From Actinomycetota bacterium (GTDB taxonomy: Bacteria > Actinomycetota > Rubrobacteria > Rubrobacterales > Rubrobacteraceae): a stretch of 52,611 nucleotides of DNA. The translations under genes were made by a program, and so were the position numbers. The notes below the pieces were generated by a model, which searched no databases, was not told where the DNA came from, and saw only the letters and a list, made by a program, of their open reading frames with translations. Where the stretch lies: NCBI GenBank assembly GCA_004563715.1, contig SIRX01000169.1, positions 1 through 52,611 on the forward strand, in the 5' to 3' direction. Positions 1-52,611 of this stretch are shown in pieces; the stretch's first letter is position 1, and each line of letters begins with the position of its first letter.

Positions 1-2
1 AG

Positions 3-197
3 GCCCTGCTGGTGGCCGCCGGCCAGAACGTCAAGCGGTTGCTTGCTTTCGGCCGGAAGGGGCCGAGACGCCCGGCCCAGGTCGTGGCCCTGCGCGTCAC
101 GCCAACGGCGCGTCGTCCGCACCGTGGTCTCCTCTCAGGCCGCCAATTTCCGCTGGTCCGAGCCTTTTTCAACGGGCTGATCACTTTTTCCGGGTGA
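3..197 (+). CDS. C-terminal fragment of a probable DDE transposase (IS1182/IS5-like), truncated by the window edge
   Basis: The frame is open from the first complete codon at base 3 to the TGA ending at 197, so the gene begins outside the window. The visible 64 residues include a QNVKRLLAFGRKGPRRP stretch, resembling the QN(I/L/V)KRL segment near the C-terminus of IS1182- and IS5-type transposases, and an aromatic tail (RAFFNGLITF). This is recognition by eye of a short basic segment, so the family is tentative. No terminal inverted repeat was identified between 198 and 266. If correct, it marks a mobile-element edge next to the ATPase gene. Confidence 0.45.
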   Translation, partial: ALLVAAGQNVKRLLAFGRKGPRRPAQVVALRVTPTARRPHRGLLSGRQFPLVRAFFNGLITFSG

Positions 198-266
198 TAG
201 CAAGCCCGCGGGTGGTAAACTCTGCGAGCCTAATCATGCTACATCAACCCTCTCCCCGGAAGGTGT

Positions 267-3011
267 ATGGACGAGATAACCCAGAGCCCAGATCGCAACC
301 CGAGTAGCCTGCAACCGCACGAGGTGCTAGAAGACCTCTCCGTCTCGCTGGAAACAGGCCTGACGGCGAAAGAGGCAGATAACCGGCGCGAGGAGTTCGG
401 CTACAACGTCCTGGAGGAGGGGCGGGGCGAGGGCATCCTCTCCATGCTCTGGCGCCAGATCAACTCGCCCCTGATCTACGTGCTTATCGGCGCGGGCTTG
501 TTGGCGTTTGCCGTGGGGGAGAACGTCGACGCGGTCGTGGTGCTGGCGGTCGTGGTGCTGAACACCCTGATCGGCTTTGTCCAGGAGTACCGGGCCGGAA
601 AGGCCATCGAGGCGCTCACCCAGATGGTTCCCGAGCAGGCCGCTGTCTTGCGGGATGAGGAGTGGGTCACCCTGCCCGCCGCAGAACTGGTCCCGGGCGA
701 CGTGGTCTCCGTGCGCTCGGGCGACAAGGTGCCGGCCGACCTGCGGCTCGTGGAGGCCAGGAACCTGCAAGCCGACGAGGCGGCGCTGACCGGCGAGTCG
801 GTACCGGTCGCCAAGGGGGTAGAGCCCGTCGAGGAAGAAACGCCCGTCGCCGACCGCACGAGCATGATCTTCAACGGCACCCTCGTGACCTCCGGAACCG
901 CGACGGCCGTTACGACGGCTACGGGAATGAACACGGAGCTCGGACGCATCTCCGAGATGCTCGAAGAGACCAGCGAGGTGCAGACCCCGCTCACGCGCCA
1001 GATAGCCACGTTCGGCAAGTGGCTCTCCGTCGTGATCCTCGTCGTGGCGGTAGTGATGTTCGCCGTCGGGATTTTCCGGGGTTACCCGGCGGCCGACGCC
1101 ACGCTCGCGGCCATAACCCTGGCGGTGGCCGCCATCCCCGAGGGTCTGCCGGCGATCATCACCATCGCCCTCGCGGTCGGGGTGCGCCGGATGGCCCGGC
1201 GCCGCGCCGTGATCCGCCACCTCCCGGCCGTGGATACCCTGGGGAGCACCACGGTTATCTGTTCGGACAAGACGGGCACCCTCACGAGGGGCGAGATGAC
1301 CGTGCGCGGCATATGGTGCGGCAGCGGCGAGTACGAGGTGAGCGGCGTCGGCTACTTGCCGGAGGGGGAGATCACCCGCGACGGGGAGGCGCCCGGCGAG
1401 CTTGCCGAGGACCTCCGGGAGCTTCTCCGGGCCGGCCTTCTCTGCAACGACTCCCGGCTCGAGCAGGAGGAGGGCGAGTGGAGGATCGACGGAGACCCTA
1501 CAGAGGGCTCTCTCCTGGTCGCCGCCGAAAAAGCGGGGCTGGACGCCAGAGAGGCGCAAGGACAGCGGCCCCGGAAAGACGCCATACCGTTCGAGTCCGA
1601 AAAGCAGTACATGGCGACGCTGCACGAACAGCCGGATAACGGGCAGGTGATCTACCTGAAGGGATCGCCGGAGGCCGTCGTAGAGCGCTGCGAGGCTGGG
1701 CCCGACGGCGAGCCTCTGGACGAGAAGCAGGTATTCGAGCAGGCCGAGCGGATGGCCGACCGGGGCATGCGGGTTCTCGCGCTGGCTCACCGGCATCCGG
1801 AGAAGCCGCTGGACGAGCTGGCAGACGATGCGGTAGACAGAGGCTTCGTCCTGCTCGGCCTCGCAGCGATGATAGATCCCCCCCGGGAAGAGGCGATCTC
1901 GGCCGTGGGCGAGTGCCAGAGCGCGGGGATAACCGTCAAGATGGTAACGGGGGACCACTCCATCACAGCGGCGGCTATCGGCCGGCAGCTGGGGATACTC
2001 AACGAGAACGGCTCGTCGTTGTCCGGCTCGGATATAGCCGGCTTCTCCGACGAGGAGCTGCGCGAAGCCGCGGTGGAGTCGAACGTCTTCGCCCGCGTCG
2101 CCCCCGAGCACAAGCTCCGGCTGGTGCAGAGCTTGCAGGACCGGGACGAGGTAACGGCGATGACCGGAGACGGGGTCAACGACGCCCCCGCCCTGAAGCA
2201 GGCCAACATCGGGGTGGCTATGGGCATAGCCGGTACGGACGTCTCCAAAGAGTCGGCGGACATGGTCCTGACCGACGACAACTTCGCCTCCATCAGCGCC
2301 GCGGTGGAAGAGGGACGCCGGGTCTACGACAACCTCAAGAAAGCCCTCGCCTTTATACTGCCCACGAACGTGGGGCAGGGGCTGCTCATACTACTGGCCG
2401 TGATGTTCTTCCCCATCGTGGGCGGCGAGCCGCTGCTGCCGGTTCAGCCCACCCAGGCGTTGTGGATCAACCTGGTCGTCGCCGTCGCGCTGGCGCTGCC
2501 GCTCGCCTTCGAGGCGAAGGAGCCGGACCTCATGCATCGTCTGCCGCGAGAGCCAAACTCTCCCATACTGGACCGTCCCCTCTTTTTGCGCACGATCGGC
2601 GTGGGGGCCTTTGTGGCGGCCGCCGGTATAGGCATGTTCCTCCTGGAGTACTACGGGGCGGTTGCCCGGGGCGTCTCTCCAGACGTGGCCCTCTCCGAGG
2701 CCCAGACGCTGGCCGTGACGACCGTTATCCTGGTACACGTCTTCTACCTGCTAAACTGCCGCTCGCTCTACGGATCGTTCTGGGAGATGGGCTTGTGGAC
2801 CAACAAGTGGATATACGTCGGCATCGCCGTGATACTCCTGCTCCAGGCAGGCTTTGTCTACCTGCCCTTTATGAACGTGCTTTTCCACACGGCCCCTCTG
2901 GGCCTGGGAGCCTGGCTACAGGCGGCCGCCGTAGCCGTGGTGATAGTGCCGTTGATCGGCCTGGAGAAGCGCTGGTGGAGAAACCGGTCCGAGCGCGTGC
3001 GGAGCCGATGA
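267..3011 (+). CDS. P-type cation-transporting ATPase (P2-type, ion specificity uncertain)
   Basis: A 914-residue membrane pump that would couple ATP hydrolysis to cation transport. In order it shows an N-terminal cation-ATPase domain, two membrane helices, an actuator domain with the TGES motif, the PEGLP motif of helix M4, the phosphorylation site DKTGT (Asp334), the nucleotide-binding domain, the hinge [13 protein letters not shown] and a six-helix C-terminal region. M4 resembles the P2A calcium pump ([10 protein letters not shown]). However, M5 reads TNVGQGLL, with Gln where SERCA has its ligand Glu, and M6 reads [17 protein letters not shown], lacking the Asp of the NLVTDG calcium motif. 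Calcium is therefore not assured. The ATG follows AAGGTG at four bases. The downstream gene is an independent housekeeping gene. Confidence 0.93.
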
Positions 3012-3030
3012 CCCTGAGGCGACGGGTACA

Positions 3031-3126
3031 ATGAAGCCCACCACGGGAGCGATGCTCGTTGGCGTCCTGGCGGTGATCGTGCTCGTGGCGGCCATATTCT
3101 TCGGCAGGTTCGTTCTCGGCACCTGA
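3031..3126 (+). CDS. possible 31-residue single-pass membrane peptide
   Basis: A short frame beginning ATG AAG CCC ACC, 19 bases after the ATPase stop, encodes a peptide with a near-continuous hydrophobic core (AMLVGVLAVIVLVAAIFF) between a Lys-containing N-terminus and an Arg. It has the composition of a single transmembrane helix. A GAGG lies about 12 bases upstream. Position suggests co-transcription with the P-type ATPase and perhaps a role as a small pump-associated peptide, but that is inference. I recognise no family, and a chance frame is possible. Confidence 0.4.
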   Translation: MKPTTGAMLVGVLAVIVLVAAIFFGRFVLGT

Positions 3127-3162
3127 TTCCTCGCTGCCCCTGGGCTAACTGCGTCGCGATGG

Positions 3163-3191
3163 TTGTGGGAGCTGGTTTTTGCGCGTAGCAT
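3163..3191 (+). promoter_or_regulatory. candidate promoter for ppx-rpe
   Basis: TTGTGG at 3163-3168 and TAGCAT at 3186-3191 are separated by 17 bases, an acceptable housekeeping-sigma arrangement, about 30 bases upstream of the ppx start. Assigned by eye only. Confidence 0.3.
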
Positions 3192-3222
3192 GCTGTTCCG
3201 GTGTTTACAGGGAGGTGTGGTT

Positions 3223-4104
3223 TTGAGCCGGTATGGGGTTATAGACGTGGGGTCCAACACGATCCACCTGCTCGTCGGGGAGGTCGAGGGCGGCGGGGTC
3301 TTGCCGGTGACCGGGGAGAAGGTTTCGGCCCGGCTCGGCGCGGGCGTGGATAAGAGCGGCCGGCTGGAAGAGAAGCGTGTGTCTCTGGCGGCGGAGGCCA
3401 TAAGGCTCTTTGTCCGGATCTCCGCCCTCCACCAGGTGCCCGAGCCCGTCATTCTCGCCACGAGCGCCGTGCGGGATGCGGCGAACGGCCCGGAGCTGGT
3501 AGACCGGGTGTTCGAGGACACCGGCTTGCGGATGCGCTTGATCTCTGGCGAGGAGGAGGCTTCGCTTGGTTTCCGGGGCGCCGTCTCCGCGGTCGGCGAG
3601 CCGTGGCAAGGGTCGGCCCTCGTCGTGGACCTCGGGGGCGGTTCCGCGCAGCTCATCGTCGGCGAGGCTACGACCGGACCGCTCATGCAGGTCTCCCTGC
3701 CCCTCGGCACGAACCGAACGACCGAGCGGTTCGTAAACAACGACCCGGCCAAGAAAAAGGAACTGCGGGCGCTCCGCGAGCACGTGCAAAAGCTGATGCC
3801 GGGCTGGAGCCTGGCCTCGCAGGTGCCGGTGGTCGCGGTCGGGGGCTCGGCGCGGGCGGTGCTCAAGATCACGCAGGACCGGCTCACGACGGACCGTCTC
3901 GGGCGGCTCGCGGAGGAGATCGCGGCTTTCCCCTCGGCGGTGCTCGCCCGCCGGTACGGCCTCGCGCCGGAGCGGGCGCGGGTGTTGCCCGCCGCGGTGA
4001 CGACCCTCAAGGCGGTCCTGGACCACTTCGGTCGCGAGGAGCTTACCGTGGCCCGGGGCGGCGTCCGGGAGGGGGCCGTCCTCTCGCTCGCAGAGACCGG
4101 GTAG
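3223..4104 (+). CDS. ppx: Ppx/GppA-family exopolyphosphatase
   Basis: This 293-residue protein belongs to the actin-like ASKHA fold phosphatases that hydrolyse polyphosphate or pppGpp. It has the N-terminal phosphate-binding motif IDVGSNTIHLLVGEV, the SAVRDA segment near residue 90 and the second glycine-rich loop VVDLGGGSAQL near residue 145. The length matches the short single-module actinobacterial Ppx proteins rather than the roughly 500-residue enterobacterial form with its HD-like C-terminal domain. I chose the TTG at 3223 because GGAGG lies seven bases upstream and the family N-terminus begins immediately after it; the frame is open from 3163, but that extension has no family similarity. 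Whether polyP or pppGpp is the substrate cannot be read from the sequence. Confidence 0.88.
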   Translation: MSRYGVIDVGSNTIHLLVGEVEGGGVLPVTGEKVSARLGAGVDKSGRLEEKRVSLAAEAIRLFVRISALHQVPEPVILATSAVRDAANGPELVDRVFEDTGLRMRLISGEEEASLGFRGAVSAVGEPWQGSALVVDLGGGSAQLIVGEATTGPLMQVSLPLGTNRTTERFVNNDPAKKKELRALREHVQKLMPGWSLASQVPVVAVGGSARAVLKITQDRLTTDRLGRLAEEIAAFPSAVLARRYGLAPERARVLPAAVTTLKAVLDHFGREELTVARGGVREGAVLSLAETG

Positions 4105-4182
4105 CGGCGGGTTTCTGTAGAATGGGTGCTTTGGAACAGAACACGAACAGAACACGAGAACGACATATCCGGGAGGCGAGAG

Positions 4183-4857
4183 TTGGCGTTTTTTACTGAG
4201 TTGGGTGACAGGGTCGTCGGCGCGCCGTCCATACTCGCGGCGGACTTCGCCAACTTGGCCGCCGAGGTCCGTCAAGCTGCCGAGGGTGGGGCGGAGCTCG
4301 TCCACTTCGACGCGATGGACAACCACTTCGTCCCCAACCTCACCGTAGGCCCGGCCGTCGCCGCCTCACTCGTTGAGGCCGTGGACCTACCCGTGGACGC
4401 CCACCTCATGGTGGACAACCCGGACAACCTGATCCAGCCGTTTATAGAAGCGGGGGTGACGAGCATCTCCGTGCAGCCGGAGGCCGTGACGCACCTGCAC
4501 CGGATACTGGAGGTGATCAGGAACGGCGGCTGTGAGGCCGGCGTGGCCCTCAACCCGACCACGCCGCCCGAGTTTATCGAGTGGGCGCTCCCCTACCTGG
4601 ACTACATACTCGTCATGAGCGTCAACCCCGGTTTCGGGGGGCAGTCGTTCATCCCGGAGATGGTCGAGAAGGTGCGCCGCATAAAGCAGATGACCGACCT
4701 TCCCGTACAGGTGGACGGCGGCATCACCGAGGAGACCGCGCCGCTGATGGCGGAGGCCGGGGCCCAGGTGCTCGTGGCGGGCTCCGCCGTGTACAAGGGC
4801 GACCCGGCGACCGAGATGCGCAAGATCATAGAGGCCGCACGCCGCGCTGCCGGGTAG
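4183..4857 (+). CDS. rpe: ribulose-phosphate 3-epimerase
   Basis: Interconverts ribulose 5-phosphate and xylulose 5-phosphate (EC 5.1.3.1) in the pentose phosphate pathway; ribulose 5-phosphate is also the substrate of the RibB activity encoded just downstream. The 224-residue TIM barrel shows SILAADFANL, a metal-site strand HFDAMDNHFVPN, HLMVDNP, the signature MSVNPGFGGQSF with the metal Asp region, and the phosphate loop VDGGI plus VAGSAVY. The usual D-V-M-D-G-H is D-A-M-D-N-H here, a mild change. The TTG at 4183 has GGAGG six bases upstream and gives the usual length; an in-frame start at 4126 would add an unlikely polar extension. Confidence 0.95.
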   Translation: MAFFTELGDRVVGAPSILAADFANLAAEVRQAAEGGAELVHFDAMDNHFVPNLTVGPAVAASLVEAVDLPVDAHLMVDNPDNLIQPFIEAGVTSISVQPEAVTHLHRILEVIRNGGCEAGVALNPTTPPEFIEWALPYLDYILVMSVNPGFGGQSFIPEMVEKVRRIKQMTDLPVQVDGGITEETAPLMAEAGAQVLVAGSAVYKGDPATEMRKIIEAARRAAG

Positions 4858-4944
4858 CTTCTTCAGCCGGGACCCACGGGCGCTCTTTCTGTGTGCCGGA
4901 TTCCTTGTTAGCCGGTTGGCGGTATGGTAGTTTTGCATAGAGCA

Positions 4945-5113
4945 ACTTTCGGGGGCGGGTGAAATTCCCGCACCGGCGGTAGCCCGGGAAGCGTCAAGCG
5001 CTTTCTCGGGGAGCCCGCGAACCCCCGGCGACCTCCGGGGGCCGAGCCGGTGAAGGCCAGCGGTATCTGGCCGTAGTCCGGCGCCGACGGTTACAGTCCG
5101 GATGGGAGAAAGG
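4945..5113 (+). ncRNA. FMN riboswitch (RFN element) controlling ribD
   Basis: The 262-base gap before ribD holds the conserved blocks of the RFN aptamer: GGGGGCGGGTGAAATTCCCGCACCGGCGGTA (in part at 4951-4981), GAGCCCGCGAA, a variable arm, GCCGGTGAAGGCC-like and AGTCCGG segments, and the terminal GATGGGAGAAAGG. The closing helix P1 is visible: CTTTC at 4946-4950 pairs with GAAAG at 5108-5112. That 3' strand contains the AAAGGA ribosome-binding site of ribD (GTG at 5119). No terminator hairpin with a T run lies between aptamer and start. FMN binding should therefore stabilise P1 and hide the ribosome-binding site, giving translational repression. Confidence 0.93.
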
Positions 5114-5118
5114 AAGAC

Positions 5119-6243
5119 GTGGCACACAGGGACCTCATGGACCGCGCCCGCGACCTCGCGGAGCGCGGACGCTACACGGTAGCACCGAACCCCCTCGTGG
5201 GGGCCGTCGTTGTGCGTGATGGCGAGGTTTTGGGTGAGGGCTGGCACGCCCGGACGGGCCTGGACCATGCTGAAGTGTCCGCCCTCAAACAGGTCGGGAC
5301 CGGGGCGGCCGGGGCGACGATGTACGTGACGCTGGAGCCCTGCAACCACCACGGCCGCACGCCGCCGTGCACGGAAGCCATAATCCGGAGCGGCATCTCC
5401 CGCGTCGTGATCGGGCATCTCGATCCCGACCCGCGGATGCGCGGCCGGAGCGTCGAGTTGCTGCGCTCGGCCGGTATAGAGGTCGAGGTCCTCGACGACC
5501 CCGGCTTCGGGCGGCAGAACGAGCAGTTCTTCACGGCCATGCGTGAGGGGCGGCCCTTTGTCCACCTCAAGCTGGCGGCGACGTTGGACGGTAGGATCGC
5601 CGCCGCCAACGGCGACAGCCAGTGGGTTACCGGCGAGGCGGCCCGGCTCCGCGCCCGGATGCTGCGGGCCGAGGCCGGGGCGGTGCTCGTCGGGGCCGGA
5701 ACGGCCCGCGCCGACGATCCCCTCCTCACGGCCCGCGGCCTCCCCGAGGAGCCCCCCCGGATAACCCGCGCCGTCCTCGATCCCCGGCTCTCCCTCGGCC
5801 CGGAGAGCCAGCTCGCCCGCACCGCCCGCGAGAACCCGGTCGTGGCCTTTACCGGAAAGCTTGTGGACCGAAACCGGGCCCGGACGCTCGAAACGCTGGG
5901 GGTGGAGGTCGTGCCCGTGCCAGAAGCCGGTGACGGGCTGGACCTCGAAGCCGTGCTGCGGGAGCTCCAGCGGCGGGGTGTACGCGGGGTCCTCGTCGAG
6001 GGGGGCGGCGAGACCGCGGCGCGCTTCGTCAAAAAAGGGCTCGTAGACAAGCTCACCCTGTTCTACGCCCCGCGGCTGCTCGGCGCCGAGGGGATACCCA
6101 TGATCGGCAAGCTGCGTCTTACGCGCATGGCCCAGGCATCCGGGTTCGGGGTCGCCAACGTAGACTTGATCGACGGCGACCTCGCCGTAACGCTGTACCC
6201 CACACCGATAGCAGAGGAGGAACGTGTTCACCGGGCTGGTTGA
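5119..6243 (+). CDS. ribD: bifunctional riboflavin deaminase/reductase RibD
   Basis: Catalyses the second and third steps of riboflavin synthesis: deamination of the pyrimidine formed from GTP (EC 3.5.4.26) and reduction of its ribosyl chain (EC 1.1.1.193). The N-terminal cytidine-deaminase-like domain carries the zinc site His50-Ala-Glu52 with Cys75 and Cys84 in PCNHHGRTPPC. From about residue 148 the reductase domain starts (VHLKLAATLDGRIA, WVTGEAAR) and ends with the NADPH-binding VLVEGGGETAARF. At 374 residues it has the full two-domain length. The GTG start sits five bases after AAAGGA inside the FMN riboswitch. It overlaps ribE by 20 bases, indicating translational coupling. Confidence 0.96.
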   Translation: MAHRDLMDRARDLAERGRYTVAPNPLVGAVVVRDGEVLGEGWHARTGLDHAEVSALKQVGTGAAGATMYVTLEPCNHHGRTPPCTEAIIRSGISRVVIGHLDPDPRMRGRSVELLRSAGIEVEVLDDPGFGRQNEQFFTAMREGRPFVHLKLAATLDGRIAAANGDSQWVTGEAARLRARMLRAEAGAVLVGAGTARADDPLLTARGLPEEPPRITRAVLDPRLSLGPESQLARTARENPVVAFTGKLVDRNRARTLETLGVEVVPVPEAGDGLDLEAVLRELQRRGVRGVLVEGGGETAARFVKKGLVDKLTLFYAPRLLGAEGIPMIGKLRLTRMAQASGFGVANVDLIDGDLAVTLYPTPIAEEERVHRAG

Positions 6244-6859
6244 GGCTACCGGAGACGTGGTGAAGCTGGAGCCGGGCGGCATGTCCCGGCTGGAAGTCTC
6301 GGCCCCGGCAATCTCCGGCGGTGTCCGGGTCGGGGATTCCGTCTCGGTCAACGGCGTGTGCCTGACGGCCAACGAGGTCGGAGACGGCCGCCTAGTCTTC
6401 TACGCCATGCCCGAGACGCTGCGCCGCACGGCGCTGGGAGACCTCACGGAGGGCAAGCTGGTAAACCTGGAGCGGGCGATGAGCCCGGAGAGCCGCTTCG
6501 GCGGGCACATAGTGCAGGGGCACGTGGACGGCGTGGGCGAGGTGCTGGAGGTCCGGGACGAGGGTGGCGCGGAGATCTGGGCTTTCGCCGCGCCGGAGTC
6601 CGTGTTGCGCTACACCGTCGAGAAGGGGAGCATCTGCGTGGACGGCATAAGCCTCACCGTCGTCTCCGTGGGTGAGGGCTCGTTCACCGTCTCCATCCTG
6701 CCCCAGACCCGCGCGGCCACCAACCTGCGGCGGCTGGCGGCGGGCGAGCAGGTCAACCTGGAGGCGGATGTGATCGGCAAGTACGTCGAGCGGCTCTTGC
6801 GGCCGCGGCTGGAGCAGAACGTGAAAAACTTCGAGAGGAGCGTGGAAGATGCCGTTTAG
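6224..6859 (+). CDS. ribE: riboflavin synthase alpha chain
   Basis: Dismutates two molecules of 6,7-dimethyl-8-ribityllumazine to riboflavin and a pyrimidine (EC 2.5.1.9). The 211-residue protein has the canonical start MFTGLVEATG and two lumazine-binding barrels; the second opens near residue 90 with RFGGHIVQGHVDGVGEV. The second-repeat segment CVDGISLTVVSVG mirrors the first-repeat CLTANEVGDG. The GTG start at 6224 follows GAGGAGG closely and lies within the 3' end of ribD, and the stop lies within the start of ribBA, so ribD, ribE and ribBA are chained by overlaps. Confidence 0.96.
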   Translation: MFTGLVEATGDVVKLEPGGMSRLEVSAPAISGGVRVGDSVSVNGVCLTANEVGDGRLVFYAMPETLRRTALGDLTEGKLVNLERAMSPESRFGGHIVQGHVDGVGEVLEVRDEGGAEIWAFAAPESVLRYTVEKGSICVDGISLTVVSVGEGSFTVSILPQTRAATNLRRLAAGEQVNLEADVIGKYVERLLRPRLEQNVKNFERSVEDAV

Positions 6860-8051
6860 CCCCATAGAAGAGGTCATCGAGGACATCCGGCAGGGCAAGA
6901 TGGTCATCGTCTGTGACGACGAGGACCGGGAGAACGAGGGCGACCTGACGATGGCCGCCGAGCTGGTCACCGGCGACGACATAAACTTCATGGCGACCTA
7001 CGGCAAGGGGCTTATCTGCCTGCCGATGCACGAGACCATGCTGGACCGGCTGGAGATCCCGCAGATGATCACGCACAACTCCGCCCGGATGGGGACGGCC
7101 TTTACGGTCTCCATCGAGGCGAAGGACGGCATCTCCACCGGTATCTCCGCCGCCGATAGGGCCCACACCTGCCGGGTGGCGGTGGACGACGCCACCACCC
7201 CCGACGACCTGGTGATGCCGGGCCACATCTTCCCCCTGCGCGCCAAGCCCGGCGGCGTGCTTCAGCGGGCCGGCCAGACGGAGGCCGCGGTGGACCTGAG
7301 CCGCCTGGCGGGGCTCAAGCCGGCCGGCGTGATCTGCGAGGTCATGAACGACGACGGGACGATGGCCCGGGTGCCGGACCTGGAGAAGTTCTCCAAAAAG
7401 CACGGCATCAAGATGGTCACTGTGGCCCAGATCATCGAGTACCGGCGCACCCACGAGAAGCTGATCGAGTTCGCCGTGGAGACCCGGCTGCCGACCCGCT
7501 TCGGCGACTTCCGCCTGCGGGCCTACGAGGATGCGCTGGATAACCTGACGCACGTGGCGCTCGTCATGGGCGAGCCGGAGGGCAAGGAGGACGTGCTCGT
7601 CCGGGTCCATTCGGCCTGCCTGACGGGCGACGCCCTCCACTCCCTGCGTTGCGACTGCGGTGACCAGCTGGAGGCCGCTATGGAATGCATCGCCGAGGAG
7701 GGCGAGGGTGTGCTCGTCTACATGCAGCAGGAAGGCCGCGGCATCGGCCTCCTGGAAAAAATAAAGGCCTACCATCTCCAGGACGGAGGTCTCGACACCG
7801 TCGAGGCCAACCAGGAACTCGGCTTCCCACCCGACCTCCGGGATTACGGGCTGGGAGCCCTGATCCTCAAGGACCTGGGGCTCGACCGGATACGCCTCTT
7901 GACGAATAACCTGACCAAGGTCGTGGGGCTCCAGGGCTTCGGCCTGGAGGTCTCCCAGCGGCTGCCGCTGGAAGTAGAGCCCAACGGCGTCAACGACCGC
8001 TACCTGGAGACCAAGCGCGAGAAGCTGAACCACGTCTTCGAGCGGTTCTAG
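6849..8051 (+). CDS. ribBA: bifunctional 3,4-dihydroxy-2-butanone 4-phosphate synthase / GTP cyclohydrolase II
   Basis: Supplies both branches of riboflavin synthesis: the four-carbon unit from ribulose 5-phosphate (EC 4.1.99.12) and the pyrimidine precursor from GTP (EC 3.5.4.25). Residues 1-200 form the RibB domain with the acidic loop [12 protein letters not shown] and [10 protein letters not shown]. Residues 205-400 form the RibA domain with zinc ligands Cys257, Cys268 and Cys270 and the QQEGRGIGL and LLTNNLTKV motifs. The RibB motif usually written R-x-G-H-T-E-A reads RAGQTEA, so the metal-ligand His is Gln143. The RibA half looks intact. The gene overlaps ribE by 11 bases and is followed after 13 bases by ribH. 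Confidence 0.95.
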
Positions 8052-8064
8052 GAGGAGCAGGGTT

Positions 8065-8601
8065 TTGGAGAAAACAAGCCGGGTCAACCACATAGAGGGA
8101 AGTCTCTCGGCCGAAGGCCGCTCGTTCGGGATCGTCGCCGCCCGCTTTAACGATTTTGTCGTCAAGGCCCTCGTCGAAGGCGCTTTGGACGCCGTCGAGC
8201 GGCACGGAGGGGACCTGGGATCTGTGGACGTGGCGTGGGTGCCGGGCTCCTACGAGCTGCCGCTCGCCGCCCGCCAGATGGCGCTTTCCGGCCGGTACGA
8301 CGCCGTGGTCTGCCTGGGCGCCGTGATCCGGGGCGCCACCGCCCACTTCGACTACGTGGCGGGCGGGGCCGCCAGCGGCGTCAACTCCGCGATGCTCGAA
8401 ACCGGCGTGCCGGTGATCTTCGGGGTCATCACCACCGAGAACATAGAGCAGGCCATCGAGCGGGCCGGCACCAAGATGGGGAACAAGGGCTTCGAGGCCG
8501 CCGCCGCGGCCATCGAGATGGCGTCGCTCATGGAGCGGCTGGGGAAAGCTCCGCGCCCGGAAGGAGCGCCGTCGCGCGACCCCGAGATGGATAGGGTCTA
8601 G
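8065..8601 (+). CDS. ribH: 6,7-dimethyl-8-ribityllumazine synthase
   Basis: Condenses the RibA/RibD pyrimidine with dihydroxybutanone phosphate to give lumazine (EC 2.5.1.78), the substrate of the RibE product. Family motifs are present: GIVAARFND near the N-terminus, the substrate loop [27 protein letters not shown] with the catalytic His, and [12 protein letters not shown]. The protein is 178 residues, about 20 more than usual, because of a polar, proline-rich C-terminal tail after the family helix ([13 protein letters not shown]). A GGAGGAG lies seven bases before the TTG start. It closes the riboflavin operon. Confidence 0.95.
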
Positions 8602-8630
8602 CGGAGTTTGCTCAGGTTAGCCGTCTTCGC

Positions 8631-9365
8631 GTGAGCGATCTTCCAGAGCTACCCGACGCCGCATATACGTCGGAACTCCAGCCGGAGCGTGTCGAGAGGA
8701 TCCGGCGGTGGCACGAGCAGGGGCTGCGGGAGGCGCGCGCGGAGGCTGGCGGCGACGGGCGGAACTTCGATTATCGGGGGCTCACGCTTCACGTACCGCC
8801 TCAGGTTCAGCCGATCTATCCCGTCTCCCACCTCCTGGGTGAGGCGGTTCAGGCCGAGGTGCGACCGGGCGACCGGGTGCTCGATATGGGTACGGGTTGC
8901 GGGGTTAACGGTATCCTCGCCGCGCGTGCCGGGGCTGAGGTGCTGGCACTCGACATCAACCCCGAAGCCGTGCGGGCGGCCCGCGAGAACGCCCGGCGGA
9001 ACGGGGTTGCAGGTCGTTTCGAGGCGCGGTTCAGCGACGTTTTCGACGCGGTCCACCCGGCCTCGGATGGCCCGTTCGACGTTGTGGTCTTCGACCCGCC
9101 CTTCCGCTGGTTTCGGCCTCGCGACCTCCTCGAGATGGCGACCGCGGACCCCGGATATCGGGCGCTCAACTGTTTCGTGCGCGAGGCGCGGCCGTACCTG
9201 TCAGACCGAGGACGGCTGCTGGTTTTCTTCGGCAGCTCCGGAGATCTCGGCTATCTGCAACGATTGGTCGCCGAGGAAGGGTTCAGGACCGAGGTGCTCG
9301 CCCATGAGAAAGATGTAAAGGACGGCTGGCAGGTAGAGTACATCACCTACCGCTTCACGCCCTGA
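8631..9365 (+). CDS. class I SAM-dependent methyltransferase (HemK/RsmC-like), substrate unknown
   Basis: The 244-residue protein has the Rossmann SAM-binding motif VLDMGTGCGVNGILAARAG near residue 83, the acidic end of strand beta2 (ALDIN), and a catalytic DPPF motif (VVFDPPF), the NPPY-like signature of enzymes that methylate amides or exocyclic amino groups. The first 70 residues are helical and resemble the N-terminal region of release-factor or ribosomal-protein methyltransferases. The GTG start has only a weak upstream purine stretch. It lies 29 bases after ribH and may be read with the rib operon, but nothing links it to flavins. The substrate cannot be assigned. Confidence 0.8.
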   Translation: MSDLPELPDAAYTSELQPERVERIRRWHEQGLREARAEAGGDGRNFDYRGLTLHVPPQVQPIYPVSHLLGEAVQAEVRPGDRVLDMGTGCGVNGILAARAGAEVLALDINPEAVRAARENARRNGVAGRFEARFSDVFDAVHPASDGPFDVVVFDPPFRWFRPRDLLEMATADPGYRALNCFVREARPYLSDRGRLLVFFGSSGDLGYLQRLVAEEGFRTEVLAHEKDVKDGWQVEYITYRFTP

Positions 9366-9366
9366 A

Positions 9367-9382
9367 CGGCGCGCTCGCGCCG
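9367..9382. terminator. small GC hairpin between convergent genes
   Basis: CGGCGC, a GCTC loop and GCGCCG form a six-base-pair hairpin in the short gap between the methyltransferase stop and the end of the oppositely oriented rpmB. There is no T tract on either side, so terminator function is weakly supported. Confidence 0.25.
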
Positions 9383-9420
9383 GCGAACGGCCCGGTGAAT
9401 TCCTACGGCCTGTAAGTTCG

Positions 9421-9645
9421 CTAGACGCTCTCAGCGACCGGGGGAGCCGGGCTGATCCCGGCCTTCTGTACCTTGAACGCTTTCAGGCACGAGGCGCAGA
9501 CCCAGACCCGCTTGGTCGCCGGGCCCTCCTGGATGCGGACCTTCTGGAGGTTCGGGTTCCAGCGCCGGCGCGTGGCCCGCAGGGAGTGGCTGCGGGCGTT
9601 GCCGAAGCTGGGGCCTTTACCGCACGAATAACAGACTTTAGCCAC
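9421..9645 (-). CDS. rpmB: 50S ribosomal protein L28
   Basis: Encodes a 74-residue L28 of the large ribosomal subunit. It has the family start AKVCYSCGKGPSFGN and the basic core HSLRATRRRWNPNLQKVRI. Two Cys pairs, Cys5/Cys8 and Cys50/Cys53, make this the zinc-binding (C+) form. It starts with GTG on the minus strand, preceded by AGGAGA. It is divergent from fakA, an arrangement common in actinobacteria and firmicutes. Confidence 0.96.
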   Translation of the reverse strand: MAKVCYSCGKGPSFGNARSHSLRATRRRWNPNLQKVRIQEGPATKRVWVCASCLKAFKVQKAGISPAPPVAESV

Positions 9646-9727
9646 GAAACTTCTCCTATGCTAGGATACGGTCAATATCGTATGGCCGGGGCGGCGTCTC
9701 GCGTCGCCCGCGGGCGTCGGGCGGAGA

Positions 9728-9756
9728 TTGTACCAGATTCCTGGAGTGTATATAGT
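9728..9756 (+). promoter_or_regulatory. promoter for the fakA-fakB-recG-rsmD/coaD operon
   Basis: TTGTAC (9728-9733) and TATAGT (9751-9756) are 17 bases apart, close to the housekeeping consensus in an otherwise GC-rich gap. Transcription would start near 9763, leaving a leader of about 75 bases before the ATG at 9837. Confidence 0.6.
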
Positions 9757-9836
9757 GCACGATGCCGGGGCGGCAGCCCCCAACTAACGTGTGCCGGGAA
9801 AGTAGGTTTGGGAGACGGGATGAGAGGTCGTAACCA

Positions 9837-11441
9837 ATGGCAATAAAGATGGCGTTCGTGGTAGCCGCCGCGCATGCGGCGCTCAAGGCGCAGGTCGCCC
9901 GGATAAACGCCCTCAACGTCTACCCGGTGCCGGACGGCGACACGGGCACCAACATGCTCCTGACCCTGGAGTCCATCCTCAAGGAAGCCTCTAGAAAGGT
10001 CTACGCCACCCCGGAGGAGGCGAGCAAGGCCGGGGCGCGCGCCGCGCTCATGGGCGCCCGGGGGAACTCCGGCGTGATCCTCTCGCAGATGATCCGGGGC
10101 GCGGCGGAGGTGCTCTCGAAGCGGGCCGCCCTTACGGCGGAGGCTTTCGCCGCCGCCCTCGATGGCGCCCGGGAGAGGGCTTACGCCTCGATCCGTAACC
10201 CCGTAGAAGGCACGATGTTGACCGTCGTGAAAGACGCCGCCGCGGCGGCCCGGGCGGCGCACGAGCAGGGCGCGGACCTGCCGGCGGTGGTAAAGGCGGC
10301 GGCCCAGGAGGCCCACGCCTCGGTCCGTCGCACGCCACAGCTCCTGGGGGTGCTGCGCGAGGCGGGCGTCGTGGACGCCGGCGGCCTCGGGGTGGCCGTG
10401 ATCCTGGACGGCCTCTACGCCTGTCTTACGGGACAGAAGGTCGAGGTCGAACCCGAACCCGAGGAAGAGGCCGTCCCAGACCTGGAGACGATTCACGCCG
10501 AGGAAGAGGCTTGGGGTTACTGCACGGAGTTCCTGGTCACCGACTTCTCCGGAGACCACGAGGCGTTCCAGGACCACATACACGCCATCGGGCGGAGCGT
10601 GCTCGTCATCCCGGACGACGACCTGGTGAAGGTGCACCTCCACACCCAGAACCCCGGCGAAGCGCTCTCCTACGCGGGAGGTTTCGGACGGCTGGCCGGG
10701 GTGAAAATAGACGACATGGAGGCCCAGGTTCAGGATCGGACCGACACGCAGCCCGACGCAACCGGACGAGCGAAGGCCGAAAGCGCGAAAAGGCTCGGCG
10801 TGGTGGTCGCCAGCAGGGGCGCTGGCAACCGGAAGCTCTTCGAGGCGATGGGCGCGGTGGTGATAGAGGGCGGCCAGGGGGCCAACCCGAGCGCGGCGGA
10901 GTTCGCCGCGGCCGTGGAGAAGACAGGTGCAGCAGATGTAGTACTGTTGCCCAACAACAAAAACATCATCCCGACCGTGGAACAGGTTGGGGACCTGGTA
11001 GAGGCGGATACCTACGTGGTCCCGACCACGAGCATAGCGGGCGGGCTCGCGGTGCTGGTCGGCCTTGACCCCGAAGAGGAACCGGAGGAGGTCGTTGAGG
11101 AGATGCGGGAGATCGTGGCATCTATGCGGTGCGCGGAGATTACAAAAGCCGTCCGGGATGCCCGGGTGAACGGACGCGAGGTTGCCGCGGGCGCGTGCAT
11201 CGGCCTCCTCGACGGGCGGCTCGTGGCCGTTGAGGAGGATGTGGAGGCCGCGGCCCTCGGGGTGGCGCGTGCCGTGCTCGATGAGGGGGCGGAGATGATG
11301 ACCCTGCTCCGGGGCTCGGACCTCGGCGAGGAGGAGGCCCGCAGGATCGCGGAGGCCATAGCGGACCTCGACGAAGATCTGGAGGTCGAGGTGCACGAGG
11401 GCGGGCAGCCGATGTACCCACTACAGATGGTGGCCGAATGA
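9837..11441 (+). CDS. fakA: fatty acid kinase FakA-like protein (DhaL/DAK2 domain)
   Basis: A 534-residue protein whose N-terminal 200 residues form the DhaL (DAK2) kinase domain with the magnesium/ATP motif NVYPVPDGDTGTNM, followed by GARGNSGVILSQ and DAGGLG. The rest matches the middle and C-terminal domains of FakA-type proteins (EFLVTDF, KVHLHTQNPGEAL, LPNNKNI). Characterised relatives phosphorylate fatty acids bound to a DegV-family carrier, feeding exogenous acyl chains into phospholipid through acyl phosphate and PlsX/PlsY. The next gene overlaps by four bases and encodes exactly such a DegV protein. plsX lies 5 kb downstream. The catalytic role here is inferred from family and neighbour. 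Confidence 0.88.
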   Translation: MAIKMAFVVAAAHAALKAQVARINALNVYPVPDGDTGTNMLLTLESILKEASRKVYATPEEASKAGARAALMGARGNSGVILSQMIRGAAEVLSKRAALTAEAFAAALDGARERAYASIRNPVEGTMLTVVKDAAAAARAAHEQGADLPAVVKAAAQEAHASVRRTPQLLGVLREAGVVDAGGLGVAVILDGLYACLTGQKVEVEPEPEEEAVPDLETIHAEEEAWGYCTEFLVTDFSGDHEAFQDHIHAIGRSVLVIPDDDLVKVHLHTQNPGEALSYAGGFGRLAGVKIDDMEAQVQDRTDTQPDATGRAKAESAKRLGVVVASRGAGNRKLFEAMGAVVIEGGQGANPSAAEFAAAVEKTGAADVVLLPNNKNIIPTVEQVGDLVEADTYVVPTTSIAGGLAVLVGLDPEEEPEEVVEEMREIVASMRCAEITKAVRDARVNGREVAAGACIGLLDGRLVAVEEDVEAAALGVARAVLDEGAEMMTLLRGSDLGEEEARRIAEAIADLDEDLEVEVHEGGQPMYPLQMVAE

Positions 11442-12253
11442 CGACCGCCATCGTAACCGACTCGACCACGAGCCTCACGCCTGAAGTTCGCCAGCGGCCC
11501 GACGTGCGGGTGGTCCCGCTGACGTTCCACTTCGGCCCCGAGGAGAGCTACACGGACAAGGTAGACATGTCCAACGAGGAGTTCTACGAGCGGCTGCGCA
11601 CCGCCACGGAGTTCCCGACGACCTCCCAGCCCCCGGCGGGGGCTTTCGTCGAGGCCTACGAATCCCTGGCCGCTTACGACGACGTGCTGGTGCTGACCAT
11701 CTCGCAGAAGCTCAGCGGCACCTACGGCTCGGCGGTTGCCGCGGTGGAGATGGTGGACCGCCCCGTAGAGGTCCTCGACACAAAGAGCGCCGAGATGGGC
11801 TCCGGCCTGATCGTGCGCGAGGCCCTGCGGAGCATCGACGAGGGGGGAGATTTTCAGGAGGTGCGGCAGGCGGCCGAGGCGGCGGTCCGGAACTGCGGCA
11901 TCTTCTTCGCCGTCGGCACGCTGGAGTACCTGGCGAAGAGCGGCCGGATCGGGCGCGCCCAGCGGCTCGTGGGGACGGCGCTCAACATCCGGCCGGTACT
12001 CAAGATGGAGGACGGGGAGGTAGTCCCGCACAAGCGTGCCCGGGGCCGCAAGCGTCAGATGTCCGCCGTTGCCGAGGAGGTCAAGCCTCAAGTCGACGCG
12101 GGTAAGACGCTGTACTTTGGCCACGTCGCCGCGGAAGACAGCCTGGCCGAGCTCAGCGAGATGCTGGGGCTCGGGGACCCGATGGTGGCGGAGATAGGGG
12201 GTGTCGTCGGCAGCCACGTTGGTCCGGGGGCCTATGGCGTGGCCTACCTCTAG
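11438..12253 (+). CDS. fakB: DegV-family fatty acid-binding protein (FakB)
   Basis: A 271-residue DegV protein, the lipid-binding partner of FakA. It begins TTAIVTDSTTSL, has the lipid-head-group-binding TSQPPAGAFVEAY segment near residue 68, the SQKLSGTYGSA loop, and the conserved LEYLAKSGRIGRAQ and KPVLK-like (RPVLKMEDGEV) segments. The ATG overlaps the fakA stop (ATGA), so the two are translationally coupled, which supports a kinase-carrier pair. Only one DegV gene is seen here. The 3' end overlaps recG by 20 bases. Confidence 0.9.
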   Translation: MTTAIVTDSTTSLTPEVRQRPDVRVVPLTFHFGPEESYTDKVDMSNEEFYERLRTATEFPTTSQPPAGAFVEAYESLAAYDDVLVLTISQKLSGTYGSAVAAVEMVDRPVEVLDTKSAEMGSGLIVREALRSIDEGGDFQEVRQAAEAAVRNCGIFFAVGTLEYLAKSGRIGRAQRLVGTALNIRPVLKMEDGEVVPHKRARGRKRQMSAVAEEVKPQVDAGKTLYFGHVAAEDSLAELSEMLGLGDPMVAEIGGVVGSHVGPGAYGVAYL

Positions 12254-14396
12254 CGGCTTCGGAGAGCCCGCGGCGCTCTACCGCCCGCAGCTTCCCGATA
12301 GAACGACCCTCCCGGACCTCCGTGGGCAACCCGTCACCGGGTTGCCGGGTGTCGGGCCAAAGATCGAAAAGGCCCTAAAGGACCTCGGCATAGGTTCTCT
12401 GGCGGACCTCGTCTCGCACTACCCCTCCCGCCACGAAGACCTCTCCAACGTAAAGAGGATCTCCGACCTCCGCGTGGGCGAGAAGGCTACGGTGGTCGGA
12501 AGGGTGGTCAAGACGAAGCCGGTCGGCCGGCCGGTCCGGGGCCGCTCGCCGGGTTTCTCGGTACAACTCTACGACGGCACCGGCTACATCCCGGCGGTCG
12601 TCTGGGGCCGGCAGTGGCTCGCGGGCCTGCTCGTTCCCGAAACGATGGTGCTCGTCTCCGGCGAAGTGCAACGGCGCTACGGCATACAGCTTGCCGCCAA
12701 GACCGTCGAGGTTGTCGACGATCCGGACACCGTGCAAGACAACGCCCACGCGGGCCGGTTCGTCCCCGTGTACCCGGTAAACAAGAACATCCAGGCACGC
12801 CGGATGCGGACCTTGATCCACCGCGCCCTCGATGAGGCCGGCCACGTCCTGGACCCGCTGCCCGCGGAGGTGCTCTTCCGGCACAATCTGGTGAGCCTGG
12901 ACGAGGCGATCCGGGAGGTCCACTTCCCAACCGCCCGTCCGGCGCTGAGGCAGGCCCTGCGGCGTCTGGTCTTCCACGAGTTGTTCTTGATACAGACCGG
13001 GCTCGCGGCCCGCAAGGCGCGGCTGGAGCGGACCGAGGCTGGCCGCAGCCACAGGGGCGACGGCAGCCTGCTGAACCCGTTTATCAAGGGCTTGCCCTTC
13101 GGCCTCACGGGTGCCCAGGAGCGGGTGATGGAGGAGCTTCTCGCCGACCTGCGGGCCGAGAAGCCGATGCGCCGGCTGGTGCAGGGCGACGTGGGGAGCG
13201 GTAAGACGGTGGTGGCCGTCGCGGCCCTGCTATCTGCTGTAGAGTCCGGTGGTCAGGGGGCGCTCATGGCCCCGACCGAGGTTCTCGCCGAGCAGCACTA
13301 CCTCTCGGTCTCCGGGGCGCTGGAGAACCTGCCGGTCAACGTCGTGCTGCTGACCGGATCGCAGGGCGCGGCGGAGCGGCGGGCGGCGCTGGAGCAGGTG
13401 CGGAGCGGCGCGGCCCACGTCGTCATCGGGACGCACGCCCTGATCCAGAAGGCGGTCGAGTTCCGGGACCTCTCGCTGGTGGTCGTGGACGAGCAGCACC
13501 GGTTCGGGGTGAGCCAGCGGACGGTCTTCAAGGAGAAGGGCGCCGCGACGCCGGACACGCTGGTCATGACCGCGACGCCCATACCCCGGACGCTCTCGCT
13601 CACGCTCTACGGCGACCTGGAGGTCTCGGTCATCGACGAGCTACCGCCGGGCCGCAAGCCGGTCGAGACCCGGATGGTGGACCTCTCCGGGCGCGACGAG
13701 GCTTACGAGGCGGTGCGGAACGAGCTGGAGGAGGGCCGGCAGGCGTACGTGATCTGCCCGCTGGTAGAAGAGTCCGAAGCGCTGGAGGACGTGCGGGCGG
13801 CGGAGGAGCTGTTCGAGGAGCTGGCCGGGGAGATCTTCCCGGACCGCCGGGTCGGCCTGCTGCACGGTCGCATGAAGGCCCCCGAGAAACGGGAGGTGAT
13901 GGCGGCGTTCCGGGCCGGGGAGATCGAGGTCCTGGTCGCCACCGTGGTGGTCGAGGTGGGCGTGGACGTGCCGAACGCGAGCGCCATCGTGATCGAGGGT
14001 GCCGAACGCTTCGGCCTCTCGCAACTCCACCAGCTCCGGGGGCGGGTCTGCCGGGGCCTGCACCCTCCGAAGTGCTACCTGGTCGGGGACCCCAGGACCG
14101 ATGACGCCCGCAGCCGCCTCGAAGCCCTCTGCGAGCTGCAGGACGGCTTCAAGCTCTCGGAAGTAGACCTCACCATCCGGGGCGAGGGCACCCTCTTCGG
14201 CAGCCGCCAGAGCGGTATGCCGGACCTCAAGGTAGCCAAGCTGCTGCGCGACATCGAGGTGCTGGTGGAGGCCCGTAAGGAGGCTTTCGGGCTCGTGGCG
14301 AAGGACCCCACGCTTAAGAGCCCCGTCCACCGCCCGTTGCGTCGCGAGGTGCGGGAGCTGCTCGGCGCGAATGTCGAGTGGCTCTTCCGGGAGTAG
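12234..14396 (+). CDS. recG: ATP-dependent DNA helicase RecG
   Basis: A superfamily 2 helicase that regresses stalled replication forks and processes branched recombination intermediates. Features in order: N-terminal helix-hairpin-helix-like region (GLPGVGPKIEKAL), wedge/OB domain (about 60-200), Walker A GDVGSGKT, motif II with DEQH, motif III TATPIPRTL, motifs IV-VI, and the RecG-specific C-terminus with GSRQSGMPDLK. Motif VI reads QLHQLRGRVCRG, with Cys606 replacing the usual Gly. I start at ATG 12234 (720 residues); GTG 12201 is in frame and cannot be excluded. It overlaps fakB and is overlapped by or abuts rsmD. Confidence 0.95.
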   Translation: MAWPTSSGFGEPAALYRPQLPDRTTLPDLRGQPVTGLPGVGPKIEKALKDLGIGSLADLVSHYPSRHEDLSNVKRISDLRVGEKATVVGRVVKTKPVGRPVRGRSPGFSVQLYDGTGYIPAVVWGRQWLAGLLVPETMVLVSGEVQRRYGIQLAAKTVEVVDDPDTVQDNAHAGRFVPVYPVNKNIQARRMRTLIHRALDEAGHVLDPLPAEVLFRHNLVSLDEAIREVHFPTARPALRQALRRLVFHELFLIQTGLAARKARLERTEAGRSHRGDGSLLNPFIKGLPFGLTGAQERVMEELLADLRAEKPMRRLVQGDVGSGKTVVAVAALLSAVESGGQGALMAPTEVLAEQHYLSVSGALENLPVNVVLLTGSQGAAERRAALEQVRSGAAHVVIGTHALIQKAVEFRDLSLVVVDEQHRFGVSQRTVFKEKGAATPDTLVMTATPIPRTLSLTLYGDLEVSVIDELPPGRKPVETRMVDLSGRDEAYEAVRNELEEGRQAYVICPLVEESEALEDVRAAEELFEELAGEIFPDRRVGLLHGRMKAPEKREVMAAFRAGEIEVLVATVVVEVGVDVPNASAIVIEGAERFGLSQLHQLRGRVCRGLHPPKCYLVGDPRTDDARSRLEALCELQDGFKLSEVDLTIRGEGTLFGSRQSGMPDLKVAKLLRDIEVLVEARKEAFGLVAKDPTLKSPVHRPLRREVRELLGANVEWLFRE

Positions 14397-14397
14397 G

Positions 14398-15456
14398 GTG
14401 CGCGTCGTAGCCGGGACGGCCCGCGGGCGGAGGCTCGGCAAGGTCCCGCCGGGCGTGAGGCCCACCGCCGACTGGGTGCGTGAGAGCCTGTTCAACGCCC
14501 TGGGTCAGTTCTTCGACGGCGGCGAGGTGCTCGACCTCTACGCGGGGACCGGGGCGCTCGGTATCGAGGCTCTCAGCCGCGGCTTCGGGCGGGCGGTCTT
14601 CGTGGAGAAGGACCGTCGGGCTGCCGCCGCGATAAGGGGAAACCTGCGGCTCACCGGTTTCGAGCACCGGTCCGAAGTCGTGCGGGGCGACGTAAAAACC
14701 GTGCTGGAAAGCCTCATCCGGCAGCGCCGCTCGTTCCGTTTGATATTGCTCGACCCGCCATATAGAATCGCGGCCACGGAGACGGGGGAGGTGCTCCCGT
14801 GCCTGCGGGCTCTGCTCGCGCCCGGAGGGCGGGTCGTGGTGGAGAGCGGCGGCGTTCCGGCAGACGGCGTACTGAACGGCAAGAGAGGAAACGAGCGGCG
14901 ATACGGTGGCACGTCGGTACACATATTCGAGAGGTCCGAGTTTTTCATGAACGTCGCCGTCTGTCCCGGCAGCTTCGACCCCGTCACCGCGGGCCACGTG
15001 GACATAATCCGGCGGGCGGCCGGGATCTTCGACCACGTCGTGGTGGCTGTGGGTGGAAACCTCCGCAAAAGGCCCACGTTGTCTTCGGCCGAACGGGCGC
15101 GCCTCCTGGAGAAGGTCACCGGCGACATGGAGAACGTCACGGTCGAGGTAATGGGTGGCCTTCTGGTAGACTTCGCCCGGGAACAGGGCGCGCGGGTGAT
15201 CGTCAAAGGTCTGCGAGCCGTCTCGGATTTCGAGCTGGAGTTCGAGCAGGCGCAGCTCAACAGGAACCTGTATCCTGAGCTGGAGACGGTGTTCATAATG
15301 TCGGCGGCGGAGCACAGCTTCCTCTCGTCGAGCGCGGTCCGGGAGATCGCGAGCCTCGGCGGGGACGTGCGGGGCCTGGTGCCGGAGGCCATACTGGAGA
15401 CCGTGCGCGAGCAATATTCGGGCGTCGCGCGGGGCGAGTTAGAGGACAAAGGATAG
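14398..15456 (+). CDS. rsmD-coaD: in-frame fusion of 16S rRNA m2G966 methyltransferase (RsmD) and phosphopantetheine adenylyltransferase (CoaD)
   Basis: One uninterrupted frame of 352 codons joins two enzymes normally encoded separately. Residues 1-183 are RsmD: MRVVAGTARGRRL, PTADWVRESLFNAL, the SAM loop LYAGTGALGIEAL and catalytic DPPY, which methylates 16S rRNA G966. From residue 184 on it is CoaD: CPGSFDPVTAGHVDII with the T-x-G-H nucleotide motif, KGLRAVSDFELEF and SSSAVREIASLGGDV, the penultimate enzyme of CoA synthesis (EC 2.7.7.3). No stop separates VHIFERSEFF from the CoaD methionine. The GTG at 14398 gives the family N-terminus; ATG 14371 is an alternative. The protein could be a true fusion, or CoaD could also start at 14947. 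Confidence 0.85.
   Translation: MRVVAGTARGRRLGKVPPGVRPTADWVRESLFNALGQFFDGGEVLDLYAGTGALGIEALSRGFGRAVFVEKDRRAAAAIRGNLRLTGFEHRSEVVRGDVKTVLESLIRQRRSFRLILLDPPYRIAATETGEVLPCLRALLAPGGRVVVESGGVPADGVLNGKRGNERRYGGTSVHIFERSEFFMNVAVCPGSFDPVTAGHVDIIRRAAGIFDHVVVAVGGNLRKRPTLSSAERARLLEKVTGDMENVTVEVMGGLLVDFAREQGARVIVKGLRAVSDFELEFEQAQLNRNLYPELETVFIMSAAEHSFLSSSAVREIASLGGDVRGLVPEAILETVREQYSGVARGELEDKG
14947..15456 (+). CDS. coaD: CoaD module, possible independent translation from an internal ATG
   Basis: The ATG at 14947 is exactly where a free-standing CoaD would begin, and the resulting 169-residue protein has the normal CoaD length (about 160). AGAGG lies about 12 bases upstream, a long spacing, so initiation there would be weak. 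It is listed separately because the cell may make CoaD alone as well as, or instead of, the RsmD-CoaD fusion. The sequence cannot decide between these. Confidence 0.5.
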   Translation: MNVAVCPGSFDPVTAGHVDIIRRAAGIFDHVVVAVGGNLRKRPTLSSAERARLLEKVTGDMENVTVEVMGGLLVDFAREQGARVIVKGLRAVSDFELEFEQAQLNRNLYPELETVFIMSAAEHSFLSSSAVREIASLGGDVRGLVPEAILETVREQYSGVARGELEDKG

Positions 15457-15462
15457 GTTCGG

Positions 15463-15918
15463 ATGGACGTACTGGTACTCATAGACAGGCTGGAGGAGCT
15501 GGTCGAGGAGGCGAGGAGCTTTCCGGGGTTCGGAAACACGGCGATGGTCGACCGGGACGCCGCCTTCGACGTGATAGACCAGATGCGCCAGACCATTCCC
15601 GAGGAGCTCAAGCAGGCGCGCTGGATCGTCAAGGAGCGCCAGGCGATGCTGGACGAGGCCCGCAGCGAGAGCGACCGGATCGTGCGCCAGGCCCAGGAGG
15701 AAGCCGAGAAAATGGTCTCCGAGGAGCAGATCCTCAAGCGCGCCGAGCAGCGCGGCGCGGAGATCATGGAAGACGCCCGGCGGCGGGAGCGTGAGATCCG
15801 GCTCGGCGCCGAGGACTACGCCGACGACGTGCTGGCGAGCCTAGAGGACAACCTGGGCCGATTGCTGGAGGCCGTCCAGCGTGGCCGCTCCCAGCTACAG
15901 GGCGCCCCGGAGGAGTAA
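15463..15918 (+). CDS. SepIVA/DivIVA-like coiled-coil protein
   Basis: The 151-residue protein is almost entirely helical and charged. It has a short N-terminal region (LVLIDRLEELVEEARSF) and then a long heptad-rich coiled coil dense in Ala, Arg, Glu and Gln (ARSESDRIVRQAQEEAEKM, RRREREIRLGAEDYAD). This pattern matches the actinobacterial DivIVA-domain/SepIVA group, whose mycobacterial member acts in septation and polar envelope synthesis. That function is inferred from similarity of pattern, not from a diagnostic residue. It lies six bases after the rsmD-coaD stop with AGGATAGG before the ATG. Confidence 0.7.
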   Translation: MDVLVLIDRLEELVEEARSFPGFGNTAMVDRDAAFDVIDQMRQTIPEELKQARWIVKERQAMLDEARSESDRIVRQAQEEAEKMVSEEQILKRAEQRGAEIMEDARRREREIRLGAEDYADDVLASLEDNLGRLLEAVQRGRSQLQGAPEE

Positions 15919-15928
15919 AATAAGCAAC

Positions 15929-16384
15929 GTGAGCAAGGTCCTTCTCAAGCGCCCCGGCGTGGAGGTCGGGGAGAGCCGCGAGTACCAGGAGAGCTTCGAG
16001 GCGCGGCCGTTCGACCTCTACGGCCGTCACCACGAGGTTCTGCGGGCCGACGCCCGCGTCACCGTGACCCGCCTGGCCGAAGGGGTACACCTCGACCTGA
16101 GCGTCGCGACGGCGGTCGAGACCACCTGCGACCGGACCCTGGAGCCCTTCGAACTGCTGCTGGAGTTTGGGGAGTCGGAGTTTATCGCCGGCCCGGACGA
16201 CCGGGAGCTTGCGGTGCAGGATTGGACGTTGGACCTGACGCGGTATACTGAGCGGGCTCTGCCGAACGAGGTGCCCATGAAGGCGTGCGCGCCGGGCACG
16301 CAACCCATCGAACCCGAGGGCGCAGAAGACGAGATAGACCCGCGCTGGCGGGGTCTGAACCGCCTTTTCGCCTCGGGCTTCTAA
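15929..16384 (+). CDS. DUF177 (YceD-like) protein
   Basis: The 151-residue product has the DUF177 layout: an early [15 protein letters not shown] region, a beta-rich middle with [20 protein letters not shown] and [12 protein letters not shown], and the C-terminal [11 protein letters not shown]. YceD proteins are encoded beside rpmF across bacteria and influence 23S rRNA in E. coli and plants. The C-terminal Cys motif usual in the family (CxxLCPxCG) is missing here and replaced by an acidic linker. I chose GTG 15929, 13 bases after GGAGGAG, because the family similarity starts soon after it; a frame open from 15881 overlaps the previous gene. Confidence 0.8.
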
Positions 16385-16419
16385 CAAACCTTTACAGATA
16401 CGCAACAGGAGGTAGTGAG

Positions 16420-16605
16420 ATGGCAGTACCAAAGAAGAAGACTTCCCGAGCCCGCCGCGACCAGCGCCGGGCGCACCACGCCCTGCGCCGCCCGAACCTG
16501 ACGGCCTGCCCCACGTGCGGGGCGCCGCAAATGTCGCACCGCGTGTGCCTGGAGTGCGGAACTTACAAGGGGCGCAACGTGGTAGCCGTGGAGGCCGTGG
16601 AGTAG
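16420..16605 (+). CDS. rpmF: 50S ribosomal protein L32
   Basis: A 61-residue L32 starting [20 protein letters not shown], the family's basic N-terminus, followed by a complete zinc ribbon with Cys30, Cys33, Cys43 and Cys46. The ATG at 16420 has AGGAGG at 16407-16412, an optimal site. The DUF177-rpmF-plsX order is one of the most conserved in bacteria and links ribosome assembly with lipid synthesis. Confidence 0.97.
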
Positions 16606-16643
16606 ATCCGGGTCCGGCCTCGAACTACTCCACGGCGTATCGC

Positions 16644-17651
16644 GTGCGGATCTCGGTAGACGCCCTCGGCGGGGACCATGCGCCGGACGAGGTCGTCGCG
16701 GGTACGCTGGACGCCGCCCGGGCGCTGCCGGGGGACGAGTTTTTTCTCGTTGGAGACCGCGACCTCGTAGAGCCCCGCGTAGGGCCTGACGCCCCGCAGA
16801 ACGTCCACCTCCGGGACGCCTCGGGCGCCGTGGGCATGGACGAGGACCCGGCGGCCGCGCTGCGGTCGCGGCCGGAGGCGAGCATCGGTGTCTGCGCGCG
16901 GATGGTGCGGGCCGGCGAGGCCGACGCGCTGTTCTCCGCCGGAAATACCGGGGCCACGGTGGCGGCGGCCCTGCTCGGCGTCGGGCGTCTCAAGGGCTGC
17001 CGCAGGCCTGGAATCGCGACGGTGCTACCGTTTCCGTCGCCGGTGCTGCTCGTAGACGCCGGGGCGACCACGCAGTGCCGCCCGCAGGACCTGCTCAACT
17101 TCGCTATCCTGGGGAGCGTGTTCGCCAAGAAGTTTTTTCGTTTGCCAGCGGCGGCGCGGGTGGGCCTGATCAACGTCGGCGAGGAGCCGGGGAAGGGGAA
17201 CGACCTGACGAAAGAGGCGCACGGCCTGATCCAGAGTGCCGAACCGCTGCGCTTCGTGGGCAACGTCGAGGGGCGGGACATCGGGCACGGGGTCGCCGAC
17301 GTGCTCGTCACCGACGGCTTTACCGGCAACGTAGTCCTCAAGACCGCCGAGGGCGTTGCGGCCGAGATCTTCGACATGATCCGGGGTGCCGTCACCGCTG
17401 GCCTCGTGAGCCGCGTCGCGGCCGGCGTCCTGCGGCCCCGCCTCCGCGGCGTCCGGGACCAGGTCGACCCGGAGAACTACGGGGGCTCCTTCCTGCTCGG
17501 CGTCCGGGGATCGGTCGTGATCGGTCACGGCAACTCCCGCGCGCGAGGCGTGGATAACGCCCTGCGCGGCATCTCGTCCACCGGCTCCGGCCTCGCGGAC
17601 GCCCTCGAAGCCGCGCTTGCCGGGGCCGACCCTCGCGAGGAGGCCCGGTGA
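16644..17651 (+). CDS. plsX: phosphate acyltransferase PlsX
   Basis: Makes acyl phosphate from acyl-ACP (EC 2.3.1.274), the acyl donor for PlsY at the start of phospholipid synthesis; acyl phosphate is also the product of a FakA/FakB pair such as the one upstream. The 335-residue protein begins [12 protein letters not shown], contains [43 protein letters not shown] and [16 protein letters not shown]. The canonical DVGANVDC segment is DAGATTQC here. The GTG at 16644 gives the right N-terminus but has no clear ribosome-binding site. The stop overlaps fabH (GTGA). Confidence 0.94.
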
Positions 17652-18595
17652 ACAACGCGCCGGTCGGAGAGATCATCGGGGTCGGGCGGGCGCTCGGGAG
17701 CTGGTTGGTGACCAACAAAGACCTCTCGCGCACCCTCGACACGGATGACGCCTGGATCTCCTCCCGCACCGGCATAAAGCAGCGGCACTTTGTCGGTGAG
17801 AACGAGAACTGCGTGACGCTGGCCGTGAACGCCTCGAAAAAGGCCCTCGAAGACGCCGGGGTCGAGGGGCGTGACATAGACCTCGTCCTCTGCGCCACCT
17901 CTACCGCCCCGGAGTCCATGCCGTCGGTCGCCTGCCTGGTGGGCGAGGCCGTCGGCGCACCGGGGGTGGGGGCGATGGACCTCGCTGCGGCCTGCGCGGG
18001 CTACACCTACGCCGCCTCGGTCGCCGACGCTATGCTCCGCTCCGGGGTTGCCGGCCGCGTGCTGCTCATCGGGGCGGACGCCATGACGGCCATCGTGGAC
18101 CAGAACGAGCGCTCCACGGCGGTTCTCTTCGGCGATGGGGCGGGGGCGGTCGTCCTGGAGAAGGGTGACGGCACGTCGGGTTTCGTGGACCACCTGCTGG
18201 GGGCCGACGGCGGGGGCGCCCCGCTCGGGCGCGCCGGACACCCCGGCGACGAGCACAAGCTCTACCAGAACGGGCGCGAGGTCTTCAAATTCGCCGTAAA
18301 AGTCTTTCCCGAGATGGTCGAGAAGCTCGTGGCGCGCAACGGTATCTCGCTGGAGGACGTGCAGTACATAATCCCGCATCAGGCAAACGCACGCATAATA
18401 CACGCTGCGGCGCGCAAGCTGGAGGTGCCGGAGGAGAAGATCGTGGTGAACGTGGACCGCTACGGCAACACCTCGGCGGCGAGCATCCCGATCTCCTACC
18501 CGGACATCCGCGGCACGTTCGAGCCGGGGAAGTACGTGATAACCGTGGGGTTCGGTTTCGGGCTCGCCTGGGCGGCGAACCTGTACAGGATCTAG
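17648..18595 (+). CDS. fabH: 3-oxoacyl-ACP synthase III (FabH)
   Basis: Starts fatty acid synthesis by condensing an acyl-CoA primer with malonyl-ACP (EC 2.3.1.180). The thiolase fold carries the full triad Cys116 ([11 protein letters not shown]), His244 ([10 protein letters not shown]) and Asn274 ([10 protein letters not shown]). At 315 residues it has family length. Specificity for acetyl or branched primers cannot be told. The GTG start overlaps the plsX stop by four bases. Confidence 0.95.
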
Positions 18596-18619
18596 ACAGC
18601 AGTTTAGGGAGGGGGATAG

Positions 18620-19447
18620 TTGGCGGTACGCAGGGCGGTGGTGTTTCCCGGCCAGGGATCGGCTGGAGGCGAGTTCTCGGGGACGGTTCGGGAGGCGGTG
18701 GAGAGGGCCGTGGGCGACGGAGAGGTCCCGTACCAGCTCGCGGTCTTCGCCCGATCCGTACAGTTGCTGGGCGAGCTTAGGGAGACCGGCGTGGAGCCGG
18801 ACGTGGTGGCGGGACACTCGCTCGGGGAGTACGCCGCGGCGTACGCCGCCGGGAGCCTCGGGCTGGAGGACGGCGTGCGGCTCGTGGCCGAGCGCGACCG
18901 GCTCATGAACGAGGCGTCGGAGGAGAACCCCGGCGGGATGGTCGCGCTCATCGGGGCCGAACCGCGGGATGTGGCCGAAGCCGCTCGCACCGTGGGCGAA
19001 GGCGGCGGTGTCGTCGTGGCGGCCAACTTCAACACCCCGCGGCAGACCGTGATCTCCGGCGACCCCGCGGCCGTCGAGGCGGTCGCCGGGCGCGTGCGGG
19101 GCAAGGCCGTGAAGCTGGAGGTGGCGGGCGCGTTTCACTCGCCGCTCATGGCGGAGGCCGCCGGCGGGATGGAATACCTGCTCTCCGGCGCGGAGTTCGA
19201 GGACCCGCAAATACCGATGATCTCCGCTATGGACGGGGCGGTGCTGGCGACGGCGGAGGACGTGCTGACGGCGCTGCGGCGGCAGATGCTCTCGCCGGTG
19301 AGGTGGGTGGCCGTGGTCGAGCGGCTGGCGGACCTCGGCGTCGAGGAGGTGGTCGAGGCCGGCGACGACGGTACGTTGGTCCGCATGTTGAGGGACTTCA
19401 AAGACCTGGGCCTGACGGGGCGGCGGGCGAAGGAGGTGCTCGCGTGA
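18620..19447 (+). CDS. fabD: malonyl-CoA:ACP transacylase (FabD)
   Basis: Transfers malonyl groups from CoA to ACP (EC 2.3.1.39). The 275-residue protein has the family start VVFPGQGS, the nucleophile elbow GHSLGE with Ser67, and the partner His173 in AGAFHSPLM. It is about 30 residues shorter than E. coli FabD, mainly between the FPGQGS strand and the nucleophile, where the helical linker is reduced. The TTG start has GGAGGGGG six bases upstream. It is followed directly by fabZ through a GTGA overlap. Confidence 0.94.
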
Positions 19448-19884
19448 AGCTCGGGCCGATGGAGATCCGGGAGCTTATTCCTCACCGGTACCCGTTCCTG
19501 CTGGTGGACCGGATCGAGGAGCTGGAGCCCGGCGTCCGGGCCGTGGGCCTCAAGAACGTCACCCAGAACGAGCCGTTCTTCGAGGGCCACTTCCCCGACT
19601 ACCCGGTGATGCCGGGGGTCCTGATCGTGGAGGCGATGGCCCAGGTCGGGGCGGTGGGCGTCATGGTGAAAGAGGAGTACCGGGATAAGCTCGCGCTCTT
19701 CGCCGGGATAGACGGCGTGCGCTTCCGGCGGCAGGTGGTGCCGGGCGACACGCTCAGGATGGAAGTGGAGATAGAGCGTCTCAAGGGCCGGGTCGGCCGC
19801 GGCCGCGGCGAGGCCACGGTGGCGGGCGAGCGGGTCTGCGAGGCTAGCCTGATGTTCGCGTTCGCCGAGAAGGGGGAGAGATGA
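19444..19884 (+). CDS. fabZ: 3-hydroxyacyl-ACP dehydratase FabZ
   Basis: Removes water from 3-hydroxyacyl-ACP in the elongation cycle (EC 4.2.1.59). The 146-residue hot-dog-fold protein starts [21 protein letters not shown] and has catalytic His49 in [13 protein letters not shown] and Glu63 in IVEAMAQ. The GTG at 19444 overlaps the fabD stop (GTGA) and gives the family N-terminus. The 3' end overlaps fabG (ATGA). Confidence 0.95.
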
Positions 19885-20627
19885 TAGAAGCCGGAAGGGT
19901 GGCGGTCGTCACGGGCGGTGGCCGGGGTATCGGGCGGGCCATAGCCGCCCGGCTCGCCCGGGAGGGTGCCAACGTGGCCATCTCCTACCGCTCCAACGAC
20001 GGAGCCGCGGAGGAGACCGCCGCGCTGGTCCGGGAGGCGGGCGTCGAGTGCGGGATCTTTAAGGGTGACGTGTCCTCCGCCGAGGATGTGGAGGCCGTGT
20101 TCAAGGGCGTCAGCGAGACCTTCGGGCGGCTGGATATCCTCGTCAACAACGCGGGCCTCACGCGGGACAACATCATGCTGCGGATGAAGGAAGACGAGTT
20201 CGACGAGGTGCTGCGGACCAACCTCAAGGGTACGTACCTGTGTACGCGGGCCGTGTTGCGGAGCATGGTGCGGGCGCGGTGGGGCCGGATCGTGAACATA
20301 AGCTCCGTCGTGGGGCTCGTCGGGAACGCCGGGCAGGCCAACTACGCGGCGTCTAAGGCTGGGATCATCGGGTTTACCAAGAGCGTGGCCCGGGAGGTGG
20401 CCCAGCGTGGCATCACGGCCAACGTCGTGGCCCCGGGGTACGTGGAGACGGAGCTAACCGGTGTGCTCTCAGAGGAGATAAAACAGCAGATCCGGGACCA
20501 GATACCGGCTGGCAGGATCGGGGAGCCGGAAGAGATCGCCGGAGCCGTGGCCTTTCTCGCCGGGGAAGAGGCGGGCTACGTCACCGGACAGACGTTGGCG
20601 GTAGACGGCGGGATGGTTATGCAATAA
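19881..20627 (+). CDS. fabG: 3-oxoacyl-ACP reductase FabG
   Basis: NADPH-dependent reductase of the elongation cycle (EC 1.1.1.100). The 248-residue short-chain dehydrogenase has the cofactor loop [12 protein letters not shown], the NNAG motif and the catalytic set Ser142, Tyr155 and Lys159 (YAASK), plus the C-terminal [10 protein letters not shown]. The ATG overlaps the fabZ stop by four bases. Confidence 0.95.
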
Positions 20628-20638
20628 TGCGATCTGGG

Positions 20639-20668
20639 TTACACTACGCGCTATCCCTATTGTAGGAT
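20639..20668 (+). promoter_or_regulatory. candidate promoter for acpP-fabF
   Basis: TTACAC (20639-20644) and TAGGAT (20663-20668) lie 18 bases apart in the 82-base gap after fabG. ACP is needed in large amounts, so an extra internal promoter is plausible. Confidence 0.35.
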
Positions 20669-20709
20669 GGTCAACTTAAAGACCTTGGAGAACGAAGAAG
20701 GAGCCTGAC

Positions 20710-20955
20710 ATGGACAGGGAAGAAATTCTGGAGAAGATCCGCGAGATAACCGCCGACCGTCTCGGGGTCGACGAGGGCGACGTGACCCCCGAAGCATCCT
20801 TCCGGGAGGACCTGGAGGCGGACTCGCTGGACCTCGTGGAGCTCATCATGGAGCTCGAGGAGCAGTTCGGCATGGAGATCCCGGACGAGGAGGCCGAGAA
20901 GATCACCACGGTCGAAGAAGCCGTAGACTACGTGGCGGAGCACCAGGCCGCGTGA
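20710..20955 (+). CDS. acpP: acyl carrier protein
   Basis: The 81-residue acidic four-helix protein carries growing acyl chains on phosphopantetheine attached to Ser39 in the [10 protein letters not shown] motif. The pantetheine arm derives from CoA, whose synthesis involves CoaD encoded upstream. AGAAGGAG lies just before the ATG. The stop overlaps fabF by four bases (GTGA). Confidence 0.97.
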
Positions 20956-22217
20956 CCGCGGAGTTGCCAGAAGAGAACCGGGGCGGCAACGGGCACGCCC
21001 TAATTACCGGCACCGGGGCCGTCACGCCCATCGGCACCGGTACCGACAACTTCTGGGACGCGGCGCTGCACGGCAAGAGCGGCATCGGGGAGATAACCCT
21101 CTTCGATCCCTCGCCGTTCCCGTCGCACATCGCCGGTGAGTGCTCGGACTTCGATCCCACCGACTTCATGTCCAAAAAAGAGGCCCGGCGAATGGACCGC
21201 TACGCCCAGTTCGGCATCGCGGCCGGCATCCAGGCCGCGCACAGCGCGGGGATCGTAGACCTGATCCGGGAGCGGCCCGAACGGGTCGCCATCGTTATCG
21301 GCAGCGGCATTGGCGGCCTCTCTACCTGGGAGCGGGAGTGCCGGGTGCTCAACGAGCGGGGCCCGGGACGCGTTAGCCCGTTCCTCATAACCATGATGGT
21401 CCCGAACATGGCCGCGGGGCAGCTCGCGATCATGCTCGGCGCCACGGGCCCGACCCAGTGCCCGGTGCTGGCCTGCGCCACCGGCGGCGAGGCGATAGCC
21501 GAGGGACTGGAGCTGATCCGGCGCGGCGATGCCGACGTGGTCATAGCGGGATCGGCGGAGGCCCCGATCACGCCGCTTTCGATGGCGGGGTTCTGCGCCA
21601 TACGCGCGATCTCCACCCGCAACGACGAGCCTCACCGGGCGAGCCGGCCTTTTGACGCCGACCGCGACGGCTTTGCGATGAGCGAGGGCGCCGGGGCCGT
21701 GGTGCTCGAAAGCCCGGAGCACGCCGAACGGCGCGGCGCCGAGCCGATTGCCGCCGTGGCCGGCTACGGCCGCTCGACGGACGCCTACCACGTTACCGCC
21801 CCGGACGAGCAGGGGCGCGGCGTGGAACGGGCCATGCGCCTCGCCCTCGCCGACGCGGGCCTCGAAGCCGGAGACGTGGGGCACGTCAACGCCCACGCCA
21901 CCTCTACCCCGACCGGCGACGGACCCGAGACGAAAGCCATCGCGCGGGTCATGCCCCAGGCGGCGGTGTCGGCGACCAAGTCCATGACGGGCCACTCCTT
22001 CGGCGCGGTAGGCGCCACGGAGGGCATCATGTGCGCCCTGGCCCTCAAACACGAGGTCTTGCCGCCGACGATCAACCTCGAAAACCTGGCGGAGGATTGC
22101 GAAAAGCTGAACTACGTGGAGGACGAGCCGAGAGAAGCGCCGGGATTGAAAGCCGCTATCTCGAACTCGATGGGCTTCGGGGGACACAACCTCGTGGTAG
22201 CTTTCACAACGGTGTAG
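20952..22217 (+). CDS. fabF: 3-oxoacyl-ACP synthase II (FabF)
   Basis: Elongating condensing enzyme (EC 2.3.1.179). The 421-residue protein has the triad Cys175 ([13 protein letters not shown]), His315 and His348 with Lys343 in [14 protein letters not shown]. Two neighbourhoods differ from the usual sequence: NAHGTSTPxND reads [11 protein letters not shown], and the segment after the Cys reads GGEAIAEG rather than (S/T)HAIGDA. These suggest a divergent but active KAS II. It completes the cluster; no enoyl-ACP reductase gene is seen in the window. Confidence 0.94.
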
Positions 22218-22220
22218 AAT
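22215..22220 (+). promoter_or_regulatory. candidate -10 element for rnc
   Basis: TAGAAT overlaps the fabF stop and ends 13 bases before the rnc ATG, which would give a leader of only about seven bases. There is no convincing -35 box, so this is weak. Confidence 0.25.
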
Positions 22221-22233
22221 AGGCCGATACGAG

Positions 22234-22893
22234 ATGTCTATAAAGGATCTCATAACTATCTTGCCGGAGCCGCTGCGGCGACGCTCGCTCACCCACCCGA
22301 GCGTCGCTGACCCTTACGACTCGAACGGCCGGCTGGAGTTTCTCGGGGACTCGGTGCTGAACAACCGGGTAACGGACCTGGTTTTTCACGCCTACCCGGA
22401 GCTTCTGGAAGGAGATCTGACACGCATCCGGGCGCACCTGGTGCGTAAGTCGTTTCTGGCCGCCGTGGGCCGCGGCGAGGGCCTGGAGGAGATGATCGAG
22501 AGCTCCGTAATCAACGACTCGGTTATAGCGGACACGGTCGAGGCGATCATCGGGGCGGCGTATCTTATAGACCAGGGGCTCGTTTTCCGCACGATAGACG
22601 AGATTTTCAACCCCGCCGAGGTGGACACCGACGAGCTGAGGGACTGGAAGACCCTTTTGCAGGAGACCCTCCAGGCCGACGGCCTGCGCCCCACCTACCG
22701 GGTGCTCTCCAAACAAGGGCCGCCGCACCGCCCGAGCTTTGTGTCGGAGGTGGCCGTGGACGGCGGCGCGGTCGCCACCGGCGAGGGACACTCCATAAAG
22801 GAGAGCGAGCAGGCCGCCGCCCGCTCCGCGCTGGAGATACTGGGCGTCCGCCCCGTACCGCGCTCCCCGGTGGAAGTCCACGTGGGAGCCTAG
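22234..22893 (+). CDS. rnc: ribonuclease III
   Basis: Cleaves double-stranded RNA, including the rRNA precursor (EC 3.1.26.3). The 219-residue protein has the catalytic signature GRLEFLGDSVL (Glu35, Asp39) and the second metal-binding segment IADTVEAIIGAAY (Asp100, Glu103). From about residue 150 a double-stranded RNA-binding domain follows (DWKTLLQETLQ, GHSIKESEQAAARSALEIL). Its place between the fab cluster and smc is the usual one in many bacteria. Confidence 0.95.
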   Translation: MSIKDLITILPEPLRRRSLTHPSVADPYDSNGRLEFLGDSVLNNRVTDLVFHAYPELLEGDLTRIRAHLVRKSFLAAVGRGEGLEEMIESSVINDSVIADTVEAIIGAAYLIDQGLVFRTIDEIFNPAEVDTDELRDWKTLLQETLQADGLRPTYRVLSKQGPPHRPSFVSEVAVDGGAVATGEGHSIKESEQAAARSALEILGVRPVPRSPVEVHVGA

Positions 22894-22983
22894 GGCCTTT
22901 CCAGGGCTCTCGAAATCACCCCTTCGCCAACTCCTGAACGTCTGTTTCCGGCACTTTTCCATGCTTTATCCGTCCGGAAGTCG

Positions 22984-22989
22984 TAGAAT
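22984..22989 (+). promoter_or_regulatory. candidate -10 element giving a near-leaderless smc transcript
   Basis: TAGAAT ends nine bases before the smc ATG (22999), and no Shine-Dalgarno sequence precedes that ATG. A start six to seven bases downstream of the -10 would leave zero to three untranslated bases. The -35 region is poor. Confidence 0.3.
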
Positions 22990-22998
22990 GCCACGATA

Positions 22999-25900
22999 AT
23001 GCTCTCGGCGATCTACATAAAAGGGTTCAAGACTTTTGCCCGGCCCGTCCGGATGCCGCTCGGAGAAGGGGTAACGGCGGTGGTCGGGCCGAACGGCTCG
23101 GGTAAGAGCAACGTTACGGACGCGGTGCTCTTCGCGCTCGGGGAGCAGAGCCCCGGGCTGTTGCGGGCCGGTACGATGGGGGACCTTATCTTCTCTGGCT
23201 CTGAGTCGCTGCCGGCGGCCAACGTCGCCGAGGTGACGCTGGTTTTCGACAACGAGGCCGGGAGCATCTCCTTGCCGTACCGGGAGGTCTCCGTCTCCCG
23301 GCGTATCTCGCGGGGCGGGGACGCGGAGTACCGGGTCAACGGCTCTCGCGCCCGGCTGGCGGACGTTCGGGCCGTCGCCGGGGAGGCCGGGCTCGGCCGG
23401 CACAGCATCCTGCGGCAGGGGGCGGTGGACGCGATAGTGGCGGGCGGGGCCGCGGCGTGTCGGCTCGCGGTCGAGGAAGCCGCCGGCCTCGGCGTCTACC
23501 GTCGCCGGCGGCTCTCCGCGAGCCGCCGGCTGGAGAAGGCCGACACCCTGCTAGACAAGAGCCGCCAGCTGGAGGCGGAGCTGACGGCCCAACTCCAGAG
23601 GATCGAACGTGAGGCCGTCGCCGCCCGGGAGTACCGGGAGCTGGAGACCCGCTACCGCCGGCTCTCGCTGGCGCATCTGTACCGGGTGGCGACCCGGGAT
23701 CTGGACCGTCGCCGCGAGGAACTCCGGCGGTGCCGCGAGCAGACCGCGGCGCTTTCGGAGCGCGAAGCCGCCCTGAAAAACGAAGAAGCCAGGATCGAGC
23801 CGGAGCTCCGGCGCCTGGAGGGCGAGCTTCACCGGCGCGAGCAGTGGCTGGAGGAGCTGGAAGACTTCTCGGAGAGGCTGCGCAACGAGGTTATGCGCTC
23901 GGAGCGGGCGCTGCTTCGCCTGGAGGCCGAGCGGGGACGCGGGGGGGAACGGGCCCGGCTCGTCGCCTCCTTGCAGACTGAATCGGGGCGGGTCGTCCGG
24001 GCGCTGGAGCGGCTCCGGGCCGAGAGCGCGGAGGCCGAAGCCGGGTACGAAGAGAGACGCGAAACGTTGGACCGGGCCCGGCGGGCCGTAGAGCGGGCCC
24101 GAGGCCGGCGGAACGCCGCCGACAAGGACCGGGCCCGCCTGGCGGGCCACCTGGAGAAGTTGCAAGCCCGGCGAGACCGGAGCGTGGTCGAGGGGAGCGT
24201 CCTGGGTGAGGGAGAGCTGGAGAATATAGCCGGAGTTGTGAGGGAGATCAATCGGTCCCCGGACGCGGGCCAGAGTGATCAGACGAAAAACCTGAAGGCC
24301 CGAATCGAGGAGCACCGGTGGCGGTTGCAGGCTTGCGAGGGCGGGGTTCGCCGCCGCCGGGGCGGTCTTGAGGCTATGATCGGACGAACGCAGGCCCGCG
24401 CCCGGGTTCTGCGGATACCGGAGAACGGTGAGGCTGCGGCTCCCCGGCTCGATGAGGTTATAAGGGCGCGTCCGGGCTTCGAGGCCGCCGTAGAAGCCGC
24501 CGTGGGCGAACTCGGGCGCGCGGTGCTCGCCCGTGACCTGAGCGAGAGCATGAAACTGCTCGCGAACGACGAGCGGATCGCGCTTCGCCTGGACGCCGAA
24601 CGGGTCGAGGAAACGGGAGAGCCCCCCGGCAGGCCGCTGCTGGAGTGCGTACAGGTGGTTGAGGATCGCTACGCGGACGCCGTCGGGCGCCTGCTCGGCG
24701 GCATCTACGTAGTCGAGACCCCGGTCGCCGGCGCTCCCGCTAACGGGTACGTCGCCGTTACCCGCGACGGTTTGCGGCTCACGCGCACCAGCGTCAGCTT
24801 GTGCCGCGGTGAGGGCCGGTTCGTGCGCGAAGCCCGACTTCGCCACGAGCTGAACCGGCTCGACGCCCTGGAGAACGGCTTCGGGGGGCAGCTGTACGAC
24901 CTGGAAGACGCCGTTTCGGCCGCGAGGAGCCGTCTGCGGGAGCTCGGCCCCGGCGTGGAATCGTTTGTGGCGGCTCTCCACCGGCTGGAGCGGGCCTCCG
25001 GCCAACTTTCCCGACAGGCCCGGCGGCGCCAGAGCTCCGCCGCTGCCGCGCGGCAGCGGCGGCTGGAGCAGGAACGGGCGGCGGAGGAACTCGAAGGCCG
25101 AATCTCTGCGGCGGAGGCCGAGCTGGAGGCCGCCGAAGCCGCATCCGAGGAGGCCCGGCGCGAGCTTGCGGACGCCACCGCGCGGGCCGAAAGGGAGCGG
25201 GAACCGTTTGAAGAGCTGTCCCGCCGCCGCGAGCGGTTGCGGTCAGCCGTGGCGGATGGCGAACGCCGCCGCTGGGAGCTCGAGCGGCGTCTGAAGGCTG
25301 TTCGAGACATCTCGGAGACCGGAACAGAGCGGGCCGAGCGGGTGTCCGCCCGGTCGGTAGAGCTCGTCCGGGCGTTGACGGCCGTTCTCCGGGAACGCCG
25401 CAGCCGGCTGCGTAGCCGGCGCTCGGCGCTCACCGACGAACATCGCCGGGTCGCGGAGCAGCGCGCGGCGTGCTCCCGCGAGGCCGTCGAGCTTGCCGGG
25501 CAGATCGCCACCGCGCGGGGCGCGGCCGTCCGGGTTCAAGAAGACCTGGAACGTGCCGAGAGGTCCTCCGCGGCAGCGGCCGAGGAGGTGCGGGATGAAT
25601 GGGGCGCAACCCTGGAGGAAGCCCGCCGCGAGGCTGAGGGCCTCCCGCGAGACACGGACGCCGAGAGGAACCGCCTGGCGCGCCGTCTAAAACGCTTCGG
25701 CGACGTAAACCTTCTGGCTATCTCCCAGGAGCAGGAGTTGCGCGAGCGTCACGCGTTCGTCGCAGCCCAGCGGGCCGACGCCGAAGCCGCCGCCACGGAA
25801 CTCAACCGCATAATACATGAAATAGACCGGGAGATAGAGGCGCGTTTCACCAGGACCTTTGGGCGCGTCCGGCGGGCGTTCGCGGAGATATTGCCGCGCA

Positions 25901-26289
25901 TGATCCGGGATTCTGCGGGGAGGCTGGAGCTTACGGAGGAGGGGATCGAGGTCGGGCTGCGGCTGGGGCGCCGGGGATGGAAGCCGCTCAACGTGCTCTC
26001 CGGCGGGGAGCGGGCGCTGCTCGCGTTGTCGTTCTTGTTCAGCATCTTTCTGAGCCGTCCGGAAGAGCCCTCTTCGACCTTCTGCATGCTGGACGAGGCC
26101 GAGGCCGCGCTCGACGACGTAAATTTGGCGCGGTTTCTCGCTGTGGTAGACTCTTACCGGGCTGGCGGCCAGTTCATACTGGTAACCCACCAGAAACGCA
26201 CGATGGCCGCCGCGGATGTGCTGTACGGCGTTACCCAGGACGCATCCGGAGCCACGGTAGTAGTATCCAAACGTCTATCAGGAGAGTAA
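22999..26289 (+). CDS. smc: chromosome segregation ATPase SMC
   Basis: Structural maintenance of chromosomes protein that organises and segregates DNA. The 1096 residues show the Walker A GPNGSGKSN (30-38), a first long coiled coil, a hinge around residues 480-590 (ARPGFEAAVEAAVGELG), a second Arg/Glu/Ala-rich coiled coil, the ABC signature LSGGERALLALSF and Walker B FCMLDEAEAALDD. It is about 80-100 residues shorter than typical SMC, consistent with shorter arms. The usual HSIISQGRVDEI segment reads HSILRQGAVDAI. No scpA or scpB is in view. Confidence 0.95.
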   Translation: MLSAIYIKGFKTFARPVRMPLGEGVTAVVGPNGSGKSNVTDAVLFALGEQSPGLLRAGTMGDLIFSGSESLPAANVAEVTLVFDNEAGSISLPYREVSVSRRISRGGDAEYRVNGSRARLADVRAVAGEAGLGRHSILRQGAVDAIVAGGAAACRLAVEEAAGLGVYRRRRLSASRRLEKADTLLDKSRQLEAELTAQLQRIEREAVAAREYRELETRYRRLSLAHLYRVATRDLDRRREELRRCREQTAALSEREAALKNEEARIEPELRRLEGELHRREQWLEELEDFSERLRNEVMRSERALLRLEAERGRGGERARLVASLQTESGRVVRALERLRAESAEAEAGYEERRETLDRARRAVERARGRRNAADKDRARLAGHLEKLQARRDRSVVEGSVLGEGELENIAGVVREINRSPDAGQSDQTKNLKARIEEHRWRLQACEGGVRRRRGGLEAMIGRTQARARVLRIPENGEAAAPRLDEVIRARPGFEAAVEAAVGELGRAVLARDLSESMKLLANDERIALRLDAERVEETGEPPGRPLLECVQVVEDRYADAVGRLLGGIYVVETPVAGAPANGYVAVTRDGLRLTRTSVSLCRGEGRFVREARLRHELNRLDALENGFGGQLYDLEDAVSAARSRLRELGPGVESFVAALHRLERASGQLSRQARRRQSSAAAARQRRLEQERAAEELEGRISAAEAELEAAEAASEEARRELADATARAEREREPFEELSRRRERLRSAVADGERRRWELERRLKAVRDISETGTERAERVSARSVELVRALTAVLRERRSRLRSRRSALTDEHRRVAEQRAACSREAVELAGQIATARGAAVRVQEDLERAERSSAAAAEEVRDEWGATLEEARREAEGLPRDTDAERNRLARRLKRFGDVNLLAISQEQELRERHAFVAAQRADAEAAATELNRIIHEIDREIEARFTRTFGRVRRAFAEILPRMIRDSAGRLELTEEGIEVGLRLGRRGWKPLNVLSGGERALLALSFLFSIFLSRPEEPSSTFCMLDEAEAALDDVNLARFLAVVDSYRAGGQFILVTHQKRTMAAADVLYGVTQDASGATVVVSKRLSGE

Positions 26290-26301
26290 TCAGCACCGCT
26301 T

Positions 26302-27489
26302 ATGGCACGGTCATGGCGTAATTTTTTCAGAAGGTCCAGGGGGCCTGAGGAGCAGTCCGCCTCCGGCGTGGCGACCGACATCGAGCAGCCGGAAGTCGAA
26401 GAAGAGATCCTCGACGAACCCGCTGACGTCGAGCCGGAGGACAGCAAACCGGAAGTAGAAACGGTCGAGGTCGAAGAACTGGCGGTCGAGGATGAGGTCG
26501 CCGAGGCGGAACAGGCGGGCTTCGAGCCGGACTTCGAGCCCGACGCGGCAGAGGAGACCGGCGAGCTGGTGTCCGAGGAGTCCGGCGGGTGGTTCGGCCG
26601 GCTTCGGTCGGGGCTAAAGCGGAGCCGGGAGTCGGTGGTGGGGCAGTTGAACGCCGCCATCGCCGAGTTCCGGGACGCCGGGGACGAGGAGTTCTGGGAG
26701 CGGGTCGAGGAGATCCTCATCTCCTCCGACGTCGGGGTGAACACCACCGCGAAGCTCGTCGCCGAGCTGGAGCAGGAGGCCCTGGAGAAGAACATAACCA
26801 GCAGCGATCAGCTACGGAAGCTCATGATCGAGCACGCGGCGCGCATGCTCGAGGGGCCGGTCGAGCTGGACATCTCGCGCAAGCCGACCGTCGTGCTGAT
26901 GGTCGGGGTCAACGGGACCGGTAAGACGACGACCATCGGCAAGCTCGTAAATTATCTCCCGGGCGAGGTCATGCTCGCCGCCGGGGACACGTTCCGGGCG
27001 GCGGCCATCGAGCAACTCCAGACGTGGGGAGAGCGGACCGGCGCGCCAGTGGTGGCCCGCCAGCGGGGCGCGGACGCGGCGGCGGTCGCCCACGAGGCGG
27101 TCGAGGCGGCCCAGCAGCAGAACGCGGATGTTCTGCTCGTAGACACCGCCGGACGGCTGCACACCAAGATCAACCTGATGGCCGAGCTGGAGAAGGTGCG
27201 GCGGGTGATAGAGCGCCGCATCCCCGACGCGCCGCACGAGGTGCTGATGACGGTGGACGCCACCACGGGCCAGAACGGCCTGCGGCAGGTCAAGATGTTC
27301 GCCGAGTCCGTGGGTGTGACGGGCATAATCCTCACCAAGCTCGACGGCACGGCCAAGGGCGGCATCGCGCTCGCCATCGCCAACGAGACCGGGATACCGA
27401 TCAAGATGATCTCGGTCGGCGAGAAGGTGGGCGACCTGCACCCGTTCGACGCCCGGGAGTTCGCTGAAGCGTTGTTCGGGGACCTGTAG
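26302..27489 (+). CDS. ftsY: signal recognition particle receptor FtsY
   Basis: GTPase receptor that docks the SRP-ribosome complex at the membrane. A basic N-terminus (RSWRNFFRRSRG) is followed by a roughly 75-residue strongly acidic A-domain, rich in Glu, Asp and Val, then the NG domain with the P-loop GVNGTGKT (202-209), DTAGRLHTKINLM, DATTGQNGL and TKLDGTAKGG. It directly precedes the gene for its partner Ffh. Confidence 0.95.
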   Translation: MARSWRNFFRRSRGPEEQSASGVATDIEQPEVEEEILDEPADVEPEDSKPEVETVEVEELAVEDEVAEAEQAGFEPDFEPDAAEETGELVSEESGGWFGRLRSGLKRSRESVVGQLNAAIAEFRDAGDEEFWERVEEILISSDVGVNTTAKLVAELEQEALEKNITSSDQLRKLMIEHAARMLEGPVELDISRKPTVVLMVGVNGTGKTTTIGKLVNYLPGEVMLAAGDTFRAAAIEQLQTWGERTGAPVVARQRGADAAAVAHEAVEAAQQQNADVLLVDTAGRLHTKINLMAELEKVRRVIERRIPDAPHEVLMTVDATTGQNGLRQVKMFAESVGVTGIILTKLDGTAKGGIALAIANETGIPIKMISVGEKVGDLHPFDAREFAEALFGDL

Positions 27490-27490
27490 C

Positions 27491-28822
27491 ATGTTCGAGA
27501 CTTTAGGAGAGAGGCTCAACACCGCCCTCGACGGGGTGCGCGGCAGCGGCAACCTCACCGAAGACCAGGTAAAGAAGGTGACCCGCGAGATCCGGCTGGC
27601 CCTCCTGGAGGCGGACGTGAACTACGGCGTTGTCAAGGAGTTCGTCTCCAACGTTCGGGAGCGGGCGACCGGGGCGGAGGTCTCCAAGGCACTGAGCCCG
27701 GGCCAGCAGGTCGTCAAGATCGTGGACGAGGAGCTGGCGAACCTGATGGGCGGCACAGCCCACAAGCTCACGTTTGCCTCCCGGCCCCCGACGGTGGTGA
27801 TGCTCGCGGGCCTCAACGGCCACGGCAAGACCACCACGGCGGGCAAGCTGGCGCTCTTCGTGCGCAAGCTGGGCAAGAGCCCGTACCTCATAGCCTGCGA
27901 CACCTACCGTCCGGCGGCCATAGACCAGCTCCAGCAGATTGGGCGCGAGCTCAACGTCCCGGTCTACACCGAGGGTACGGAGCCGACGCCGGAGGATATC
28001 GCCGAGCGGGGCTTGAAGGCGGCCAGGGACGGCGGCTACGACTTCGTTATAGTGGACACGGCGGGCCGGCAGGTCCTCGACGCGGACATGATGGAGGAGC
28101 TGAAGCGGGTGCGGGGCCGCATAAAGCCGCACTCCGTCATGCTCGTGCTCGACGTGGTCACGGGCCAGAACGCGGTCGAGGTGGCCCAAGCCTTCCAGGA
28201 GTACGCGGACTTCGACGGGATGGTGCTCACCAAGCTCGACGGCGACGCCCGGGGCGGGGCCGCGCTGTCGGTCGTCAAGGTCACGGGGCGTCCCGTCAGG
28301 TTCGCCTCCGAGGGCGAGAAGATGAGCGAGTTCGACTACTTCTACCCGGACCGGATGGCGGGCCGCATACTGGGGATGGGCGACGTGCTCACGCTCATCG
28401 AGAAGGCCGAGCAGCAGATGGACCAGCAGGAGGCCGAGCAACAGGGCAAGAAGCTCATGAGTGGCAAGTTGACCTTCGAGGACTTTCTGCAGCAGATGCA
28501 GATGATCAAGAAGATGGGCCCGCTCTCCAGCCTGCTCGGCATGATACCGGGCCTCGGCAAACAGTTGCAGGGCGTGGAGATCAGCGACAAACAGCTCGGC
28601 AGGGTAGAAGCCATGATAACCTCCATGACCGCCCAGGAGCGGCGCAACCCCAAGCTGTTGCAGAACCCGAGCCGGACGCGTAGGATTGCCCGCGGCAGCG
28701 GCATGACCCAGCAGGACGTGAAGAACCTCGTGAAGCAGTTCAACGAGATGCAGAAGATGATGAAGCAGATGGGCAAGGGCGGTAAAGGTTTCCCTGGAAT
28801 GCCCGGTATGCCGTTCAGGTAA
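27491..28822 (+). CDS. ffh: signal recognition particle protein Ffh
   Basis: The 443-residue SRP54 GTPase binds signal sequences and 4.5S RNA. N and G domains span about 1-295 (P-loop GLNGHGKT at 107-114, [16 protein letters not shown]), and the Met-rich M domain spans about 325-443 with the RNA-binding [11 protein letters not shown] motif. The usual G1 motif GLQGSGKT has Asn and His here. It starts two bases after the ftsY stop. No SRP RNA gene was recognised nearby. Confidence 0.95.
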
Positions 28823-28863
28823 GAGTTAGTCAAGTTGAGAGTAGAAGAAAGAAAGGTGATTGT

Positions 28864-29106
28864 ATGGCGGTAAAGATCAGGCTGGCGAGGCACGGCTCCA
28901 AGCGGGCCCCGTTCTACCGGATAGTGGTGGCTGACTCACGCAGCCCGCGCGACGGCCGGTTTATAGAGCGGATCGGCTCCTACGATCCCCGGCATCAGCC
29001 CTCGAAGGTCGAGGTGGACGACGAGAAGGCCCGGGAGTGGTTGAGCAAGGGCGCGCAGCCCACGGAACAGGTGCGGAACCTGCTTCGAATCTCCGGGGTC
29101 GTATAG
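28864..29106 (+). CDS. rpsP: 30S ribosomal protein S16
   Basis: The 80-residue S16 has the family start [25 protein letters not shown] and [24 protein letters not shown] precedes the ATG. It heads the widely conserved rpsP-khpA-rimM-trmD-rplS group of ribosome assembly and tRNA modification genes. Confidence 0.97.
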
Positions 29107-29109
29107 GCC

Positions 29110-29358
29110 GTGCCCGAGCCTCAGCTCGAGGAGCTGGTCCTGTTCCTGGCCCGCTCGCTGGTCGACGACCCGGACAGGGTAGAGGTGTCCAGCACGGAGC
29201 CGAACGAGTCCCGGGTAGACATCGAGGTGGTTGTGGCGCCGGACGACATGGGCAAGATCATCGGCCGCCAGGGCCGGACCATAAAGGCCATCCGCACCGT
29301 CGCCAAGGCGGCCTCCGTGAAGGCCGGCAAGCGGGTAAGCGTGGAGGTCCCGGACTAG
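29110..29358 (+). CDS. khpA: KH-domain RNA-binding protein KhpA
   Basis: An 82-residue protein consisting of one KH domain with the GxxG loop in MGKIIGRQGRTIKAIRT. In other bacteria KhpA, with KhpB, binds many small RNAs and mRNAs and affects cell division. It starts with GTG three bases after the rpsP stop, and rimM follows after four bases. Confidence 0.93.
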   Translation: MPEPQLEELVLFLARSLVDDPDRVEVSSTEPNESRVDIEVVVAPDDMGKIIGRQGRTIKAIRTVAKAASVKAGKRVSVEVPD

Positions 29359-29362
29359 ACCC

Positions 29363-29854
29363 GTGGAAGGCCTCCGCGACCCGGTGGTGATCGGTTTTGT
29401 CGGCGCGCCCCACGGCGTGCGGGGCACAGTCCGGGTGCGGGCCACGGGTACGGGCCGCCACCTGAGGGAGGGATTAGAGCCCGTGGTGGCAGACCAGCGC
29501 CGGGCTATTCTCCGCTCCCGGCCTACCCCGAAGGGCTTTCTCGTGGACCTTCAAGGCATCACCGGCCGCTCCGAGGCGGCGGCGCTGCGGGGCGAGGAGG
29601 TCCTGCTGGACCGCCGGGAACTGGACGAGCTGGACGAAGACGAGTTCTATGTGGAGGACCTGATCGGGGTAAAGGCGCTGACCCCCGAGGGGGAGGCATT
29701 AGGAGAAGTCTCCGAGGTGCTCCAGACACCGGCGTACGAGCTGCTCCTGGTGCGGGGCGGGGAAGACGAGACTTACGTCCCCTTTACCCGGGATTACGTC
29801 CCGGAGGTGGAGCTCGCCCAGGGCCATATCCTGGTTCGACCCCCCGAAGCCTGA
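29363..29854 (+). CDS. rimM: ribosome maturation factor RimM
   Basis: Assists assembly of the 30S head and binds S19. The 163-residue protein has the N-terminal barrel motif VVIGFVGAPHGVRGTVRV and the C-terminal PRC-barrel with FYVEDLIGVKALT, LGEVSEVLQTPAYELLLVR and YVPFTRDYVPEV. It starts with GTG. Confidence 0.94.
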   Translation: MEGLRDPVVIGFVGAPHGVRGTVRVRATGTGRHLREGLEPVVADQRRAILRSRPTPKGFLVDLQGITGRSEAAALRGEEVLLDRRELDELDEDEFYVEDLIGVKALTPEGEALGEVSEVLQTPAYELLLVRGGEDETYVPFTRDYVPEVELAQGHILVRPPEA

Positions 29855-29860
29855 GGTTCG

Positions 29861-30568
29861 ATGGACAGCATCCACGTCTTCTGTGTCTTTCCGCAGGCCG
29901 TGGACGCCCTGCTGCGGGTGGGGGTCGTCGGGAGGGCTATAGAGCGGGGTGTGGTGGAGTACCGGAGCTTCGATCTGCGCGCGCACGCGCCCGACGGCCG
30001 GATAGACGACATGCCGTACGGCGGGGGGCCTGGCATGGTCGTTCGGGTGGACGTGGTGGCCCGGGCGCTCGAAGCGGTGTACGGTGTTCCGGCGTGGCGG
30101 GTTCGGGAGCTGCGGCGGGTGCTTCTGACAGAGGCCTGGGGGAGGCAGATCACCCAGGGCTACGTGGAAGAGTTGGCCGCCGCCAAGAACCTGACGGTGA
30201 TCTGCGGTCGCTACGGCGGCGTGGACGAGCGGGTACGGCACGAGCTGGCGACGGAGGTAGTGTCCCTGGGAGACTTCGTGTTATCGGGCGGGGAGATCGC
30301 GGCCGCGGCCCTCGCGGACGCCGTGATCCGGCGCCTCGAAGGGGTTGTGGGCAACCGGGAGAGCCTCGTGGGCGAATCTTTCTCCGAGAAAGACCGCGTG
30401 GGACCGCCCCAGTACACGCGACCGGCCGAGTGGGATGGAGAGCGGGTACCCGACGTGTTATTATCCGGCAATCATGCGGAGATCCGCGCCTGGAGGGTGC
30501 GGGCCGCGCACGCCCGATCGCAGCAACGGGTACGAGGGATTAAGCCCGAGCAAGACCCTCCGGCATAA
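29861..30568 (+). CDS. trmD: tRNA (guanine37-N1)-methyltransferase TrmD
   Basis: Methylates G37 next to the anticodon and prevents frameshifting (EC 2.1.1.228). The 235-residue SPOUT enzyme has [11 protein letters not shown], the trefoil-knot segments [12 protein letters not shown] and [14 protein letters not shown], and the tRNA-binding [10 protein letters not shown]. The knot loop, normally GRYEGxDER, has Gly119 instead of Glu. The gene lies between rimM and rplS as in most bacteria. Confidence 0.94.
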
Positions 30569-30596
30569 CTTCCAGAGCCCACGAGAGGAGACCACC

Positions 30597-30923
30597 GTGA
30601 TAACCAGCGAGAACTTGCAGCAGAGCGTTACCGACTTCCGGCCCGGCGACACCGTACGGGTGCAGTACCGGGTCATCGAGGGCAACCGGGAGCGGATACA
30701 GAACTTCGAGGGCCTGTGTATCGCCCGGAAAGGCAGCGGTATCAGCGAGACGTTCGTCGTGCGCAAGACCTCTTTCGGTGTCGCGGTAGAACGGGTGTTC
30801 CCGCTCCACTCGCCCAAAGTTGCCAAGATAGAGGTCGTTTCCCGCGGTGCCGTGCGCCGGGCGAAGCTGTACTACATTCGGGACAAGATCGGCAAGAAGG
30901 CCCGGGTCAAGAAGGCCCGGTAG
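30597..30923 (+). CDS. rplS: 50S ribosomal protein L19
   Basis: The 108-residue L19 lies at the subunit interface. It shows [43 protein letters not shown] and [17 protein letters not shown]. The GTG at 30597 is preceded by GAGAGGAG at 30583-30590; longer in-frame starts run into trmD. No signal peptidase gene follows, although lepB is often found between rplS and rnhB in other actinobacteria. Confidence 0.96.
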
Positions 30924-30935
30924 CCCCGTAGCCTG

Positions 30936-31559
30936 GTGGGCCCGCCTGTCACGCCGGTTTCGGGAGAGGGATCGCCGCTCTACGCCTTCGACGCGTCCTG
31001 GATCCTGGAGCGTGGTGGTCCCCTGGTGGGGGCCGACGAGGCCGGCCGGGGGGCGCTCGCCGGCCCGCTGGTCGCTGCGGGGGCGATCCTCGGCGAGCGG
31101 GAGATTTCCGGGGTCAACGATTCCAAAGCCCTCAAGCCCGCGGCGCGCGAAGAGGTGTGCGGCCGGATCCTGCGCAGCGCCGTCGCCGTCTCCGTAACGG
31201 CGTTTCCGGCGTGGTGGATAGATCGCTTCGGGCTGGAAGCGGCTAACAGAGAGGCGATCCGGCGGGCTATCGGGCTCCTGCAACCTTACGCCGGGTGTGG
31301 GCTGGCGGACGGCAAACTCTCTCTCGGAGAAGATATAGAGTGCCTCGCCCGGGCCGACGGGGCCAGCGCCGCGGTAGCGGCGGCGAGCGTGGTGGCGAAG
31401 GTCTTGAGAGACAACGCGATGTGCGTGCTATCGGGAGAGTTTCCAGAGTACGGGTTCGGCCGCAACCGGGGTTACGGCACGCAAGAGCACCGGCTCGCGT
31501 TGGCTGAGAAGGGGCCCTGCCGCGTACACCGCCTGAGCTACGCCGGGGTAGGGGACTGA
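30936..31559 (+). CDS. rnhB: ribonuclease HII
   Basis: Removes ribonucleotides from RNA-DNA hybrids (EC 3.1.26.4). The 207-residue protein has the catalytic GADEAGRGALAGPLV (Asp and Glu), NDSKAL, ADGKL with the third acidic residue, AAASVVAKVLRD with the fourth, and GFGRNRGYGTQEH. It starts with GTG; the first 25 residues are poorly conserved. Its stop TGA shares its last base with the ATT proposed as the yraN start. Confidence 0.93.
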   Translation: MGPPVTPVSGEGSPLYAFDASWILERGGPLVGADEAGRGALAGPLVAAGAILGEREISGVNDSKALKPAAREEVCGRILRSAVAVSVTAFPAWWIDRFGLEAANREAIRRAIGLLQPYAGCGLADGKLSLGEDIECLARADGASAAVAAASVVAKVLRDNAMCVLSGEFPEYGFGRNRGYGTQEHRLALAEKGPCRVHRLSYAGVGD

Positions 31560-31906
31560 TTAGCAAGCGCTCAGGGGATCGGGGAGAGGCCGCAGCCCTG
31601 CGTTACCTGACGAACAAGGGGTACGAGCTGCTCGACAAGAATTACCGGACCCGTTACGGGGAGATAGACCTCGTGCTCCGGGAGGACAGAACCCTCGTGT
31701 TCGTCGAGGTCAAGCTGCGTCGCGGAACTGGTTTCGGGGACCCCCTGGAGGCCGTTGACCGCCGCAAACAGGAAGGCCTCCGTCTTCTGACAGAACAATA
31801 CCTGGCAGAAAAAGACCCCGACTACGACGAAGTCAGGTTCGACGTGGTCGGCATACTGGAACGTCGGGACGGGCGCAGGCTCCGGCACGTACGCCACGCC
31901 TTCTGA
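31559..31906 (+). CDS. yraN: UPF0102/YraN-family nuclease-like protein, probably starting at ATT
   Basis: The frame encodes 115 residues that align from end to end with YraN: ISKRSGDRGEAAALRYLTNK, NYRTRYGEIDLVLRE and VFVEVKLRR, the last two forming a PD-(D/E)xK-like nuclease core. No ATG, GTG or TTG exists between the in-frame stop at 31505 and the core; the first canonical codon (GTG 31673) would delete a third of the fold. ATT at 31559 lies exactly where the family methionine stands, shares its A with the rnhB stop, and has AGGGG four bases upstream. The biochemical role of YraN is not settled. Confidence 0.8.
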   Translation: MSKRSGDRGEAAALRYLTNKGYELLDKNYRTRYGEIDLVLREDRTLVFVEVKLRRGTGFGDPLEAVDRRKQEGLRLLTEQYLAEKDPDYDEVRFDVVGILERRDGRRLRHVRHAF

Positions 31907-31942
31907 AGTTCTGAAGGCATGCATACCCTCAGAAGGCGTGGC
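31893..31942. terminator. 14-bp perfect inverted repeat at the end of yraN
   Basis: GCCACGCCTTCTGA (31893-31906) pairs fully with TCAGAAGGCGTGGC (31929-31942) around a 22-base loop. The left arm forms the last codons and stop of yraN. TTTT follows 13 bases later (31956-31959), too far for a textbook intrinsic terminator. The loop contains a second GAAGG that can pair with the left arm's CCTTC, so alternative folds exist. Confidence 0.45.
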
Positions 31943-31955
31943 AGCAGGACGGCAG

Positions 31956-31984
31956 TTTTGCTCGCAAGCGCCATGTTATACAAT
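31956..31984 (+). promoter_or_regulatory. candidate promoter for comM-dprA-whiG
   Basis: TACAAT (31979-31984), within the AT-rich TATACAAT, lies 17 bases after TTTTGC (31956-31961). The -10 is good and the -35 poor. The leader before the comM ATG at 32054 would be about 63 bases. Confidence 0.4.
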
Positions 31985-32053
31985 TGTCTTCTCTTCGCCG
32001 ACCGGCGCGGGGAGGGTGAGTAGACAAAACACAGCGAGGGCGGGTATTAAGTT

Positions 32054-33568
32054 ATGTCAGTGTGCCGGGCCTGGAGTCTTACGCTCCTAGGTATAGATGC
32101 CCTGCCGGTCGAGGTTGAAGTAGACGTCAGCTCGGGTTTGCCGGGCTTCTCGATCGTCGGGCTGCCGGACACGGCGGTCCAGGAGGCGCGTGAGAGGGTG
32201 CGGGTCGCCATCTCGAACAGCGGGTTCAAGTTTCCCACCAAAAAGGTCATAGTGAACCTGGCCCCGGCCAACCTGCGAAAAGAGGGGCCGGCCTTCGATC
32301 TTCCCATCGCCCTGGCCGTGCTGGCGGCCTCCGGCGTGGTTCCAGCCACCAGCCTAGAGCGGGCCGGGATCGTCGGCGAGCTCTCGCTCGATGGCGGGCT
32401 GCGTGGAGTGCGGGGAACGCTGTCGATGGCCGAGGCCGCCCGTCACCGGGGCATGCAGCGCCTGGTGTTGCCGGAAGTCAACGCCCCGGAAGCCGCGTCG
32501 ATCAACGGCGTCGAGGTGTACGGGATCGGGGATCTGCGCCAGGCCGTGGAGTTCCTGAAGGGCGATAGGGCGGTGTCACGGACGCTTCCCTCCGGAGACG
32601 GCATCCACGCCCGCCCGCCGGAGACGCGGGAGGACTTCGCGGACGTTGCGGGGCAACGGCTTGCGAAGCGGGCGCTGGAGGTAGCGGCCGCGGGGGGGCA
32701 CAACGTGTTGCTGAGCGGTCCTCCGGGGTCTGGGAAAACCATGCTGGCGCGGCGGTTGCCCGGGATATTACCGGCCCTCACCGTCGATGAAAGCATCGAG
32801 GTCACCAAGGTCTACAGCGCGGCCGGGCAGGTTGACGGCGGGCTCGTCAAAGTCCGCCCCTTCCGGGCCCCGCATCATACGATCTCGACTTCCGGGCTCG
32901 CCGGGGGCGGGAGCAACCCCCGGCCCGGGGAAGTGTCGCTGGCGCACCACGGCGTGCTTTTTCTCGACGAGTTCCCCGAGTTCAGCCGGCAGACGCTGGA
33001 GGTGCTGCGCCAGCCGCTGGAGGACGGGCAGGTAACCATCTCCCGGGTGGCGGGTACGTTGAGCTACCCGGCGCGGGTAACGCTCGTATGCTCCATGAAC
33101 CCTTGCCCGTGCGGGTACGCCGGGGACAACAGAAGGGCCTGCCGGTGCTCGGCAAGCCAGATAGAGCGTTACCAGGGGCGTATCTCGGGTCCGCTGCTGG
33201 ACCGGCTGGACCTTTTTGTCGACGTGCCACGCCTCACCCGCGACGAGCTGCGGGGTGAGGAACCGGCGGAGACCTCGGAGGCCATCCGGGAGCGGGTCGC
33301 GGCGGCCCGCGGGGCCCAGCTCGGGCGCCAGGGCGAGCCCAACGCCTCCCTCGCGGGACGCCCGCTGCGCGAGACCTGCCGGCTCGGCGGCGACGCAGAG
33401 GCGCTCTTTTCGCAAGCTATCGACCGCATGGGGCTCTCCGGCCGGGGGCACGACCGCGTGCTGCGGGTGGCGCGTACCGTCGCCGACCTCGCGGGGAGTG
33501 GAGATATAGGACTCGAACACGTCGCCGAAGCCCTCAACTACCGGAGGTTCAGCCTCGTCGATGGATAG
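32054..33568 (+). CDS. comM: ComM/YifB-family AAA+ ATPase (Mg-chelatase-like)
   Basis: The 504-residue protein has the N-terminal Lon-like/ChlI fold (LTLLGIDALPVEVEVDVSSG, GLPDTAVQEARERVR), the AAA+ domain with Walker A GPPGSGKT (222-229) and Walker B LFLDEFPEF, a Cys cluster NPCPCGYAGDNRRACRC and the Mg-chelatase C-terminal domain. In naturally competent bacteria ComM is a helicase for branch migration during transformation. It overlaps dprA by eight bases, which fits a DNA-integration function, though competence is not shown by the sequence. Confidence 0.92.
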   Translation: MSVCRAWSLTLLGIDALPVEVEVDVSSGLPGFSIVGLPDTAVQEARERVRVAISNSGFKFPTKKVIVNLAPANLRKEGPAFDLPIALAVLAASGVVPATSLERAGIVGELSLDGGLRGVRGTLSMAEAARHRGMQRLVLPEVNAPEAASINGVEVYGIGDLRQAVEFLKGDRAVSRTLPSGDGIHARPPETREDFADVAGQRLAKRALEVAAAGGHNVLLSGPPGSGKTMLARRLPGILPALTVDESIEVTKVYSAAGQVDGGLVKVRPFRAPHHTISTSGLAGGGSNPRPGEVSLAHHGVLFLDEFPEFSRQTLEVLRQPLEDGQVTISRVAGTLSYPARVTLVCSMNPCPCGYAGDNRRACRCSASQIERYQGRISGPLLDRLDLFVDVPRLTRDELRGEEPAETSEAIRERVAAARGAQLGRQGEPNASLAGRPLRETCRLGGDAEALFSQAIDRMGLSGRGHDRVLRVARTVADLAGSGDIGLEHVAEALNYRRFSLVDG

Positions 33569-34667
33569 CGCGCGTTCGGCATACCTGTTTCTCTCGCTCC
33601 TGCAGGCCCGGACGGGGAGCAGCCTGATCTCCCGCCTGGGCGATCTGCCGCCGGAAGAGGTGCCCAGGATGTCGGCGGAGCAGCTTTCACGGGCCGTAAA
33701 GATGACAGACCGGGCCATGGGTATCTTCGATAAGCTCCGACGTGAGTTCGACCCCGACAGGGTCGAGAAAGAGCTTTCCGAGGCCGGGGTAGGTCTCCTC
33801 ACCCCGGTAGACGCGGGCTACCCGGAGCGCCTGATAGGCATGGTGGACCTGCCGCCGGCGTTGTTCGTGCGCGGAAGCCTTCCGGGCGGTCCGGCCGTGG
33901 CTCTGGTCGGGTCCCGCAAAGCTTCCGTGACGGGTCTCGGGTCCGCGCGGCGGCTGGGCCGGGCGCTCGCGGAGCGGGGAGCGTGTGTGGTAAGCGGCCT
34001 GGCGCTCGGCATCGACGCCGCAGCCCACGAGGGAGCCCTCGCGGGGGGCGGCACCACGGTCGGCGTGCTGGGCTGCGGTATAGACGTGGTGTATCCGCGA
34101 AGCAACCGGGGGCTGTTCTCCAGGGTCGAGGGCAGCGGTAGCATCATCTCGGAGTACTACCTGGGCGAGGCGCCGCTGGCCTGGCGCTTTCCGGCCCGAA
34201 ACCGGGTCATCGCCGGGCTCTCCGAAACACTGGTGGTCGTCGAAGCGCCGGAGAAGAGCGGAGCCCTGATCACGGCCCGTCATGCCCTGGAAGCCGGGAG
34301 AGACGTGTGGGCGGTTCCGGGACCGCTGGGCGTCGCCGAGTGCCGCGGCTCGAACCGGCTGCTGGCCGACGGTGCCGGGGTGGTGTGGGACCTGGACGCG
34401 TTCCTGGACGAGGTGTTGCCGGAGGCTGCTGGACCTTACCCGGGCCCACAGGGCGGTGGCGCAAATGCCGCGTTGCCGGAAGGGCTCCCGGAAAACGAAG
34501 CCCGGGTTCTGGCGGCGCTGGGCTTCGAGGCCACGCCGGTGGACGTGGTCGCGGGCAACAGCGGGCTGGAGGTGCGGGAGTTGCTGTCGGCCGTATCCAT
34601 GCTGGAGCTCAAAGGCTACGTCGGGCGTGACGCTGCCGGGACCCTCGTGAGAAAGCCGGTAGATTGA
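33561..34667 (+). CDS. dprA: DNA-processing protein DprA
   Basis: Protects incoming single-stranded DNA and loads RecA. The 368-residue protein has a SAM-like N-terminal region, the Rossmann domain with VALVGSRKASVTGL, VSGLALGIDAAAHEGAL, TVGVLGCGIDVVYP, FPARNRVIAGLS and KSGALITARHALEAGR, and a C-terminal winged-helix-like domain (about 300-368). Its stop overlaps the whiG start. Confidence 0.94.
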   Translation: MDSARSAYLFLSLLQARTGSSLISRLGDLPPEEVPRMSAEQLSRAVKMTDRAMGIFDKLRREFDPDRVEKELSEAGVGLLTPVDAGYPERLIGMVDLPPALFVRGSLPGGPAVALVGSRKASVTGLGSARRLGRALAERGACVVSGLALGIDAAAHEGALAGGGTTVGVLGCGIDVVYPRSNRGLFSRVEGSGSIISEYYLGEAPLAWRFPARNRVIAGLSETLVVVEAPEKSGALITARHALEAGRDVWAVPGPLGVAECRGSNRLLADGAGVVWDLDAFLDEVLPEAAGPYPGPQGGGANAALPEGLPENEARVLAALGFEATPVDVVAGNSGLEVRELLSAVSMLELKGYVGRDAAGTLVRKPVD

Positions 34668-35491
34668 CCCGGAAGACCCTGGGTCGGCTCTGGACGCAGT
34701 ACCTCAAGGTGCGCGACGGTCTCGAGCGCGGTAGCGCCGGCAACGGTGCGGAAAGGAATGTTCGTCAGAGGGCCGACCAGCTCAGGGATCGGCTGCTCGT
34801 CAACTACTCACCGCTGGTCAAATACGTGGCGGGCCGGCTCTCCGCCCGCGCCACGGGTGCGGTGGACCAGGGCGACTTCATGTCCTGGGGTGTTGTAGGG
34901 CTCATGCACGCCATCGAGACCTTCGACCCGGGCCGGGAGGCCAAGTTCGAGACCTACGCGATCTCCAAGATTCGGTGGGCGATTCTGGACGAGTTCAGAA
35001 AGCAGGACCCGCTGCCTCGCCGGGTGCGGGCCCGGGCGCGGGAGAGCGATCTCGTGAGGAGCCGGCTTACCCAGGAGCTTCGCCGGACCCCCGACGAGCA
35101 CGAAGTCGCCGCCGAGATGGGCCTGGACACCGAAGAGTACCGTTACCTGCTGCACCAGCAGTCCCGGGTTCAGATCGGTTCGCTGGAGGCCCGGGGTGAG
35201 GATGCCGAAGGCCACGGCCTACAGCCACAGGTCGCCGACGAAACCGCTGAAGACCCCCAGGTCTCCGCCCACCAGGAGGAGCTCCGGGAGGAGCTTGTCG
35301 AGGCCATGCGGAACCTGAGCGAGCGGGAGCGGCTGGTGGTCGCGCTGTACTACTACGAAGGGTTGACGCTCAAGGAGATCGGGCAGGTCCTCCAACTCAC
35401 CGAAGGACGCATCTCCCAGATCATGAGCCAGACCCTCCGGAAACTGCGCCGGTTCGTCACCGAAGACCACCTGGTTCTAGGCAACCTCTAG
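34664..35491 (+). CDS. whiG: RNA polymerase sigma factor of the WhiG/FliA group
   Basis: The 275-residue sigma-70-family factor lacks region 1.1. Region 2 is seen in LLVNYSPLVKYVAGRL, FMSWGVVGLMHAIETFDP and KFETYAISKIRWAILDEFRKQD; region 3 in ELRRTPDEHEVAAEMG; region 4 in LSERERLVVALYYYEGLTLKEIGQVL and EGRISQIMSQTLRKLR. This matches sigma-28/WhiG. In Streptomyces whiG, likewise near rpsB-tsf, starts aerial-hypha sporulation, while FliA drives flagellar genes. Neither set is in the window, so the regulon is unknown. TTG start, overlapping the dprA stop. Confidence 0.88.
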   Translation: MTRKTLGRLWTQYLKVRDGLERGSAGNGAERNVRQRADQLRDRLLVNYSPLVKYVAGRLSARATGAVDQGDFMSWGVVGLMHAIETFDPGREAKFETYAISKIRWAILDEFRKQDPLPRRVRARARESDLVRSRLTQELRRTPDEHEVAAEMGLDTEEYRYLLHQQSRVQIGSLEARGEDAEGHGLQPQVADETAEDPQVSAHQEELREELVEAMRNLSERERLVVALYYYEGLTLKEIGQVLQLTEGRISQIMSQTLRKLRRFVTEDHLVLGNL

Positions 35492-35544
35492 CGAACAACC
35501 GCGTGTAGAAGCTGTCCCCGGCTTGTGCTACCATCTGCGGGATT

Positions 35545-35573
35545 TTGACCACGCACGCCCGCTGTAGGGTTAG
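35545..35573 (+). promoter_or_regulatory. weak candidate promoter upstream of rpsB
   Basis: The 172-base gap between whiG and rpsB should hold the rpsB-tsf promoter. TTGACC (35545-35550) is a good -35, but the best -10 candidates are badly placed: TAGGGT at 14 bases and GGTTAG at 17 bases. A six-pair hairpin AAGCTG/CGGCTT near 35508 has no T tract. No gene is seen in this gap. Confidence 0.25.
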
Positions 35574-35663
35574 AGACCCGGGGTGGTGGTCCGCGGAGGC
35601 TTGTGGCGCGGATTGCAGAGCGCGGGCGGAGGACGCCAACCACCTGAAAGAGAGGTAGAGGTT

Positions 35664-36701
35664 TTGGAGAGCACCACCGAGCAAGTAGGTATAAGGGAGC
35701 TGTTAGAGGCCGGGGTTCACTTCGGCCACCAGGCCAAGCGCTGGAACCCGAAGATGAAGCCTTACATCTTCGCCGAGCGTGCCGGGGTCCACATAATCGA
35801 CCTGGACCAGACGCTGCCGCTTCTGGAACGCGCGCGGTCGTTTGTAAGGGGCGTGGCCGAGGCCGGCCGGGACGTTCTGTTCGTCGGCACCAAGAAGCAG
35901 GCTCAGATCACCGTTGCCGAGCAGGCCATCCGGTGTGGGCAGCCCTACGTGGCGGAACGCTACATCGGCGGCATGCTGACGAACTTCCAGACGATCAAGC
36001 CGCGCATCGAGTACTTCAAGGAACTCGCTGCGAGCTTTGAGGAGACGCCCGAAGAGGAGCGTACGGGCCGGGACTGGTTCGCCCTCGCCCGCGAGTACCA
36101 GAAGCTCCGGCGCAACTTCTCCGGCATAACGGAGATGGAGCGCCTGCCCGGCGCGGTGTTCGTCATCGATCCCAAACGGGAAGAGCTTATGATCAAGGAG
36201 GCCAACCGGCTCCGCATCCCGGTCGTGGCGCTTACCGACACCAACTGTGACCCGCAGGTCGTCGACTACGTGATCCCGGGCAACGACGACGCCATACGCT
36301 CCATAAACCTCGTATCCAGGCTCATCGCCGACGCGATCTTGCAGGGCCGGGGTGAAGACGTGGTGCAAGCCGAAGAGCGCCCGGTGCCGCCGGTTATCGA
36401 GGAGACTCGAACCCCGGAGGACGTTGCGGGCGAGGAGCCCGTGGTAAACGGCAACGGTGTTGCGAAGGCCGCCGAAGAAACCGTCGAAGTTACGGAGCCC
36501 GAGGTTACGGAGCCCGAGGTGGCCGAGGCCGTTCCGTCGATCGAGGACACGGAACTGGAAGCTGCCGGCGGCGATCAGGAAGCGGCGGCTGCCGCGGAGG
36601 CCGAGGCCGACGCGGAGGCGCTGGCGGCCGAGCCCGTCGAGGATGTGTCGCGGGGAGAGGCCGAGCCGGAGGCCGGCAACTCGGAAGAAGAGGAGAAATA
36701 A
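35664..36701 (+). CDS. rpsB: 30S ribosomal protein S2 with a long acidic C-terminal extension
   Basis: Residues 1 to about 230 are a complete S2: IRELLEAGVHFGHQAKRWNPKMKPYIF, FVGTKKQAQ, RYIGGMLTNFQTI and IPVVALTDTNCDP. The remaining 115 residues are a low-complexity tail rich in Glu, Ala, Val and Pro, with a duplicated VTEPE unit and ending SEEEEK. Typical S2 is about 230-260 residues; other actinobacteria have shorter tails of this kind. The TTG at 35664 is chosen because AGAGGTAGAGG precedes it and the family N-terminus follows; the frame is open to 35583. Confidence 0.96.
   Translation: MESTTEQVGIRELLEAGVHFGHQAKRWNPKMKPYIFAERAGVHIIDLDQTLPLLERARSFVRGVAEAGRDVLFVGTKKQAQITVAEQAIRCGQPYVAERYIGGMLTNFQTIKPRIEYFKELAASFEETPEEERTGRDWFALAREYQKLRRNFSGITEMERLPGAVFVIDPKREELMIKEANRLRIPVVALTDTNCDPQVVDYVIPGNDDAIRSINLVSRLIADAILQGRGEDVVQAEERPVPPVIEETRTPEDVAGEEPVVNGNGVAKAAEETVEVTEPEVTEPEVAEAVPSIEDTELEAAGGDQEAAAAAEAEADAEALAAEPVEDVSRGEAEPEAGNSEEEEK
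36489..36518 (+). repeat. perfect 15-base tandem repeat in the rpsB tail
   Basis: GTTACGGAGCCCGAG occurs twice back to back and is followed by a diverged third copy. It encodes VTEPE-VTEPE in the acidic extension of S2 and suggests growth of the tail by slippage. Confidence 0.85.
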
Positions 36702-36706
36702 GAGTC

Positions 36707-37294
36707 TTGGCTAGCGACATTACAAAGATCAAGCAGCTCCGCGAGGAGACGGGCGCCGGGATGATGGACGTGAAAAAGGCGCTGGACGAGTCCGGGAGCG
36801 ACGTGGAGGGTGCCCGCCGGATCCTCCGGGAGCGCGGGCAGGCTGCGGCGGAGAAAAAGAGCTCTCGGGAAGCCGGTGAGGGCCTGATCGAGTCCTACGT
36901 CCACTTCAACGGGCGCATCGGGGTGCTCGTGGAGGTCAACTGCGAGACAGACTTCGTGGCCCGCACGCCGGAGTTCAAGGAGTTCGCCCGCAACGTGGCG
37001 CTGCACGTAGCCTCGATGAACCCCGTGACCGTTGGCGTGGACGACATCCCGCAGGACGTGCTCGACGAGGAGCGCCAGATCGCCGAGAAGCAGGCGGCGG
37101 AGCTCGGCAAGCCCGAGAACGTGACCCGCCAGATCGTGGAGGGCCGGATGAAAAAGCGGACCTCTGAGATGGCGCTGCTCACCCAGGCTTACGTCAAGGA
37201 GCCGGACAAGACCGTCGAGGACCTCCTCAAGGAGACCATCCAGAAGGTCGGTGAGAACGTCGTGATCCGGCGCTTTGTCCGCTACGAGCTCTAG
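36707..37294 (+). CDS. tsf: elongation factor Ts, short form
   Basis: Nucleotide exchange factor for EF-Tu. The 195-residue protein has the UBA-like N-terminus with IKQLREETGAGMMDVKKALDE and the core with GRIGVLVEVNCETDFVART. It is about 90 residues shorter than the E. coli protein and close to the Thermus form, which has a single core subdomain. The TTG start lies six bases after the rpsB stop. Confidence 0.95.
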   Translation: MASDITKIKQLREETGAGMMDVKKALDESGSDVEGARRILRERGQAAAEKKSSREAGEGLIESYVHFNGRIGVLVEVNCETDFVARTPEFKEFARNVALHVASMNPVTVGVDDIPQDVLDEERQIAEKQAAELGKPENVTRQIVEGRMKKRTSEMALLTQAYVKEPDKTVEDLLKETIQKVGENVVIRRFVRYEL

Positions 37295-37300
37295 CCCGCC

Positions 37301-38092
37301 TTGGACCGCATCACGGCTTCGGGGGACGAGAACAACGAGCCTGCGGGCTCGGAGGCCCGGCGTCTAAAGCGGGTCGTGCTCAAGCTCTCGGGGGAGAGCC
37401 TCTCCGGCGAGAACGGCAACGGCATAGACCCCGGCAGCCTGGACTCGACCGCGACGCAGGTAATGGAGGCCGTCGAGGCCGGCGCCGAGCTGGCCGTCGT
37501 CGTCGGTGGCGGCAACATCTTCCGGGGCTCGCAGGTCGCGGACGACCTCGGTATCGAGAGCGCCACAGCCGACTACATGGCGATGCTCGGCACCGTGATC
37601 AACGCCCTGGCTTTGCAGGCGGCCCTGGAGCGCCGGGGCGTACAGACGCGGGTGCAGTCGGCCATCGAGATGCGCGAGGTGGCCGAACCGTACATCCGGC
37701 GTCGGGCCATACGGCACCTGGAGAAAAAGCGCGTGGTGATCTTCGCCTCGGGCACGGGCAATCCCTTTTTCACCACCGATACGGGCGCGGCGCTGCGGGC
37801 GCTGGAGATCGGGGCCGACGCGCTGCTCATGGCTAAAAACCGGGTGGACGGTATCTACGACAAAGACCCGCGCCGCTACCCGGATGCGGTACACATGCCC
37901 CGGCTCAACTACATGGACCTGCTCGCCAAAAACCTGGCCGTCATGGACCACACGGCGGCCACGTTGTGCAGCGGGGAAAACCTGCCCATAGTAGTTTTCG
38001 ATATACTGAAGCCGGGAAACCTGCGCCGGATTTTGCAGGGAGAACACGTGGGCTCCGTGGTGTGGAACGGCGGGGCCGGCAACAGAGCGTGA
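37301..38092 (+). CDS. pyrH: uridylate kinase
   Basis: Phosphorylates UMP to UDP (EC 2.7.4.22). After a polar N-terminal extension of about 23 residues, the 263-residue amino-acid-kinase fold begins: RVVLKLSGESLSG, VVVGGGNIFRG, DYMAMLGTVINALALQ, FASGTGNPFFTTDTGAALRA and VDGIYDKDPR. The TTG start gives the extension; no later start fits better. UDP feeds cell-wall precursors, in keeping with uppS nearby. Confidence 0.95.
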   Translation: MDRITASGDENNEPAGSEARRLKRVVLKLSGESLSGENGNGIDPGSLDSTATQVMEAVEAGAELAVVVGGGNIFRGSQVADDLGIESATADYMAMLGTVINALALQAALERRGVQTRVQSAIEMREVAEPYIRRRAIRHLEKKRVVIFASGTGNPFFTTDTGAALRALEIGADALLMAKNRVDGIYDKDPRRYPDAVHMPRLNYMDLLAKNLAVMDHTAATLCSGENLPIVVFDILKPGNLRRILQGEHVGSVVWNGGAGNRA

Positions 38093-38108
38093 GCCGGAGG
38101 AGATCCAG

Positions 38109-38669
38109 ATGTCTGAGATAATCGACCTGACGATGGCCGAGCGCCGGATGAAGGGCGCGCTGGAAGCCGTGCGCCGGGAGTTCGCCACCATCCGCACGGG
38201 CCGGGCCAACCCCGCTATCCTGGACCGGGTAGAGGTTGAGGTGTACGGATCGCGCATGCCGCTGCGCAGCGTGGCCAACGTCAGCGTCCCCGAACCCCGG
38301 CTGCTCTCGGTCACCCCCTTCGACCCCGGCTCTATAAAGCAGATCGAGCGGGCCATCGAGAACGCGGACATCGGGCTCAACCCGCAGAACGACGGCAAGA
38401 TCATCCGCCTGCCCATCCCCGAGCTGACCGAGGAGCGGCGCCGGGAGCTGATCCGGCTGGCCCGCAGCTACGCCGAGGAGGGGCGGGTCTCTATCCGCAA
38501 CATCCGCCGCGACGAGATGCGCGACGTGCACGAGCTGCGGCGGGAGGGCGAGATCTCTGAGGACGACGAGCGCCGGGCCGAGGCCGAGTTGCAGAAGCTC
38601 ACCGACGAGTACGTCCGGCGCGTGGACGCGGCCCTGGCGGACAAAGAGTCCGAGCTGCTGGAGGTCTGA
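38109..38669 (+). CDS. frr: ribosome recycling factor
   Basis: Splits the post-termination ribosome with EF-G. The 186-residue protein shows TIRTGRANPAILDRVEVEVYGS, PLRSVANVSVPEPRLL, IRLPIPELTEERRRELI and RNIRRDEMRDV, which cover the three-helix bundle and the inserted beta domain. GGAGGAGAT precedes the ATG. Confidence 0.97.
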   Translation: MSEIIDLTMAERRMKGALEAVRREFATIRTGRANPAILDRVEVEVYGSRMPLRSVANVSVPEPRLLSVTPFDPGSIKQIERAIENADIGLNPQNDGKIIRLPIPELTEERRRELIRLARSYAEEGRVSIRNIRRDEMRDVHELRREGEISEDDERRAEAELQKLTDEYVRRVDAALADKESELLEV

Positions 38670-38681
38670 GCGCTGGAGCCG

Positions 38682-39422
38682 GTGCGGAAACATCCAGCCC
38701 CGGAGGCGGGGAGCGTGTTGACACGTCTCGATCCCGGCCAGAAGCCGCGGCACGTGGCCGTAATCATGGACGGCAACGGGCGTTGGGCGCAGCGGCGCTG
38801 GCTCCCGCGGGCCGCCGGCCATAGGGCCGGCGTCGCCGTCCTGGAGCCGCTCATCGAGGTCGCCGGCGAGACCGGCGTCGAGACGCTGACCCTCTACGCC
38901 TTCTCCACCGAGAACTGGGCCCGGCCCGAGGACGAGGTCGGCACCCTGATGCAGCTTTTTCTGGAGACCGCCCGCGCCAAGGTGCCCCAGCTCAACGAGC
39001 GCGGCGCCCGGCTGCGCTTTCTGGGGCGCCGGGACAGGCTACCGGCCTCCGTGCGGTCGGCCATCGAGGAGGCCGAAGAGCTGACGGCGGCCAACGGCCA
39101 GCTAGACCTCTACATCGCGCTCAACTACGGTGGCCGCAGCGAGCTCGTGGACGCCGCCCGGCGCATGATCTCCGACGGCCTCGCGCCCGAGGAGGTGGAC
39201 GAGCAGACCTTCGCCAGCTACCTCTACGCCCCCGAAGTCCCCGAGATAGACCTCGTGATCCGGACCAGCGGCGAGCTCCGGGTCTCCAACTTTCTGCTCT
39301 GGCAGATAGCCTACGCCGAGTTCTACGTAACCGACACGCTCTGGCCGGACTTCTCCCCGGAGGAGTTTCGGCGGGCCGTGGAGTCTTTCGCATCCCGGTC
39401 GCGGCGCCGGGGCGGCGTCTGA
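38682..39422 (+). CDS. uppS: isoprenyl transferase (undecaprenyl diphosphate synthase type)
   Basis: Makes the cis-polyprenyl diphosphate lipid carrier for cell-wall synthesis (EC 2.5.1.31 or a related chain length). The 246-residue protein has catalytic Asp30 in VAVIMDGNGRWAQRR, LTLYAFSTENWARP, ALNYGGRSEL and RTSGELRVSNFLLWQIAYAEFY. The GTG at 38682 adds about 20 residues before the family core, so a later start is possible. Substrates come from the pathway that includes dxr and ispG downstream. Confidence 0.94.
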   Translation: MRKHPAPEAGSVLTRLDPGQKPRHVAVIMDGNGRWAQRRWLPRAAGHRAGVAVLEPLIEVAGETGVETLTLYAFSTENWARPEDEVGTLMQLFLETARAKVPQLNERGARLRFLGRRDRLPASVRSAIEEAEELTAANGQLDLYIALNYGGRSELVDAARRMISDGLAPEEVDEQTFASYLYAPEVPEIDLVIRTSGELRVSNFLLWQIAYAEFYVTDTLWPDFSPEEFRRAVESFASRSRRRGGV

Positions 39423-39425
39423 GAG

Positions 39426-40196
39426 ATGCTCCGCTGGCGGACCGTAACGGCCCTGATCCTGGGCCCCATCGTGCTCGGGGCCATAATGCTGGGCGTCTGG
39501 GCCGTTATGCTGCTCGTCCTGGTCGTGGTGGGCCTCGCCGCCCGCGAGCTGGCGCAGGCGCTCAAGCCTCTGCCCTTTCCGGCGGCTCTCGGCGCCGGCG
39601 TGATCCCCGTCCTGCTCTCGATACCTTATGGTCCCAACGGCATCCTGGCCGGCGCGCTACTGAGCCTCCCCTGGGCCCTGTTCTGGCTCTCCGGGAAGGC
39701 CGAAGCCCGGACGCTCCGGGCGCTCCTGGCCCTGCTGCTCATGGCTCTCTGGGTTGGTGTTCCCATGGCGCACCTGGGCCTGATCGCCAACCTGGAAAAC
39801 GGCGTGTTTCTCATCCTGGTCGCCGTTGTGGGGCCCTGGATCTCGGACGCCGGCGCTTACTTCGCCGGCCGCTTTTTCGGCAACCACCTGTTGTTTCCCA
39901 GCCTGAGCCCGAAGAAGACCGTGGAAGGAGCCCTCGGGGGGCTCATCCTCACTATCGCGGTCGTAGGTCCGGCGACGTACGGCATCCTCGGGTTCACCCT
40001 CCTCAAGTCTATCTCCTTGGGAGCCGCCGTTTCCGTGTTCAGCCAGAGCGGCGATCTCTTCGAGTCTATCCTCAAGCGGATCCTGGACCTGAAAGACCTC
40101 GGGGACAGCCTCCCCGGTCACGGCGGTATCCTCGACCGGATAGACAGCCTGTTGTTTACCGCGCCCGCGGTATACTATCTCTCATTGTTCTTATGA
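39426..40196 (+). CDS. cdsA: phosphatidate cytidylyltransferase
   Basis: Integral membrane enzyme that makes CDP-diacylglycerol for phospholipids (EC 2.7.7.41). The 256 residues contain seven or eight hydrophobic segments, the WISDAGAYFAGRFFG loop, SPKKTVEGALGG and the full family signature near the C-terminus (SILKRILDLKDLGDSLPGHGG, then ILDRIDS). Start ATG three bases after the uppS stop. Confidence 0.95.
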   Translation: MLRWRTVTALILGPIVLGAIMLGVWAVMLLVLVVVGLAARELAQALKPLPFPAALGAGVIPVLLSIPYGPNGILAGALLSLPWALFWLSGKAEARTLRALLALLLMALWVGVPMAHLGLIANLENGVFLILVAVVGPWISDAGAYFAGRFFGNHLLFPSLSPKKTVEGALGGLILTIAVVGPATYGILGFTLLKSISLGAAVSVFSQSGDLFESILKRILDLKDLGDSLPGHGGILDRIDSLLFTAPAVYYLSLFL

Positions 40197-40221
40197 TGTT
40201 GCCTACTGGAAAACCCCGGAC

Positions 40222-41370
40222 GTGAGACGGCGCCTCACCATACTCGGCTCTACGGGTAGCGTCGGCCGCCAGGCCCTCGACGTCGTGCGGGCCCACCCGG
40301 ACCGTTTCGAGGTCGCCGGGCTCTCGGCCGCCTCGAACGTGGACCTGCTTCTGGAGCAGGCCGCCGAGTTCGACGTCGGACGCGTCGCCCTGGAGCGCGA
40401 GCCAGACGTAAGCAGCCTCCCTCGCGACCTGGCCAACAGGATAGAGGTTACGGGCCCCGGTGCTGCCCGCAGGCTGGCCGAAGAGCCCGTCGACGTGGTG
40501 CTCAACGGCATAGTAGGCTTTGCCGGGCTATCGGCCACCGTAGGCGCCCTCCAAGCCGGCAACACGGTTGCCCTGGCCAACAAGGAGTCGCTCGTCGCCG
40601 GTGGCGAGTGGGTAATGAACCTCGCCCCCAGCAACCGCATAATCCCCGTGGACTCGGAGCACTCGGCGATCTTCCAGTGCCTCGAAGGCCGCGACGCAAG
40701 CGAGGTAGACAGAATATTGCTGACCGCCTCCGGCGGGCCTTTCTTCGAGCGTCCGAAGGCCGAACTGCTGGATGCCGGACCCGAGGACGCCCTCCGGCAC
40801 CCGACGTGGCAGATGGGGACCAAGATCACCATCGACTCCGCCTCCATGATGAACAAGGGCCTGGAGGTGATAGAGGCCCACCACCTCTTCGGCGTGCCTT
40901 ACGAGGACGTGAGGGTCGTGGTCCACCGGCAGTCGGTCGTCCACGGCGGAGCTATCTTCAGGGACGGATCGGTGATCCTGCACGCCGCCGTGCCCGACAT
41001 GCGGCTCCCGATAGCCTTCGGCATCCTCCATCCAGAGCGCGTGGACGTGGGCGCGCAACCCATTGGGTTCGACGCCGCAACCTGGACCTTCGACGAGCCC
41101 CGGAACGACGTGTTCCGGTGCCTGCCGCTCGCGATCCAGGCCGGCCAGGCCGGAGGACCGTACCCGGTGGCGCTCAACGCGGCCAACGAGGCCGCCGTCG
41201 AGGCCTTTCTCGAAGGGCGGATAAAATTCTTGCAGATAGCCGACGTCATCGAGGAGGTCCTGGAGATCGTCCCCGACTTCGGAAAGATGCAGAGCATGGA
41301 GAATATTGAAGCCGTCGACCGCTGGGCGCGTTCCGCGGCTACCCGCTTTGCGCAGGACATCGCCCCGTGA
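40222..41370 (+). CDS. dxr: 1-deoxy-D-xylulose 5-phosphate reductoisomerase
   Basis: First committed step of the MEP isoprenoid pathway (EC 1.1.1.267). The 382-residue protein has the NADPH loop LGSTGSVGRQALD, ANKESLVAGG, the metal site PVDSEHSAIFQ, LTASGGPF, HPTWQMGTKITIDSASMMNKG and ALNAANEAAV. The segment normally VVVHPQSIxHSMVEF reads VVVHRQSVVHGGAIF; the His residues are kept but Pro and Ser-Met are not. GTG start; the stop overlaps rseP (GTGA). Confidence 0.94.
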   Translation: MRRRLTILGSTGSVGRQALDVVRAHPDRFEVAGLSAASNVDLLLEQAAEFDVGRVALEREPDVSSLPRDLANRIEVTGPGAARRLAEEPVDVVLNGIVGFAGLSATVGALQAGNTVALANKESLVAGGEWVMNLAPSNRIIPVDSEHSAIFQCLEGRDASEVDRILLTASGGPFFERPKAELLDAGPEDALRHPTWQMGTKITIDSASMMNKGLEVIEAHHLFGVPYEDVRVVVHRQSVVHGGAIFRDGSVILHAAVPDMRLPIAFGILHPERVDVGAQPIGFDAATWTFDEPRNDVFRCLPLAIQAGQAGGPYPVALNAANEAAVEAFLEGRIKFLQIADVIEEVLEIVPDFGKMQSMENIEAVDRWARSAATRFAQDIAP

Positions 41371-42434
41371 CCATCCTCATCGCCATAATCGGGTTTATCG
41401 TGCTCATCGTGATCCACGAGATGGGCCACATGCTTACCGCCAAGGCCCTCGGCGTGCGGGTAGACGAGTTCGGTGTCGGCTTCGGACCAGCCCTCATAAA
41501 AAAGAAGTTCGGCCAGACTACGTATTCTTTTCGCATAATACTACTCGGCGGGTTTGCGAAGATGGCTGGCATAGAGGACATCGGGAGCGTGGCGCAGGAG
41601 CGGGGTGAGTTGGGTTCGGACACCTACCCCTCGAAGGCGCCGTGGCGGCGGGCCTTGATCATCTTCGCCGGTCCTGCGGCCAACATCCTGACCTGCGTCC
41701 TGATCCTGGCCGGCACGTTCATGTTCGCCGGCGCGGTGACCGGCGTTACTACGACGGTGGACGAGGTTGTGCCGGACACGTTCGCCGCCGAGTCGGGGGT
41801 ACAACCGGGGGACGAGCTCGTGCGGGTGGACGGCGCCGCGACCGGTAGTTGGGAGGACTTCCAGGATGCCGTGGCCCAGAAGCAGCCGGGTGAGGAGGTG
41901 ACCCTCGTCGTCGAGCGCGACGGCCAGGAGGTCTCGTTCACCGGTGAGCTCTCGGCCAACCCCCAGGACCCGGAGATGCCCCTCGTCGGCGTGCAGCCCG
42001 TGCCGGAGAGGACCACCTACGGTCCCCTGGAGGCGCTCGGCCTCGGGGCCGAACGCACCGCGACGCTGACGGTAGCCTACCTCGGCGGCCTCTACCAGCT
42101 GTTCACAGGCCAGATGGACTTCTTCGACAACATCGCCGGTCCAGTGGGGATCGTGGGGGTCACCAGCCAGTCTGTGAGCGAGGGTTTCTTCCCGCTGTTC
42201 CTCGCGCTCATAAGCCTCATCCTGGGCATCATGAACCTGCTGCCGATACTGCCGCTCGACGGCGGGCACCTGCTCATGATCGCGGCGGAGAAAGTCATGG
42301 GACGCCCGATAAAGCAGGAGACGATGGGCAAGATCGCCATGCTCGGCCTCGCGCTGATGTTGACCTTGTTCCTGTTCGCAACTTACGCGGACCTTAGTAA
42401 AATCATTACCGGACAGCCGTTTATACCGGAGTAG
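41367..42434 (+). CDS. rseP: site-2 membrane metalloprotease (RseP/RasP family)
   Basis: Intramembrane zinc protease that cleaves anti-sigma factors or signal-peptide remnants. The 355-residue protein has HEMGH at residues 17-21 in the first membrane helix, a PDZ domain at about 120-200 (SGVQPGDELVRVDG), and the second active-site motif NLLPILPLDGGHLL with the third zinc ligand Asp. Target is not predictable. It overlaps dxr by four bases. Confidence 0.94.
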   Translation: MTILIAIIGFIVLIVIHEMGHMLTAKALGVRVDEFGVGFGPALIKKKFGQTTYSFRIILLGGFAKMAGIEDIGSVAQERGELGSDTYPSKAPWRRALIIFAGPAANILTCVLILAGTFMFAGAVTGVTTTVDEVVPDTFAAESGVQPGDELVRVDGAATGSWEDFQDAVAQKQPGEEVTLVVERDGQEVSFTGELSANPQDPEMPLVGVQPVPERTTYGPLEALGLGAERTATLTVAYLGGLYQLFTGQMDFFDNIAGPVGIVGVTSQSVSEGFFPLFLALISLILGIMNLLPILPLDGGHLLMIAAEKVMGRPIKQETMGKIAMLGLALMLTLFLFATYADLSKIITGQPFIPE

Positions 42435-42476
42435 GATTCAGCCAGCGTCCGCGTTCGCAAGGAGCTTAGGAGACAC

Positions 42477-43550
42477 ATGACAGAGGCAGCGGTAAGAGAG
42501 CGTCCGATCACGAGCCGCCAGATCAAGGTGGGCGACGTGCCCGTGGGAGGCGGGGCCCCGGTCGTAGTGCAGTCCATGACAAACACCATGACCTACGACG
42601 TGGAGGCGACCGTCCAACAGGTGTACGACCTCAACACCGCCGGGGCCGAGCTGGTGCGGGTCTCGGTCAACGGGTCGAAAGCCCTCAAGGGCTTTCGGGA
42701 GGTCGTGTGGCGTTCGCCGGTGCCCCTGATCGCCGACATACACTTCGACTACCGGATGGCGCTCGGGGCCGCTGACGCCGGCGCGGCCTGCGTGCGCATC
42801 AACCCGGGCAACATCGGCAACGACGACCGCTACCGGCAGGTAATTGAGAAGTGTCAGGAGACGGGCGTTGCGATGCGCATCGGGGTCAACTCTGGCTCGG
42901 TGGAGAAGCGTTACTGGGACCTGCCCAAAGAAGAGGCCCTGGTGGCGAGCGCGCTCCAGAAGGTCGAGATCGCCGAGGACATGGGCTTCTTCAACTTCAA
43001 GGTCTCGCTCAAGGCGAGCCACGTCCCCGAGATGGTCGCGGCGAACCGGAAGTTCCGCGAGCACTCTAACGCCCCGCTGCATCTGGGCGTCACCGAAGCC
43101 GGCACCAAGCTGCCCGGCGCCATAAAGAGTGCGGCGGCTTTGGGGCAGCTCCTGCCCTACGGCATCGGGGACACCATCCGCATCTCGCTCGCCGAAGACC
43201 CGGTCGAGGAGATCCCGGTGGCCTACCAGATCCTCTCGGCCCTCGACCTACGCCACCGGGGGCCCAACGTCATCGCCTGCCCGAGCTGCGCCCGCACCCT
43301 GGGCTTCGACGTGATCGGGATGGCCTCCAAAGTCGAAAACGCGCTCAAGCACTACGAAGACCACTTCACCGTGGCCGTTATGGGTTGCATCGTCAACGGA
43401 CCCGGCGAGGCCCGCGACGCGGACTACGGGGTTGCGGGGGGGAAGGACGACGGCGTGATCTTCGCCAAGGGCGCGCCGCTGCGCAAGGTCCACCGCGACG
43501 AGATCTTCGACGCCCTCTTTGAGGAGATAGAGAAAGACGGCCGCAAGTAA
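42477..43550 (+). CDS. ispG: 4-hydroxy-3-methylbut-2-en-1-yl diphosphate synthase
   Basis: Iron-sulfur enzyme of the MEP pathway (EC 1.17.7.x). The 357-residue protein has VVVQSMTNT, LVRVSVNG, DIHFDYRMAL, RINPGNIG, HLGVTEAG and the 4Fe-4S ligands Cys268, Cys271 (CPSC) and Cys304 (MGCIVNGPGEA). AGGAG precedes the ATG. It is followed by a strong hairpin, so it probably ends a transcription unit. Confidence 0.95.
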   Translation: MTEAAVRERPITSRQIKVGDVPVGGGAPVVVQSMTNTMTYDVEATVQQVYDLNTAGAELVRVSVNGSKALKGFREVVWRSPVPLIADIHFDYRMALGAADAGAACVRINPGNIGNDDRYRQVIEKCQETGVAMRIGVNSGSVEKRYWDLPKEEALVASALQKVEIAEDMGFFNFKVSLKASHVPEMVAANRKFREHSNAPLHLGVTEAGTKLPGAIKSAAALGQLLPYGIGDTIRISLAEDPVEEIPVAYQILSALDLRHRGPNVIACPSCARTLGFDVIGMASKVENALKHYEDHFTVAVMGCIVNGPGEARDADYGVAGGKDDGVIFAKGAPLRKVHRDEIFDALFEEIEKDGRK

Positions 43551-43568
43551 CGGCCGTCCCAGCAAAAA

Positions 43569-43600
43569 GCTGGACGTCCCGGGGGAGGCGGACGTCCAGC
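43569..43600 (-). terminator. intrinsic terminator between ispG and the sulfatase-like gene
   Basis: GCTGGACGTCC (43569-43579) and GGACGTCCAGC (43590-43600) form a perfect 11-pair stem with a 10-base loop. On the minus strand the stem is followed directly by TTTTT (AAAAA at 43564-43568), a textbook terminator for the minus-strand gene ending at 43703. On the plus strand it may slow transcription from ispG, with a weaker GGTAA/TTACC hairpin just after. Confidence 0.8.
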
Positions 43601-43702
43601 GGAGGTAATAACCGGATGTTACCGCTATCCTGGTCCCGGCACATCCGCCAAACGGCACATTTTCGTTTTGACGCTAAAACTGGCGGACGCCAGTAGCCTA
43701 GC

Positions 43703-45157
43703 CTACCAGAGCAGCGGTCCCCCGTTTGCATCCCGGAGAAGGTAGTCGTCGTACATACGTTTGACCACCTCTGGATTCGATGGTGCTATATCGTTCGTTT
43801 GTCCCGGGTCTCTCTGCAGGTCGAAAAGCTTCGCTTCCTGGCCGTCGTTGCGGACTATCAGGGCGTAAAGCTCGTCGCGAGCCCAGGAGAAGTTCTGCTT
43901 GCCGGCTGTGGCATAAGGCCTGGGACCGGGTTCTTCGCCGTCGAATATCACCGAGAGGTCTTGTCCCTCTACCGGCTCCGGTGGCCGGGTCCCGAGAAAG
44001 CCGAACACCGTAGAGACGATGTCGTGGGTCGAGGCCGGGTACGTGCTGGTCTCTCCGCCTTTCTTGGCCTCCGGGTGCCGGATAAAGAACGGGATGTCTA
44101 CCACCTCGGGCCACAGTGCTTCGTGGGGCTTGCCCGTGGTGTCGTGCTCGCCCAGCAGAATGCCGTGGTCGCTGAGCGCTATCAGCACGGTGTTCTCCAT
44201 CAGGCCCAATTCGTTCATTTTGTCGAGGAAACGCCCTAGCCAATGATCTACCAGCGTCACTTCCCCCGCGTAGAGCGCCCGCATACGCTCTAGCTGCCGG
44301 TCGGTCAGGTAGTCGGTGGACCTGTAAGCGGGACAGAAAGGCTCAGGTCCTTCGTAGTCGTCGCTGTAGAGATCCACGTACTTCTGTGGCGGGTCCCAGG
44401 GCTCGTGAGGATCGAAGGAGTCCACAACCATGAAAAACGGCTCCCGGTTGACACAATCTTCTAGCATTTGGGTGGCGGTGTTAAACACCTGGGGCGCGAA
44501 GTAGTCTTCTTCGGTCTGGCGGTCCGCCGTGTTGGCCAGGTGGTGTCGCGTTCTGACTACCTCTACCGGCAGGTACCGGCGCATCGTTTCCTCGGAAACC
44601 GCCCAGTAGGGTTTGTAGCGGTCTGTCTCCTGACCTCGAACAAAGTAGAAAGTCTCGAAACCCTTGTGAAAGTTCATCTCGGGCTTGAACTGGTGGTAGG
44701 TGTCGGTGATGAGCAGGGTTTCGTACCCGATCTCGTCCAGCATCTGTGCCAGGGTTGTCTGCTCTTGGGGTATGGGTAGCCACCCGAACATCAGAGAGCC
44801 CTTGTTGACCTCGGGTTCGTAGTGGTTGAAGGGGAACGTTCTAAGGCCGGTGTGTATGGCACGCCGGGCCGGAAGGGTAGGAAGGGCTTCGGGGTACGCG
44901 CGGGTAAAGCGCAGGCTCTCGCGGGCGAGGGCGTCCAGGTTGGGGGTCTGGATCCAGCCGTTCCCGTAGGCTCCTACGTGATCTTTTCTCAAGCTATCTA
45001 GAATCACGAGCACCACGTTCAACCTGGTTTCTCCTTTCCGAGAGGAGTCGCAACCCGAAGCGGCTAGCATCGCTCCCAGCAGGGTTGCCCCGGCGGCCCC
45101 TTTCAGAAAGCTCTTGCGGGTGATCTTATGCGGAGCGTCGTCAGCCACGTGCGGCAT
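43703..45157 (-). CDS. sulfatase-like hydrolase, predicted exported lipoprotein with Thr at the nucleophile position
   Basis: A 484-residue member of the alkaline phosphatase/sulfatase superfamily. The N-terminus TRKSFLKGAAGATLLGAM resembles a twin-arginine-like signal and ends in a lipobox LAASGC (Cys36), so the protein is probably anchored outside the membrane. Metal-site motifs are VILDSLRKDHVGAYGN (Asp54) and ALSDHGILLGEH. The nucleophile motif (C/S)-x-P-x-R reads TLPAR, with Thr94, so formylglycine cannot form. It may be a phosphodiesterase or phosphotransferase rather than a sulfatase. It is the only minus-strand gene within a 36-kb plus-strand run and splits ispG from rimP, suggesting insertion or transfer. 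Confidence 0.85.
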   Translation of the reverse strand: MPHVADDAPHKITRKSFLKGAAGATLLGAMLAASGCDSSRKGETRLNVVLVILDSLRKDHVGAYGNGWIQTPNLDALARESLRFTRAYPEALPTLPARRAIHTGLRTFPFNHYEPEVNKGSLMFGWLPIPQEQTTLAQMLDEIGYETLLITDTYHQFKPEMNFHKGFETFYFVRGQETDRYKPYWAVSEETMRRYLPVEVVRTRHHLANTADRQTEEDYFAPQVFNTATQMLEDCVNREPFFMVVDSFDPHEPWDPPQKYVDLYSDDYEGPEPFCPAYRSTDYLTDRQLERMRALYAGEVTLVDHWLGRFLDKMNELGLMENTVLIALSDHGILLGEHDTTGKPHEALWPEVVDIPFFIRHPEAKKGGETSTYPASTHDIVSTVFGFLGTRPPEPVEGQDLSVIFDGEEPGPRPYATAGKQNFSWARDELYALIVRNDGQEAKLFDLQRDPGQTNDIAPSNPEVVKRMYDDYLLRDANGGPLLW

Positions 45158-45266
45158 GATAGCCTAGTTTACGCGGAGGTTTCTGCCCGCCATACCGGCG
45201 GAGTACCAGCGACGTTCGGAGGTTCTTCGGCGACGCCTGTCCGCTGGCCGGCCGGCTCCCTTAGCC

Positions 45267-45294
45267 TTGTAACCTAGATACTCTGCTGTATAAT
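45267..45294 (+). promoter_or_regulatory. strong promoter for rimP-nusA-infB
   Basis: TTGTAA (45267-45272) and a perfect TATAAT (45289-45294) are 16 bases apart, the best match to the housekeeping consensus in the window. Transcription would start near 45301, giving a leader of about 68 bases that contains a terminator-like hairpin. Confidence 0.75.
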
Positions 45295-45310
45295 CGAGCG
45301 TGGTGTGTCG

Positions 45311-45344
45311 GAGCAAGGGGTCCCACCGGACTCGTTGCTTTTTT
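45311..45344 (+). terminator. terminator-like hairpin (possible attenuator) in the rimP-nusA leader
   Basis: AGCAA (45312-45316) pairs with TTGCT (45335-45339); after one G-G mismatch the stem continues G18-C33, G19-T32 wobble, and GTCC (45320-45323) with GGAC (45328-45331), closed by a CACC loop. Six T residues (45339-45344) follow. It lies between the promoter and the ribosome-binding site at 45355-45363, so full transcripts must read through it. Confidence 0.6.
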
Positions 45345-45368
45345 AACGTCCAAAAGAGGTGATCGCCG

Positions 45369-45809
45369 ACGGCACGGCTGGAGAAACTAACGCAGGTTGT
45401 GGAGAGAAACCTCCCGGCGGGGAGCGAGCTGGTAGAGGCCCGCTTCTCCGGCGGGCCGCTGCTCACCCTGCTCGTGGACCGGGTAGACGGGCCTGTGGAC
45501 CACGAATTTTGCTCCCGGGTCATCTCCGTGATTTCGCCGGCTCTCGAAGAGGAGGGCTACGACGGCATGGTCGAGATCTCCTCGCCGGGCATAGAGCGCC
45601 CGCTGACGAGGCCCGAGCACTTCCGGCGTTTCGTCGGCCACGAGGCGAAGGTTCGCACAGCAGAGCCGGTTGACGGGCGACGCAACTTCACCGGCGCCAT
45701 AAAGAGCGCCGGGGACGACGGTTTCACCCTACAACTCTTAGAGGGGGGAGCGGAGGTGGAGCTGCCGTTCGGCTCCGTCTCGCGCGCGTACCTCAAGGAG
45801 GAAATATAG
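45369..45809 (+). CDS. rimP: ribosome maturation factor RimP, probably starting at ACG
   Basis: Needed for 30S assembly. The protein shows the family segments GSELVEARFSGGPLLTLLVD, HEFCSRVISVISPALEEEGY, VEISSPGIERPLTRPEHF and ELPFGSVSRAYL. The only canonical start near the N-terminus, GTG 45399, would cut off half the first helix and has a poor ribosome-binding site. The frame is open upstream only to the TGA at 45360. A strong AGAGGTGAT at 45355-45363 points at ACG 45369, which gives TARLEKLTQVVERNLPAG, matching the usual RimP N-terminal helix (146 residues). CTG 45378 is an alternative. First gene of the rimP-nusA-infB operon. Confidence 0.85.
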   Translation, partial: TARLEKLTQVVERNLPAGSELVEARFSGGPLLTLLVDRVDGPVDHEFCSRVISVISPALEEEGYDGMVEISSPGIERPLTRPEHFRRFVGHEAKVRTAEPVDGRRNFTGAIKSAGDDGFTLQLLEGGAEVELPFGSVSRAYLKEEI

Positions 45810-45812
45810 AAG

Positions 45813-46946
45813 ATGAATACAGCACTGCTCTCAGCGTTGCACGAGATAGAGATCGACAAGGGAATACCGTTCGAGACGGTCAAGGGGGTGTTGGAAGAGT
45901 CCTTGCTCGCCGCTTACGAAGGCCGGGAGGAGGCTGAAGAAGGGGCCGAAGTAATCCTCGACCGGGAGACCGGAGACCTCCGGGTGATGAAGGACGGCGA
46001 GGACATAACGCCGGCGGACTTCACCCGCATCGCGGCGCAGGTCATGCGCCAGACGTTCTACCAGCGCCTGAACGAGATCCACAACGACCAGCTGCTGGAG
46101 GAGTACGGTGAGCGGCTGGGAGACGTCGTCACCGGCATCGTCCAGCAGGCCCACCGGCGCATGACGCTGGTGGACCTCGGTAGAGTCGAGGCCATCCTGC
46201 CGGCCAGCGAGCAGGTCCCCAACGAACGCTACGAGAACGGGCAGCGGATCAAGGTGTACCTCCTGGAGATCCGGGAGCCCGGCCGTGGTCCGAGCCTGGT
46301 GGTGAGCCGCCGGCACGACGGCCTCCTGAAGGGGCTCTTCGAGCTGGAGGTGCCGGAGATTTACGACAACCTCGTGGAGATAAAGGCCGTCTCCCGGGAG
46401 GCGGGCCTGCGCTCGAAGGTGGCCGTCTGGTCCAACGAGACGGGGATCGACCCGGTCGGGGCGTGCGTCGGGCCGCGGGGCAGCCGCGTGCGGGCCGTAG
46501 TCTCCGAGCTCCGGAACGAGAAGATTGACATAATCCAGTGGGACCCCGACCCGGCCCGGTTTATCGCCAAGGCGCTCTCGCCGGCCCGGGTGCGCGAGGT
46601 CTACCTGGACGAGGACGAGAAGATGGCCGAGGTCATAGTGCCCGACGACCAGCTCTCGCTCGCCATCGGCCGGGAGGGCCAGAACGCCCGCCTCGCCGTG
46701 AAGCTGACCGACTGGAAGATAGACATCAAGCCCGAGAGCCAGGCTATCGAGTACGAGGAAGAAGAGGAGTGGGAGCCGGACGACGACTCCACCATGCACC
46801 GTTGCCGGGCGGTTCTCAGCAACGGCCGCCGGTGCGCGAACATGGCGCTGCCGGGCTCTCTTTTCTGCGGTATACCCTCGCACCAGGCCCAGGCGGCCGA
46901 GTTCGAGGGCCTGGTTGAGGGCTCGCAGGGGGTATCAGATGAGTAA
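45813..46946 (+). CDS. nusA: transcription factor NusA with a C-terminal Cys/His zinc-finger-like motif
   Basis: Regulates pausing, termination and antitermination. The 377 residues contain the polymerase-binding N-terminal domain (about 1-125), an S1 domain (GDVVTGIVQQAHRRMTLVDLG), KH1 (GACVGPRGSRVRAVV) and KH2 (SLAIGREGQNARLAVKL). After an acidic linker there is an extra motif, HRCRAVLSNGRRCANMALP continuing to FCGIPSH, with Cys331, Cys341, Cys352 and His357 (C-x9-C-x10-C-x4-H). This resembles a small finger found in unrelated proteins. YlxR, which usually follows nusA, is absent. Overlaps infB by eight bases. Confidence 0.94.
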   Translation: MNTALLSALHEIEIDKGIPFETVKGVLEESLLAAYEGREEAEEGAEVILDRETGDLRVMKDGEDITPADFTRIAAQVMRQTFYQRLNEIHNDQLLEEYGERLGDVVTGIVQQAHRRMTLVDLGRVEAILPASEQVPNERYENGQRIKVYLLEIREPGRGPSLVVSRRHDGLLKGLFELEVPEIYDNLVEIKAVSREAGLRSKVAVWSNETGIDPVGACVGPRGSRVRAVVSELRNEKIDIIQWDPDPARFIAKALSPARVREVYLDEDEKMAEVIVPDDQLSLAIGREGQNARLAVKLTDWKIDIKPESQAIEYEEEEEWEPDDDSTMHRCRAVLSNGRRCANMALPGSLFCGIPSHQAQAAEFEGLVEGSQGVSDE

Positions 46947-49110
46947 GCGCGTATACGAGATAGCGAAGGAACTGGACCTCGGCACCAAGGAGGTCATGGG
47001 CCGCCTGAGCGCGGCCGGGGTCGAGGTGAAGAACCACTTCGCCGTTATCGAGGACCCGGTCTACGAGCGGGTCTTCGGCGGCAACGGCCAGGCTACGGCT
47101 GGAAACGGCCGGACGGAAGCCCAGGAGGCCGAGGCCCGGGAGGCCCGGGTGGAGGCCGAGAGATCCGGGCACGGCGCGAACATCGCGGGGGCTCCGGCCG
47201 AGGAGCCCGTCTCCACCGGAGGTCGGGGCGGCAAGAAAAAGGGCGGGAAGAAGCGGCGGCGGGTCGTTATCGACGCGAGCGCCACGAACCGGGGGCCGCG
47301 CCCGAGCCCCGCGCCCGCCCAGCCGAAGCAGCCGCAGCGGGCCCCCGAGCCGGCGGCCGAGGAAGAGCAGCCGGATGTCGTCAGGGTCGAGCCGGGGGCC
47401 ACGGTCAAGGACCTGGCCGACGCGGTCGGCATCCCGCCCACGCGGGTCATAAAAGAGCTCATGGGCCTCGGGGAGATGAAGACCGTCACCCAGACGCTCT
47501 CCATCGAGGAGATCGAGCTCGTCTCCGAGGCGCTCGGGGTCACGGTGCAGGTCGCGGCGGTCGAGGAGCCCGCCGTGGAAGAAGTCCTGCCGGAAGACGC
47601 CCCGGAGGATCTGGTCGAGAAGCCGCCGGTGGTTACGGTGATGGGCCACGTGGACCACGGCAAGACGTCGCTCCTGGACTACATCCGCAAGGAGAACGTC
47701 CAGTCCGGGGAGGCCGGGGGGATAACCCAGCACATCGGCGCCTACCAGGTGGAGAGCGACGGCCGGAGCATCACGTTCGTGGACACGCCGGGCCACGAGG
47801 CGTTTACCGAGATGCGGGCCCGCGGCGCGAAGGTCACGGACGTGGTGGTGCTGGTCGTGGCCGCCGACGACGGCATCATGCCCCAGACCGAGGAGGCCAT
47901 CGAGCACTCCCGGGCCGCTGGCGTGCCGCTGGTGGTGGCGCTGAACAAGATCGATGTGCCCAACGCCAACCCCGACCGGGTGCTGGGCCAGCTCTCGGAG
48001 CGCGGCCTGATCCCCGAGATGTACGGCGGCGATACGGTTACCGTGCCGGTCTCGGCCAAGACCGGGGAAGGCATCGACGAGCTGCTGGAGAACATCCTGG
48101 TCGTCGCCGAGCTGGAGGAGTTGCGGGCCAACCCCAACGCCCCGGCGAGCGGGTACGTTATAGAGGGCGAGCGCGACCCAGGCCGCGGCCCGGTGGCGAC
48201 GCTGCTCCTGAGCCGCGGCACGCTCCACAAGGGCGACGTGGTGCTCGCGGGCACGGCCTACGGACGGGTGCGGGCCATGCTCGACTACACCGGCCAGCGC
48301 GTGCAGAGCGCGGGGCCGGGAGACCCGGTGGAGATCCTGGGCCTCTCTGGCGTGCCGGAGGCCGGTACCCGCTTCGAGGTCGTTGAGCACGAGCGGCAGG
48401 CGCGGGACAAGGCCCAGCAGGCCGAGGCGGCGCTGCGGCGCCAGGAACTCGCGGAGGGCGGCACCCGCCGGACGCTGGAAGAGTTGCTCGGCGCGGGCGG
48501 TGTGCAGGACCTGAACCTGGTCATCAAGGCGGACGTGGCCGGTTCGGTCGAGGCGCTCAAGGAGGCGCTCGCCAAGCTCTCCACCGAGGAGGTGCGGGTC
48601 AACATCGTGCGCAGCGGGGTCGGGGCCATCACGGACTCCGACGTCATGCTCGGCTCGGCCTCGGGCGGCATCGTGCTCGGCTTCAACGTGCGGCCGACCA
48701 ACACGGCCAAGCAGGTCGCCGAGCGGGAGGGCGTGGAGATCCGGACCTACGACGTGATCTACAAGGCCCTCGAAGAGATCGAGGCCGCCATGCGCGGCAT
48801 GCTCGCCCCCGAGCAGGAGGAGCGCGAGACGGGCACCGCCGAGGTCCGCCAGACGTTCCGCGTCCCGAACGTCGGCCTGGTGGCCGGCTGCTACGTTACG
48901 ACCGGCGAGATCTCGCGCAACGACCGGGTCCGTGTGGTGCGCGACGGCGTCGTCGTTTACGAGGGCAACCTGGCCTCCTTGAAGCGCTTTAAGGACGACG
49001 TGCGCTCGGTGCGTCAGGGCTTTGAGTGCGGCATTGGCATCGAGAGCTTCAACGACGTCAAGGAAGGCGACGTGCTGGAGTTCTTCGAGGTCGTGGAGAT
49101 CCCGCGGTAA
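46939..49110 (+). CDS. infB: translation initiation factor IF-2
   Basis: GTPase that places initiator tRNA on the ribosome. The 723-residue protein has an N-terminal IF2N domain (KRVYEIAKELDLGTKEVMGRL), a linker of about 110 residues rich in Ala, Glu, Pro, Gly and basic residues, a second IF2N domain, then the G domain with GHVDHGKT (236-243), DTPGHEAF and NKID, and domains II-IV. The ATG at 46939 overlaps the nusA stop and gives the family N-terminus. It may bear on the relaxed start-codon use seen here. Confidence 0.96.
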   Translation: MSKRVYEIAKELDLGTKEVMGRLSAAGVEVKNHFAVIEDPVYERVFGGNGQATAGNGRTEAQEAEAREARVEAERSGHGANIAGAPAEEPVSTGGRGGKKKGGKKRRRVVIDASATNRGPRPSPAPAQPKQPQRAPEPAAEEEQPDVVRVEPGATVKDLADAVGIPPTRVIKELMGLGEMKTVTQTLSIEEIELVSEALGVTVQVAAVEEPAVEEVLPEDAPEDLVEKPPVVTVMGHVDHGKTSLLDYIRKENVQSGEAGGITQHIGAYQVESDGRSITFVDTPGHEAFTEMRARGAKVTDVVVLVVAADDGIMPQTEEAIEHSRAAGVPLVVALNKIDVPNANPDRVLGQLSERGLIPEMYGGDTVTVPVSAKTGEGIDELLENILVVAELEELRANPNAPASGYVIEGERDPGRGPVATLLLSRGTLHKGDVVLAGTAYGRVRAMLDYTGQRVQSAGPGDPVEILGLSGVPEAGTRFEVVEHERQARDKAQQAEAALRRQELAEGGTRRTLEELLGAGGVQDLNLVIKADVAGSVEALKEALAKLSTEEVRVNIVRSGVGAITDSDVMLGSASGGIVLGFNVRPTNTAKQVAEREGVEIRTYDVIYKALEEIEAAMRGMLAPEQEERETGTAEVRQTFRVPNVGLVAGCYVTTGEISRNDRVRVVRDGVVVYEGNLASLKRFKDDVRSVRQGFECGIGIESFNDVKEGDVLEFFEVVEIPR

Positions 49111-49126
49111 CCAGGAAAGCACCAGA

Positions 49127-49408
49127 TTGTTCTGCACCGTAAGGCTGGAGCTAGAGTTCCCCTTCGCCTCCAGCCTCAAGGACAAACGACAGACGCTGCG
49201 CTCGGTCAAGGATCGCCTGCGCCGCAAGAACGTCTCCATCGTAGAGTCGAACCACCAGGACCTGTGGCAGCGGGCCACGATAGAGCTGGCGCTGGCCGCC
49301 ACCTCGCTGCGGGCAGCCGAGGAGAAGCGGGAGGAGGTCCGCCGGGCGCTCCTCAACTACGAGGAGCTGGCGATCCTGGAGTGGCGCGAGGAGTTCGTGA
49401 AGCTGTGA
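49127..49408 (+). CDS. ylxP: DUF503 (YlxP-like) protein
   Basis: A 93-residue protein with the DUF503 pattern: CTVRLELEFPFASSLKDKRQ, LRSVKDRLRRKNVSIVE and DLWQRATIELALAATS. YlxP is encoded between infB and rbfA in many bacteria and is thought to act in ribosome maturation, but its activity is not defined. The TTG start has AGGAAAG eight bases upstream; the rbfA start overlaps its stop (GTGA). Confidence 0.88.
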   Translation: MFCTVRLELEFPFASSLKDKRQTLRSVKDRLRRKNVSIVESNHQDLWQRATIELALAATSLRAAEEKREEVRRALLNYEELAILEWREEFVKL

Positions 49409-49761
49409 GCGAGCGCACCCGCAAGATCGAGTCTCAGCTAAAGGAGATACTGGGCGAGGAGGTCTCGGGCCTTTCGGACCCCCGCATAGAGGGCCTCGTC
49501 ACCATAACCGCCGTCCGGGTGAGCCCGGACCTCTCGCACGCCACCGTGTTCTACTCGCTCCTGGCGGGGAGCGACGGAGACGAGGCGCGGGAAGGACTAC
49601 AGAGCGCCGCCGGGCGCCTGCAGGGGGCCGTGGGCTCCCAGATGCGCCTCAAGCGCACGCCCCGGCTCCAGTTCGAGCCGGACCCGGTGGTCGAGCAAGC
49701 CAGCCGTATAGAAGCAGCTCTCAGGGAGGTAAGAGCCGATGACGACCCGGACCGCGGGTAA
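49405..49761 (+). CDS. rbfA: 30S ribosome-binding factor RbfA
   Basis: Cold-shock and 16S rRNA maturation factor. The 118-residue KH-like protein shows RTRKIESQLKEILGEEV, LVTITAVRVSPDLSHATVFY and RLKRTPRLQFEPDPVVEQASRI. The GTG at 49405 overlaps the ylxP stop; longer in-frame starts lie within ylxP. The 3' end overlaps the next gene by 23 bases. Confidence 0.95.
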   Translation: MSERTRKIESQLKEILGEEVSGLSDPRIEGLVTITAVRVSPDLSHATVFYSLLAGSDGDEAREGLQSAAGRLQGAVGSQMRLKRTPRLQFEPDPVVEQASRIEAALREVRADDDPDRG

Positions 49762-50695
49762 TACGACCCGCGAGGTAGCGGATTTCCTGAAGACCCTGGA
49801 CCGGGTCGCCGTCACGACGCACGTGGGGGCCGACGGCGACGCCATCGGCGCGTCGGCGGCGCTGATGCACCTCATGCGCGCCCTGGGCGCCGAGACGGTC
49901 TTCTGCCACGCCGAGGAGGTCCCGAACTACCTGCGGTGGCTCGTCCCCGACGCCCGGCGCGAAGTCCCCGAGGGCTATGACCTGCTCGTAGTAGATACTT
50001 CGCGCCCCGACCGGGCCGGGGCCACGAACGGCACGCCGCGCCTGAACCTGGACCACCACGAGGACAACCCGTTCTACGCGGAGTACAACCTGGTGGACTC
50101 CCGGGCCGCGGCGAGCGCCGAGGTGGTGGCCCGCCTCTACGACGAGCTGGGAGTTCCCCTGGAAGTGGCGGCGGCCGAGGCGATCTACACGGGGCTGCGC
50201 ACCGACACGGGGGGGTTCCGCTTCCGTAACGTCTCCCCCGAGTCCCACGAGCTGGCCGCCGACCTGCTGCGAGCCGGGGTGGTGCCCGCCGTGGTGGACG
50301 ACCGCATAAACCGCACCGGCACCATCGAGCAGCTCAACGTCGTCGGCGTAACCCTGGCGAACGCGGTGCGGCACGGCGAGGTGATCGTGGCCACCGTGGA
50401 TAACGACGACTACACCCGCACCGGCGGCACCGAGCTGGACTCGAAGGAGGCCATAGACGCCCTGCGCACCGTCGCCGGCGTGGACGTGGTCGCCCACCTG
50501 CGCGAGGTGCCGGAGGGGACGAAGGGCTCGCTCCGCTCCGAGACGGTGGACGTCGCCGAGATCGCCCGGAGGTTTGGCGGCGGAGGGCACCGGCTGGCCG
50601 CCGGCTTTACGATCCACGACAAGCGCCCTTCCGAAGCGAAAGAGGACTTGATGGAGGCCCTGCGCGGCGTCGCGGATCTCGGAGAGCCGGGATAG
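49739..50695 (+). CDS. nrnA: DHH/DHHA1 phosphoesterase (NrnA-like)
   Basis: The 318-residue protein has the DHH-family motifs in order: THVGADGDAIGASAAL (His and Asp metal ligands), LLVVDTSRPDR, LNLDHHEDNP, YTGLRTDTGGFRF and the DHHA1 GGGGHRLAAGF. Relatives degrade nanoRNA, pAp or linear dinucleotides from cyclic di-AMP. It sits between rbfA and truB, as in many actinobacteria and firmicutes. The usual PDGDAIG has Ala for Pro, not a catalytic change. GGGAGGTAAG precedes the ATG. Confidence 0.92.
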   Translation: MTTRTAGNTTREVADFLKTLDRVAVTTHVGADGDAIGASAALMHLMRALGAETVFCHAEEVPNYLRWLVPDARREVPEGYDLLVVDTSRPDRAGATNGTPRLNLDHHEDNPFYAEYNLVDSRAAASAEVVARLYDELGVPLEVAAAEAIYTGLRTDTGGFRFRNVSPESHELAADLLRAGVVPAVVDDRINRTGTIEQLNVVGVTLANAVRHGEVIVATVDNDDYTRTGGTELDSKEAIDALRTVAGVDVVAHLREVPEGTKGSLRSETVDVAEIARRFGGGGHRLAAGFTIHDKRPSEAKEDLMEALRGVADLGEPG

Positions 50696-51570
50696 CCGTC
50701 CCGGCGCCATCGGGCGGCCTCCTCTTGGACAAGCCGCCCGGCATCTCTAGCGCCCGGGCGGTCTCCCGGGTAAAACGTCTGCTGCCGAAGAAAACCAAGA
50801 TAGGCCACACTGGCACCCTCGACCCGCTGGCCTCCGGCCTGCTGTTCCTCCTTCTCGGTCGCGCCACCCGACTCTCGCGCTACGTCAACGACCTGGACAA
50901 GTCCTACACCGCGACCGCCCGTTTCGGCGCCACCTCCGACACCCTCGACGCCGACGGTGAGGTGACCGATATCGACGCCGCGATGCCGACGGAAGACGAC
51001 CTGCGCGCAGCCGCCGGAAGCTTTACCGGACACATCCGCCAGATCCCGCCGATGGCATCGGCCGTGAAGGTCGGCGGCGAGCGCCTGTACAAGCTCCACC
51101 GCCGGGGCGTAGAGGTCGAGCGGGAGAGCCGCACCGTCACCATCCACACCTTGAAGCTTGTAGCCTACGACGCCGGGAGGCAGACCGTCGCCTTCGAGGT
51201 CTCCTGCACGGGCGGTACCTACGTGCGAACCCTCATCTCCGACCTGGCAGAGTCCCTCGGCACCGGCGCCTACCTCACCGGCCTCCGCCGCACCGCCGTA
51301 GGCCCGTTCAACGTCCGGAGCGCCGCCACCGTGGAGAAACTCCACCCCGATACCCTGGGTAATCGCATAATACTTCCCAAGGCCGTGGTGTCTCACCTGC
51401 CGGACCTGGAGGTGAGCCGTGCCCGGCGCCGGGAGGTATGCAACGGGCGCGGGATCGAGGCTCGCGGTTTCGAGGGCAGCTTTCGGGTGACGTGCGGGGA
51501 TGAGCTACTGGCCGTGTACGCGGGGGACGGGCATCGGGCGAGGCCGGAGGCGGTGTTGTGCGACGGGTAG
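50692..51570 (+). CDS. truB: tRNA pseudouridine55 synthase TruB, probably starting at ATA
   Basis: Makes pseudouridine 55 in the T loop of tRNAs (EC 5.4.99.25). The body is complete: KKTKIGHTGTLDPLASGLL with the catalytic Asp, LDKSYTATARFGATSDTLD, QIPPMASAVKVGGERLYKL and CTGGTYVRTLISDLAESL, with a C-terminal PUA-like domain. The family N-terminus GGLLLDKPPGISS begins upstream of the first canonical start, TTG 50725. The frame runs back into nrnA with no ATG or GTG close by, and ATA 50692, overlapping the nrnA stop as ATAG and five bases after GGAGAG, gives a normal N-terminus (292 residues). Confidence 0.88.
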   Translation: MAVPAPSGGLLLDKPPGISSARAVSRVKRLLPKKTKIGHTGTLDPLASGLLFLLLGRATRLSRYVNDLDKSYTATARFGATSDTLDADGEVTDIDAAMPTEDDLRAAAGSFTGHIRQIPPMASAVKVGGERLYKLHRRGVEVERESRTVTIHTLKLVAYDAGRQTVAFEVSCTGGTYVRTLISDLAESLGTGAYLTGLRRTAVGPFNVRSAATVEKLHPDTLGNRIILPKAVVSHLPDLEVSRARRREVCNGRGIEARGFEGSFRVTCGDELLAVYAGDGHRARPEAVLCDG

Positions 51571-52454
51571 TCGTCGCCCTGGGCAACTTCGACGGGGTGC
51601 ACCTCGGGCACCAGGCGGTCGTGCGGCGGGCGGTCGAAAAAGGAAGAGAGAGCGGCTCGCTGGTGGTGGCGGCCACTTTCGACCCCCACCCTCGGGTGGT
51701 CCTCAGACCCGTTACGGAGCCGAGGCTGCTCACGACGCTGGAGTTGAGGAGGGAGGCCTTACTGGGTTGCGGAGCGGACGACGTGTACGTGATCCGTTTC
51801 GACCGGGAGCTCTCGAAAAAGAGCCCGGAGGAGTTCGTGCGGGACGTGCTCCTGGGAGAGTTGCGAGCCGGGACCGTGGTGGTGGGTGAAAACTTCCGGT
51901 TCGGGCACCGGGCTACGGGTGACGTGGAGGATCTCGCACGGATCATGCGGGCAAACGGAGGAGGGGTTTGTGTGGTCCCGATCCGGGCGGGCAATGGGGC
52001 GGAGGAGATAAACTCCACCCGAATCCGGGAGCTTCTGGCCGTCGGGGAGGTGGAAGCCGCCGCGCGGCTGCTCGGGAGGCCCTACGTCGTGCGCGGGGCG
52101 GTCACGGTCGGCGACCGGCGGGGACGGAGCATCGGTTTCCCGACGGCCAACGTGGTGCCGGACCCGGCGGTGGTGGTGCCGGCGCGGGGGGTCTACGCCG
52201 GCTTTGTGCGAGCCGGTGACGAAACGCACCCGGCCTGCACCAACATAGGCGTGGCCCCGACCTTCGAGCGCGGAGAGAGCCGAATCGAGGCCCACCTGCT
52301 GGGCTTCGAAGGCGATCTCTACGGACGGACTATAGACGTGAGCTTTATCTCCCGGATACGGCCGGAAGAAAGGTTCTCCGGCGTCGAGGAACTAAAGGCC
52401 CAGATCTCGCGCGACGTCGAGGACGCGCGGCGGCTTACAGGAGATAGAGCTTGA
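51558..52454 (+). CDS. ribF: bifunctional riboflavin kinase/FAD synthetase
   Basis: Converts riboflavin to FMN and FAD (EC 2.7.1.26, 2.7.7.2). The 298-residue protein has the nucleotidyltransferase domain with LGNFDGVHLGHQ, GENFRFGHRATGD and STRIRELLAVGEVE, and the kinase domain with GRSIGFPTANV and GVYAGFV. Its product FMN is the ligand expected for the riboswitch 46 kb upstream. The GTG start overlaps truB by 13 bases. Confidence 0.96.
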   Translation: MRRVVVALGNFDGVHLGHQAVVRRAVEKGRESGSLVVAATFDPHPRVVLRPVTEPRLLTTLELRREALLGCGADDVYVIRFDRELSKKSPEEFVRDVLLGELRAGTVVVGENFRFGHRATGDVEDLARIMRANGGGVCVVPIRAGNGAEEINSTRIRELLAVGEVEAAARLLGRPYVVRGAVTVGDRRGRSIGFPTANVVPDPAVVVPARGVYAGFVRAGDETHPACTNIGVAPTFERGESRIEAHLLGFEGDLYGRTIDVSFISRIRPEERFSGVEELKAQISRDVEDARRLTGDRA

Positions 52455-52527
52455 TGCATGTGTTAGCATATGATCGAGATAATACGGTCATAGAACAAGT
52501 GATGAGCAAAGAGGAGCGGAGAAGAAG

Positions 52528-52611
52528 TTGGCGGTTGTAGAGAACAAAGAGCAGACTATCCAGGAGTACCGGACCCACGAAGACGACACGGGCTCGCCTG
52601 AGGTCCAGGTC
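52528..52611 (+). CDS. rpsO: 30S ribosomal protein S15 (5' part, cut by the window end)
   Basis: The first 28 codons read [19 protein letters not shown] followed by TGSPEVQV, the S15 N-terminus. The TTG start is preceded by GAGGAG and GGAGAAG. The gene runs past the window. The 73-base gap after ribF is AT-rich and probably holds the promoter, but no clear -35/-10 pair was found. Confidence 0.93.

Follow-up and report, generated by a model that had tools for sequence, protein, structure and literature searches.

The genes for RsmD and CoaD form one uninterrupted reading frame in the 52,611-nt stretch of DNA analyzed here (the window), and the rsmD part of this frame contains a conserved promoter-like site. 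On balance, the locus appears to be a nested gene with two outputs, in which the RsmD-CoaD fusion is accompanied by a stand-alone CoaD that would arise from a putative internal promoter and start. As a novelty, the fusion by itself is modest; of greater interest is the promoter-like site conserved within rsmD, which was absent from the first-pass annotation.

RsmD and CoaD share one reading frame

The frame (positions 14398..15456, + strand) begins with GTG one base past the recG stop codon (TAG, 14394-14396) and extends for 352 amino acids to its first in-frame stop, TAG at 15454-15456. The end of RsmD, VHIFERSEFF, runs straight into MNVAVCPGSFDP, with the internal ATG at 14947-14949. We assigned positions 14398..14946 (+) to RsmD, the 16S rRNA m2G966 methyltransferase family, on the basis of the DPPY motif at residues 119-122 and matches to PF03602 (137 bits) and NCBIfam TIGR00095 (residues 2-179, 122.0 bits against a cut-off of 117.5, profile positions 13-193 of 194). 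Positions 14947..15456 (+) encode CoaD (phosphopantetheine adenylyltransferase), 169 amino acids long from the internal ATG, which matched NCBIfam TIGR01510 (residues 186-339, 189.5 bits against a cut-off of 103.3, profile positions 1-154 of 155). Both halves passed the curated NCBIfam cut-offs over near-complete profiles, and in the host genome (3.47 Mb, 99% complete, belonging to the family of Rubrobacter marinus) we found neither a second CoaD match nor another full-length RsmD match. The first-pass annotation had described a single frame with products of roughly 38 kDa for the fusion and 18 kDa for CoaD. Its coordinates proved to be exact, no stop interrupts the two full-length profile matches, and the computed masses were 38.2 and 18.3 kDa.

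The structure of the fusion was predicted as one single-chain AlphaFold2 model from 25 sequences, which displayed two folded domains connected by a short loose linker (residues 179-183), with a mean pLDDT of 77.4 and a pTM of 0.49. When this model was used in a structure search, the best 50 PDB matches listed were all CoaD, with CoaD TM-scores by target of 0.85-0.96; solved relatives exist for both the RsmD and the CoaD parts. CoaD is a hexamer. The titles of two PDB entries (8zn2 and 9iyg) reportedly describe an expression tag bound in CoaD, which suggests that an N-terminal extension may touch or affect the CoaD active site.

Fused and split borders among relatives

A match was found in 36 of 39 family genomes, and the three genomes without one were all incomplete (75-82%). 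We were able to read the junction in all 36 genomes with both genes, and it was fused in 30, including the Rubrobacter marinus chromosome (NZ_CP045121.1, 4,156,492 bp; L044/G023), and split in six. A comparison of related genomes for the same missing stop had been proposed earlier. Because 30 family genomes have the open frame in common, a sequencing or assembly error that hides a stop or a frameshift is excluded.

The split borders took several forms: a GTGA overlap in G008 and G019, following an RsmD end (ERSE) that resembles that of the window; a TTGA overlap in G016; a TGATG border in G010; and an in-frame TAG located 9 nt ahead of the CoaD ATG in G028 and 21 nt ahead of the CoaD start in G004. 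From the ERSE-like RsmD end to the CoaD start, the distance was mostly 6 nt and in some cases 9 nt in the fused genomes, compared with 5 nt in G008 and G019. Given this spacing, a single-base change could convert the GTGA overlap to a fusion or the reverse. The frame was maintained among the fused genomes despite their differences in junction length.

Outside the family, two fused frames (G346 and G224, from two other families) were found among those loci of the 396-genome phylum sample whose junctions were read, which were part of the total. Of the 44 named loci examined from other families, 37 contained both genes, and none of the 37 was fused. The G224 and G346 fusions are separate ones, each in a family of its own: at the G224 junction (L119), AGGAGG stands immediately upstream of the internal ATG, and G346 (L118) also has the promoter-like site described below. 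For G047 (fetched as L190), a fusion was suspected from equal open-frame lengths; no fused frame was found there, and the locus was left out of the counts, as were seven further loci fetched alongside it.

The history of the border was traced on a FastTree tree of 13 neighbor genes without rsmD-coaD (4185 columns; the two outgroups contributed 2 and 5 genes only). On this tree, no fewer than five switches between fused and split are needed, and the cheapest histories required 5 changes with a split root and 6 with a fused root. A tree built from RsmD and CoaD themselves had weak deep branches. G028 was placed within a fused genus (support with the nearest clade, 0.805), and because of this nested position its stop codon probably arose inside a fused frame. 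CoaD is essential in the bacteria studied, and G028 for this reason suggests that CoaD can start at the internal ATG; re-initiation after the stop could be an alternative source of CoaD. Most likely, fusion has been gained and lost through small indels or point changes at a once-overlapping gene border. The repeated fusion and splitting speaks against a strict need for coupling between ribosome maturation and CoA supply. Physical coupling of the two had been claimed earlier, and what would speak for it is the shared frame, with no support beyond this.

The alternation of fused and split states within one conserved gene neighborhood, together with the loose linker in the model, might also mean that the two separate proteins are what matters. 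The fusion would then be an inert by-product or be cleaved, and CoaD would be obtained by internal initiation or processing. The viability of E. coli rsmD null mutants, as given in the accessible part of one report (PMC6411480), agrees with such an arrangement. However, we found no cleavage site, and 25 fused proteins preserve the RsmD motifs unbroken, which indicates that the RsmD portion of the fusion is under selection. We accordingly give this explanation little credence.

A promoter-like site within the rsmD codons

A sigma70-type consensus scan, performed without prior knowledge of the site, yielded one hit where 0.2 were expected. This sole promoter hit, TTGATA-17 nt-TAGAAT (10 of 12), lies in rsmD at 14740..14768 (+) and ends 178 nt upstream of the CoaD ATG; mRNA would be expected to start at approximately 14775. 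The spacing of its -35 and -10 hexamers is within the 16-18 nt criterion for sigma70/SigA, and we refer to it as a putative promoter. The region from approximately -213 to -180 relative to the CoaD ATG has weaker structure than the junction, its third-position G+C ranks with the lowest in the frame, and the scan hit coincides exactly with this low-structure stretch.

The pattern TTGAT[AC] and TATA[GA]AAT at 17-nt spacing was present in all 36 family genomes, fused and split alike. Codon choice at the site departs widely from that in the remainder of these ORFs, whose third codon positions are 81% G+C. Leu was encoded by TTG in 36/36 (12.8% in the remainder), Tyr by TAT in 36/36 (17.4%), and the following residue was Arg AGA in 34/36 (4.0%) or Lys AAA in 2/36 (29.9%). 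We compared third bases among 25 of the 30 fused genomes, with three partial and two near-identical rows excluded, and found that only 8 of 337 columns were invariant. Four of these correspond to residues 114, 115, 122 and 123, which fall within the hexamers or just ahead of them. Among the third bases inside the two hexamers (115, 116, 122 and 123), three of four were invariant, for which the chance is approximately 3.5e-5 by hand arithmetic if columns are drawn at random.

In the window, a five-base-plus-hexamer pattern, made after the site had been seen, was found once. A phylum-wide search, also with a pattern designed post hoc with the site already known, detected it in 96 of 396 genomes, comprising the 36 family genomes and 60 from 18 other families; the reversed pattern gave no hits across the same 396-genome sample. 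We also searched for the motif LIFxDPP[YF][KR]I with the codons left open, and found it encoded in 56 outside-family genomes, 52 of which contained both hexamers; this count leaves out five outside rows with a differing translation (G325, G182, G332, G280 and G089). According to a hand count, these 56 genomes used TTG for Leu in 53, a Tyr or Phe codon ending in T in 56, and AAA or AGA for Lys or Arg in 55. Of the 60 outside-family genomes with the site, 41 had coaD placed, and in every one of these coaD followed the site on the same strand. Since only 4 of the 56 outside-family loci then at hand carried it, the promoter-like site does not appear to be a general feature of rsmD-coaD.

The TTGATA-TAGAAT block overlies the catalytic LIxxDPPY motif, and it might be kept through the protein motif and codon preferences alone, without being a promoter. 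Many of the pattern-bearing families may favor A+T-rich codons, and the accessible part of a study of intragenic promoters (PMC4591121) indicates that coding limits can underlie conserved intragenic sites. However, with third positions this rich in G+C, the bases at 114, 115, 122 and 123 are invariant while their neighbors vary; in other families, the TARAAT hexamer is retained where Tyr is replaced by Phe; and the spacing is the canonical 17 nt. We consider an explanation by coding constraint alone to be very improbable.

Sequence features at the putative internal CoaD start

The putative translation start region of CoaD (14917..14949, +) is marked by the ATG at 14947, weak RNA structure and, in relatives, low third-position GC. 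The internal start codon was ATG in 25 of the 30 fused genomes and GTG in 2; in the other three, the usual ATG is lost (G035, AAG; G009, ACC; G007, ATA), and TTG, TTG and ATG occur one or two codons upstream. An in-frame start codon was present at the junction or no more than two codons away in all 30 fused genomes, compared with a baseline of 19% for three-codon stretches elsewhere.

RNA openness was computed in 40-nt windows. At positions -18 to -3, the mean values for fused genomes were -5.2 to -6.3 kcal/mol, against a baseline mean over 335 positions of -10.9 kcal/mol (s.d. 2.5). The z value of the opening at -12 was 1.56 for the 30 fused genomes, 1.47 for the 6 split genomes and 0.73 for 54 loci outside the family. 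The rsmD start (window position 14398) has no RNA opening in relatives, in contrast to coaD.

The Thr codon ahead of the CoaD start was ACA in 14 of 21 cases, compared with 19 of 406 elsewhere, a count that is not independent given that 8 of the 14 came from one genus. Mean anti-Shine-Dalgarno pairing was -5.66 at the fused internal ATG, -4.86 at other ORF codons, -6.35 at rsmD starts and -7.58 at split coaD; pairing at the fused internal ATG is near background, which counts against internal initiation. In the putative leader, ATG is avoided only slightly (0.83 vs 1.16), likewise a point against. On the tree, the start column changed 5 times, compared with 13 at -2, 7 at -1, 12 at +2 and 5 at +3. 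Changes of the start residue are fewer than at -2, -1 and +2 but not than at +3, which would count against an internal start. We rejected a leaderless mRNA beginning at the CoaD ATG, as inspection by eye of the printed junctions revealed no -10-like element 7-12 nt upstream.

The loss of the usual ATG in three genomes and the weak ribosome-binding site accord with the possibility that CoaD is made solely as the RsmD-CoaD fusion, a true bifunctional enzyme tying 16S rRNA methylation to CoA synthesis. So do the lack of a stop in 30 of the 36 family genomes, the preservation of frame across junctions of different length, and the predicted model, in which a short loose linker joins two folded domains. 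On the other hand, all 36 genomes have the promoter-like site between the RsmD and CoaD starts, the junction retains both an in-frame start codon and the opening in the RNA, and the border changed state repeatedly, with one stop present within a fused genus. Moreover, we know of no common pathway for the RsmD and CoaD activities. We regard production of CoaD as the fusion only as unlikely.

Two possibilities had been offered for this frame at the outset, a fusion or an additional CoaD from ATG 14947. The fusion follows from the frame itself, and the second product is favored by sequence features, namely the site in 36/36, the start codon in 30/30, an RNA opening as pronounced as in the split relatives, and the G028 stop.

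A proposed model with two outputs

In the two-output explanation that we prefer, a long mRNA running through recG would be translated from GTG 14398 into the 38 kDa RsmD-CoaD protein, because no stop lies between rsmD and coaD; provided that rsmD is translated to its end, the fusion follows from the sequence. The putative promoter at 14740-14768, which shares its bases with codons for the catalytic motif LIxxDPPYRI, would give rise near 14775 to a second mRNA that lacks the RsmD start. From this short mRNA, 18 kDa CoaD would be translated from ATG 14947, followed by rpmF-plsX-fab. Fused species might then contain CoaD hexamers bearing zero to six RsmD domains. Because CoaD would have its own promoter and start, a fused or a split border would be of little consequence to the cell. 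A dual output of this kind fits both the conservation of the hexamers and the start-like features around the internal ATG.

On the same strand, 3' of coaD, a yceD-like gene (below the Pfam cut-off), rpmF, plsX, fabH, fabD, fabZ, fabG, acpP and fabF occupy positions 15881..22217 (+), and these genes are a possible further load of the putative internal promoter, if they are co-transcribed. With CoA and fatty acid genes downstream on the same strand, this promoter would serve both apart from recG and rsmD. The FabD-like frame (18620-19447) aligns to the acyltransferase profile from approximately position 62, and its N-terminal part seems short. Next after coaD, ahead of yceD, is a conserved 151-aa protein of no known family (15463..15918, +), which had no Pfam or NCBIfam match. 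It was detected in 35 of 39 fetched regions with a mean identity of 85%, above that of RecG (77%).

A more far-reaching and rather speculative possibility, which we think has a slim chance of being correct, is that the RsmD catalytic-motif codons have been the promoter of CoA and lipid genes since before the divergence of the 19 families in the phylum sample, with rsmD as the permanent host. In Rubrobacteraceae, the border would then have dissolved, and mixed, RsmD-bearing CoaD hexamers, with a ratio depending on two promoters, would link CoA supply to 16S methylation.

Should the promoter prove real, it would be a deep-rooted example of regulatory DNA harbored by catalytic-motif codons, and it would help to explain why rsmD stays ahead of coaD. 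The same border, which occurs in fused, overlapping and stop-separated forms, constitutes a natural series upstream of an essential enzyme and allows the cost or gain of gene fusion to be tested. In addition, annotation of the frame as a single bifunctional enzyme may overlook the main CoaD product.

Comparison with known systems

Searches of the open-licence full-text literature listed no paper whose title or abstract deals with an RsmD-CoaD fusion or with an rsmD-internal coaD promoter, and no map of Rubrobacter transcription starts was among the papers listed. The accessible part of PMC6411480 describes rsmD and coaD as neighbors, and that of PMC3946193 lists a promoter of its own for each of E. 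coli rsmD and waaA-coaD. Separate adjacent rsmD and coaD genes, the common bacterial order, have the same families, order and strand as the window; they are found with short overlaps or gaps in the 6 of 36 split family genomes and in nearly all outgroup loci read, whereas the stop between the genes is absent in the window. Translationally coupled pairs overlap at GTGA or ATGA borders, and exactly such a GTGA border is present in G008 and G019. The fused genomes, in contrast, differ in border length and have no termination there, and coupling by re-initiation is therefore impossible in them. Genes with an in-frame internal start that yields N-terminal proteoforms have reportedly been found (PMC11005335), and these likewise have one frame, two starts and a shorter C-terminal product; here, unlike in those genes, the second start would yield a whole enzyme in its own right. 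Finally, according to the accessible part of PMC4591121, E. coli has conserved intragenic sigma54 promoters from which the next gene is transcribed behind a long 5' UTR. These promoters resemble the rsmD site in lying inside the upstream gene, in their conservation between species and in the long leader, but the rsmD site, as a putative promoter, is sigma70-like, is located in catalytic-motif codons and was detected across 19 families in a sample of one phylum.

Follow-up and report, generated by a model that had tools for sequence, protein, structure and literature searches.

A putative rimP-leader attenuator and an apparent ACG start codon at the head of the rimP-nusA-infB operon in Rubrobacteraceae

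In Rubrobacteraceae, the rimP-nusA-infB operon is preceded by a short leader, composed of a conserved promoter, a hairpin and a run of T residues, which very likely functions as a transcription attenuator. A first-pass annotation of one such stretch of DNA had proposed an attenuator at this position, and the proposal is strongly supported by the anatomy of the leader and by its conservation in all relatives. Judging from the sequences, we favour as the probable reading that this rimP-leader is an attenuator with NusA as its most likely effector, and that an ACG codon at the start of rimP is likely to form a second, translational gate. What surprises most in this system is the ACG start; neither it nor the conservation of the promoter spacer had been recognised in the first-pass annotation.

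Sequences compared

The window, i.e. the whole stretch of DNA analysed, comprises 52,611 nucleotides and is a contig from a member of the Rubrobacteraceae (Actinomycetota). The relatives with a NusA that is 82-91% identical belong to Rubrobacter and Rubrobacteraceae. The leader set consisted of 37 distinct rimP leaders of Rubrobacteraceae, of which L015 and L016 are nearly identical, and was assembled from NusA matches in relatives, named contigs and five further regions.

Organisation of the locus

The following genes surround the leader in the window:

dxr, rseP and ispG, + strand: in this order ahead of the sulfatase gene, identified by reading translations
43703-45157, - strand: divergent sulfatase gene between ispG and rimP
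45369..45809, + strand: rimP, with DUF150_C above cut-off and RimP_N slightly below cut-off
45813..46946, + strand: nusA, with NusA_N, S1 and KH domains
46915..49110, + strand: infB (IF2), of which the start coordinate is provisional

In three leaders (L015-L017), the rimP promoter comes directly after the apparent rseP stop codon. The C-terminal tail of NusA (46800-46946) carries a Cys/His-rich motif, HRCRAVLSNGRRCANMALPGSLFCGIPSH, with a weak, sub-cut-off likeness to a CCCH zinc finger in Pfam. Elsewhere in the window, an ordinary FMN riboswitch (4941-5117; Rfam RF00050, 72.7 bits) precedes a ribD-like gene at 5119.

Anatomy of the leader

Between the sulfatase gene and rimP, the leader contains the following elements:

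45265..45294, + strand: promoter of rimP-nusA-infB, CC-TTGTAA-CCTAGATACTCTGCTG-TATAAT, showing family-wide conservation of the hexamers and of the greater part of the 16-nt spacer
45301, + strand: predicted transcription start, about 7 nt past the -10 box, placed from the promoter position
45310..45341, + strand: putative terminator/attenuator hairpin, with an invariant outer stem AGCAA/UUGCU, a covarying inner stem and a variable loop (CACC)
45339..45344, + strand: T6 tract, present as T6 in 17 species and as T7 in 20
45352..45364, + strand: extended Shine-Dalgarno sequence AAAAGAGGTGATC
45369..45371, + strand: ACG, proposed start codon of rimP, with an in-frame TGA at 45360 and hence no usable ATG, GTG or TTG further upstream in that frame

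The near-consensus promoter that had been described at this place, TTGTAA-16-TATAAT, is exact: TTGTAA starts at 45267, is followed by 16 nt, and TATAAT ends at 45294, the two hexamers matching the consensus at 10/12 positions. A promoter scan returned 3 such sites in 8.6 kb where 0.5 were expected, and TATAAT occurs only once in the 52.6 kb window when both strands are counted. The hairpin reads GGAGCAA-G-GGGUCC-[CACC]-GGACUC-G-UUGCUUU and contains 13 pairs in the window, against 12 in the consensus of the family. A single G.G mismatch (45317/45334) breaks the stem, so that the 12-step stem with a CACC loop reported earlier is about right once this mismatch is allowed. The six T residues said to follow the stem lie at 45339-45344, and the ribosome-binding site placed between them and the first gene corresponds to the extended Shine-Dalgarno sequence, which agrees with the extended consensus at 12/13 bases. 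The minimum free energy of the hairpin is -18.8 kcal/mol (z = -2.5), a value equalled by 1/200 shuffles. Since a terminator scan alone stays at chance level (4 found versus 4.5 expected), the evidence from this single sequence is moderate; it is the conservation at rimP in 37/37 species, together with the pairing and the compensatory changes, that raises the hairpin above chance.

Conservation of hairpin and promoter across the family

The hairpin and its T6-T7 tract are found at rimP in 37/37 Rubrobacteraceae species examined. Covariation of the stem in relatives had been named beforehand as a way to check the attenuator, and the inner stem indeed carries compensatory changes. In the alignment of leaders, AGCAAGG and CGTTGCTTTTTT are invariant, and with them the outer stem and the G.G mismatch. 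At the 12 pairs of the consensus, 99.8% of alignment cells are paired, compared to 36-62% in slid controls. Changes on both sides of a pair were counted in 7 cells, a number reached by 0/500 shuffles. Only 2 pairs show such double changes; taken by itself, this second measure does not exceed the shuffles (143/500), since the majority of pairs in the hairpin are invariable.

The hairpin pattern occurs in one copy per genome in 22/23 family genomes searched, the exception being a genome that is 60% complete, and when 297 Actinomycetota genomes were searched with a covariance model, all matches to the element fell within Rubrobacteraceae. Likewise, the promoter motif (at most 3 mismatches in 20) is present once per genome, and the search for copies of hairpin or promoter away from rimP, as expected for a regulon, yielded only one weak off-target promoter match in G003.

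The TTGTAA box is present in every leader for which upstream DNA is available, L026 ending at a contig edge, and the DNA 5' of this -35 box is poorly conserved. In correctly parsed rows, the distance from the -10 box to the hairpin is 14-16 nt; this excludes four rows (L007 and L015-L017) in which the marker was displaced by an unusual overlap, although the sequence shows the same block. Promoter spacers usually drift. Here, conservation reaches 77-100% in most columns of the 16-nt spacer CCTACATACTCTG, and positions 45273-45285 are nearly as conserved as the hexamers. A protein that reads the spacer is possible.

The T tract also bears on another explanation of the hairpin, namely that it is unregulated and either terminates constitutively and in part, lowering operon expression, or stabilises the transcript by shielding the mRNA end. 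Only about 9 nt separate the stem from the predicted 5' end, as in stabilising 5' stem-loops, and a competing antiterminator structure was not seen, the window leader offering no alternative fold in its minimum-energy structure. A stability hairpin, however, would not need the T6-T7 tract that is kept in 37/37 species, and we regard this explanation as improbable. By inspection only, a conserved GYTGT box ahead of the stem has no consistent partner; its pairing with GCAA as an antiterminator was considered and dropped, as it fails where the box is GCTGT. A boxA reading of TTGCTTTTTTAACG was likewise set aside, being a loose likeness by eye for which no clear counterpart was noticed in the 16S leader. 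The short open frame over the hairpin in the window does not represent a conserved leader peptide, since frame and stops vary among species.

The attenuator reading is further sharpened by the spacing downstream. In 31/37 species, the distance from T-run to start codon is only 28-33 nt, T-run and Shine-Dalgarno sequence included, which in most species leaves no room for a second promoter after the hairpin. Transcription entering from upstream must therefore cross the terminator and, as the operon must be expressed, regulated or at least partial read-through is needed for rimP. As in E. coli, where internal promoters inside rimP serve nusA and infB (PMC6511841), such promoters may exist here as well. 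Promoter, hairpin, U-tract, conservation and compensatory changes can be read from the sequences directly, and it is from these that we infer the start site and actual termination.

Relation to known rimP-leaders

A rimP-leader with a GGGc...gCCC terminator was described by Naville and Gautheret (2010, PMC2965389). Like that element, the leader of Rubrobacteraceae is placed in the 5' UTR of rimP-nusA-infB near the Shine-Dalgarno sequence and has a U-stretch directly after the stem (T6 or T7, 37/37). A G-rich 5' arm and a C-rich 3' arm, with a GGG...CCC core kept in most leaders, and the apparent lack of an antiterminator, judged from the fold of the window leader, may be further points of likeness. 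In contrast, its flanks are AGCAA-G / G-UUGCU with the invariant G.G mismatch instead of AGUG/CACU, and it measures about 45 nt with a promoter fixed 14-16 nt before the stem, compared to 180 nt in B. subtilis. The core is mostly GGG...CCC (GGGGTC...GACCC), in some leaders GGG...CTC and in one GAG...CTC.

The usual form, AGTGGGC...GCCCACTTTTTT, recurs as a folding element before rimP in Alphaproteobacteria, some Firmicutes, Marinimicrobia and some Actinomycetota. Within the Actinomycetota, AGTGGGC...GCCCACTTTT precedes rimP in members other than Rubrobacteraceae, whose leaders lack GTGGGC...GCCCAC in its exact form. A strict pattern of the usual form was present in 40/294 Actinomycetota genomes, and 28/30 checked places adjoin rimP and/or nusA. 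The Rfam model RF01770 (rimP), which covers the same gene context and idea and has a membership threshold of 47 bits, matched neither the leader nor the genome at the gathering score or at E <= 10.

Because the GGG...CCC core is mostly kept and the flanks are its own, we call the Rubrobacteraceae element a lineage-specific, divergent variant of the known rimP-leader; the idea of such an attenuator has precedents in other bacteria. From position and core we infer common ancestry with the general rimP-leader. The rimP-leader is thereby extended to an actinobacterial family in a form missed by the Rfam model, which opens the element to study of what the effector really reads.

NusA and other candidate effectors

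NusA feedback on the operon, as suggested in the first-pass annotation, is likely by analogy, and is plausible because it has been reported for both B. subtilis and E. coli. In B. subtilis, NusA is reported to stimulate termination in the leader of the operon that encodes it (PMC12288461, citing Mondal 2016), and in E. coli the operon is likewise regulated by its product NusA (PMC6511841). The Rubrobacteraceae leader shares with that B. subtilis leader an intrinsic terminator ahead of the nusA operon, but is much shorter. NusA has moreover been proposed as the reader of rimP-leaders generally (PMC2965389), and it may help suboptimal hairpins to form (PMC8060035), a role that the invariant G.G mismatch would fit.

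Under such feedback, RNA polymerase would start about 9 nt ahead of the hairpin. Having transcribed the leader, some 45 nt in length, it would either stop at the U-tract or continue into rimP-nusA-infB. Plentiful free NusA would aid the suboptimal, G.G-interrupted hairpin or prolong a pause, resulting in more termination, while scarce NusA would result in more read-through. The hairpin with its T6-7 tract may also suffice for termination without any factor, and neither an antiterminator nor a ligand site that would account for release was found.

Alternatively, the leader could be an attenuator in which read-through is set by RimP, NusG or an RNA-binding protein recognising the invariant AGCAAG-GGG...CCC-GUUGCU. 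The outer stem and the G.G mismatch are invariant in sequence beyond structural need, which suggests recognition by something, and the protein that reads the outer stem could be one different from NusA. In B. subtilis, intrinsic termination also involves NusG as a factor (PMC8060035), and RimP has been raised as a possible effector (PMC2965389). Nevertheless, NusA is the effector documented for the operon in two model bacteria that are only distantly related (PMC6511841, PMC12288461), and we consider a different effector rather unlikely, though less so than an unregulated hairpin.

The ACG start codon of rimP and the GTA start codon of infC

From the sequence, ACG appears to be the start codon of rimP in each of the 37 species. 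The rimP frame of the window runs from the TGA at 45360 through TCG CCG ACG, and the next ATG, GTG or TTG is the GTG at 45399, use of which would cost ten residues of the conserved N-terminus. ACG occupies the start position in 37/37 species, one codon further upstream in L021 and L022, with the Shine-Dalgarno sequence 6-10 nt ahead of it in 37/37 (mode 8).

It is very improbable that this ACG is an ordinary Thr codon and that RimP is translated from a GTG or TTG elsewhere. An in-frame GTG or TTG does lie 6-12 nt upstream in most species, yet it overlaps or abuts the Shine-Dalgarno sequence (AAGGTGA, GGAGGTTTG), and in the window, L007, L005, L029, L010, L030 and L004 there is no ATG, GTG or TTG from the upstream in-frame stop to ACG. 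Moreover, the other near-invariant Thr columns of rimP mix ACG and ACC, two of them having ACG in 28/37 and 18/37 species, and elsewhere in the 37 rimP genes Thr is encoded by ACG 100, ACC 94, ACA 14 and ACT 9 times (46% ACG). As the species are related, no simple probability can be attached to ACG in 37/37; the contrast with the other Thr columns is clear.

Repression of non-canonical starts by IF3, including those of infC and the GTC of Streptomyces sigR, has been reported (PMC5472188). The rimP start resembles the AUU/AUC of infC and the GTC of sigR in being a conserved non-canonical start with a strong Shine-Dalgarno sequence, here in an Actinomycetota gene, and differs from them in the codon, ACG having a second-position mismatch, and in the gene concerned. 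By this analogy, a translation-fidelity gate of IF3 on rimP is a well-grounded hypothesis, in which the ACG start should tie RimP synthesis to initiation stringency. The complete picture, in which the head of the operon is gated twice, by an attenuator that is specific to the lineage and responds to NusA and by an obligatory ACG that ties a 30S maturation factor to IF3/IF2 levels, is put forward tentatively, as a possibility that we hold to be somewhat short of even. A literature search of incomplete coverage returned no description of a family-wide conserved bacterial ACG start and nothing relevant on Rubrobacter with an ACG start codon.

A second non-canonical start in the same family concerns infC, which apparently starts at GTA (GUA) in 10/10 Rubrobacteraceae (L161, L162, L164, L167-L173), and thus differs from the AUU/AUC starts. 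Together, rimP ACG and infC GTA point to a lineage in which ribosome assembly and initiation factors may be controlled through start-codon stringency, and gene callers limited to ATG, GTG and TTG would be expected to misplace both starts. The GTA of infC is shortly preceded by a conserved AGGAGTG, and in 9/10 species no ATG, GTG or TTG lies between the upstream stop and GTA.
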